Origin: Candidatus Blackburnbacteria bacterium RIFCSPLOWO2_01_FULL_40_20
GTDB taxonomy: Bacteria; Patescibacteriota; Microgenomatia; UBA8517; UBA10165
DNA: 41,895 bases
Assembly (NCBI GenBank): GCA_001816475.1
Contig: MHCC01000015.1
Coordinates: 402 to 42,296, forward strand
Direction of reading: 5' to 3'
Part shown: one piece after another, positions 1 through 41,895 of the stretch
How the letters are laid out: each line of letters opens with the position of its first letter
Position numbering within the stretch: position 1 is the first letter of the stretch
Position numbers and translations under genes: made by a program
The notes under the pieces: model-generated
Database searches by the model: none
The model's input: the letters and a program-made list of their open reading frames with translations, nothing else
What the model was told of the DNA's origin: nothing

Positions 1-1030
1 GACTGTAATGGGTATGGGTTTGTCATCAGGAGGTCACCTAACCCACGGGCATCCGAACATTACATTTTCCGGAAAATACTTTAATTCGGTTCAATTTGGA
101 GTTGAAGAAGACGGGCGAATTGATTATGAAAAAGTATTGGAGTTGGCAAAGAAAGAAAAGCCGAAGTTGATGATTATTGGCACTACCGCCTACCCGCTTA
201 TTCTTGATTGGAAAAAATTTGGCGAGATTGCAGATTCAATTGGGGCATGGTTTGTTGCAGATATTTCCCATGTCGCAGGGTTAATTGTCGCAGGAGTTTA
301 CCCAACTCCCGTTAAATATGCCCACGTCATAACAACTACTACCCACAAAACTTTAAGGGGTCCAAGGGGGGCAATTATAATGGCTACTGATAAAGGTATA
401 GATAAGCAAAGCTTGTCGCTTCACGATAAAGATAAAGAACTGGCAAAGAAAATTGATCGGGCGGTTTTTCCGGGAATGCAGGGTGGGCCACATGACAATG
501 TGACTGCGGCGATTGCACAATGTTTGTATGAGGCAGAGCAACCGGAGTTTAAAGAATATGGTAGGCAAGTTATCGAAAATGCCAAGGCCTTGGCTGCGGT
601 CCTGAGTGAGCGAAGCGAACCGAAGGACAAATTGACGTTAGTCGGTGGTAGCACTGAATCACACTTGATATTAATTGATTTGCGACCGCAAAATTTATCT
701 GGGAATGTCGTTGCCGAAGCTTTGGAGGTTGCAGGAATTGTGACCAATAGAAACAGTGTGCCGGGAGACACTTCTCCATTTTATCCGTCAGGCTTGCGTA
801 TCGGGACACCGGCAGTTACAACACGCGGAATGGGTAAGAGTGAAATGGAAAAAATCGCTGAGTGGATTTTGGCAGTAATTGATCACGTAAAAGACGAAAA
901 ATTACCAAGCATGCAAGAAGAAAGATCAAAGTTTTTACAAGAGTTCCGAGCAAGAATTAAAGATGATAAATTCTTGTTAGAAGTTGCTCAAGAGGTTAAA
1001 TCTCTTTGCTCCAAATTTCCAACACGTTAA
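1..1030 (+). CDS. glyA: Serine hydroxymethyltransferase, 5'-truncated by window edge
   Basis: Frame open from nt 2; SSGGHLTHGH, PLP-lysine motif TTTTHKTLRGPRG, AVFPGMQGGPH and SHLILIDLRP are SHMT signatures. Confidence 0.97.
   Translation, partial: TVMGMGLSSGGHLTHGHPNITFSGKYFNSVQFGVEEDGRIDYEKVLELAKKEKPKLMIIGTTAYPLILDWKKFGEIADSIGAWFVADISHVAGLIVAGVYPTPVKYAHVITTTTHKTLRGPRGAIIMATDKGIDKQSLSLHDKDKELAKKIDRAVFPGMQGGPHDNVTAAIAQCLYEAEQPEFKEYGRQVIENAKALAAVLSERSEPKDKLTLVGGSTESHLILIDLRPQNLSGNVVAEALEVAGIVTNRNSVPGDTSPFYPSGLRIGTPAVTTRGMGKSEMEKIAEWILAVIDHVKDEKLPSMQEERSKFLQEFRARIKDDKFLLEVAQEVKSLCSKFPTR
401..438 (+). repeat. Single diverged copy of the dnaX 24-bp unit inside glyA
   Basis: GATAAGCAAAGCTTGTCGCTTCACGATAAAGATAAAGAA; 21 of 24 bases match the dnaX unit; translates DKQSLSLHDKDKE. 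Confidence 0.88.
599..628. repeat. Hairpin-type element inside glyA (LSERSEPKD)
   Basis: GTCCTGAGTGAGCGAAGCGAACCGAAGGAC with GTCCT/AGGAC ends; resembles the intergenic element near 34190. Confidence 0.5.
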
Positions 1031-1278
1031 TTGTAAATTGTTGCGCGGTGGCCAGCGGTAACGATACGCACAATTTGATCTTTTCTATTCACCGTATAAA
1101 TAATTCTGTAAAAACCAACTCTGTAGGAAAGTCTTCCTGTAAGTTCTTTGGTCAAAGGCTTTCCCTCGAGCGGGTTTTGTTTTAACTCATAAAGTGCATT
1201 AATAATTGCTTCTTTGTGTAACCTTGAAATTTTTCTAATCTCTCTATTAGCTTTTGAAGAAATAAGCAGTTTATACAT
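1027..1278 (-). CDS. RelE/ParE-family type II toxin
   Basis: 83 aa; KANREIRKISRLHKEAIINAL...GRLSYRVGFYRIIYTV is RelE-like; directly downstream of a Phd/YefM-like ORF. Confidence 0.85.
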   Translation of the reverse strand: MYKLLISSKANREIRKISRLHKEAIINALYELKQNPLEGKPLTKELTGRLSYRVGFYRIIYTVNRKDQIVRIVTAGHRATIYN

Positions 1279-1283
1279 GGAGA

Positions 1284-1556
1284 TTATTCAAGTTTCAATT
1301 CTTTTTTAAGTTCTTCGAAAGTAACAAATTTTCCTTCCTTGAAGTCTTTTTCACCTTGCTTAATTGCTTTCATGAGTCCCGGATCTGCCATAATTTCCAT
1401 AGTTTCTTTCCAGGATTCGTATTCTTCAACTGACATTAAAATTGCAGCAGGAGAACCGTTAACGGTTATAATGTATTCATCCAGTTGCTTGCTGGCTTTT
1501 TCAACGAGAGTCGCAAGATTTTCTCGTGCTTTTGTAATCGGCAATGTTTTTGTCAT
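1284..1556 (-). CDS. Phd/YefM-family antitoxin
   Basis: 90 aa; ITKARENLATLVEKASKQLDEYIITVNGSPAAILMSVEEYESWKET is typical Phd/YefM. Confidence 0.88.
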   Translation of the reverse strand: MTKTLPITKARENLATLVEKASKQLDEYIITVNGSPAAILMSVEEYESWKETMEIMADPGLMKAIKQGEKDFKEGKFVTFEELKKELKLE

Positions 1557-1559
1557 ATA

Positions 1560-1593
1560 TTGACATATTACATAATTCTGTACATAATGTCAA
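1560..1593. promoter_or_regulatory. Dyad operator/promoter between TA operon and folD
   Basis: TTGACAT...ATGTCAA dyad. Minus strand reads TTGACA-N17-TAATAT ending 8 nt before the antitoxin ATG; plus strand reads TTGACA-N17-CATAAT. Confidence 0.6.
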
Positions 1594-1628
1594 GTTGGTG
1601 CTAGTGTAGAAAGGAATGCGATTATCAT

Positions 1629-2444
1629 ATGGTTCACGTTTTTAATGGTAAGAAGTTTGCACAAAAAAAAGAAGAAGAACTGCGTATTAAAGTTTCGAGG
1701 CTACACCTTAAAGGTGTAGCCGTAAAGTTGGCAGTTATTATTGTTGGAAATAACGAAGCTTCTAAAATATATGTGAATTTAAAGGAAAAAGCAGCGGAAC
1801 GTATTGGGATAGTGTTTCAGTTGATTGAGTTACAAATGGCAACAAAGGAAATGCTACTTCATTTGATTGAAGGACTTAATGAGGATACATCAGTGAATGG
1901 AATTATGGTTCAGTTGCCTCTTATCGACGAACTCGTTCAAAACAAGGATGAGATATTAAAGTCTATTAACAGTGAAAAAGATGTAGATGGTTTGCGCGAA
2001 GACAGTCGATTTCTTCCGGCAACAGCAAAGGCAATTCTTCATTCGGTTAAAGCGGCACAAAACATGGGTTACTTGGACAAACATTGGGATGATATTGTCG
2101 CTTGTGTTGTCGGCGCATCCGGAATGGTAGGGAGACCGGTCGTTCGTGATTTAAAACAAAAAGGTGTTAAGGTTTTAGAGTGCGATGTTAACACACGAAA
2201 CTTGGCCAAAGCCACTATTCAAGCAGATTTGTTGGTTAGCGCAACAGGAGTTCCAAATCTTATCAAAGGCGACATGGTTAAAAAAGGCGCAGTAGTAATT
2301 GATGTTGGTGCGCCAAAAGGTGATGTTAATTTTGAAGAAGTTTCGCGCGTTGCTTCTTTTATAACTCCAGTTCCTGGCGGGATAGGGCCAGTTACAGTTG
2401 TTTCACTTCTGGAAAACACAGTTCTTGCAGTTTCAAAAGGTTAA
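1629..2444 (+). CDS. folD: Methylenetetrahydrofolate dehydrogenase/cyclohydrolase
   Basis: VKLAVIIVGNNEASKIYV, GIMVQLPL, KDVDG, VVGASGMVGRPV, TPVPGGIGPVTV motifs. Confidence 0.96.
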   Translation: MVHVFNGKKFAQKKEEELRIKVSRLHLKGVAVKLAVIIVGNNEASKIYVNLKEKAAERIGIVFQLIELQMATKEMLLHLIEGLNEDTSVNGIMVQLPLIDELVQNKDEILKSINSEKDVDGLREDSRFLPATAKAILHSVKAAQNMGYLDKHWDDIVACVVGASGMVGRPVVRDLKQKGVKVLECDVNTRNLAKATIQADLLVSATGVPNLIKGDMVKKGAVVIDVGAPKGDVNFEEVSRVASFITPVPGGIGPVTVVSLLENTVLAVSKG

Positions 2445-2533
2445 TTTTTGCGGGGTGTTTGTAATAATTTTATTATTAGCTATACCCAAAATACATCGAT
2501 ACAACTTCATCAAAAGCATTTTGGGTTCAAAAT

Positions 2534-2565
2534 CACTTACTTGAGTTTGCAAACTCAAGTAAGTG
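2534..2565. repeat. Perfect 32-bp palindrome, intergenic
   Basis: CACTTACTTGAGTTTGCAAACTCAAGTAAGTG equals its own reverse complement. Confidence 0.9.
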
Positions 2566-2582
2566 GAGTTTATACTAAAAGT

Positions 2583-4889
2583 ATGGAGGCTTTACTAAAC
2601 AGTCTGTTGTTGTATTTTGTTTTACTCCTCACGATCGTTACTTCGCCGTTTATTATCCTTAAAGTAATTAAGAAATTTAAATTTGATAAAGAAGTAAAAG
2701 AAAATCTTGCCCATGACACGTGGGTACGCCTTTTGATTAGAATGCCTTCAAAAAACGAAGGAAAAGAAGAAGAGATGGAAGTACTCATCAGATCTTTGCA
2801 CCACATACTCTCAAGTAACACTTCAATAAATTTTGAAATTGTTTCAATAAATCAGTTTTTAAGATTTTATGTTGTAATTCCTGCCAACTTAAAAAGTGTT
2901 GTTGAGTCTCAACTTTTTGCCCAATACCCGGAGGCTGAAATTGAGGAATCACAAGAATATTTAAGTGAGTTTGGACAAGACTCGGCGCAAGCTGAGTTAA
3001 GATTCAGAAAACTTAGCGTTCACCCTTTTTCAACTTACAGAGAATCTGAAGAGAATCTTTTAAAACAAGTTTGGGCAATGCTTTCAAAAACAGAAGGGCA
3101 AGACAGAGTTTATATCCAATTGTCGTTAAGGCGGATTGGCTCAAGGTTTTGGGATAGAGGTTTGCGATACATGCACTTTTTGTTTTTTGGACCAAAATAT
3201 GATTCAGATAACAAACCCACGCCGTCGTATCTAAAACTAACAGACGATCTGTATGAAGGTGTATTAAGAATTATTCATGTCTCACAAGACAAAAAAAGTG
3301 CAAATGAAAAGTTAAAAGCTTTGTGTGCGCTTTTTAAATCAACAAAAGGTGCAAATGAATTGAAAGTTAAAAAATCTCTATTTTTAAAATATATTGACGA
3401 AGCTTTTCGAGCCAGAGTTTTTGATTCAGGTGATCTTTGGACGCCAAGGGAAATTGCAACTGTTTATCATTTCTTACCCTACAAAGGTACTGCAGCTTCA
3501 AACGTGGCAAATACCACATCAAAAAGATCACCAGCCCCAGAATACCTTCCTCGCGAAGGAGAAGTTGATCCGAAAGAAGTTTCATTTTTTGGAGTGACAA
3601 ATTACAGAAATGAAGAAAAAGTTTTCGGGATTAAAAGAGCAGACAGGCGGCAACACATGTACGTGGTTGGGAAAACGGGAGTTGGGAAAAGTAAATTGAT
3701 GGAGCTTTTGTGCGTTTCAGATATTCTAAATGGTGACGGGTGTTGTTTCTTGGATCCACACGGAGATTCTGTTGATGAGCTTTTAAAATATGTTCCAAAA
3801 TCGCGCATGGAAGATGTTATTTATGTAAACCCTGGGGATCGTGATTTCCCTGTTGGTTTTAACCCCCTAGAGCCCCTGCAAGAACAAGAAACAAAACACA
3901 GGCTGTCAAGCTTTTTTGTGGCAATTTTCAAAAAGCTTTTTGAGGCGACTTGGAACCCCAGAATGGAACATTTAATTCGATACGTCACTCTTGCACTTCT
4001 TGATACCCCCGACTCAAATGTTTTAGGAATTGAGCGAATGTTGTCTGATACGAAGTTTAGACAACGCGTGATTATGCAAATTCAAGACCCGGTTGTTAAA
4101 AGTTTTTGGACAAACGAATTCGGATCTTGGAACGAGAGATACGCTAATGACGCAGTTGTGCCAATCTTAAATAAAGTTGGTCAGTTTATTTCAAATCCAG
4201 TAATTCGCAACATGGTTGGACAAACGAGAAACGCCTTGGACTTTGAAAAGTTTATGAATGAAGGAAAAATTGTACTTATCAATTTATCAAAAGGAAAACT
4301 TGGAGAGGATAACACATCGTTACTCGGATCGATGTTTATTACGAAAATTCAACAAGCCGCGCTTGCACGGTCGAAAATGAGAGAGGAAGAAAGGCGAGAC
4401 TTTTATTTTTATGTTGACGAATTTCAAAATTTTGCAAATGAGGCATTTTCAAGTATCTTGTCAGAAGCCCGAAAGTATCATCTAAATTTAACGATCGCCC
4501 ACCAATATATTGCCCAACTTCCGCAAGACGTTAAAGCAACAGCATTTGGAAATGTTGGGTCTTTGGTTTCTTTTGCGGTTGGGGGTGATGATGCAAACTA
4601 CTTAACACGCGAGTTGTTGGCAGTTTTTGCACCTGAAGATTTGATCAATTTAAATAAACGGGAAATGTATGTAAAACTTCTAGTAGACGGGAAAGTAACC
4701 CCACCTTTTTCTGCAAAAACCATAAATTTACAGAAGCCAGAGCGAGATTATTCAAATCAAATTTTGGATTTTTCACGAATGAAGTACGGGCGAAATAGAA
4801 CCGAAGTAGAGCGAGAAATAGAAAAGTGGACAAATGCTACGCAATCTGTTGCTACTTCTGCGTCTGATTTTCCAGAGCCGATTATTTGA
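2583..4889 (+). CDS. VirD4/TraG-like (TraM-recognition-type) P-loop ATPase with N-terminal TM segment
   Basis: Walker A VVGKTGVGKSK, CCFLDPHGD, Walker B-like FYFYVDEFQNFA. ORF track start at 2448 is a TTG inside palindromic intergenic DNA; ATG at 2583 begins the TM helix. Confidence 0.85.
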   Translation: MEALLNSLLLYFVLLLTIVTSPFIILKVIKKFKFDKEVKENLAHDTWVRLLIRMPSKNEGKEEEMEVLIRSLHHILSSNTSINFEIVSINQFLRFYVVIPANLKSVVESQLFAQYPEAEIEESQEYLSEFGQDSAQAELRFRKLSVHPFSTYRESEENLLKQVWAMLSKTEGQDRVYIQLSLRRIGSRFWDRGLRYMHFLFFGPKYDSDNKPTPSYLKLTDDLYEGVLRIIHVSQDKKSANEKLKALCALFKSTKGANELKVKKSLFLKYIDEAFRARVFDSGDLWTPREIATVYHFLPYKGTAASNVANTTSKRSPAPEYLPREGEVDPKEVSFFGVTNYRNEEKVFGIKRADRRQHMYVVGKTGVGKSKLMELLCVSDILNGDGCCFLDPHGDSVDELLKYVPKSRMEDVIYVNPGDRDFPVGFNPLEPLQEQETKHRLSSFFVAIFKKLFEATWNPRMEHLIRYVTLALLDTPDSNVLGIERMLSDTKFRQRVIMQIQDPVVKSFWTNEFGSWNERYANDAVVPILNKVGQFISNPVIRNMVGQTRNALDFEKFMNEGKIVLINLSKGKLGEDNTSLLGSMFITKIQQAALARSKMREEERRDFYFYVDEFQNFANEAFSSILSEARKYHLNLTIAHQYIAQLPQDVKATAFGNVGSLVSFAVGGDDANYLTRELLAVFAPEDLINLNKREMYVKLLVDGKVTPPFSAKTINLQKPERDYSNQILDFSRMKYGRNRTEVEREIEKWTNATQSVATSASDFPEPII

Positions 4890-4891
4890 AA

Positions 4892-5317
4892 TTATTTGGA
4901 TGGTGAAAGTGGCGGAAGGCTTAGATAATCCTCGATTCTTTTCACCCGGGGAGCGTAGTAGTTGTCAAGTGAAATAAAAAGTTTATCAAATTTTTTCTCG
5001 ATTCTAACTTGACCCTTTTGCAACTTATCAACCTTTGATTCTACTTTTATGAGTCTGTTATTGATGGGTGACAGTTCTTCTTTGACGATGGCACGTGTTT
5101 CTTCTTGAACTATTTTCTTAGTTTCTTCTTGAACTATCTTTCTTGTTTCAGATGCAACTATCTTTCTTGTTTCAGATGCAACGATCTTTCTTGTTTCAGA
5201 TGCAACGATCTTTCTTGTTTCAGATGCAACGATCTTTCTTGTTTCAGAGATGACTATTGTTCTAGTTTCGCTATGTATTATTTTGGTGATTTGAGCCAAG
5301 TCTCTTTTTGTTAGCAT
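4892..5317 (-). CDS. Coiled-coil protein with tandem octapeptide repeats (ETRKIVAS)
   Basis: About eight 8-aa repeats, then KVDKLQKGQVRIEKKFDKLF. Confidence 0.7.
   Translation of the reverse strand: MLTKRDLAQITKIIHSETRTIVISETRKIVASETRKIVASETRKIVASETRKIVASETRKIVQEETKKIVQEETRAIVKEELSPINNRLIKVESKVDKLQKGQVRIEKKFDKLFISLDNYYAPRVKRIEDYLSLPPLSPSK
5136..5255. repeat. 24-bp tandem repeat array (atctttcttgtttcagatgcaacg) within the coiled-coil ORF
   Basis: Five near-identical consecutive 24-bp units at 5136, 5160, 5184, 5208 and 5232. Confidence 0.9.
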
Positions 5318-5367
5318 AATTTCAATATACTCTTTAGAGCAAAAATTACAAGAATGCTAAGTAGTTC

Positions 5368-6291
5368 TTAATATACCAAGTTAGCCCAACCGAGGTTTTT
5401 TGATGCTAAGTCTGCTAAAATTTCTTTACTTATTCGTTCGTATTCTTCTTTTGAAAATTTCCTGTTTAATATACAATATTCATCTTTTCGGTTTATGCCA
5501 ACACACCCCAAGCAATGGCTTACATTTGAGCAATCAAAAAGGTATGCACTATCTTGACAGTATGCACACCACACCATGTGGTGACAATTAAATAAGCTTG
5601 CCGAGTCAGTTACTTCGTAAGACAATTGATTTTCGCTTGACTGGGTTATGTCAAAGCAAGTTTTGCTGTGATAAGCATCAAACATGTAACTCGAGTCTTC
5701 ATTGCCTAAAGCATCAAAAAGAAGATAGCTGTTCTTATTTCTGTAAAAGTAATTTCCGTAACTTGAATTAACATTGTCCAGCTCGTTAGTTTGAGTGTAT
5801 GGATATAACTTTTTTAACTCATCAAGAATTTCAAAAACTCTACCCTTTGGCAAAGCTTTGTATTGGGGTAGTAAACGGCGATAGTCTGCTTCTGATAGCT
5901 GTCTGTTAAATATGCAAAAAGATTTATTTTTTAGGTTTGTACAACCAAACACATCATGGCAGTTGGAACTTCGGCAGCAAAAACTTGCGTCCCTCATGTT
6001 TGCACAATTATCGATATATTCACAGTTGTAGCACTTTAGTGCATCGTTGCATTCGTATGACAATTCCGACTCGGAACTATAATCGCAATCGAAACACTTA
6101 ACCATAAGGGAAGAATCGTAAATGTACGCAGAGTCTACCGTTTTTATTGTTTCAAAGGCCCAATAAAGGTTTTTGGAGTAGTAAACGTTGTTGCCCCACT
6201 CAGTTCCTTCAGAGTGCAAAATTTGGGATGGAATTCGTGGTCTTAAGGCAATTAGCCTATTAAGCTCGTTAAGAAATTCTTCTGCTGTCAT
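5368..6291 (-). CDS. Cys-rich hypothetical protein with internal repeats
   Basis: 307 aa; repeated C-x-x-C pairs and two copies of an NLKNKSFCIFNRQLSEADYRRL / GINRKDEYCILNRKFSKEEYERI module. Confidence 0.75.
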   Translation of the reverse strand: MTAEEFLNELNRLIALRPRIPSQILHSEGTEWGNNVYYSKNLYWAFETIKTVDSAYIYDSSLMVKCFDCDYSSESELSYECNDALKCYNCEYIDNCANMRDASFCCRSSNCHDVFGCTNLKNKSFCIFNRQLSEADYRRLLPQYKALPKGRVFEILDELKKLYPYTQTNELDNVNSSYGNYFYRNKNSYLLFDALGNEDSSYMFDAYHSKTCFDITQSSENQLSYEVTDSASLFNCHHMVWCAYCQDSAYLFDCSNVSHCLGCVGINRKDEYCILNRKFSKEEYERISKEILADLASKNLGWANLVY

Positions 6292-6638
6292 GCCGTATTT
6301 TCTGTCGGTTGATTTTGTGGCGCTACGACTGTTGTTTCGGGGAGCGGGTCTGCAATTATCGGATCATTTTCAGCAGTATGCTTCTCATAATCCTCACGGC
6401 AAAGAATCATGTTCGTTACTTTTTGAGGATCGTACGAAACCACGATGTTTTTTCCACATTTTTGACAAGTAGTTTTGAAAAGTTGTCGCTTGCCTCGCAA
6501 TTCAAGTCTTCTTTCTTGCCTGCAATACGGACACTCTAGAGGGAGAGGGAGACCTTTTTCCTTCAAGAATTGTTGCTCGGGGTCAATTATTAAAAACTGC
6601 TTTTGACACTTATTACAAGTTTGAGTAATAGCAGCCAT
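6288..6638 (-). CDS. Zinc-ribbon protein
   Basis: CNKC...CPYC and CQKC...C motifs; 4-nt overlap with the downstream Cys-rich gene. ORF track starts at 6674; ATG 6638 (MAAITQTCNKC) is likelier. Confidence 0.7.
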   Translation of the reverse strand: MAAITQTCNKCQKQFLIIDPEQQFLKEKGLPLPLECPYCRQERRLELRGKRQLFKTTCQKCGKNIVVSYDPQKVTNMILCREDYEKHTAENDPIIADPLPETTVVAPQNQPTENTA

Positions 6639-6758
6639 CAAACAAAGCATACATAAAGTAAATCTTGCTTTCAAGTATCAGCTTTGTTATACTATATTCA
6701 ATACACACATGCGGCCCTCCTTCGCCAAAGCTTCGGAAGGGTAAAGCGCGAGGGAAAC

Positions 6759-6806
6759 AGCTCCTGAGGTCTTAAAAACCCCGGTCGAATGGAGGAACAA
6801 GGAGCT
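6759..6806 (+). promoter_or_regulatory. Possible Shine-Dalgarno-sequestering leader of rpsB
   Basis: AGCTCCT (6759-6765) is perfectly complementary to AGGAGCT (6800-6806), which overlaps the SD (AAGGAG) of the ATG at 6815. Confidence 0.4.
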
Positions 6807-6814
6807 TTTTCAAT

Positions 6815-7567
6815 ATGCAAGTAACTTTAGAACAATTATTGGAAGCTGGTGCTCATTTTGGGCATCAAACTAGGCGTTGGAACCCTAAAATGGCTCCATA
6901 TATTTACGCGTCCCATAACGGCGTTCATATTTTTGATTTGGCTAAAACTCGAGAATCTCTTCTTGTCGCTTGTGATGCAGTTAAAAAAGTTGTTGCCTCC
7001 GGTGGCGTGGTTTTGTTTGTCGGTACAAAGCGTCAAGCTAAAGACTTTGTAACTGAGGCTGCAAAAGCTGTTGGTATGCCATACGTTACTAATCGCTGGC
7101 TTGGTGGAATGTTGACAAACTTTGAGCAAATTAGAAGGTCTGTTAAGAAGCTTGAGGATTTGCGCAAGGGTATGGCCGCAGGAGAATTCGATTCGCACAC
7201 AAAGAAGGAAAGAATTTTAATTGACAAAGAAATTGCGCGCCTTGAACGGATATTGGGTGGCGTTGAAACGCTTAAAAAACTTCCTGACTTAATGTTTGTT
7301 GTTGATACCCACGAAGAGCGTTTAGCAGTTCATGAGGCAAACATGCTTGGAATTCCAGTTGTTGGAATAGTTGATACAAACGCCGACCCAACAATTATTG
7401 AATATCCAATTCCTGCAAATGACGATGCTGCGCGAAGTGTTGAACTTTTGGTAGAATTTGCTAAAGAGTCGATTGAGGAAGGACAAGGCAGGGGTAGGGA
7501 TAAAGATAAAGAGTCTAAGAAAGATAAAGTCAAAGTTAAAAAATCAAAAATCAAAAATACAATTTAA
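6815..7567 (+). CDS. rpsB: 30S ribosomal protein S2
   Basis: LLEAGAHFGHQTRRWNPKMAPYIY; FVGTKRQAKD; TNRWLGGMLTN. Confidence 0.98.
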   Translation: MQVTLEQLLEAGAHFGHQTRRWNPKMAPYIYASHNGVHIFDLAKTRESLLVACDAVKKVVASGGVVLFVGTKRQAKDFVTEAAKAVGMPYVTNRWLGGMLTNFEQIRRSVKKLEDLRKGMAAGEFDSHTKKERILIDKEIARLERILGGVETLKKLPDLMFVVDTHEERLAVHEANMLGIPVVGIVDTNADPTIIEYPIPANDDAARSVELLVEFAKESIEEGQGRGRDKDKESKKDKVKVKKSKIKNTI

Positions 7568-7591
7568 TGTTCAAATATATTTGAAAAATAT

Positions 7592-8035
7592 ATGATAGAT
7601 AAAATTAAAAAACTTCGAGATGAGACTGCAGCTCCGATTCACGACATCAAGCGAGCTTTGGAAGAGGCTGGTGGAGACGAAACAAAGGCAAAAGAGATTT
7701 TGAAAAAGTCTGGATTTGCCCAAGCGGACAAGAAAGCGGCACGAGAGACCAAGGCTGGACGAGTATTCTCATATATTCATCACTCAGGAACTGTTGGTGC
7801 ACAAGTAATAGTTCTTTGCGAAACAGATTTTGTTGCAAGAACTGATGAGTTCCAAAACTTGGGTCGGGAAATTGCAATGCAAGTTGCGTCCATGAATCCC
7901 GAAAGCGTTGAAGAGCTTCTTTCGCAAGACTACATTAGAGAATCTGGAAAAACTATTGAAACTTTAATCAAAGAAGTAATTGCAAAAACAGGTGAGAACA
8001 TGCAGATAAGAGAGTTCAAAAGATTGGAAGTCTGA
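7592..8035 (+). CDS. tsf: Elongation factor Ts, short form (147 aa)
   Basis: KIKKLRDETAAPIHDIKRALEEAGGDETKAKEILKKSG; LCETDFVARTDEF. Confidence 0.95.
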   Translation: MIDKIKKLRDETAAPIHDIKRALEEAGGDETKAKEILKKSGFAQADKKAARETKAGRVFSYIHHSGTVGAQVIVLCETDFVARTDEFQNLGREIAMQVASMNPESVEELLSQDYIRESGKTIETLIKEVIAKTGENMQIREFKRLEV

Positions 8036-8049
8036 TATACTGAAGTTGT

Positions 8050-8604
8050 ATGGATGAAACGCAAGTTAAAGATCGGATGGAACAAGTCTTGGAATTATTC
8101 CGAGCGGATATAGGATCAATAAGAACGGGACGTGCAACTCCTTCACTGGTCGAAGATATAATTATTGATGCATATGGCGGAACTTCCAAGCTTAGGGTGG
8201 TTGAGCTTGCTTCAATCACAGTTCCAGATCCTCAAACAGTACTTATAACCCCTTGGGATAAATCTGTTGTCGGCGAAATAAGAAAAGGTATTGAGAGGGC
8301 AAACATAGGCATAAATCCGGTAATCACAAGCGACGCAATTAGGATAAGTTTGTCACCTATGACTTCGGAAGATCGGGAAAAATACGTTAAACTATTACAC
8401 CAAAAACTTGAGGGGAGCCGCGTTATGGTAAGACAAGCCAGGCAAGACGGGATGCATGATATTAGAAAAGCCGCTGATTCAAACGATATAACAGAAGACC
8501 AACAGGTTTTACAAGAAAAAAAGCTTCAGGAGACGACGGACAAATACATTGAAAGAATAGAAGAATTAGGGAAAGCTAAGGAAAAGGAGCTAAGAACCCT
8601 TTAA
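8050..8604 (+). CDS. frr: Ribosome recycling factor
   Basis: IRTGRATPSLVEDI, YGGTSKLRVVELASITVPDPQTVLITPWDKS. Confidence 0.97.
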   Translation: MDETQVKDRMEQVLELFRADIGSIRTGRATPSLVEDIIIDAYGGTSKLRVVELASITVPDPQTVLITPWDKSVVGEIRKGIERANIGINPVITSDAIRISLSPMTSEDREKYVKLLHQKLEGSRVMVRQARQDGMHDIRKAADSNDITEDQQVLQEKKLQETTDKYIERIEELGKAKEKELRTL

Positions 8605-8605
8605 A

Positions 8606-8638
8606 AATTTTCAATTTACAATTTTCAAATTGAAAATT
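8606..8638. repeat. AT-rich inverted repeat downstream of frr
   Basis: AATTTTCAATTT (8606-8617) and AAATTGAAAATT (8627-8638) are perfectly complementary. Confidence 0.8.
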
Positions 8639-8690
8639 CATTAAAAACTTATAATCTCAAACTAAAAATTAGTATTATCCCTCAGTTTTT

Positions 8691-9770
8691 ATGACATTAC
8701 TTATCTTTATCATAGTTCTATCAATATTGGTTTTTGTCCACGAGCTTGGACATTTTCTAGCTGCTCGTAGAGCAGGAATTAGAGTTGACGAATTTGGTTT
8801 TGGATTTCCGCCAAGAGTTTGGGGAAAGAAGATCGGCGAGACGATATATTCCATCAACGCACTTCCTGTGGGCGGGTTTGTTCGGTTACATGGTGAGGAC
8901 GAGGCAGTCGCGGAAGATAAAGAACGAGCCTACTTTTTTCAAGGAAAATTTACCCGTTTTTTGGTAGTTGTTGCAGGTGTTTTAATGAATTTTCTACTGA
9001 GCATTTTGGCCTTCAGTATTATTTCTTGGCACTCAGGTGTTCCGCAAGAAACTGGAAGAGTAAAAGTGAATGCTGTTGCTACTGGGTCTCCTGCGGAAGC
9101 GGCTGATATTCAAAATGGTGACGTCATTGTAGCAGTTGACGGTAAGCAAGTTGTAAACTCTGATGAATTTATTCAAGAGGTGGGGACAAAAAGGGGTAAA
9201 GAAGTTGAGCTAACTCTGCTTAAAAGTAACCAGGAAACACAGAAAGTTTCTACTGTTCCAAGAGAAAATCCGCCCGTTGGCGAAGGGGCACTAGGGGTTA
9301 CTTTCTCAAGTAAAGAGTTTGTTAAACCTCCGCTTTACAAAAGGCCATTTGTTTCTATACGTGAAGGTGTGAAAGAAGCAGTTTTTTGGGTGCAAACGAC
9401 TGTGGGAGGACTTGCAACTGTTGTAAGCCAGGTGATTCAAGGACAAAAACCTGAAGGGATTGCGGGGCCAATTGGAATTTTCCAAATCACAGGATCTGTT
9501 GCAAAAGAAGGGCTTTTGCCACTTATTTCCCTAATCGGTATTTTGTCGGTCAATTTGGCAGTATTAAACATTTTGCCAATCCCCGCATTGGACGGCGGAA
9601 GGCTACTTTTTATCATTGTTGAAGCGTTTTTTGGAAGAAAAGTGCTTCCCGTATTTGAAAAAGCAGCACATGCTGTTGGGATGATTTTGTTACTGTTGCT
9701 TTTAATCCTCGTAACTTTGCAAGATTTAAGCCGGATTCTCGGCGGCTTCAAACTCCCAGGACTTGAGTAG
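8691..9770 (+). CDS. rseP: RseP/site-2 family intramembrane metalloprotease with PDZ domain
   Basis: HELGHFLAARRAGI; PDZ segment GSPAEAADIQNGDVIVAVDGKQV; LNILPIPALDGGRL. Confidence 0.95.
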   Translation: MTLLIFIIVLSILVFVHELGHFLAARRAGIRVDEFGFGFPPRVWGKKIGETIYSINALPVGGFVRLHGEDEAVAEDKERAYFFQGKFTRFLVVVAGVLMNFLLSILAFSIISWHSGVPQETGRVKVNAVATGSPAEAADIQNGDVIVAVDGKQVVNSDEFIQEVGTKRGKEVELTLLKSNQETQKVSTVPRENPPVGEGALGVTFSSKEFVKPPLYKRPFVSIREGVKEAVFWVQTTVGGLATVVSQVIQGQKPEGIAGPIGIFQITGSVAKEGLLPLISLIGILSVNLAVLNILPIPALDGGRLLFIIVEAFFGRKVLPVFEKAAHAVGMILLLLLLILVTLQDLSRILGGFKLPGLE

Positions 9771-9840
9771 CAACTCTTATCAGGCTTGTTAACCTTCGAA
9801 CTTTCTTTGTACACAAAAGTACATTAAACTTACTCTCACA

Positions 9841-9872
9841 TTGACAGTCAATTCCGCACGTGCTGTAATGGA
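9841..9872 (+). promoter_or_regulatory. Promoter/dyad site 1 upstream of PaaX-like gene
   Basis: TTGACA-N17-TGTAAT embedding GTCAATTCCGCACGTGC; ATG 9877 lies 7 nt after the -10. Confidence 0.55.
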
Positions 9873-9876
9873 CTGC

Positions 9877-10656
9877 ATGTCTTCTTCAAAGGTGTTTAAG
9901 GTTACCGAAGGTTTTGTTTCTACTTTTACTGACTTGACACTCCTTTTAATCTACTACGGATTTGAATCTTACCAAGCAAGGAACATGAAGGGTGCGGAAA
10001 AAGCTGCCGAAAACGCTTGGAATGAGTTATCTGAGGTAAACTACGAAAGTATTAAACGAGCATTACGCCAGCTTCGGCGAAAAGGTTTGATCGAAACTGC
10101 CAAAAACTCCCTTTTAGAACCAACAAGGATAACAAAGGAAGGCGTAGAGAAGATACGATCTATGATGCCCATATATAGGAAGTCGCGCACTTGGGACGGT
10201 AAATTCTATCTTGTTACATATGACATTCCAACAAAGCGAAACAGAGATAGAGATAAACTAAGAGAATACCTAAAGAAGATCGGGTGTGGTCTATTACAAG
10301 AGAGTCTGTGGATTACTCCTTATAATCCAACTCAAATTATTCGGGAGTATATTAAAGAAAGGGGTTTGCAAGGTATGGTTTTAGTTTCCCAACTTGGAAA
10401 AGATGGTTCAGTAGGTGAAATGGACGTAAATGAACTGATAGATAGAGTTTATAAATTATCTAATTTGAATAGTCGATATGAAGATTTTATTGAGAAAGCG
10501 TTAAAAGGATATTGTTTAACATCTCAATTAAAATTTTTGTATTTATCGATCTTGGAAGACGATCCACAATTGCCTTTCCAAATATTGCCTGAATGGTGGT
10601 TGGGAGATAAGGCCCAGGAAGCATTTTTCAATATTAAAGATAAGATGGAGTGTTGA
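9877..10656 (+). CDS. PaaX-like winged-helix/Cas2-like-fold regulator
   Basis: Winged-helix-like LRQLRRKGLIETAKNSLLEPTRITKEG; YDIPTKRNRDRDKLREYLKKIGCGLLQESLWITPYN resembles the PaaX central (Cas2-like) domain. Confidence 0.75.
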   Translation: MSSSKVFKVTEGFVSTFTDLTLLLIYYGFESYQARNMKGAEKAAENAWNELSEVNYESIKRALRQLRRKGLIETAKNSLLEPTRITKEGVEKIRSMMPIYRKSRTWDGKFYLVTYDIPTKRNRDRDKLREYLKKIGCGLLQESLWITPYNPTQIIREYIKERGLQGMVLVSQLGKDGSVGEMDVNELIDRVYKLSNLNSRYEDFIEKALKGYCLTSQLKFLYLSILEDDPQLPFQILPEWWLGDKAQEAFFNIKDKMEC

Positions 10657-10675
10657 TAAAGTAGGGGTAAACTTT

Positions 10676-10707
10676 ACAGTCGTTAACGCACGTGCAGAAT
10701 TGACTGT
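10676..10707. repeat. Dyad site 2, inverted copy of site 1
   Basis: ACAGTCgttaacGCACGTGCagaattGACTGT; its reverse complement ACAGTCAATTCTGCACGTGC matches site 1 ACAGTCAATTCCGCACGTGC at 19 of 20 bases. Confidence 0.8.
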
Positions 10708-10719
10708 ATACTACATTGT

Positions 10720-10748
10720 TTGACAGAAAATACTGCTCATGATAATAT
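10720..10748 (+). promoter_or_regulatory. Sigma70-like promoter of csaA/proS leader
   Basis: TTGACA (10720-10725), 17-nt spacer, TAATAT (10743-10748). Confidence 0.65.
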
Positions 10749-10749
10749 T

Positions 10750-10881
10750 TAATCAAAATGGTCCATTGGGCCAGTTAGCAAGGTTATATTAGCGACAAAA
10801 TGACAAAGCAAGGTGGTACGCGAGAAAACCTCGCCCTTGCATATTAGTCTTTTTGACTAGTGTGTAAAGGCGAGGTTTTTT
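10750..10881 (+). ncRNA. T-box-like leader: antiterminator with UGGUAC bulge plus competing intrinsic terminator
   Basis: GCAAGG-UGGUAC-GCGAG-AAAAC-CUCGC-CCUUGC (10808-10840) has T-box antiterminator topology; AACCTCGCC (10827-10835) can instead pair with GGCGAGGTT (10869-10877) before a T run. proS lies downstream. Confidence 0.7.
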
Positions 10882-10914
10882 AATGGTAAACTTAGGGCCA
10901 ACCAGAAGAAATAT

Positions 10915-11240
10915 ATGATTAAACAACAAGTTACATTTGAAGATTTTGAGAAAGTTGATATTGGAGTTGGAAAAATTATTAAAGTTGAGGATTTTTCAGA
11001 GGCTCGCAAACCTGCGTATAAATTGCTAATCGATTTATGTCCTGAGATTGGAACAAAGCAATCGAGCGCTCAAATTGTCAAAAACCAAACATCTGTGTGG
11101 TTAACTTTGCACCAAAACAAATTAGCCCATTTACTTCTGAAGTTTTAACTTTGGGATCGGATGATGGAAGCAACGAGGATAGCCGATGGGTAGTACTGAC
11201 AACTTTGAAAGAAGTGCCTTTGGGGAGTATAGTAAAGTGA
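10915..11240 (+). pseudogene. csaA: CsaA-like tRNA-binding (OB-fold) protein, frameshifted
   Basis: Frame 1 [52 protein letters not shown]; homology resumes in another frame as [48 protein letters not shown] ending at 11240. Confidence 0.75.
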
Positions 11241-11241
11241 C

Positions 11242-12669
11242 ATGAATTTTGAAAAAAGAGAAATTACTAAAAAGTCTGAAAATATCTCGCAGTGGTACAA
11301 CGATATTGTGCTAAAGGCTGAGCTTGCTGATTATGGTCCTGCAAAAGGGACTATGATTTTGCGTCCCTACGGATATGCAATATGGGAAGCAGTTATTGAT
11401 GGACTTGATCCCAAATTTAAAGAGGATGGAGTTGAGAACGCATACTTTCCAATGTTTATTCCTTCCAAACTTTTGCAAAAAGAAAAAGAGCACGTTGAAG
11501 GTTTTTCTCCTGAACTTGCTATTGTAACTATTGGAGGTGGGGAAAAACTAGCAGAGCCTCTGGTCATTCGGCCTACTTCAGAGACGATAATGTATGAGGC
11601 TTACTCCCGCTGGATTCATTCATATCGCGATCTTCCTCTAAAAATTAACCAATGGAATAGTGTGGTTCGTTGGGAGAAGAGGACGTATCTTTTCATGAGA
11701 ACATCTGAGTTTTTGTGGCAAGAAGGACATACTGCTCATGCAACTGAAAAAGAAGCAGACGAAATGGCGCGAAAAGGACTTGGATGGTATAAAGATTTCT
11801 ACCAAGAAAACTTTGCGATTTATGCTTTGGTTGGTGTCAAAAGTAACGCAGAGAAATTTGCTGGAGCGCAAAAAACTTATACTGTAGAACTTTTGATGCC
11901 TGATGGACGCGCGCTTCAGGCTGCAACATCACACAATTTGGGCGATAATTTTTCAAAAGCATTTGATATTAAATTTCAAGATGAAAAAGGTGAGAGCAAA
12001 TATGTTTTTCAAACGTCATGGGGTTTTTCCTGGAGGTCGTTGGGGGGACTTGTTCTTGTGCATGGGGACGATAATGGCTTAGTTCTACCTCCAAAAGTTG
12101 CACCTATCCAAGTTGTCATTATCCCAGTTTCTCCAAAGGAGCCCAACGGAATTAAAGATTATACGACTGAAATTACAATCAAGCTGAAAGGCTTAAAAAT
12201 AAAAGTTGACGATTCTCAAAACACAGTTGGTTGGAAGTTTAATCAGTGGGAACTTAAAGGAGTTCCTTTGAGAGTTGAAGTGGGCATCCGAGAACAGGAA
12301 AAGAGGGAAGTAACACTTGCAAGGCGCGATACAGGTGAAAAAATTACAGTATTTTTGGGTGACTTGAAAACAAAAGTTGATGAAGTTTTGGAGAGTATTC
12401 AACAAGGTCTACTCGAGAGGTCCGAAAAATTTGTTAAAGAAAATACCCGAATGGCCGAAAATTATGATGAATTTAAGCAAATCATGAACACAACACGCGG
12501 CTTTGTTTTGGCTTTTTGGTGTGAAGGTGCTGAGTGCGAGAAGAAAATAAAAGAAGAAACTAAAGCGTCAACTCGGTTTGTTCCACTGGACGCAAAAGAA
12601 GAAGACGGGAAGTGCATTTATTGTGGAAAACCTGCAAAGCACCGTTGGCTTTTTGCCCAATCTTATTAG
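11242..12669 (+). CDS. proS: Prolyl-tRNA synthetase, archaeal/eukaryotic-type
   Basis: GTMILRPYGYAIWE, PLVIRPTSETIMYEAYSRWI, NQWNSVVRWEKRTYLFMRTSEFLWQEGHTAHAT; C-terminal Cys cluster. Confidence 0.95.
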   Translation: MNFEKREITKKSENISQWYNDIVLKAELADYGPAKGTMILRPYGYAIWEAVIDGLDPKFKEDGVENAYFPMFIPSKLLQKEKEHVEGFSPELAIVTIGGGEKLAEPLVIRPTSETIMYEAYSRWIHSYRDLPLKINQWNSVVRWEKRTYLFMRTSEFLWQEGHTAHATEKEADEMARKGLGWYKDFYQENFAIYALVGVKSNAEKFAGAQKTYTVELLMPDGRALQAATSHNLGDNFSKAFDIKFQDEKGESKYVFQTSWGFSWRSLGGLVLVHGDDNGLVLPPKVAPIQVVIIPVSPKEPNGIKDYTTEITIKLKGLKIKVDDSQNTVGWKFNQWELKGVPLRVEVGIREQEKREVTLARRDTGEKITVFLGDLKTKVDEVLESIQQGLLERSEKFVKENTRMAENYDEFKQIMNTTRGFVLAFWCEGAECEKKIKEETKASTRFVPLDAKEEDGKCIYCGKPAKHRWLFAQSY

Positions 12670-12711
12670 CTTCATTGAATTTAGCACGACTTCGCGCTAC
12701 AATTTGTGCTT

Positions 12712-13623
12712 ATGGCGCAGGAACGCGAAAAACCCAGAGTAGCTGAAAGCATATCCGAGTTGTCTCAAAGGATTGGAATTTCAGTAGAACAAAAAACCCA
12801 GGAAAGGTTAAATGAGGTACTGGCTTCGTGGGTGGATGCACGTTCGGCGTGGGAAGGTTTGGAATCTTTTATTAAAGAGCTTGAGGCAATTTCAAAACAA
12901 AAATTAGTTCAAGTTTTGGAAGCTCGAGAAGTTGTAGTTCAAACAGAAGCCAGGCTTACAGTAACCAGAGCATTGTTGTCTCGGCGACAAGACGACATTT
13001 TTCCAGAAAGAGAAGAAATAATAAAAGGTAGGATTAGAGTGTTGTTGTCGGATGCAAAATTGCCATTCTACACCCGACCTTTTAAAGGCTTAATCTATCA
13101 CTTTGTCGGTGAGCCTGCCAAACTTCACCCTGCACTTAAATCCCACATGGATGCAGTCATTGAAGCTGATAAAAGAGTGGGGGTTGCTGCAAAGGGTTAC
13201 GAGGAGCACTCAGACAGAATTGTTGAAGGAAAAGTCGAGCTTCGGGAGCTTGATGAAAAAGTTGATCGGGCAAGAAAACAAGTTGTTAAATATGTAGTGA
13301 CATTGCGTCCAGACAAACAACAGGCCATGATGTTGATTAACGAGTTTCCACAAGAACAGGACATTATTATAAACGCATATGTTGAGCAAAATGCTTTTTC
13401 TCGTTTGGAACTTGCAAATCTTGATGAATTTTTAGGATCAACTGCTGCAATCAAGTGGCACACATTAAGCCCAGAACAACAAGTAAGTTGGAGAAATAAA
13501 AAATGTCCTTGGGCAAGAGAGGGAAGGGTTCCAACTGCACAAGAAATGAAAGCTTCAGATGATTTGATTAGGCTTTGGAAACAGTTTGTAAGGCGAAAAC
13601 TCCTGGAAGAAATCAGTTCTTGA
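12712..13623 (+). CDS. Hypothetical helical protein
   Basis: About 300 aa ORF; upstream TTGAAT-N17-TACAAT with ATG 12712 8 nt after the -10. Confidence 0.65.
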   Translation: MAQEREKPRVAESISELSQRIGISVEQKTQERLNEVLASWVDARSAWEGLESFIKELEAISKQKLVQVLEAREVVVQTEARLTVTRALLSRRQDDIFPEREEIIKGRIRVLLSDAKLPFYTRPFKGLIYHFVGEPAKLHPALKSHMDAVIEADKRVGVAAKGYEEHSDRIVEGKVELRELDEKVDRARKQVVKYVVTLRPDKQQAMMLINEFPQEQDIIINAYVEQNAFSRLELANLDEFLGSTAAIKWHTLSPEQQVSWRNKKCPWAREGRVPTAQEMKASDDLIRLWKQFVRRKLLEEISS

Positions 13624-14953
13624 AAGAATTAATTAATTCATCATTAATTGAAAACACTTGAAAAATTCTTTCGTTGTAAGCACGTGCTAAGACCTCAGTT
13701 CCGTAATTTTTCCTCACTGAAAAGAAGGCTTTTGTTAAATCGTATTCAACTTCTCCGTATCTTGCTTCTTTTAGTTGTCCTTTTGTTGTTTCCTGGTATG
13801 CACTTTTTATAAAATCTCCCATTGGAATAGGGTTAACTTGAGCTGTTAAGCCGGGAAACTTTGCCATGATCTCAGGTAGTTTCTTTTCTTTAAATTCAGC
13901 TTGTGCTTTATAAAATTCTGCTGGATTGTCAGATCTTGAGGGCAAAAGAACTGTGATAAGCCTTGCGTTGTCGGGCGCGTCTGGCGCATAATCTCGGTCT
14001 CTCAATCTTTCTTGCAATATATCAAGGGCGATAATTCCTGTAAAGCCAGGTGTAGCATTGTAAATTGCTTCTTTTTCAAGAACAATCAAGCTGCCCTCTT
14101 GCAACATGGCTTCTACTTGTCCAACTTTGGCTTCGGCGGGAGCACCATAACGGGTGATTGATTGAGAAATAAGTTGTGGTGTAACGCCGACTACGTCAAT
14201 TGGTCGGTTTGCTAAAACCTCGTTCATTTCCTGTTCTGTTAAGTAATCAACCGCTTTTTTGCCTTGCAATTTAAGAACTGTTTTTTTCAACTGAAGTGTC
14301 CATTCGAGAGAAAGAGATTGTCCAAGTTTAACTCGGCTTGTATTTAAATCTTTACTCAATCCATAGGTGTTCGCAATGTACTTCACGACGTTTATCCCTA
14401 TAAAATTACCTTCTTTTCCTTCTCCATGATGCTCTCTTATTCTTGGGGAAATTGTCGAGCGGAAGTAATTATTAAAGGCATCAGGGTTTTCTGACACAAA
14501 TTGCGGAGAAAGTGTAATGACTGCAATTTCTTCTCCTGGAAGTTCAATTTTTACTTTTTGTGAATCAAGTAAATTTTTGATAGCACAACTGTTAACTTGA
14601 ATAGTTAACCCTTGAACATTATTAAAAACATAATACCGTCGGTCAATTGACATGGAGTTTCCAGCTGCTAAAGGTTTGTCCGGACCACATTCTGTTTCGT
14701 GTCCAAGCAACCGATTGATATCAGCAATACCGTTGTTTACGGCTCCTGGTTTGAAGATTTCAATACTACCTGCTGTGAAAGCAGGTAAGCCGACTGTTAA
14801 TACAGCAATATAAAGCCATTTCTTTGGATCTTTTTTGGTCTCTGGGCGATTTTGACTTCCTGCACGTCTTATTAGCCAATCTTCAAACGCAAGCAAAAGC
14901 CTGGTTTTTACAGAAGGTTTGTATTCTTGCCCTGTTCTTCTTTCTGCAGTCAT
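13613..14953 (-). CDS. Hypothetical membrane-anchored protein
   Basis: 446 aa; one N-terminal TM (WLYIAVLTVGLPAFTAGSI); convergent 11-bp overlap with the preceding gene. Confidence 0.65.
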   Translation of the reverse strand: MTAERRTGQEYKPSVKTRLLLAFEDWLIRRAGSQNRPETKKDPKKWLYIAVLTVGLPAFTAGSIEIFKPGAVNNGIADINRLLGHETECGPDKPLAAGNSMSIDRRYYVFNNVQGLTIQVNSCAIKNLLDSQKVKIELPGEEIAVITLSPQFVSENPDAFNNYFRSTISPRIREHHGEGKEGNFIGINVVKYIANTYGLSKDLNTSRVKLGQSLSLEWTLQLKKTVLKLQGKKAVDYLTEQEMNEVLANRPIDVVGVTPQLISQSITRYGAPAEAKVGQVEAMLQEGSLIVLEKEAIYNATPGFTGIIALDILQERLRDRDYAPDAPDNARLITVLLPSRSDNPAEFYKAQAEFKEKKLPEIMAKFPGLTAQVNPIPMGDFIKSAYQETTKGQLKEARYGEVEYDLTKAFFSVRKNYGTEVLARAYNERIFQVFSINDELINSFKN

Positions 14954-14999
14954 GTTGCATATTCTACCATTTGAGGTTAAAAATATCTAAAAAGTGGAG

Positions 15000-15554
15000 T
15001 TAATTTAACGAATTTAACGAGTTCTTAAGTTGGGGAAGTAGCAATCTATACTGTTGCCAACTGGGGAGTTTAATGGTTGGCATTTTTACAGCTGGGAACT
15101 TGATAATAGGCCTTTTAATAACTTCTCTTTTGATTATCACTGGAGGTTGTGGTACTCGAATTGGAGGCAAGGAAATTCGGGGTCGCGCGGGCAACCTAAT
15201 TGGGAGCTTTCTGATGGGTATAATGCGCCTTATTGGTGGAACTTTGATTGTAGGTAATTTTTTAATGGGCAAGATTCTGGTAATTGGAGGGGTTACTGGA
15301 ACTGGTGGTGTTACAGGCACGGGTGGTGCAACAGGACTTGGAGGAGTTACTGGATTGGGTGGTGTAACAGGCTCCGGAGCAGTGACCGGAACAGGTGACA
15401 CGATCGGCATTGCCGGTAGAATGATTGATATTTTTCCAGGCATCGCAAAAGCACTTGCTGACTTGGCAGTAAAACTGACAGCAGTTGGAAGAATAACCAA
15501 TATGGTCAAGGTGGAAACTACTGCCTTTTGACTTAATGTAAGCGTGTTTGCCAT
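15000..15554 (-). CDS. Secreted proline-rich cationic repeat protein
   Basis: Signal-peptide-like N-terminus, PVTPP tandem repeats, then K/R/P/I-rich tail; minus-strand promoter TTGACA-N16-TATAAT at 15621-15594. ATG 15554 preferred over GTG 15584. Confidence 0.7.
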   Translation of the reverse strand: MANTLTLSQKAVVSTLTILVILPTAVSFTAKSASAFAMPGKISIILPAMPIVSPVPVTAPEPVTPPNPVTPPSPVAPPVPVTPPVPVTPPITRILPIKKLPTIKVPPIRRIIPIRKLPIRLPARPRISLPPIRVPQPPVIIKREVIKRPIIKFPAVKMPTIKLPSWQQYRLLLPQLKNSLNSLN

Positions 15555-15667
15555 ACAAAAAAGAAGTACCAGTGAAAATGGCACTATAGGGGAATTATAT
15601 CATATTAGTGGCCTTTGTCAAGTAATTGTTGACAAAACAAGTTGCTTGGGTGAAAATTCCAATACGG

Positions 15668-16654
15668 ATGGTTAAGAATTTGCGGAAAAAGAAGGTTGTT
15701 GTAGTAGGCGGTGGGACTGGGATTTACCAAGTTTTGACGGGGTTAAAACACTTTCCTCTGGATTTGTCAGCAGTTGTGACGATGTCTGATTCCGGCGGAT
15801 CAACTGGCAAACTCAGACGTGAGTTAAGTATTCTTCCTCCTGGAGACATAAGACGAGCATTAATTGCGTTGTCAGATCTTCCCTTGGCCCAAAAAACACT
15901 TGAAAAGCTTTTTGATTTTCGTTTTGAAAACGGCAAAACATTAAAAGGACATTCCTTAGGCAATCTTCTTTTGGCGGCCTTGATACAAATTACGGGTAGA
16001 GAAGATTTGGCAATCAAAGAAGCAGGACGAATATTGTCTGTTTCAGGATACGTTTACCCCGTTACTTTAGATAAAGTCCATCTTGTCGCGATACTTCAAA
16101 ATGGCAAACGTTTATTTGGAGAAACAAACATAGATCTTCGCTGGCACGGAAAAAAATTCTCAAAGACTCCAATTAAGAGTGTTTATTTATCTCCAAAAGC
16201 AAAAGTCTTTGAAGATACAGACAAAGTTTTGCGCGAAGCTGATGTAATTATTTTAGGCCCGGGTGATCTTTATACAAGTGTTGTGCCAAATCTTTTGGTT
16301 GACGGCGTGTCTGACGCGATTGCAGTGTCCCGCGCGAAACTAGTTTTGATTGTAAATTTGATGACGAAGCCCGGAGAAACGGATAAATTTAAAGCCTCAG
16401 ATTTTTTGAGAATTACTCGTAGTTATTTAGGCAAGGCAGGCGAAAAAGTATCCCATATATTAGTTAATAATGAGTTCCCGGATAGTGTCAAAACTTTGGC
16501 ATGGTATAAGAAATTTGCGTCAGAACCAGTCTTAGACGATTTGGATGGAGCGGCAAACAATGTAAAGATCATACGTAGTTCTTTTACCCAAGAAGGAGAG
16601 TTGATGCGTCATGATTCGGCAAAATTGGCAAACGCAATAATGAGCCTGCTTTAA
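15668..16654 (+). CDS. yvcK: YvcK/CofD-like protein
   Basis: VVVVGGGTGIYQVLTGLK, TMSDSGGSTGKLRRE, LPPGDIRRALIALSD, LGPGDLYTSVVPNLLV. Confidence 0.93.
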   Translation: MVKNLRKKKVVVVGGGTGIYQVLTGLKHFPLDLSAVVTMSDSGGSTGKLRRELSILPPGDIRRALIALSDLPLAQKTLEKLFDFRFENGKTLKGHSLGNLLLAALIQITGREDLAIKEAGRILSVSGYVYPVTLDKVHLVAILQNGKRLFGETNIDLRWHGKKFSKTPIKSVYLSPKAKVFEDTDKVLREADVIILGPGDLYTSVVPNLLVDGVSDAIAVSRAKLVLIVNLMTKPGETDKFKASDFLRITRSYLGKAGEKVSHILVNNEFPDSVKTLAWYKKFASEPVLDDLDGAANNVKIIRSSFTQEGELMRHDSAKLANAIMSLL

Positions 16655-16673
16655 AATGGTATACTTAAAGCCA

Positions 16674-16988
16674 ATGGAAGACTGTGTTTTTTGCAAGATT
16701 GTAAAAGGCGAGTTGCCTTCCAAAAATGAATACGAGGACAATGAGATTTTGGCATTCCACGATATTGATCCAAAAGCGCCAGTCCATGTTTTGATAATTC
16801 CTAAAAAACACGTATCGAAATTAGCTGATGCAGAGCCAGAGGACGTACAAGTTTTGGGGAAGATTCAAATTGTTGCAAGAGATTTGGCCCGGAAGCTGGG
16901 AATTGGGGAGGCATTTAAAGTGAAAACTTTATCGGGAGAAGGAGCTGGACAAGTTGTTTTTCATATGCACTACCACTTGATGGGATAA
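16674..16988 (+). CDS. HIT family protein
   Basis: CVFCKIVKGELPS, PVHVLIIPKKHV, VFHMHYHLMG (HxHxH). Ends right after the triad. Confidence 0.93.
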   Translation: MEDCVFCKIVKGELPSKNEYEDNEILAFHDIDPKAPVHVLIIPKKHVSKLADAEPEDVQVLGKIQIVARDLARKLGIGEAFKVKTLSGEGAGQVVFHMHYHLMG

Positions 16989-17016
16989 GACAGAGATAGA
17001 GACAGAGCAAAAACGT

Positions 17017-17490
17017 ATGTTAAAGGATAAATTAAGCAATCAATTAAAAGAGGCGATGAGGGCAAAAGACGAGGTTCGAGTTTCGACCATTCGTTTACTC
17101 ATGAGTGCCTTAAATTACGAACAGATCGCAAGGCAAAGAGATCTAGCAGAGGAAGATGAAATTGTGATTGTCAGACGCCAACTAAAACAAAGAGAGGAAG
17201 CAGTGGATGCCCTTCGGCAAGCTCAGGGTAAACTTACCTACAAATCACAGTCTGGTAGCCTTGAAACTAGAATTGAGCGAGAGAAAAAAGAAGCAGAAAT
17301 TTTGAAAGAGTATTTGCCAGCGCAAATGAGCGCGGAGGAGCTTTCTGGTGTTCTGGAAGAAGCAGTAAAGGAAACAGGTGCAACCTCAGCTGCCGATTTC
17401 GGAAAAGTGATGCAAGCTGTTATGAAAAAAGTGGGTGGTAAAGCGGATGGCAAAACAGTCTCAGAAGAAGTAAGAAAGAGACTTACCTAA
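17017..17490 (+). CDS. GatB/YqeY domain protein
   Basis: LKEAMRAKDEVRVSTIRLLMSALNYEQI; ILKEYLPAQMSAEEL. Confidence 0.92.
   Translation: MLKDKLSNQLKEAMRAKDEVRVSTIRLLMSALNYEQIARQRDLAEEDEIVIVRRQLKQREEAVDALRQAQGKLTYKSQSGSLETRIEREKKEAEILKEYLPAQMSAEELSGVLEEAVKETGATSAADFGKVMQAVMKKVGGKADGKTVSEEVRKRLT
17210..17228. repeat. CCCTTCGGCAAGCTCAGGG element inside the YqeY gene
   Basis: CCCT/AGGG ends; encodes LRQAQG in a region that is a variable loop in YqeY proteins. Confidence 0.6.
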
Positions 17491-17496
17491 TTTTCA

Positions 17497-17889
17497 ATGC
17501 TTCATATTTTTGTTACTCGTCAATCTCGTTATCCAGCTGATGGAAAGGCTCTTAAAGAAAGAGTTCGTAGAGTTCTTGTGGATCGCGGGGTGACTGATGT
17601 TCAAGTAAGTATTGCGTTGGTTGGTGCAAGAAAGATGAAAGATTTGGCGGTAAAATACTTAGGCGAAAAAGAAGATGATGAGGTTCATGAAGTTTTATCT
17701 TTTCCATACGCTGAAAGTAAAAATGACTTTATAACTCCTGTTGAAAGTGGATTGCATTTGGGAGATGTTGTCATTTGTTATCCTGAAGCAAGGAAAATCG
17801 CAATAAAAAGAAACAGAATGATGGATGATGTTTTGGGTGAACTAGCAGAACACGGAACGCTGCATTTATTAGGAATACACCATGAGTAA
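17497..17889 (+). CDS. ybeY: Endoribonuclease YbeY
   Basis: DDVLGELAEHGTLHLLGIHHE zinc motif; EVLSFPYAE. Confidence 0.88.
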   Translation: MLHIFVTRQSRYPADGKALKERVRRVLVDRGVTDVQVSIALVGARKMKDLAVKYLGEKEDDEVHEVLSFPYAESKNDFITPVESGLHLGDVVICYPEARKIAIKRNRMMDDVLGELAEHGTLHLLGIHHE

Positions 17890-17903
17890 TTTTAAATTGA
17901 AAA

Positions 17904-19568
17904 TTGAAAATTAATATGACATATTATCTAAAGTATCGTTCTCAAACGCTAGATCAACTGGACTTGGAGAAGGTTAGGGATCAACTTCAAAAGATTGTCT
18001 CCTCGGGCCGTGTTCCACATGCCTTATTATTTTCAGGTCCCAGGGGATCTGGAAAAACTTCAGCAGCGAGAATTTTGGCCAAGGTGGTTAACTGCGAGAT
18101 AAGAGATAAAGATAAAGATAAAGATAAGCAAAGCTTGACGCTACGCGATAAGCAAAGCTTGACGCTACGCGATAAGCAAAGCTTGACGCTACGCGATAAG
18201 CAAAGCTTGACGCTACGCGATAAGCAAAGCTTGACGCTACGCGATAAAGAACCGTGCAACAAGTGTGGGTCGTGTGTTGCCATAACGAAAGGTTCGAGCT
18301 TGGATGTTATAGAAATTGATGCAGCGTCAAACAGGGGCGTGGATGATATTCGAACCCTTAGGGAAACTGTAAAGTTATCACCAATTTCTGCACGAATGAA
18401 AGTTTACATAATTGACGAAGCGCACATGTTGACAACGGAGGCATCAAATGCACTTTTGAAAACTTTGGAGGAACCGCCCGCACACGCCATGTTTATCTTG
18501 GCAACGACTGCCCCCGAAAAACTTTTAGACACAATCCGGTCCCGATCAACCTTAATAAATTTTTACAAAGGAACAGTCCCTGAGGTAATTAGATCACTTA
18601 AACGGGTTGTGAAAGGCGAGAAATTGAAAGTTGAAGATGGAGTTTTGGAAGAAATTGCTGGGAGGGTTGACGGAAGTTTTCGTGAGGCACACAAAACCTT
18701 AGAACAACTTTCATTTGGCGTAGAGCAAATAAAACTGGAAAGTGTCAAAAACCTTTTAACTTCAAATATCGCTAATCCGGGAAAGCTAATTTCACTTTTG
18801 GCAGCCAAAGATACAATAGGCGGGATTGGGGAGATTGGGGAAATAGTTGAGAAAGGGGCAAGCCTAAAAGTTTATGGTGTAGAATTGGTTAGATTGCTTC
18901 GGGAAAGTATGTTTGCAAAGTTGGGTGTGGGTGGCAACGACACGGCAAGAGATTTGAATGTTGAAGATTTAAGACAACTTATTGAACTTTTTTGCGAAGC
19001 TGTAAGACAAATTCCTACCGCAGTTATACCACAATTGCCGTTGGAAATGGCAATTGTAAAATGGTGTGGAGAAGATAGAGATAGAGATAAAGATAAAGAA
19101 ACAAATATAAGCATTAGAGTAACTGAGAAAGTTGCAGTGGAACAAGTCTTACAGACAGACACATCCTTTACGGAAAAAAGCGAGGAGGTGGAAGAAAAAA
19201 AAGAGAAGAAAAAGACGGCAAGTACTTTAACTGAGGCGGAACTTGAGGAAAAGTGGAAGGAAATTATGAAGAAAACAAAGGACAAAAATCACTCGTTAGA
19301 AGCACTACTTCGTGCTTGTAAACCGCTTAGTTTTGACGGCCGGAACCTTCAGGTCGAAGTTTTTTACCCATTCCACAAAGAAAGGCTTGAAAAGGAACTT
19401 TATACATCAATTTTTGAAAAAGTAGCCTCTGGCGTTATTGGAGTAGACGTTAGGCTTGAAAGTGTCCTTTCTTCTTCCAAGAAGCGTGCCGCAGATGTTA
19501 CAAATGTTTTAGCTCCTAAAGAAGAGGATTTGGTGAAGGTTGCAGAGGAAATTTTTGGTGGAAATTAG
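17904..19568 (+). CDS. dnaX: DNA polymerase III subunits gamma/tau
   Basis: YRSQTLDQL, LLFSGPRGSGKTSAARILAK, CNKCGSC zinc motif, EIDAASNRGVDDIR, YIIDEAHMLTTEASNALLKTLEEPP. Confidence 0.97.
   Translation: MKINMTYYLKYRSQTLDQLDLEKVRDQLQKIVSSGRVPHALLFSGPRGSGKTSAARILAKVVNCEIRDKDKDKDKQSLTLRDKQSLTLRDKQSLTLRDKQSLTLRDKQSLTLRDKEPCNKCGSCVAITKGSSLDVIEIDAASNRGVDDIRTLRETVKLSPISARMKVYIIDEAHMLTTEASNALLKTLEEPPAHAMFILATTAPEKLLDTIRSRSTLINFYKGTVPEVIRSLKRVVKGEKLKVEDGVLEEIAGRVDGSFREAHKTLEQLSFGVEQIKLESVKNLLTSNIANPGKLISLLAAKDTIGGIGEIGEIVEKGASLKVYGVELVRLLRESMFAKLGVGGNDTARDLNVEDLRQLIELFCEAVRQIPTAVIPQLPLEMAIVKWCGEDRDRDKDKETNISIRVTEKVAVEQVLQTDTSFTEKSEEVEEKKEKKKTASTLTEAELEEKWKEIMKKTKDKNHSLEALLRACKPLSFDGRNLQVEVFYPFHKERLEKELYTSIFEKVASGVIGVDVRLESVLSSSKKRAADVTNVLAPKEEDLVKVAEEIFGGN
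18105..18248 (+). repeat. In-frame repeat tract in dnaX: (GATAAA)3 then five 24-bp units GATAAGCAAAGCTTGACGCTACGC
   Basis: Five identical 24-bp units at 18123-18242; translates as DKDKDK(DKQSLTLR)5DK. Confidence 0.97.
19183..19234 (+). promoter_or_regulatory. Candidate -1 frameshift/slippage signal in dnaX
   Basis: SD-like AGGAGGTG (19183-19190), A8 run (19195-19202, codons GAA AAA AAA GAG), -1-frame TGA at 19232-19234. Confidence 0.55.
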
Positions 19569-19600
19569 AATTATACGGCCCTTTGTGATAAAATATAATC

Positions 19601-19891
19601 ATGTTTGACAAACTTCAGCAAATCAAAAAAGCAAAGCAACTTTATGATCAGGCAAAGATGCTTGAAAAGGCTGCTGCGGCAGAGATTGAGACTGTTGAGG
19701 AAGGCGGAATAAAAGTTGTTGCCTCAGGAGACCAAAAAATTCAAAAAATAGTAGTTGACGGGGAAGAGCTTAAAGACATTACAAAGGTTGTAAATAAAGC
19801 CTTAGACAAGGCCAAAGATACTGGCCAAAAAGCAGCGATGAAGAAGCTGCAAGAAATGGGCGGCGGCGACTTGGGAAGCTTGTTAGGATAA
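19601..19891 (+). CDS. YbaB/EbfC nucleoid-associated protein
   Basis: Small YbaB-like ORF between dnaX and recR; VVASGDQKIQKIVVDGE, Gly-rich C-terminus. Confidence 0.88.
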   Translation: MFDKLQQIKKAKQLYDQAKMLEKAAAAEIETVEEGGIKVVASGDQKIQKIVVDGEELKDITKVVNKALDKAKDTGQKAAMKKLQEMGGGDLGSLLG

Positions 19892-19911
19892 TAATTAGTT
19901 GCTAGATTTTC

Positions 19912-20259
19912 ATGGAAGCAGCAGGGAAGTCATATCGACCTCTAAGTGTTGTCGAACGTACTATTCCATCTCGTCAAGAGACAGGTTCGCATCCTCTAAA
20001 TTTCGGTAAAGATACAATTTTTTATTCAGGACCACTTGATGCCCGGGAAACTATGGTTTTTGGTACAGCTTCAGCTCCTGGCAAGTTTTATCCTCTGTTT
20101 TGCACAAGAAATGGCAGGTCGTATTTTGGAGAAGTAAGGATGAACGACGGAACAACAGATCGAGTATGGCTTCACAAAAAAGGAAAGGGAAGGAACGAAA
20201 GCGGTTGGAGGACACGATCCCAAGATCCTCAAAGCCATCAGTATGAATTAAAGGCATAA
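19912..20259 (+). CDS. Hypothetical protein
   Basis: 115 aa ORF between ybaB and recR; no family recognised. Confidence 0.45.
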   Translation: MEAAGKSYRPLSVVERTIPSRQETGSHPLNFGKDTIFYSGPLDARETMVFGTASAPGKFYPLFCTRNGRSYFGEVRMNDGTTDRVWLHKKGKGRNESGWRTRSQDPQSHQYELKA

Positions 20260-20286
20260 CTTCAAACTACACTATTTGACTCATAG

Positions 20287-20336
20287 TTGATTTTTATTAC
20301 TAATTCTTATATAATATTCCCAAGACTACGGTCTTG
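20287..20336 (+). promoter_or_regulatory. Promoter TTGATT-N17-TATAAT with UACG tetraloop hairpin at predicted +1
   Basis: -35 20287-20292, -10 20310-20315; CAAGAC-TACG-GTCTTG at 20321-20336. Confidence 0.6.
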
Positions 20337-20362
20337 CGTACATTACAATAAAGGGGTGCCTT

Positions 20363-20806
20363 GTGGACAACGAGAACAAGTCTGGATGGGAAGTTCTGTT
20401 TGCGTCGGTAATGGATGTGACAGATCAAGAGAAATACCGGGAGCTTGTGGCAAAAACCCTTGATAGCAACGTCAAGCTGGCGTTTAACTATACTAGAGAG
20501 GGGATAAACAAGTGGGTACGAACCCCACTCGGACTCCGTGGGGATCCCGAAGCAACCTGCGAGTCCGGCGTTTTTGATGCTTCTGGTGCAACGCCAGGTA
20601 CAATGCCGGTATTTCTTTCTATTGTCCATCAAACGACCTGCGTTGTTATCTTGCGCTTCGGGAAAGAAGGGCCGAAGCGAGATAGCAACCAAAATTCTCT
20701 TCTTCGAGATCTCGCGGAACTCGTGTTCGGTCAAAGAGCAGTTGAGCACGTCGTGCCTATCATGAGTGAGCCAATGCCATGGGCTCAGGGAGTAAGCGTT
20801 CGGTAG
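20363..20806 (+). CDS. Hypothetical protein (accessory)
   Basis: 147 aa, GTG start, RBS-like AAAGGGG upstream, own promoter. Confidence 0.55.
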   Translation: MDNENKSGWEVLFASVMDVTDQEKYRELVAKTLDSNVKLAFNYTREGINKWVRTPLGLRGDPEATCESGVFDASGATPGTMPVFLSIVHQTTCVVILRFGKEGPKRDSNQNSLLRDLAELVFGQRAVEHVVPIMSEPMPWAQGVSVR

Positions 20807-20813
20807 TGTGTGA

Positions 20814-20881
20814 GGGTTGCTGGGGGAGCAAGTTGTGGAGAGTTGGTGAAACTCAACACGATAAGCTTTTTCCAGCAACCC
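20814..20881 (+). other. Structured 3' element, 10-bp outer stem with nested hairpin
   Basis: GGGTTGCTGG (20814-20823) pairs with CCAGCAACCC (20872-20881); inner GAGTT/AACTC hairpin. Confidence 0.55.
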
Positions 20882-21170
20882 GACAGTTCTTCCCCAGTTC
20901 ATGATCCACTTTGATACACTTATTCAAAAATAGCCTCAGTTCTACGTCAGACATAGACAGACGAAACGTGTTTTAACTCGTAATTTGAGGCAAAATGGAG
21001 TATAATTGAAGCTAGAGAAATAAATTTTCAATTTGAAATTTGAAATTTTCATTGAATTCCGATTCGATCGGAATGAATTTTAAAATTTAAATTTGAAAAC
21101 GTTTAAATATTTAATATTAAGATTTAAAAATTGACTTTAAATTGAAAATTTAAAATTGAAAATTATTTAA

Positions 21171-21788
21171 ATGAAGGTACCTCGTGCTGTCCAGAACTTA
21201 ATTGACTCTTTTGAAAAACTGCCAGGAATCGGACCTAAGTCCGCCCAGAGGCTTACCTTTTATTTACTTCATGTTCCCCAAGACCACCTCGAGTCATTCT
21301 CGGCCGCGTTGACAAATTTAAAGAAAAATACAGTTTTGTGCTCAGTTTGTAAAAATGTTGCAGAGAGCGATCCTTGTAGCATTTGTTCTGATCCGGGGCG
21401 GGATCAAAGATCAATTATGGTTGTTGAACAATCTTTGGATGTTTTGGCGCTTGAGCGAACTGGACGTCACAGAGGTGTTTATCATGTTTTGCACGGATGT
21501 ATTAACCCATTAGAAAACATTGGACCTGATGAGATATTTATAAGACAATTAGTAGACAGAGTAAGAGAAAGAGATAGAGATGTAGTGGAGGTAATATTAG
21601 CAACGAATCCGACGATGGAGGGGGAAGCAACGGCAATGTTTATCAAAAAACAAATTGAACAATTGCCGGCAAATGGTGTACTCATAAAAACTACTCGTTT
21701 AGGATTAGGTTTACCAACAGGAGCGGATTTGGAGTATGCCGACGAAACAACTTTAACACAAGCAATTGAGGGAAGAAGAAACTTCTAG
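21171..21788 (+). CDS. recR: Recombination protein RecR
   Basis: FEKLPGIGPKSAQRLTFYLL, four-Cys zinc finger CSVCKNVAESDPCSIC, VILATNPTMEGEATAMFI. Confidence 0.96.
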   Translation: MKVPRAVQNLIDSFEKLPGIGPKSAQRLTFYLLHVPQDHLESFSAALTNLKKNTVLCSVCKNVAESDPCSICSDPGRDQRSIMVVEQSLDVLALERTGRHRGVYHVLHGCINPLENIGPDEIFIRQLVDRVRERDRDVVEVILATNPTMEGEATAMFIKKQIEQLPANGVLIKTTRLGLGLPTGADLEYADETTLTQAIEGRRNF

Positions 21789-21798
21789 ATTATTTTGT

Positions 21799-21825
21799 GG
21801 ATTCCGGCGTACGCTGGAATGACAG
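21799..21825. repeat. Intergenic palindromic element GGATTCCGGCGTACGCTGGAATGACAG
   Basis: ATTCCGGC/GCTGGAAT arms around GTAC. Confidence 0.65.
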
Positions 21826-21838
21826 TCTTGAATAGGCT

Positions 21839-22408
21839 TTAGTCAATCTTCCGACTGATTGTTCCTTTTACTCCACCTTGTGTCGTGCAACAAATTGTTT
21901 TTGGTTTCAAACTCGTGTTGGCCAAAATTTTCGTGATAGTGGATTCAACACGTTTACTTCCAGATTCACTCCTTACACCCTTTGCCTCAAGTGTTAGTCC
22001 AGTTGCACCTTGAACGACGGTTAAGGCATATGGAGTTTCGATTGTCTCATCGCCAACTCCGGATATGAAAATTAAAGAAATGTGGGGTTCAAATCTTTCG
22101 GCTGCTAAAACTGAATTACAAAGAATAAATTTTACTTTTAGAGTTGCTTCTTGGATACTTCCGTTAACGTACGGAGGAAGTTCATATACAAAAGCAATAG
22201 ATGAAGGAATTGGTTCACCGGCAAAGCTTTCAGTTGTTCCGTAAGAATACTTCTCGATTTGGTATTTTTCAGGGTGAGTAAGAATATCGCTCAATGCAAC
22301 GGCGGTTCTTTCAAGAACCGGAATGCCACGCCAAAGTTCCCAAAGTTTTTGGGCATTATCAATTTGTTCTATCAGGATCCCTTGGTAGGTTGATTGTTCA
22401 ACAAACAT
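21839..22408 (-). CDS. Hypothetical protein
   Basis: 189 aa uninterrupted ORF; no family recognised. Confidence 0.55.
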   Translation of the reverse strand: MFVEQSTYQGILIEQIDNAQKLWELWRGIPVLERTAVALSDILTHPEKYQIEKYSYGTTESFAGEPIPSSIAFVYELPPYVNGSIQEATLKVKFILCNSVLAAERFEPHISLIFISGVGDETIETPYALTVVQGATGLTLEAKGVRSESGSKRVESTITKILANTSLKPKTICCTTQGGVKGTISRKID

Positions 22409-22477
22409 TGCTGGTAATTATATATCAACTTTGTGCCTACTTCAAATATGGCATCTTTTGTGATAAATTAAGTTGTA

Positions 22478-23011
22478 ATGCAAACCTCTCCTAAGCCACA
22501 AAAAAAGCCTGAACCAGGCAAGCCATTTGTGCCCGCTAAAGGCCCGCTTCGACCCAGCGAGGCGAGCGAGGCTCGTGCGTGGCGGTCCGCAGGCAGCGTA
22601 AAAAACCAATTTGAAAACTTAGGTAAAGCTGCAGTGCAACAAGCAGGAGAAGCCTCAATTGGCGCAGTAAAGGACATGCCCGCACAACTTTTCGGCCAAG
22701 TACCCACTCAAGAACAATTAGTTGCGCAACAGCAAGAAGCACAAAAAAAAGCTGCCGAAAAAAGGCAAAAAGAGGTAAGAATGGTTAATGCGTTACAAGC
22801 AGAACTTCGAGATATTGAAAACCGAGAGGAGCAAGAAAAAGTGCAAAAAGCTCAAGTTGAAGAGCAACAAAAAGCAGCAGAAAGACAACAAAAAGCTCAA
22901 GCTGGGCAATTTGTTGAAGAGCCAACTTCAGCACCCAAGAAGGGTTTGATGGGCGGACAATCAAGAAAGAGGAAACAAACACAGATGGAAACAGGCAAAG
23001 TGACGGGATAA
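22478..23011 (+). CDS. Hypothetical Q/K/E-rich helical protein
   Basis: Low-complexity helix-prone sequence; contains GC-rich RPSEASEARAWRSAGS segment. Confidence 0.6.
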   Translation: MQTSPKPQKKPEPGKPFVPAKGPLRPSEASEARAWRSAGSVKNQFENLGKAAVQQAGEASIGAVKDMPAQLFGQVPTQEQLVAQQQEAQKKAAEKRQKEVRMVNALQAELRDIENREEQEKVQKAQVEEQQKAAERQQKAQAGQFVEEPTSAPKKGLMGGQSRKRKQTQMETGKVTG

Positions 23012-23069
23012 TCCAACTTCTTTGTTTACTACTTGACTTGACCTCTTACCTTAATTATAGTCTGCATGA

Positions 23070-23651
23070 ATGATAGCTAAAGAAGGATCGCCAATTCACG
23101 AAAAGCACGCAATTGCTGAATTTTGTTCAACTATTGAACTCGCTGAGGAAAGAGGAAAGGAATTGGAAGTTGAAGGTACAGTTTTGTTTTTCAAAAAATT
23201 GGAGGAACTTTCTCCTGTATTACTATATTCTCCAGTAGAAGTTTGGTTTGGGCACGACGTTGACTGGCCCAAATTCCCAGATTCATGCTTGCTTGAACAA
23301 AAGTGGTTACAAATTGGAAAAGGAATGACGCAAGTTCAAATTTTACTTTTCAATGTAGATTGTGGAGGTGAGGAGTTTACAACAACAGGCATTATCACGA
23401 TCAACCCGGAAGGAGTAAGCCTGAAGAAAATTATACTTAGTTTAAAGAATTATCATGACGGACAAGATCTGTCGAGGGCATGGGTTCAAGTAGAAGTTGA
23501 AAAACCGACAAGGTTTAAAGTTGGAAAAGGTGCAGAAGTTGATGAAGAACCCGAACCAAAAGAAATAAATAAATTGCACCTTATTCAAATCTCCTGTTTA
23601 ATTGCAGAAAAGTATGTTGAGGGGATGGAAAAAGTACGACTTTCCCGTTAG
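23070..23651 (+). CDS. Hypothetical protein
   Basis: 193 aa; promoter TTGACT-N17-TATAGT (23033-23061) places +1 close to ATG. Confidence 0.6.
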   Translation: MIAKEGSPIHEKHAIAEFCSTIELAEERGKELEVEGTVLFFKKLEELSPVLLYSPVEVWFGHDVDWPKFPDSCLLEQKWLQIGKGMTQVQILLFNVDCGGEEFTTTGIITINPEGVSLKKIILSLKNYHDGQDLSRAWVQVEVEKPTRFKVGKGAEVDEEPEPKEINKLHLIQISCLIAEKYVEGMEKVRLSR

Positions 23652-23694
23652 CTTGATTGACAAACTTTTGGTGTATCTAAGGAAGGGGAAAGAA

Positions 23695-23808
23695 ATGGAC
23701 AAGACGACTCGTTTGCATCAGATCGTGGGATTGGTTTCGTTGGCCGTTGGGCTTTCGATCACTTTATGTGCTTGCCCAGAGCACGCCAACTTCAGAACGG
23801 AGTGTTAA
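23695..23808 (+). CDS. Small lipoprotein-like peptide (37 aa)
   Basis: MDKTTRLHQIVGLVSLAVGLSITLCACPEHANFRTEC with hydrophobic core and Cys after it; good RBS (aaggggaaag). Confidence 0.35.
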   Translation: MDKTTRLHQIVGLVSLAVGLSITLCACPEHANFRTEC

Positions 23809-24065
23809 TTTGATAGGGAACGTGGTAGTCAACACATGGCTGTTGCTCTCAGTTGCATCTAAACTGGGGATGATATTCAAGGTGCAGAAGAACGTAATAT
23901 TCACCCGGATCACAGAAGTTTAGCCATTAGCGTCATGGACGTTATTTTAATAGATAGTACTTTGCCCGCAAAGGCAAAAAAACCATTAAAAGTACCAGAA
24001 ATTTTTCTTTACAATTCATATGTCGTTAACAAAAAAAGAGTTTCAAGTATATACTATTAAATAAT

Positions 24066-25454
24066 ATGGCCTTACAAATTTATAATTCACTAACTAGAAA
24101 AAAAGAGGAGTTTAAGCCGATAAATTCGCCTTCAGTCGGAATGTACACCTGCGGGCCGACGGTTTATGACTTCATGCATATTGGAAACCTTAGAACCTTC
24201 TTGCTCTCGGATATATTGTACCGCACTCTTGTTGCTAGCGGTTACAAAGTCAAACTTGTGATGAACATAACAGATATTGAAGACAAGATAATAAAACGTG
24301 CAAAGGAACGAAATATAACGCCTAGTGAATTGACCAGCAAATATACAAAAGCGTTTAAAGAAAATTTGCAAAAACTAAATATACTGCCGGCTGATGTTAA
24401 TCCTCACGCGACAGAATATATTTCCCAAATGGTTGAATACATAAAAGCATTGGTGGAAAAAGGTTTAGCCTATGAAAAAGATGGCTCTGTTTATTTTGAT
24501 ATTTCCAAATTTCCAGAATATGGAAAGCTCTCGGGAGTTGAGACGCGGGAACTTAAAACAGGGACAAGAATTTTGTCGGATGAATACGCAAAAGAAGATG
24601 TCCAAGATTTTGCTTTATGGAAAGCAGTGGACAAAGATGAAGTTGGTATGATGAGCCCTTGGGGTTGGGGAAGGCCTGGATGGCACATTGAATGTTCCGT
24701 AATGAGCCAAGAACAACTTGGCGAAACTTTGGATATTCATGTTGGTGGAATAGACCTCATGTTCCCGCATCACGAGAACGAGATTGCACAGTCTGAAGGC
24801 AAGACGGGCAAAAAGTTTGTAAATTATTTTGTTCATGGTGAGTTTTTGTTGGTCGATGGAAAGAAGATGAGCAAGTCGCTTGGTAATTATTACACTTTGT
24901 GCGATATTGAAGAGAAAGGCTTTACTCCCGCGAGCTTTCGTTATTTGGTTTTGACGGCGCATTACAAAGACCAAATGAACTTTACTTGGGAATCGTTAAA
25001 GGGGGCACAGACGGCATATGAGAGGCTCAAGAGCCTGGTGTCGGGTGTTGCGCAGTCGGATAGGACTGTTCTGTCGGCTGAAAAAGAGGAAAAGATTGAT
25101 GAGTATAGGGAAAAGTTTTGGGCAGCGGTTAACAATGATTTGAATATGCCACAAGCACTGAGCGTTGTTTGGGAAGTAGCAAAGAGCAATATACCGAGCC
25201 AGGACAAAAGAGACTTGATACTGTTGTTTGATGAAGTGTTGGGGCTCGGGTTGGGAGATGTGCGTAAAGATACAGATACAGATGAAGATAAAGAGCTGTC
25301 GGGGGAAGTGAAAAAACTTGTAGAAGAAAGGGAAGAGGCGAGGAAAAATAAAGACTTTAAGAGAAGTGATGAGTTGAGAGACAAGTTGCAAGAGATGGGG
25401 TACGAAGTTGAGGATACTCCAGAAGGTACGCGCGTCAGACACGCAAAAAAATAA
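24066..25454 (+). CDS. cysS: Cysteinyl-tRNA synthetase
   Basis: MYTCGPTVYDFMHIGNLRTF, WHIECSVMS, HHENEIAQSEG, KMSKSLGN. Confidence 0.98.
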   Translation: MALQIYNSLTRKKEEFKPINSPSVGMYTCGPTVYDFMHIGNLRTFLLSDILYRTLVASGYKVKLVMNITDIEDKIIKRAKERNITPSELTSKYTKAFKENLQKLNILPADVNPHATEYISQMVEYIKALVEKGLAYEKDGSVYFDISKFPEYGKLSGVETRELKTGTRILSDEYAKEDVQDFALWKAVDKDEVGMMSPWGWGRPGWHIECSVMSQEQLGETLDIHVGGIDLMFPHHENEIAQSEGKTGKKFVNYFVHGEFLLVDGKKMSKSLGNYYTLCDIEEKGFTPASFRYLVLTAHYKDQMNFTWESLKGAQTAYERLKSLVSGVAQSDRTVLSAEKEEKIDEYREKFWAAVNNDLNMPQALSVVWEVAKSNIPSQDKRDLILLFDEVLGLGLGDVRKDTDTDEDKELSGEVKKLVEEREEARKNKDFKRSDELRDKLQEMGYEVEDTPEGTRVRHAKK

Positions 25455-25541
25455 AAAATGTCAGCCCGTCCCGTATAATCTTACCATTCGCCTTTTCAGT
25501 ACTATTCGTACACGGCTCATGGAGCGATTTAACGGGATTGC

Positions 25542-25557
25542 GGCCAATATATTGGCC
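25542..25557. repeat. Perfect 16-bp palindrome just upstream of an ATG
   Basis: GGCCAATATATTGGCC; ATG at 25560. Confidence 0.85.
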
Positions 25558-25559
25558 TT

Positions 25560-26207
25560 ATGAAGGAATTTTTTTGGAATCATGATTCTGGGGTTAAATT
25601 AATTTTGATAACAGTCCTTCTTTTTATTGGGCTCAACCTGGTCTACTTGAATAAAAAGATAGGGGAAGTAGGGGGAGTTGGGGAGGGGATAATAACAGAA
25701 AAAACTTCGGAGGCCTCGGTAAGTTCTGAAATTTGTGGCGACCTTTGTCAAAAGATCATCGACCAACGGGTTGCGGAAGCGATATCTACTGTATCGGGAC
25801 AGAAAAAAACCACAACAGTTGTTGTAAAAGAAAAACAGGAACCAAAAACAACTTTTATTCCGCTTGGCGGGTCTTATTCAACGCAAGGGACAGACTGGAC
25901 AGATGTTAAAAATTCTGAGGTTTATGTAAAGGTTGAGGACTATGGAACGGACCCTTACGTTGATTGGAACGCATTCTTGAAAGTAACAAATGGGAATGGA
26001 GCAGCGTATGCGCGTTTGTTTGATGTAACCCATGGTGTTGCGGTTGACGGGAGTGAATTATCAAGCTCGGCTGAAAACTTTGCTCAAATTTCGTCAGGAA
26101 GAATTCGCTTGTGGTCAGGGAATAATTTGTATCGGGTGCAAATAAAATCTTTGAACGGATTTACTGTGTATTTTGATTCGGGAAGGATGAAGATTGTTAC
26201 AAAGTGA
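25560..26207 (+). CDS. Hypothetical membrane-anchored protein with beta-rich C-terminal domain
   Basis: N-terminal TM; VKVEDYGTDPYVDWNAFLKV...YFDSGRMKIV. Confidence 0.6.
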   Translation: MKEFFWNHDSGVKLILITVLLFIGLNLVYLNKKIGEVGGVGEGIITEKTSEASVSSEICGDLCQKIIDQRVAEAISTVSGQKKTTTVVVKEKQEPKTTFIPLGGSYSTQGTDWTDVKNSEVYVKVEDYGTDPYVDWNAFLKVTNGNGAAYARLFDVTHGVAVDGSELSSSAENFAQISSGRIRLWSGNNLYRVQIKSLNGFTVYFDSGRMKIVTK

Positions 26208-26402
26208 GTATAAATAGTTGATAGTTAATGGTGAATAGAGAGTGAGATTGAGTACAAAGAATGAATTTACAAAAACGGAAGATTTTCCGGACTCGGATTT
26301 AGTTGTTGATAGTTTTGACAAGATAACAACAGCGCTTCTTGAAAAGCTTTACAAAACAAGACTCGTGTCATTCTAATCTTCGAGAACGTGTTCGGGAGGA
26401 CA

Positions 26403-27002
26403 TTAGGCCATGTTTTGTTCTACGGCTTCCCAGTTAACAACGTTCCACCAGGCATCAATATATTCAGCCCTCTTGTTTTGATATTTTAAATAGTAAGCAT
26501 GTTCCCAAAGATCAAGCTCAAGAATTGGTTTTTGCTTCTCCGAGATTGGGGAATCTTGATTGGACGTTGAACGAATGATTAAATTGTTCGAGCTGTCCGC
26601 AACAAGCCAAGCCCAGCCACTTCCAAAGTGATTTATCGCAACTTCTGTAAACTTCATCTTAAATTCTTCAAAGCTGCCAAAACTATTTTCAACCGTTGTA
26701 AGGATGCTGCCTGTTGGAGTAGCTGTTTTTCTATGCCCCATAATTTTCCAAAAAAGTGAATGATTATGGTGACCCCCGCCCTGGTTTCTTACTTGATCGC
26801 GAATTTTTTCTGGAATCTCGTTAAGGTTTGATAGCAATTCTTCAATACTTTTGTTTTGCAAACCCGGGTAGTCTTTCAATGCAGTATTTAATTTATCAAT
26901 ATATCCTTGATGGTGTTTGGCATAGTGGATTTCCATAGTGCGGGCATCAATGTATGGCTCAAGTGTGTCGTATGCATATGGCAATGGTGGTAGTTCAAAC
27001 AT
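26403..27002 (-). CDS. Superoxide dismutase, Fe/Mn family
   Basis: FELPPLPYAYDTLEPYIDARTMEIHYAKHHQGYIDKLN; HNHSLFWKIM; GSGWAWLV; DLWEHAYYLKYQNKRAEYIDAWWNVVNW. Confidence 0.97.
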   Translation of the reverse strand: MFELPPLPYAYDTLEPYIDARTMEIHYAKHHQGYIDKLNTALKDYPGLQNKSIEELLSNLNEIPEKIRDQVRNQGGGHHNHSLFWKIMGHRKTATPTGSILTTVENSFGSFEEFKMKFTEVAINHFGSGWAWLVADSSNNLIIRSTSNQDSPISEKQKPILELDLWEHAYYLKYQNKRAEYIDAWWNVVNWEAVEQNMA

Positions 27003-27134
27003 ACAAATAAATAATAAACAGTAAATAGTAAATAGTGAATAGAAAATTGTTAGAGAATGGATAGAAATTTCTTTACAACTTCCTTACTTTCTGCTGCTCT
27101 TATTCTTATCGCCGCGATATAGCATTTACTAAAT

Positions 27135-27422
27135 ATGCCAGGCGAACCTAAAATTACAACCGACCATGACCAGATAAAAACTTGGGTCGAAGCGCGCGGC
27201 GGAAAACCAGCAAAAGTTAAAGGAACGGGGAATGGTGAAGGAGGGTTGCTTCGAATAGATTTTGGTGCAAAAACTGCAACGCTTGAAGAGATTTCCTGGG
27301 ATGAATTTTTTAAAACTTTTGACTCGAAAGAATTAGGATTTTTATATCAAGATCAAACAGCAAAAGGGCAAGAAAGCAGATTTTTTAAGTTTGTGGTGCG
27401 GTCCCACGTTGCCAAGGCTTAG
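27135..27422 (+). CDS. Hypothetical protein (95 aa)
   Basis: Compact ORF, no stop interruption; ISWDEFFKTFDSKELGFLYQD. Confidence 0.6.
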   Translation: MPGEPKITTDHDQIKTWVEARGGKPAKVKGTGNGEGGLLRIDFGAKTATLEEISWDEFFKTFDSKELGFLYQDQTAKGQESRFFKFVVRSHVAKA

Positions 27423-27496
27423 CGGGGCACGGTCAAAAGAACGTAAAGTCCGACTAAACATCAAGGCCACGTTTTAAAACGAAAGGAGAAATTTAG

Positions 27497-28168
27497 TTGA
27501 TATTTGAAAACATGCAAGAGGCAGCACAAGAGCTGGTACGAAAACTTCGGCGATATAAAAGCAAAAAACTTCAAATCGTTGCGATAGTTCCAGGCGGCGT
27601 TCCAGTTGCAAAAGAAATAGCGGATGCACTTGGTGCGCAATTGGATGTTGTTATTACAAAACCTTTGAATATTTCGGATGACGGAGGGCTAGGTCAAATT
27701 GGGGCAGTTGCAGAAGGAGAAGTTAGAGTAGTTGACGAGTTTGCGATGGAAATTGCACAAGTTCCATGGGAGTTGATAGAACATGCGGCATTTGAATCAG
27801 AACAGGAAGTAAAAAATGAAATTTTGAAGTATAGGGAAGGGCGATCGCTTGATGTTAAAGATAAAAACGTAGTAGTTGTTGCGGATGGTGTTAGCTCGGA
27901 AGCAGTTGTTTTGGCAGCTGTAGAAGCAGTCAGGCGATTGGGGGCAAAAAAGGTAATATTAGCTTCTCCAGTTTGCGCTCTATCAATTGCAGAAGATATA
28001 ATCGGGGAAGTTGATGAGGCTGTTTTTTTGGCAACGCCATTTGATTTAGGAGAAGCCAGGCTTTGGTATAAAAAATATGAGGATGTTGCAGACAAAAAAG
28101 TGCAAAGCATTTTGAGAGGTGGAAAGCGGGAACCTTCAAAAGCCTCTAAACATCAAAAGACGTTTTAA
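27497..28168 (+). CDS. Phosphoribosyltransferase-like protein with degenerate PRPP loop
   Basis: Same layout as the next gene but VVVADGVSSEAVV replaces the PRPP loop; RBS aaaggagaa, TTG start. Confidence 0.75.
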   Translation: MIFENMQEAAQELVRKLRRYKSKKLQIVAIVPGGVPVAKEIADALGAQLDVVITKPLNISDDGGLGQIGAVAEGEVRVVDEFAMEIAQVPWELIEHAAFESEQEVKNEILKYREGRSLDVKDKNVVVVADGVSSEAVVLAAVEAVRRLGAKKVILASPVCALSIAEDIIGEVDEAVFLATPFDLGEARLWYKKYEDVADKKVQSILRGGKREPSKASKHQKTF

Positions 28169-28179
28169 ACCAAAGATAA

Positions 28180-28806
28180 TTGATAATGGTCTTCGAGGAT
28201 CGAGCTCAAGCAGGAGAGTTGCTTGCACAAAATTTAACCAGATTTAAAGGCAAAGGTGGTGTAATTTATGTACTTCCAAGAGGTGGAGTTGTTGTTGGGC
28301 GGCCTGTTGCAGATCGTCTTGATTTGCCCCTGGATTTGATTATTGTTAGAAAAATTGGCCATCCAAGTTCGAAGGAGTATGCGTTAGGAGCGGTGGCGGA
28401 ACACACGGAAGTTTTGAATGTGGCTGAAATTGGGGATGTGGACAAAGAATGGTTAAACACAGAGATAGAGCGCCAGAAAGAAGAAATAAGGAGAAGAAAG
28501 CGAATTTATTATGGTGGGCATCAAGCAATAAGTGCGAATGGAAAAATAGCTATCTTGGTTGACGATGGGATCGCGACAGGGTACACAATGGAGGTTGCCA
28601 TAAAAGAAATTAAACTTCAAAATCCTCAAAAAATTGTTGTTGCAGTGCCAATAGTTTCACCGGATGTTGCCCGGAGGATTGAAGAAGAGGTAGACGAGTT
28701 AATTGCACTTGATATTTCTTTGGATTTTCTTGGGTCTGTTGGAGCATATTACATGAATTTTCCACAAGTTGAAGACGAGGAGGTAATTGAGCTTCTTAAG
28801 AAGTAA
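28180..28806 (+). CDS. Phosphoribosyltransferase family protein
   Basis: VLPRGGVVVGRPVADRLDLPLDLIIVRKIGHP; PRPP loop ILVDDGIATGYTM. Confidence 0.88.
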   Translation: MIMVFEDRAQAGELLAQNLTRFKGKGGVIYVLPRGGVVVGRPVADRLDLPLDLIIVRKIGHPSSKEYALGAVAEHTEVLNVAEIGDVDKEWLNTEIERQKEEIRRRKRIYYGGHQAISANGKIAILVDDGIATGYTMEVAIKEIKLQNPQKIVVAVPIVSPDVARRIEEEVDELIALDISLDFLGSVGAYYMNFPQVEDEEVIELLKK

Positions 28807-28859
28807 TAATGTTATATCGTACGGTATCACGCTCGTTCGACTTCACGGCTAAAGTTCGG

Positions 28860-28919
28860 GGTATGATATACGCCAGAGTAATCAAGGTTCGAATATAAAC
28901 TGAGTAAGTATACCATACC
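28860..28919. repeat. Long-loop inverted repeat, intergenic
   Basis: GGTATGATATAC (28860-28871) vs GTATACCATACC (28908-28919), 11 of 12 paired. Confidence 0.6.
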
Positions 28920-28982
28920 AATAACCCGATAGTAAAAAAGTAAAGCTTGATAATCAGACAAAAATGGAATTAAATAAATCCA

Positions 28983-29894
28983 ATGCCTGAAGAAGTAACC
29001 GATCAACCGAGAGTTTACCTTCAAATTGAAGGATACAAAAATCTTTACAGAGAAAGTGAAAGGGATGTTGAAACTTTAACACCGAGTGAGTATAGAAAAA
29101 TTGTTATAGAGTCTCGTGAAGCTCTTTTGCGTAAACTCCCGCATTTAACTAGTGAGATTAATGATATTTACAACCTTGCATACAACGTGCTTTTGGCTAC
29201 GGAAGCGCAAGGACCGGAGGACGTTGCGACAAAAATTATTGGTGCTCAAGTTCAACATAATCTGGTTCACAACATTGTTTTTGCTTCAACTGCTTATCCG
29301 ACTCCCGACAGGAAAGATATTCAAAACTATGCACGCAATGTCTTTTTAGTGGCGGAACACACCGAGAGAGTATCTACAAGGTTTAATGCTTTTGAAAGAA
29401 CTGCCTCAAAATTCATTTCAGGTGCTAAAGCTGAATTAGCTATAATTAAGGCTTTGGTTGATGAAAATTTTCCGGTTTATGTGCCCGATTATTCACAAAT
29501 GGTTGGTGATCTTGGACAAAACGAAATTTATCAATTTGATGTTTTATCAGGAATCGACTTTTTCACATTGGTTGAAAGAAGGAATGGAGTTGTGGCGGTA
29601 CTGGTTAATGCGAAAGGCTTAGCACTCGAAGAGATGGTCCATGTAAAAAGAGAAGATTCCAGTCGGGTTAATAATTTTGTTGAAAACACTTTGAAACAAT
29701 ACGGAGTTACAGAGATTGTTCGGGCAAGAATTACTATTCCAACGTCGGGACTTGGCTTTGGAAATATGGATTTTCGGACACCCATTGATTATCAACGGGA
29801 AATTGGGAAATATTGTGATTTGTCACTAAGTTCGAAAGATGCTATTGTTGGGGGCGTTGAAAATATAGCGCGGATGGAGTTGATAAGGAAATAA
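28983..29894 (+). CDS. Hypothetical protein, possibly PD-(D/E)XK-like
   Basis: 303 aa; AKAELAIIKAL...FDVLSGIDFFTLVERRNGVVAVLVNAKG is compatible with a nuclease-like core; weak. Confidence 0.5.
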   Translation: MPEEVTDQPRVYLQIEGYKNLYRESERDVETLTPSEYRKIVIESREALLRKLPHLTSEINDIYNLAYNVLLATEAQGPEDVATKIIGAQVQHNLVHNIVFASTAYPTPDRKDIQNYARNVFLVAEHTERVSTRFNAFERTASKFISGAKAELAIIKALVDENFPVYVPDYSQMVGDLGQNEIYQFDVLSGIDFFTLVERRNGVVAVLVNAKGLALEEMVHVKREDSSRVNNFVENTLKQYGVTEIVRARITIPTSGLGFGNMDFRTPIDYQREIGKYCDLSLSSKDAIVGGVENIARMELIRK

Positions 29895-29898
29895 GTTT

Positions 29899-30075
29899 AT
29901 GCCAAAAGAAATTAAAAAAAATCAAATAGAAGTACCAACAGGAGATAAATTATTCAACCTCTGGGGGGAGGCGATGAAAGACATTGACCAAAGGTTAGAA
30001 CAGCTGATAAGAAAAAAAAGAAAGGAAAAAAGGCGGCAGAAAACTTCAGAAGACGAGAAAGCTTCGCAAGAGTAG
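29899..30075 (+). CDS. Small basic protein (58 aa), not in ORF track
   Basis: MPKEIKKNQIEVPTGDKLFNLWGEAMKDIDQRLEQLIRKKRKEKRRQKTSEDEKASQE*, directly after the preceding gene. Confidence 0.5.
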   Translation: MPKEIKKNQIEVPTGDKLFNLWGEAMKDIDQRLEQLIRKKRKEKRRQKTSEDEKASQE

Positions 30076-30215
30076 ATCCGTTCGCATTTTCTTCGGTATA
30101 TCCTCAATTATATTGTTAACTTGTGCATAAAAACACATCACACCTCCAGGGAAGTATAACACAGCGAAGTCTCATAGTTAAGAAAGAGGACTAATTTTCA
30201 ATTTAAAATTTGAAA

Positions 30216-32759
30216 TCACTTTACCACTTCCAGTGGGGTGGTTTGTGTTTTTACGACGGCAGCATTAAAGACAGTTTGAGGTTGGGTTGAATGTTGGGAA
30301 GGTTGGGGTGATAAGGGAGATTGGGGACGTAAGATAGGTTGGGATTGTTGAGCATTTTGCGGTCTGGCAGTATCGCGAATTTCTAAAGGCTTGTTGGGCT
30401 GTTGGGTCGGTTGGGATTGTTGGGGTTTGCCACCTTGGTTATTTCTTGGGTGTTGATTATCTCCATGTTGGGGGTTTCGGGAACGTTGGGGTGATTGGGG
30501 ATTAGAAACAGGTTGTTTGAGATGTGCAGTATCGCGAATTTCGACGGGTTTGTTTGATTGGGGAAGTAAGGGTGATTGGGGAGATGAGGGTAAAGCAGAT
30601 GGAACAGGGCGGGCGTACCTTTCGCGCGAAACCTTTATAACTTTATCTTTACTTTGTGTTCTGCTTTGCGGCAACGGCAAAGATTGGGCAAAAAACGGAG
30701 TACTTGTTAAGTTATTAATTGCCATCTTGATAATAATTTGAAAATTTCCAAGAGCCAGCAAATCTTCAGGTTTAAAACGCTCTGAAAATTCTTTTGCAAT
30801 CAAGTCAGCGTCTTCTGCTCCAATCAAGAAAGTCATCATAGTTCCAACGTTTCCGAAAATCGCAGCGCGAATTGTTTCGTCAACTTGCTTTATATACTGG
30901 TTTGCTAAAATAAGATTAAGTTTATATTTACGGGCCTCGGAAAGAATTTTAATAAAGCTAGTTGTAGCAAAGTTTTGGAACTCGTCAACATAAAGATAGA
31001 AATCTTCTCTTTCCTCCTCTGGAATGTTAACTCTGTGCATTGCAGCAAGCTGTAATTTGGTAATAAGCATTGCTCCCAAGAGGGCCGCGTTGTCTTCTCC
31101 CATTCTTCCTTGAGACAAATTAAGGATTAGGATTTTTTTGTTGTTCATAATATCCTCAAGATTAATTGTCGATTTTGGATGGCCTACAATATTTCGAATA
31201 ATTTGAGATGATAAAAATTGCCCGACTTTGTTTAAAATTGGAGAGACTGCTTCGTTCCTAAAGTTTTCGGACATCTTGTCAAACTCATTTTTCCAAAAGG
31301 CTTTAACAACTGGATCTGTGATTTGATCAACTGCTTTGTTTCTGAAATGAGCGTTTGTCAAAAGTTCTGGAATTTGAAGCAAGGTTGAGTTTGGAACTTC
31401 AAGCAAAGTTAAAATAGTGTTGCGCAAAATATATTCAAGGCGAGGCCCCCAGGACTGAGCAAAAAGCTTATAGAAAATAGCAACAATTCCCGAGGCAATA
31501 ATATCTTTTTGAGAGGGATCAGTAATTTCCAAGGGGTTAAGGTGGAAGGGGTAGTCCGTGTCTGAGGGATTAAAATATATAACGTCATTAACTCGGTAAG
31601 ACGGGACAAATTCAAGCAAAGTTTCGGCAGTTTCGCCATGCGGATCAATCACGCCAACCCCTTCGCCATTTCTTATATCATTTATCGCCATATTCATAAG
31701 CATTGTTGATTTTCCAGTTCCGGTTTTTCCAATTATGTAAACGTGCCGACGCCGGTCGTTTTTCAAAATTCCAAAAGTTGTGGGTTTACCTTTATAATCA
31801 GTTTTGGCAAAGAAATTAACTTGTTTTTTGGCTTCTTCGTTAAAATTAATAGCAACTGGAAGGTTTTCCGGAGGTTCAGAAAGAATGGTTTTACTCCACG
31901 TGATGTTGGGGATATTTATAAGTTTCTCACTTGGAAAGTGATAAAGTGTTGCGACCTCCAGAATGTTCAAGTATTGATACTTTGGAACAAAAGATGCGCT
32001 CCTGTCTATGATCGCTCGCAACATACCTCCCTTTTGCCAAAAGGAGGGTTTTTCCAGGCCCATTGAGTTTCCGTTTGGATTGTTAAAACTTGTAAAAGTT
32101 GCACCAATTAAGCCTAAAAGCGCCGAGTTATTGCTTTTAACCAAAAGTCTTATTCCGATTTTAAATCCCGGGAAGGCAATTTTATCTGTGATTTGTGTTT
32201 GATAGGTTTGCAAACCAAATGGGTCGGACTTTACCTCTCCTTCTTTTACGGGCTTGCCTTTTTGTTCGATAGCGCGTCGCCCTGCGCCTTGCCAACCTGA
32301 GCCGGATGGAACTAAAACAAACTGAACGAGGGCAACATCGTCCATTTCAAGTTTTGAAAGAATCCCTAAAAGCGAGGACAGAGGGTCAACATCTGCAAAA
32401 TCTTTGTATATTTTTAATGGATAGATGTAGTTGTGTTGCAATTTCATTTGGCCAAAATTGACTTTTGATGTAAGGTCGACTTCTTGAAGCGGATCTTTTG
32501 AGGTTGTAATAATAGCTTTTGGATATTGAGACAAAATTTGGCTTTCAACAAAAGATTGGTAATTGACCGGTACAACTGCTAAAAAATGCAAAGTTTGGTG
32601 AATCGTCAATATTTCAAAACAAAGTGGAATTTCAGTTTTTTTAAACAATAACGATGGGGATTTAATGCTTGCAAGGCTAGTGAACATCTGGGCCATTGAT
32701 TCTGGTGTTTCAAGCCCTGTTCGAGGTGTCTTTATCTCAAGAACGATTTTCTCATCCAT
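30216..32759 (-). CDS. VirD4/TraG-like P-loop ATPase with P/Q-rich C-terminal tail
   Basis: Walker A IGKTGTGKST, GVIDPHGETAETLLEF, FYLYVDEFQNFA; clear homologue of 2583-4889. Confidence 0.85.
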   Translation of the reverse strand: MDEKIVLEIKTPRTGLETPESMAQMFTSLASIKSPSLLFKKTEIPLCFEILTIHQTLHFLAVVPVNYQSFVESQILSQYPKAIITTSKDPLQEVDLTSKVNFGQMKLQHNYIYPLKIYKDFADVDPLSSLLGILSKLEMDDVALVQFVLVPSGSGWQGAGRRAIEQKGKPVKEGEVKSDPFGLQTYQTQITDKIAFPGFKIGIRLLVKSNNSALLGLIGATFTSFNNPNGNSMGLEKPSFWQKGGMLRAIIDRSASFVPKYQYLNILEVATLYHFPSEKLINIPNITWSKTILSEPPENLPVAINFNEEAKKQVNFFAKTDYKGKPTTFGILKNDRRRHVYIIGKTGTGKSTMLMNMAINDIRNGEGVGVIDPHGETAETLLEFVPSYRVNDVIYFNPSDTDYPFHLNPLEITDPSQKDIIASGIVAIFYKLFAQSWGPRLEYILRNTILTLLEVPNSTLLQIPELLTNAHFRNKAVDQITDPVVKAFWKNEFDKMSENFRNEAVSPILNKVGQFLSSQIIRNIVGHPKSTINLEDIMNNKKILILNLSQGRMGEDNAALLGAMLITKLQLAAMHRVNIPEEEREDFYLYVDEFQNFATTSFIKILSEARKYKLNLILANQYIKQVDETIRAAIFGNVGTMMTFLIGAEDADLIAKEFSERFKPEDLLALGNFQIIIKMAINNLTSTPFFAQSLPLPQSRTQSKDKVIKVSRERYARPVPSALPSSPQSPLLPQSNKPVEIRDTAHLKQPVSNPQSPQRSRNPQHGDNQHPRNNQGGKPQQSQPTQQPNKPLEIRDTARPQNAQQSQPILRPQSPLSPQPSQHSTQPQTVFNAAVVKTQTTPLEVVK

Positions 32760-32814
32760 TGGAGCGCTGAGTTCATTGTAGCAGCTTCGAGTTTAAGTGT
32801 CCAATGGTACAAAC

Positions 32815-33201
32815 TTAAAGTTTTATCCTTTTAATCTCAAATGGGATTTCATTCCCCCTTCGTTCCGACATTGTGTCGGAACTACGGTGGGATGTGATGG
32901 AAGTCGATGCACTAATCCTTATACCTATAAAGTCAATTTTGGGGAAAACTTTTCTTACTTCGGCACGAAACTTATCTGCTAAACTACTTGAAAACTTGCT
33001 GTAAACGCTCCGTTCAGATTTTCCACAAACCTTATTTTCGTATTTTCTTATCAGATCATTAATCGCCTGACCAACGAGATTGAACTCATCTTGGTATTTT
33101 TCAGGGTCAAGTTCGTATTTGTTATGAATTTTCCGAAATTCGTCAAAGAGGCCTTTGTTTTGCTCAAGCATTTCTTGGAAGTAGAGTTTATATTTGACCA
33201 C
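32815..33201 (-). CDS. Hypothetical protein (128 aa)
   Basis: ORF with helical N-terminus; palindrome in its 3' part. Confidence 0.55.
   Translation of the reverse strand: MVKYKLYFQEMLEQNKGLFDEFRKIHNKYELDPEKYQDEFNLVGQAINDLIRKYENKVCGKSERSVYSKFSSSLADKFRAEVRKVFPKIDFIGIRISASTSITSHRSSDTMSERRGNEIPFEIKRIKL
32862..32882. repeat. Hairpin GTTCCGACA-TTG-TGTCGGAAC inside coding sequence
   Basis: Perfect 9-bp stem, 3-nt loop; encodes part of RSSDTMSERRG on minus strand. Confidence 0.85.
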
Positions 33202-33484
33202 GATATTAATCTAAACGAAAAAGGGGAAATAGTAAAGATCAAAAAAAAGAGTTGATTTATCGCTCCGTATTACATATCGAAGTGTAATATACCCATTTAA
33301 CTCAAGTTTGCAACCTTTGTTAAAAGGTCGAAAAATTACAGTTGAGTTTAACGAACTTTTTACTCCTCTTTTGAACAACCTCAAGAAGGTCGCCTCAGAC
33401 CTCGAGGGGACCTTAGACTATATTTTGAGAGAAAGAGAAGACTCAGCAGAGGTATAATGGAATATCAAAAAATATTTTCTACTT

Positions 33485-34114
33485 GTGCTGCCGTTTATTA
33501 TAGCAATTTCCTTGTCGTATGTTTTTCAAGGCACAATACTTTCTCGAAATGAGGAGTTTGTGCGGTGGCTTTCGGATTTTGGCCCTCTAGTTATTTTGGT
33601 GTATGTTCTTTTGCAGTCAGTTACCATAATTTTTGCTCCGATTGGGGGCTTTTTCATGGTGATTGCAATGATTACTCTTTTTGGCCCGGAGATTGCCTTA
33701 ACGCTCGTGTATTTGGTCTCAACCCCGCTTTATGTTGTAAACTTCTATATAGCAAAAAGGTTTGGCAGACCTTTGGTTGAAAAGTTAACAAGCAAAGAGG
33801 TTTTGGGAAAGGTCGACCATTTTGTTCAAGACGCAGGGACACTTGCAGTTGTTGTTATGAGGCTTTTTCAAGGTGGGAATTTTGATTATATTTCCTATGG
33901 ATTGGGATTGACTAAGTTTCCGCTAAAGACCTTTATTTTGGTTAATTTTCTAGTTGGTATTCCCTCAACGCTGCTAAACTACTTTGTTTTGACAAGGTTT
34001 GAAAATTTGGTTTTGAACGTTGTTGTGTTTTATGCAGTGACAATAACACTTACCGGGGTATCAATTTATATAAACCACCGAATTAGAAAACACAAAAAAT
34101 TATTATTCCCATAG
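33485..34114 (+). CDS. VTT-domain (TVP38/DedA-like) membrane protein
   Basis: Multiple TMs; FAPIGGFFMVIAMITLFGP, YIAKRFGRPLVEKL, MRLFQGGNFDYISYGLGLT. Confidence 0.8.
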   Translation: MLPFIIAISLSYVFQGTILSRNEEFVRWLSDFGPLVILVYVLLQSVTIIFAPIGGFFMVIAMITLFGPEIALTLVYLVSTPLYVVNFYIAKRFGRPLVEKLTSKEVLGKVDHFVQDAGTLAVVVMRLFQGGNFDYISYGLGLTKFPLKTFILVNFLVGIPSTLLNYFVLTRFENLVLNVVVFYAVTITLTGVSIYINHRIRKHKKLLFP

Positions 34115-34177
34115 GCACCCGAAGAGTAAACCGTTAAAATATCCGAAATACTGCCGAATAATTATGAGTTCGGAGTC

Positions 34178-34229
34178 TTCGGCCGTGAGTCCTTCGACAG
34201 TGAGCTCAGGACCGAAGGGCTCAGCCGAA
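34178..34229. repeat. Imperfect inverted repeat (CCTTCG...CGAAGG family), intergenic
   Basis: TTCGGCcgtGAGtCCTTCG - acagtgagctcaggac - CGAAGGgCTCaGCCGAA. Confidence 0.7.
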
Positions 34230-34383
34230 CGGTGTGATATGATTTTATGCGTGTGGAGTACTGAGGTAGCCAAAATGCCGAAGTAAAGGCGAAGACAGTC
34301 CCCTTTACAACGCCGTAAAAAGGGCTTAAAAGCTCCTCTTGAAAAGTAACAATGATTTGTTGGATTAGTGTAAAATAGTTTGA

Positions 34384-35766
34384 GTGAAGAGGTTTTTGTT
34401 GAAGAAAATTGACTACGTATGCCTTCTCCTAATTTTTCTTTACATTCCTTTATTTTTTTACAAATTGGGCCAGTCGTCGTTGGTCAGTTGGGATGAGGCT
34501 TGGTATGCGGAGATTGCACGAAACATTTTGAGGTCTGGGGACATTTTCAATTTAACTTGGAGTGGAGAACCTTACTTTGATCATCCCGCTGGAGGTTTTT
34601 GGTTCATTGCCCTTGCATTTCGTCTTTTTGGCATTTCAGAATTTTGGGCCAGATTTACGCCTGCATTGGCCGGATTATTGTCACTGGGCATTATCTATTT
34701 ATTAGGTAAAGAACTTTTTGGTCGGGTTGTGGGTTTTGCCTCTGCCATAGCGCTGCCTTCATCGTTTTGGTTTTTATATAGATCCCGTTCGGGAAATTTA
34801 GACATTTTCTTAACACTGTTTTTCTTGTTGACACTTTTTTTGGCTTTGAAGGCGGCAAAAAATAAAAAGTATTTAATTCCATTTTCTCTCAGTCTTTCAT
34901 TTCTTTTCTTAACCAAAACCCTTGTGCCACTAACTATTATTCCGCCACTTTTTATAATCTTTTGGAGATCGAAGTCAATTGCCTTGAGAAATTTAGTTTT
35001 GCCCATATTAATAGTTGTTGTACTTGTCGGCGGATGGACTTTCTCCCAACTTCAGCACAAGGATTTTATTGACAGGTATTTTCAAGTGGGGTTGCCGGGA
35101 ATGGACGCACAAAGTAATTTAAAGGCAAATGTTTTGCAAGCAAAAGTATTGCTCCACAACGGAGTGGGGAAATGGTTTTGGCTGGGCATTGGCTCGCTTG
35201 CCATTGGTGTGTTGGCGCGGCAAAAAAGATTTTTAATATTAGCGGCCTTTTTTGTAAGTTTTGTAACTCCGTTTGCATTTTCCCAAAGAAGCGGAATTTG
35301 GCATTTGATACCGTTGCACCCAATTTTGATCTTGTCGTTTTTGGGACTTTTATATGTAATTCTTGAAAAAATAATGGGCGTGTTTTCTAGAAACAAAGCA
35401 TGGGTTGCCTTGCCAATTATTTTGTTATCTATCTATATTTCTTATCCTCAAATTAAACGTTCTTGGTATGAGTTTATTAACGTTAATCCTTATACGTCTG
35501 ACGAGGAGGTTCTCGCGCGCGAGGCTGGCAATTACCCGCAAAAACTTTTTATCGCAAGTTCAGACTTTCGGCCGGCTGCAGTGTTTTACTCAGGGAAAAA
35601 TGTTCCTCAGATGATACTTGGCATAAAGCTTCCCGATATGTTTAAAAACAAAGAGGAGTTTTTACTCATTGTGCAAGAAAATGATTTGGCCCAACCTGGT
35701 ATTTCCAAAGACTCCTACGAAATTCTCCAAAAAGATCGCGACAAAATCCTCTTGTTGAAAAAATAA
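34384..35766 (+). CDS. ArnT/PMT-like glycosyltransferase (GT-C fold)
   Basis: SWDEAWYAEIARNILRSGD and many TM segments. Confidence 0.85.
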   Translation: MKRFLLKKIDYVCLLLIFLYIPLFFYKLGQSSLVSWDEAWYAEIARNILRSGDIFNLTWSGEPYFDHPAGGFWFIALAFRLFGISEFWARFTPALAGLLSLGIIYLLGKELFGRVVGFASAIALPSSFWFLYRSRSGNLDIFLTLFFLLTLFLALKAAKNKKYLIPFSLSLSFLFLTKTLVPLTIIPPLFIIFWRSKSIALRNLVLPILIVVVLVGGWTFSQLQHKDFIDRYFQVGLPGMDAQSNLKANVLQAKVLLHNGVGKWFWLGIGSLAIGVLARQKRFLILAAFFVSFVTPFAFSQRSGIWHLIPLHPILILSFLGLLYVILEKIMGVFSRNKAWVALPIILLSIYISYPQIKRSWYEFINVNPYTSDEEVLAREAGNYPQKLFIASSDFRPAAVFYSGKNVPQMILGIKLPDMFKNKEEFLLIVQENDLAQPGISKDSYEILQKDRDKILLLKK

Positions 35767-35803
35767 AAAATAACGTGTCAATAAGAGTGATATTTCAACC
35801 CGT

Positions 35804-35824
35804 ATCACACCTCGGAGGTGTGAT
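35804..35824. repeat. Hairpin ATCACACCT-CGG-AGGTGTGAT upstream of DUF167 gene
   Basis: Perfect 9-bp stem, 3-nt loop. Confidence 0.85.
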
Positions 35825-35846
35825 GTTGGGTGTGATGTTGAAAAAA

Positions 35847-36125
35847 ATGAGAATATTTGTTAAGGCAAAACCAAAAAGTAAAAAAGAATATATCAAAAGG
35901 GCCCAAGATGGAAGCTTTATTGTGGCTGTAAAAGAACCGCCGGAAAAGGGCAGGGCAAACGAGGCGGTTTTGAAATCTTTATCTAAGTTTTTGAATATTC
36001 CTGTGTCTTCAATCAATTTTGTTTCAGGTCAAACCTCTCGTCAAAAAATTTTTGAAGCCCCAATGACTTCTCAAGACTTAGACAAAATTCCTCAAGATGA
36101 AAAGGGGCAAATTAAACTGTTGTGA
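35847..36125 (+). CDS. DUF167/YggU family protein
   Basis: MRIFVKAKPKSKKEYIK...PEKGRANEAVLKSLSKFLNIPVSSINFVSGQTSRQKI. ORF track start 35775 includes the hairpin. Confidence 0.85.
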   Translation: MRIFVKAKPKSKKEYIKRAQDGSFIVAVKEPPEKGRANEAVLKSLSKFLNIPVSSINFVSGQTSRQKIFEAPMTSQDLDKIPQDEKGQIKLL

Positions 36126-36129
36126 TTAT

Positions 36130-36525
36130 TTACTGAAGTAATTTGTAGAGTTTTGAAAGATTGTTGTCAAAAGTTACAAAGTTTGCATCTCTACTTTGGA
36201 TTTGTTTAATAATGATACAGTCTGTAAAACTTACTTCCCTTGATTGTTTATATAAATTTATTGAAAAGCTAGTGTTTTCTTTGTTGTCCGTATCCAAGTT
36301 ATTTACCAAAAATAGCTCTTCGAAAAAATTAATAATTTCTTCTTTCGGCTGTTTATAGAAAGAGCGCAAAACCCATTCCGTCTCAAGAATACAAGGGAGG
36401 GGAATGTAGATGTTGATTTTTCCGTCAATGCATTGTTTGAAGCATTTTTGTGCAATTTCAAAGCCTGGTTGCCTTTTAAGCCTGAATTCAAGAAGAATAT
36501 TCGTGTCAATTCCTATTGATTGCAT
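36130..36525 (-). CDS. PIN-domain (VapC-like) toxin
   Basis: GIDTNILLEF, LETEWVLRSFY, FTDCIIIKQIQSRDANFVTFDNNLSKL; start at MQSIG. Confidence 0.85.
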   Translation of the reverse strand: MQSIGIDTNILLEFRLKRQPGFEIAQKCFKQCIDGKINIYIPLPCILETEWVLRSFYKQPKEEIINFFEELFLVNNLDTDNKENTSFSINLYKQSREVSFTDCIIIKQIQSRDANFVTFDNNLSKLYKLLQ

Positions 36526-36784
36526 TTTTTCGTTTTTGAGCAATTTCTCGGGAGGCAAGCTCTTGAGTTTTTAACCGGATTTCTTTTAGTGTTTCTCCGT
36601 GGTCTAAATTCTTCAAATCTCCTGCGAAATCTAAGATTCTAGATTTTCTTTGCAATTTTCCTTCAAATCCGTCTTCTGTGGGGTATATCTCAACACGCAT
36701 TCCCTTTTTAAGACCAATCTTATCTCTTACCTCTTTTGGTATTGTTAACTGCCCTTTGGATGTGGTAGTAGTTGTATAACTCAT
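36506..36784 (-). CDS. AbrB/SpoVT-type antitoxin
   Basis: TTTTSKGQLTIPKEVRDKIGLKKGMRVEIYPTEDG; overlaps the PIN gene start. Confidence 0.88.
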   Translation of the reverse strand: MSYTTTTTSKGQLTIPKEVRDKIGLKKGMRVEIYPTEDGFEGKLQRKSRILDFAGDLKNLDHGETLKEIRLKTQELASREIAQKRKNAINRN

Positions 36785-36793
36785 TTCTTACTT

Positions 36794-36822
36794 AGAATAG
36801 CATATTCTTACATTGGCGTCAA
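36794..36822 (-). promoter_or_regulatory. Promoter with operator-like dyad for AbrB/PIN operon
   Basis: Minus strand TTGACG-N17-TATTCT; AGAATA-GCA-TATTCT dyad overlaps the -10; ATG begins 10 nt after the -10. Confidence 0.55.
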
Positions 36823-36990
36823 GTCCTTACCACACGGCAGACCACAAAAAGGAAATCTGTATTAGCGATGACCGTCGAAAATGCTAAACTCTCATCACTT
36901 GCAAATCTTACCAACTTATATCGGTTTTCACAGTCCTTCGCACCATCATTACTTGAAATCTATAATAATTTTGTTTACTATTAATAAAAT

Positions 36991-37434
36991 ATGCAAAAAA
37001 AATTGGCCGTTGTAGTTATTATTCTACTTTTAATAATTGCTGTAGTGCTTTTATATAACTCACGTGGCAAAAGTAATGTCTTTGTGCTTCCTCAAGCATC
37101 GACGGCAGTAAGTTCGCCAAGCCCAGTTACCGTTGCACCAAGTTCGACTTCTCTTCCATCAAGCTCGTCCAGTACCCAAACTTCTCAAGTAAGTATCAAA
37201 AATTTTGCCTACAGCCCAGCAACAATCACAGTTAAAGTTGGAACAACCATTACTTGGAAAAACGAAGACAGCGCACTCCACACTGTAACAAGTGACGACA
37301 CAAGCGGACCTTTAGACAGCGACCAATTAGCTACGGGAGACACTTACTCTGAAACTTTTTATACTGTTGGGCAGTTTAGCTATCACTGCGATCCTCACTC
37401 CAACATGAAGGCTGCTATAATAGTGACAAACTAA
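36991..37434 (+). CDS. Membrane-anchored cupredoxin
   Basis: N-terminal TM, Ser/Pro linker, VSIKNFAYSPATITVKVGTTITWKNEDSALHTVTS...FSYHCDPHSNMKAAIIV with H...C..H...M ligands. Confidence 0.93.
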   Translation: MQKKLAVVVIILLLIIAVVLLYNSRGKSNVFVLPQASTAVSSPSPVTVAPSSTSLPSSSSSTQTSQVSIKNFAYSPATITVKVGTTITWKNEDSALHTVTSDDTSGPLDSDQLATGDTYSETFYTVGQFSYHCDPHSNMKAAIIVTN

Positions 37435-37460
37435 CTCTTCTCTGTGTATAATAAGAACCC

Positions 37461-37896
37461 GTTTCAAAACTCCAATATTTGACTTCAACTTAATGTTGTC
37501 TTTGCTCAACACACATGACGTGCCGCTAGCCATTCCAACCATTGCAAGTAATCCTGTTGGAAAACCAAGAATGATCTTAGCTGACAAAGGATATGGCTCA
37601 GATAAATTAAGGTTAAAACTAGAACAAACTGGAATTAACACAAATATTCCAACCAGAAACATCAAAAACAGGAAACAACAAAAAAGCTACAATATCCCAC
37701 TAAGTAAAATGAGATTTAAAATTGAAAGAACAAATGCTTGGATAAAGAGTTTCAGGAGACTGCACTTCAGATTTGATTACACCCAGGCTTCATTTTCAGC
37801 CTTTACCTACCTGGCCTTGATAGTAATTTGCATACGAAAACTAATTTGACTAAAAATCAAAGATTAGCTGGGCTAACATCCATTGAGTTTTGAAAC
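37461..37896 (+). mobile_element. IS5-family-like remnant with 12-bp terminal inverted repeats
   Basis: GTTTCAAAACTC (37461-37472) and GAGTTTTGAAAC (37885-37896) enclose a truncated DDE transposase ORF. Confidence 0.75.
37493..37849 (+). pseudogene. Truncated DDE transposase (C-terminal part)
   Basis: MILADKGYGSDKLRLKLEQTGI...IPTRN...FKIERTNAWIKSFRRLHFRFD; N-terminal part missing. Confidence 0.85.
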
Positions 37897-37977
37897 CAGT
37901 ATAAAGATTTAATAACCAACTAAACACTCTTTTGACAAATAATTTTAAACGCATAAATCTCTTAATATTGAACACAG

Positions 37978-38319
37978 CTAAAGCGTCTTTATTTTTCCAC
38001 TTTGTTTGCCTACCTCATACCAATTAAAAGTGGCAGTGTGGTTGTCTTTTATTTCGTAGACATGGACGGTGTAAGTTTTTTCATCTTCATTATCGATTTC
38101 AACAATCCCACTTGGAACTCTTTTTAAATAGTTTTGCACATCAGGAATGCTATTAATATTGTCAAGTGCTTGTTGGGGTGTAATTAGTTGTGGGCTTTCT
38201 GTTGCTATTTGGGGTATTGTTGAGGGTTGGGTTGATTTGTTTGCATCTTGAAAGGTGTAAAATCTGGGTACAACAAGAAATAATAACAGCACAGATAACA
38301 ATATTTCCATATAAGTCAA
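37978..38319 (-). CDS. Hypothetical membrane-anchored protein, possibly PepSY-like
   Basis: N-terminal TM; ALDNINSIPDVQNYLKRVPSGIVEIDNEDEKTYTVHVYEI. Confidence 0.5.
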   Translation of the reverse strand: MTYMEILLSVLLLFLVVPRFYTFQDANKSTQPSTIPQIATESPQLITPQQALDNINSIPDVQNYLKRVPSGIVEIDNEDEKTYTVHVYEIKDNHTATFNWYEVGKQSGKIKTL

Positions 38320-38399
38320 CTTTAATATAACTGGGTAAATAACTCAAATTATGCTTTTGTTTGACATGGTATTTTCATTGGTGCTAATCTGATATTAGA

Positions 38400-39449
38400 G
38401 TGAAAAAATTCCCGCCTACACTAAAGTTTTGGCGGGCAGGCATCCTGCCCATACTTATCTTTTTTGTGGCTGTTTTTGCTTCTTTGTTCCTCATAACTCA
38501 AAAAACTAATGCACAAGAAAACGCCGATTGTCAAAATACATTTGATAAGGAACTTTACAAATGTTTGGTGGAATCTACGACATGTATTGACGCTTGTGTT
38601 GATAAGGGTAGATCAGTTATGAGCGTTTCGGTAGATGGTGCAAAAGTCAGCCTTGAGTGCCAGAGAAATACTTGTGATCCTGCCAAAGAGGCTTGTGATG
38701 ATCAGGTGAAGGCAAACTACAAAGCCTGCAAAGGCGAGGCTAAAGAAGCTAAAATTAAAGAAAATTCTCTAGAGGAATCTTGGACGTCAATTAAATTTAA
38801 AGACCCAAAAAAGGTGAATGACTGGATCATTGAAAACCTTGGTGATTATGAAATAAAACCGGCTCCCGCCAGCGAGACTCAGGTTCGGGATCGGACACCG
38901 CAGATTAAGCCCGATCAACTCGCCAAGGACTCGGTTCTTCATCAGATGATTGAAGAGCAACTAAAGGCTGGGGCAATTGCCACCAATTATAAAGATGGCG
39001 TACTGATTGAAAACCTGTTTGAAGGGAAGTGGATCTTTATTAGCCCAAATGCTCTGGTGACTTATTCTCCCGAAATAGGGAGGCATTCATATTCGGTTCA
39101 ACAAGGAGAGGTGGAGATAAAGGAGGACGTGTCTAACACCGACGTAGAGACACCTAATGCCGCAGTTAAATCCAAAGATACCCACTATTGGGTGAGTTAT
39201 GATTCGGACAAAAAAGAAACGACAGTTGGTGTTTACAAAGGAAAGGTGGAAGTTAAAACACCTGATGGAAAAACAACTACCGTATCGCCTAAGAAGGATG
39301 GTAAGCCAGGAGTGGCGGTCGTTACCCAAAAGCTTCCAGTTGCAAAACTTGCCATTGGAGGTTTAATTCCAATGGTTGTTATAGTTGGATTGTTCTTTGT
39401 TCTAAAGAGGAAATTCGCACAGAATATCTCGGGTAAAAAGAAAAGGTAA
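38400..39449 (+). CDS. FecR-like domain protein, single-pass anchored
   Basis: N-terminal hydrophobic segment, Cys-rich segment, VSYDSDKKETTVGVYKGKVEVKTPDGKTTTV, C-terminal TM plus KR tail. Confidence 0.65.
   Translation: MKKFPPTLKFWRAGILPILIFFVAVFASLFLITQKTNAQENADCQNTFDKELYKCLVESTTCIDACVDKGRSVMSVSVDGAKVSLECQRNTCDPAKEACDDQVKANYKACKGEAKEAKIKENSLEESWTSIKFKDPKKVNDWIIENLGDYEIKPAPASETQVRDRTPQIKPDQLAKDSVLHQMIEEQLKAGAIATNYKDGVLIENLFEGKWIFISPNALVTYSPEIGRHSYSVQQGEVEIKEDVSNTDVETPNAAVKSKDTHYWVSYDSDKKETTVGVYKGKVEVKTPDGKTTTVSPKKDGKPGVAVVTQKLPVAKLAIGGLIPMVVIVGLFFVLKRKFAQNISGKKKR
38434..38450. repeat. Hairpin GGGCAGG-CAT-CCTGCCC inside coding sequence
   Basis: Perfect 7-bp stem; encodes RAGILP in the signal/TM region of the FecR-like protein. 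Confidence 0.85.
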
Positions 39450-39452
39450 TTT

Positions 39453-40394
39453 CTATTTTTTCTCTTCAGGAGGTTTGTAGTCTGGGTTGAAGTAGGTGTA
39501 GAACCCCTCAACTTCTTTATGGACTTTATTAATTTCCGCAACTTTAGCGTTATACTGATTGACCAAGCCGTTAAATTGTCCAACCAGGCTATTAAATTTG
39601 TCTACATCGCCGGAATTTTTAAGTGAAGTAAGTTGATTATTCATATTGGTAAGTTTTGTGTTAAGCGGATTTAGTTCGTATTTTAATTGATCTATACGCC
39701 TTACGCGGCTGTTGAACCCACCTTTTTGAAAAAGATCTACAACTTTGTTTCTGTTGACAAAATATTGTTTGTAATACTCTTCGAGTTCCGGGGAAAGATC
39801 TTTATATTCAACACCAAACTTAGAGTGTAATTCGCTGTGAATGTCGTCCTTACCCTTTTTACTTTTCTTATCGAGGGTCTCAATTACTGTGGTTAAATGG
39901 GGGTCGTTCTGATATTTTGACAATTCCTGATCCAGAAGTGTATTGAGTTGTTCTTTCTCGCTTTGGCTCAACCTGTCATAGGCGTGGTGCAACATCTCAT
40001 GGATAGAAGCTGCGTACTTATGATCAGCAAATTTTGGGTCGTCAATTTCCAAAAGGAATATTTGCCGCCCCCCAAAAGGGCCTCCTCCGGCTTTCGGTCC
40101 AATACAAGCCAGCGCTTCCACACCACCAGCAGCGCAATATCTCTTAAATGTGCTTGCGTCAACAAATATCGGATCTGCTCGGTAAAGGATTGCTTTGCCT
40201 TTGTCGGTAAGCCCGTTTTTTTCGGCGAGTTCTGTAACCTTAGAGGCGGGCTGGTATGTTTTTAAAACTTCCTCGTCAGAACGCCGAAGTTGGGCAGTTG
40301 CAAAGAAGAGAAAACCAGCAAGTGCAAGTACCGGGACGAGAAATATTATTAAAACTATTTTAAAAGATCCTTTGTGGCTATATGAAGACGACAT
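39453..40394 (-). CDS. Membrane-anchored putative zinc metallopeptidase
   Basis: N-terminal TM; YAASIHEMLHHAYDRLS contains HExxH; coiled-coil C-terminus. Confidence 0.6.
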   Translation of the reverse strand: MSSSYSHKGSFKIVLIIFLVPVLALAGFLFFATAQLRRSDEEVLKTYQPASKVTELAEKNGLTDKGKAILYRADPIFVDASTFKRYCAAGGVEALACIGPKAGGGPFGGRQIFLLEIDDPKFADHKYAASIHEMLHHAYDRLSQSEKEQLNTLLDQELSKYQNDPHLTTVIETLDKKSKKGKDDIHSELHSKFGVEYKDLSPELEEYYKQYFVNRNKVVDLFQKGGFNSRVRRIDQLKYELNPLNTKLTNMNNQLTSLKNSGDVDKFNSLVGQFNGLVNQYNAKVAEINKVHKEVEGFYTYFNPDYKPPEEKK

Positions 40395-40414
40395 TTTAAA
40401 AATTTTTTAACGGC

Positions 40415-41059
40415 TTATTTAACCTTTAGCGAAGATGCAAGAGCGTTGGCGGCGTTTAGAAACTTATCAAAAGAACTTTGCTCTGCGGTGTAGGTAATAA
40501 CATAAGAGGTTTTATTTTTAACGCCAATAATTACCATACCCTTAAGACTTTTATCTTGGTTGCTGATTGTGTAAATCAATTGGTCAGCCGATTCTCCCGC
40601 AAGAGTTGTTGGTTTTCTGTCAAGTAAACTAAACGAAGGTGCGCTTTCACTTTGTTTTATCCAACTATCTGTTAGCTGTGCCGATGTCATATTCGGCTTA
40701 GAGGAAATATCCGTCGTCGACAGGTTGATATTGTCGACAAACTGATCGTCGTTGCTTTCTTTTGGAGATCCGAAAGCTACAACAACTCCGGCAGCTGGAT
40801 TTTCTTTTATGCTCCAAGCAGCGGAATACTCCAAACTTAGGTTCAGACTATCATTTTGATACGTTTTCGTTTCAGGAGTGGGTTCTCCCTTTGTTGCTTC
40901 GCTGGGTTGTACGGAGGAGGGTTTGTTTTCACTTTTTGAAACTTTACCTTCAAGCTTAAGGGCTCCGGATACTACTAGAAGAGCTATTGCCGCGCCTACA
41001 ACTACCACAATGATCAAAATTATACTGGCAAATCCTTTCTGGACAGAATCTTTTCCCAC
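40415..41059 (-). CDS. Hypothetical membrane-anchored protein (possibly PsbP-like fold)
   Basis: QKGFASIILIIVVVVGAAIALLV N-terminus, then a beta-rich domain. Confidence 0.5.
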   Translation of the reverse strand: MGKDSVQKGFASIILIIVVVVGAAIALLVVSGALKLEGKVSKSENKPSSVQPSEATKGEPTPETKTYQNDSLNLSLEYSAAWSIKENPAAGVVVAFGSPKESNDDQFVDNINLSTTDISSKPNMTSAQLTDSWIKQSESAPSFSLLDRKPTTLAGESADQLIYTISNQDKSLKGMVIIGVKNKTSYVITYTAEQSSFDKFLNAANALASSLKVK

Positions 41060-41132
41060 TAAATTTTATAATGTGCTCTCCAAAAAAGTTTGTCAACTGG
41101 TATTTTGCAAAAAAAGCTCCATGCTACGGAGA

Positions 41133-41895
41133 TTAGATAATGAAGGTAAGGGCTATGCCTGTTTTACCGGCTCTGCCTGTTCTGCCAATTTGATGGATAT
41201 AATCCTCATAGGTTTCCGGGAGTTCGAAGTTTATGACATGTGTAACGTTGGGGATGTCCAAGCCGCGGGAGGCCACGTCCGTTGCCAAAAGAACTTTGAT
41301 TTGTGAATCCTTAAAGCTTTGTAAAACTCGCTGTCTTTGGCTTTGTTTTTTATTGCCATGAATTGCCCCTACCTTAAACCCTCGAATGTTTAATTCTTTT
41401 TTAAGCTTTTCAATACCATGCTTGGTTCGTCCTAAGATTAGTACCTTGTCAAAGCCGTCTTGAATTAAAAGGTCGTGGAGTTTATCTACTTTTTGGGCCG
41501 GATTGGAAACTCTTACTATATCTTGGTCAACATTTTCTGAAGGCTCCTGTTTTTTAACAGTTATTGTAACAGGATTTTGGACAAAGTTTTGTAAAATTCC
41601 TTGTATTTTTGGTGAAATTGTTGCTGAGAAAAATAGAGATTGTCTGTTTTTGGGCAAAAGTGAAGTAAAACACCTAACATCGTTTATAAATCCTATGTCG
41701 ACCATCAAATCGACCTCATCCAATACTATAGTTGAGTAATCTTCCAAATATATTGCACGTTGCCGGATTAAATCTTTAAGCCTTCCTGGGGTTGCAATGA
41801 CCAAGTGGGGTCTTCTTCTAAGGTCGATAATTTGCCTGTTTATATTGGTTCCGCCGATTATTAAGGTTGAGTAAAGCTTTATATCGTAGGCAAAA
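41133..41895 (-). CDS. DEAD-box RNA helicase, N-terminus beyond window
   Basis: VIATPGRLKDLI, VLDEVDLMVD (variant DEAD box), FFSATI, ATDVASRGLDIPNVTHVINFELP, HQIGRTGRAG; frame stays open to 41895. Confidence 0.93.
   Translation of the reverse strand, partial: FAYDIKLYSTLIIGGTNINRQIIDLRRRPHLVIATPGRLKDLIRQRAIYLEDYSTIVLDEVDLMVDIGFINDVRCFTSLLPKNRQSLFFSATISPKIQGILQNFVQNPVTITVKKQEPSENVDQDIVRVSNPAQKVDKLHDLLIQDGFDKVLILGRTKHGIEKLKKELNIRGFKVGAIHGNKKQSQRQRVLQSFKDSQIKVLLATDVASRGLDIPNVTHVINFELPETYEDYIHQIGRTGRAGKTGIALTFII

Follow-up and report, generated by a model that had tools for sequence, protein, structure and literature searches.

The question raised by this locus is whether a perfect tandem repeat inside the zinc module of DnaX belongs to this protein or has a wider origin. 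The initial annotation of the window (the whole stretch of DNA analysed, 41,895 nucleotides) had described GATAAA hexamers and five perfect 24-mers in frame in dnaX, and this was confirmed from the sequence and by TRF. (GATAAA)3 is followed by five identical GATAAGCAAAGCTTGACGCTACGC units and one further GATAAA, spanning 18105-18248 of the window, for which TRF gave a period of 24, 5.2 copies and a match of 100%. Six matches to the 24-mer are present in the window, against none expected from 100 shuffles of it. The features of the locus are as follows.

17916..19568, + strand: dnaX (DNA polymerase III gamma/tau subunit), carrier of the array; ORF with ATG at 17916 and stop ending at 19568
18093..18095, + strand: codon of zinc ligand 1 (Cys of the NC pair); sequence and alignment to E. 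coli DnaX
18105..18122, + strand: (GATAAA)3 hexamer tract, read as DKDKDK; sequence
18123..18242, + strand: five identical 24-bp units, read as (DKQSLTLR)5; sequence, 24-mer search and TRF
18243..18248, + strand: closing GATAAA, read as DK; sequence
18255..18275, + strand: zinc ligands 2-4, CNKCGSC; sequence and alignment to E. coli DnaX

The identity of dnaX was established by matches to NCBIfam dnaX_nterm (E 7e-86), to Pfam DNA_pol3_delta2 and DnaX_C, and to E. coli gamma/tau structures. The codons of the ligand cysteines begin at 18093, 18255, 18264 and 18273, which places the insert between ligands 1 and 2. All four ligand cysteines of the zinc module (NC and CxxCxxC) are retained. The array was thus correctly assigned to the zinc-module loop, with the reading frame remaining open across it. 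Aligned to E. coli DnaX, the 49 query residues 56-104 (the query of the homology searches began at protein residue 8) stand opposite only four residues, and therefore about 45 extra residues separate ligand 1 from ligands 2-4. The spacing between ligands 1 and 2 is 53 residues here versus 6-18 (median 9) in 29 relatives. Since all 29 loops are short, the insert is not fixed. A single-sequence AlphaFold model of DnaX had a mean pLDDT of 37 and was set aside as unusable; the insert is probably a disordered, roughly neutral loop.

When the genome (958 kb, 27 contigs, 98.3% complete) was searched for the 24-mer, the repeat proved not to be confined to dnaX, and the reading of it as a zinc-module event of dnaX was not supported. 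From its genome size and gene content, the organism is probably a member of the candidate phyla radiation. Three arrays were identified, in dnaX, in rpoB and upstream of mltG, the last two on one contig distinct from that of the window. The C-terminus of rpoB carries five units and a partial one, read in the same frame as in dnaX; the repeat was not found in the RpoB tails of the relatives examined. The leader of mltG, a gene named from its translation without a profile search, carries seven intergenic units, the array ending about a dozen bases before the start codon. A further, diverged copy is located in the window:

401..424, + strand: single copy with 3 mismatches, in frame in glyA, read as DKQSLSLH; 24-mer search

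The glyA, rpoB and dnaX copies have one common reading frame, and the residues of the glyA copy stand opposite a gap in the solved serine hydroxymethyltransferase to which it was aligned. At 598-632 of the window, glyA has another insert in frame, of palindrome-like sequence (LSERSEPKDK), five residues of which are without counterpart in the aligned solved enzyme.

Exact copies of the unit are common to all three arrays, and variant units are private to single arrays: CTAGGC occurs in three neighbouring units in rpoB, and the variants at mltG are the first unit and the last two. Judged by sequence, this combination of common exact units and private variants is what local duplication of units would produce. 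The recent expansion or homogenisation postulated from the perfect identity of the dnaX units thereby gains support, three adjacent rpoB units sharing a private variant as local duplication would leave them. Purely local slippage in dnaX, in which a GATAAA tract mutated to a 24-bp unit and then expanded with no dispersed element involved, would account for the five perfectly identical units and for the flanking hexamer tract of similar sequence. However, two other loci carry arrays of the identical unit, which contradicts this explanation unless the three arrays are convergent, and a family with covarying hairpins exists in other genomes; local slippage is accordingly considered highly improbable.

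Other repeats were seen in the same genome. A yqeY-like gene contains, at about 17205-17290 of the window, an in-frame LRQAQGKLTYKSQSGSLETRIE stretch with CCTTCGGCAAGCTCAGGG, a common REP-like palindrome. A minus-strand ORF (4892-5317) contains a 24-bp tandem array in frame at 5132-5248, read as (SETRKIVA)n, whose unit is unrelated in sequence to the dnaX unit. On contig C6 (L028 / L180, 7599-10859) a head, GATAAGCAGAGCTTG, is fused to a different palindrome, CCCGATCAAATCGGG, with the in-frame reading LDKQSLSRSNRDKDVDTDK; the GATAAGCAGAGCTTG-CCCGATCAAATCGGG junction suggests chimeric elements. The commonest dispersed short repeat of this genome is AAATTGAAAATTG-like, with approximately 24 loci in the 391 kb sampled.

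All low-mismatch copies of the unit in this genome adjoin GATANA hexamers. GATANA tracts gave 69 overlapping matches here and 54 in one other genus of the family, and were near background in the remaining relatives searched (0-8, versus 0-5 for a reversed-pattern control). In 492 kb of sample stretches, 24 hexamer tracts were found, a figure which is no density estimate as the stretches were partly picked for their matches. Twenty-one of these lie inside predicted genes, 17 of them in the sense frame and reading mainly D-K or D-T (p ~3e-9 versus a one-in-five open-frame chance, with tracts assumed independent). Sense-frame tracts are carried by argS, an aldolase, ppsA, cysS and dnaX, all with profile matches, and by genes named from their translations, namely recF, a gene like that of a polymerase I exonuclease, and a copper ATPase. 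Two of these tracts are in the window:

19074..19103, + strand: second dnaX hexamer tract, before the tau C-terminal domain, DRDRDKDKET; tract search and domain limits
25269..25292, + strand: hexamer tract in frame in cysS, DTDTDEDK; tract search, cysS by profile

The antisense tract at L137 probably reflects a mispredicted gene, there being a longer sense frame at that place. At L134, argS (11497-13308) has three D-K/D-T tracts, and a leucyl-tRNA synthetase-like gene (4918-7677) carries in-frame low-complexity inserts, KFEIRNSK..NLKFKIEN and ASTRPASICVERASP. Three genera have hexamer tracts at corresponding positions next to the gap gene (L131 8124-8238; L169 5141-5601; L144 from 1501); in two of the three they are in inverted orientation and flank a stretch of approximately 400 bp, which is cut to about 100 bp in the genome of the window.

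The anatomy of the unit, which in the family is about RATAAGCRAAGCTTGNNRCTTCGY, was studied in 28 aligned copies. Two mini-hairpins, AAGC-RAA-GCTT and NNRC-TTC-GYNN, describe these copies, the right arm of the second extending into the first bases of the next unit. Two-sided changes were counted in 29 cells versus 10.8 in shuffles (0 of 500 as high), and the signal was lost once the partners were slid. The copies from other genomes were found by pattern, which biases the conserved columns except columns 16-17 and 25-26; the column pair 17-25, left free in the search pattern, pairs in 26 of 27 distinct copies with four pair types. The covariation of the two mini-hairpins points to hairpin formation having been kept by selection. 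One long hairpin (GCRAAGC/GCTTCGC) was also considered and was rejected, its covariation being no higher than in shuffles. In sequence, the hairpin core GCRAAGC, like the GCGAAGC read on the opposite strand, is close to d(GCGAAGC), a DNA mini-hairpin known for its stability. Tandem units can be read without a stop in one of the three sense frames, that encoding the hydrophilic DKQSLTLR, and in two antisense frames. GTAG and CGTC strings are present inside the reverse complement of the unit of this genome; in the family alignment they do not make up a conserved end. Rfam returned no match of the unit to any described RNA family up to E = 1.

Of 385 genomes of the class, 8, among them the present one, have the unit with up to 3 mismatches. 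A relaxed pattern gave matches in 18 of 38 genomes of another family, and none with the reversed-pattern control. These relatives of the unit are of low copy number, some being intergenic and others in frame, where [DN]K[QTR]SLxLR recurs as the encoded peptide; one in-frame copy, in dihydroorotase, corresponds to an exact eight-residue gap in the alignment to a solved homologue. Genome G364, of another family, carries four tandem 24-bp units in frame, (NKQSLILR)4, in a predicted membrane protein of 593 residues, an array independent of that in dnaX. Its existence argues against an explanation by assembly only or by something specific to dnaX. Calothrix and Enterococcus were rejected as relatives, the exact 19-mer scan of named genomes having given two matches, about the estimated chance number. 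No such repeats in candidate-phyla genomes were evident in titles and abstracts of the open-licence literature, which is weak evidence of absence.

The unit counts, including the five in dnaX, are as assembled in one metagenome-type assembly, that of the one genome of the genus covered. That the assembler expanded or collapsed the locus, so that the true number of units differs, is conceivable in an assembly of 27 contigs given that the array with its hexamers, at 144 bp, is near short-read length. Against such an artefact stand the ordered internal variants in the rpoB and mltG arrays and the in-frame 24-bp array of a different genome; moreover, it could change the number of units but not create the element. 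This explanation was judged unlikely.

Several relatives have DnaX loops of 13-18 residues at the site of the insert, and a few carry inserts of their own there, e.g. GKGKREKGKNANI and HNNPSPITRHPSPIG, which are unrelated in sequence, and therefore the zinc loop looks tolerant. An adaptive extension of the zinc module, with selection keeping a repeat loop that binds a partner or modulates the clamp loader, would fit the intact frame and four cysteines as well as these longer loops. It is at odds with the occurrence of the peptide in rpoB, in glyA and in an unrelated membrane protein elsewhere, and with the unrelated sequences of the relatives' inserts, and is very unlikely. As the unit is also arrayed in rpoB and upstream of mltG, and as other genomes have members of its family in frame in unrelated genes, the simplest view of the zinc loop is that of a landing place which tolerates insertion, and the dnaX insert is no new design of the zinc module.

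No carrier or transposase of the element was found. Mobilisation as a REP by a Y1 (RAYT) tyrosine transposase, since lost from this genome, would agree with the mini-hairpin anatomy and with the presence of Y1_Tnp in 9 of 10 element-bearing genomes versus 10 of 26 element-free relatives (Fisher p = 0.008, G001 left out), a comparison confounded by lineage. Yet the genome of the window, 98.3% complete, has no Y1_Tnp, and the element flanks none of the 20 Y1 loci examined, several of which have other palindromes. The usual arrangement of REPs is, moreover, in dimers and not in head-to-tail arrays (PMC3733652). We therefore regard a lost Y1 transposase as improbable. The palindromes near the Y1 transposase loci of relatives (L212-L231), e.g. 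TTCCACC..GGTGGAA, are not of the dnaX type.

The array is thus likely to be a member of a dispersed, hairpin-forming family of short repeats, whose in-frame copies are tolerated and which is amplified by whole units. Members of the family occur between and inside genes across the class. As the one sense frame free of stops encodes eight residues of hydrophilic character, a copy landing in frame in a surface loop would be tolerated. Because the period of 24 bp is eight codons, whole units may then be gained or lost by replication slippage or by unequal recombination with the frame left intact; the local duplication in rpoB would be the visible trace of such amplification. In this lineage the copies sit in GATANA tracts, themselves spread in frame through core genes, and have been amplified at dnaX, at rpoB and in the mltG leader, the dnaX loop between ligands 1 and 2 being lengthened as a result. 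A broader proposal can be offered only tentatively, as somewhat doubtful: that these are a class-wide, undescribed family of 24-bp, eight-codon coding mini-hairpins which spread with no transposase dedicated to them, use GATANA landing sites in this lineage, have repeatedly been amplified in frame in essential proteins and serve as a source of new linker peptides.

A genome of 0.96 Mb with an eight-codon element in frame in dnaX, rpoB and glyA, together with an independent in-frame amplification in a second lineage, would allow a direct test of how the essential proteins of a reduced genome accommodate inserted repeats, and of how repeats are dispersed without an obvious transposase. It also calls for caution, since odd protein inserts in such genomes may be repeat DNA rather than functional domains.

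Protein-coding palindromes of Rickettsia and Wolbachia have been described as selfish DNA tolerated in proteins. Like these Rickettsia palindromic elements (RPE) and the Wolbachia palindromic element, which form hairpins, lie both between genes and in frame in conserved protein genes, and encode short peptides (PMC2229807), the present element is in frame in dnaX, rpoB and glyA and intergenic in the mltG leader, with more cases in other genomes. RPEs, however, measure 105-146 bp and have a 12-bp terminal inverted repeat (PMC2229807), whereas the dnaX-type unit is of 24 bp, outside this size range, with two mini-hairpins and head-to-tail in-frame arrays. By this comparison the element would work like the protein-coding palindromes of Rickettsia, yet it is no RPE. 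In size and palindromic character it resembles REPs, the GTAG- and CGTC-tagged palindromes of 20-40 bp which are sometimes inside genes (PMC3733652), but it differs in its low copy number and head-to-tail arrays, with no Y1/RAYT in the genome and no Y1 gene elsewhere, among the 20 loci examined, flanked by it. With bacterial intragenic minisatellites (VNTRs) it shares perfect head-to-tail units, a period that is a multiple of the codon and locally duplicated variant units; unlike them, its unit is part of a family of hairpin repeats found across the class, and a single genome has arrays of it at several loci. What is new with respect to Rickettsia and Wolbachia is a far shorter unit of exactly eight codons, whose mini-hairpins are backed by compensatory changes.
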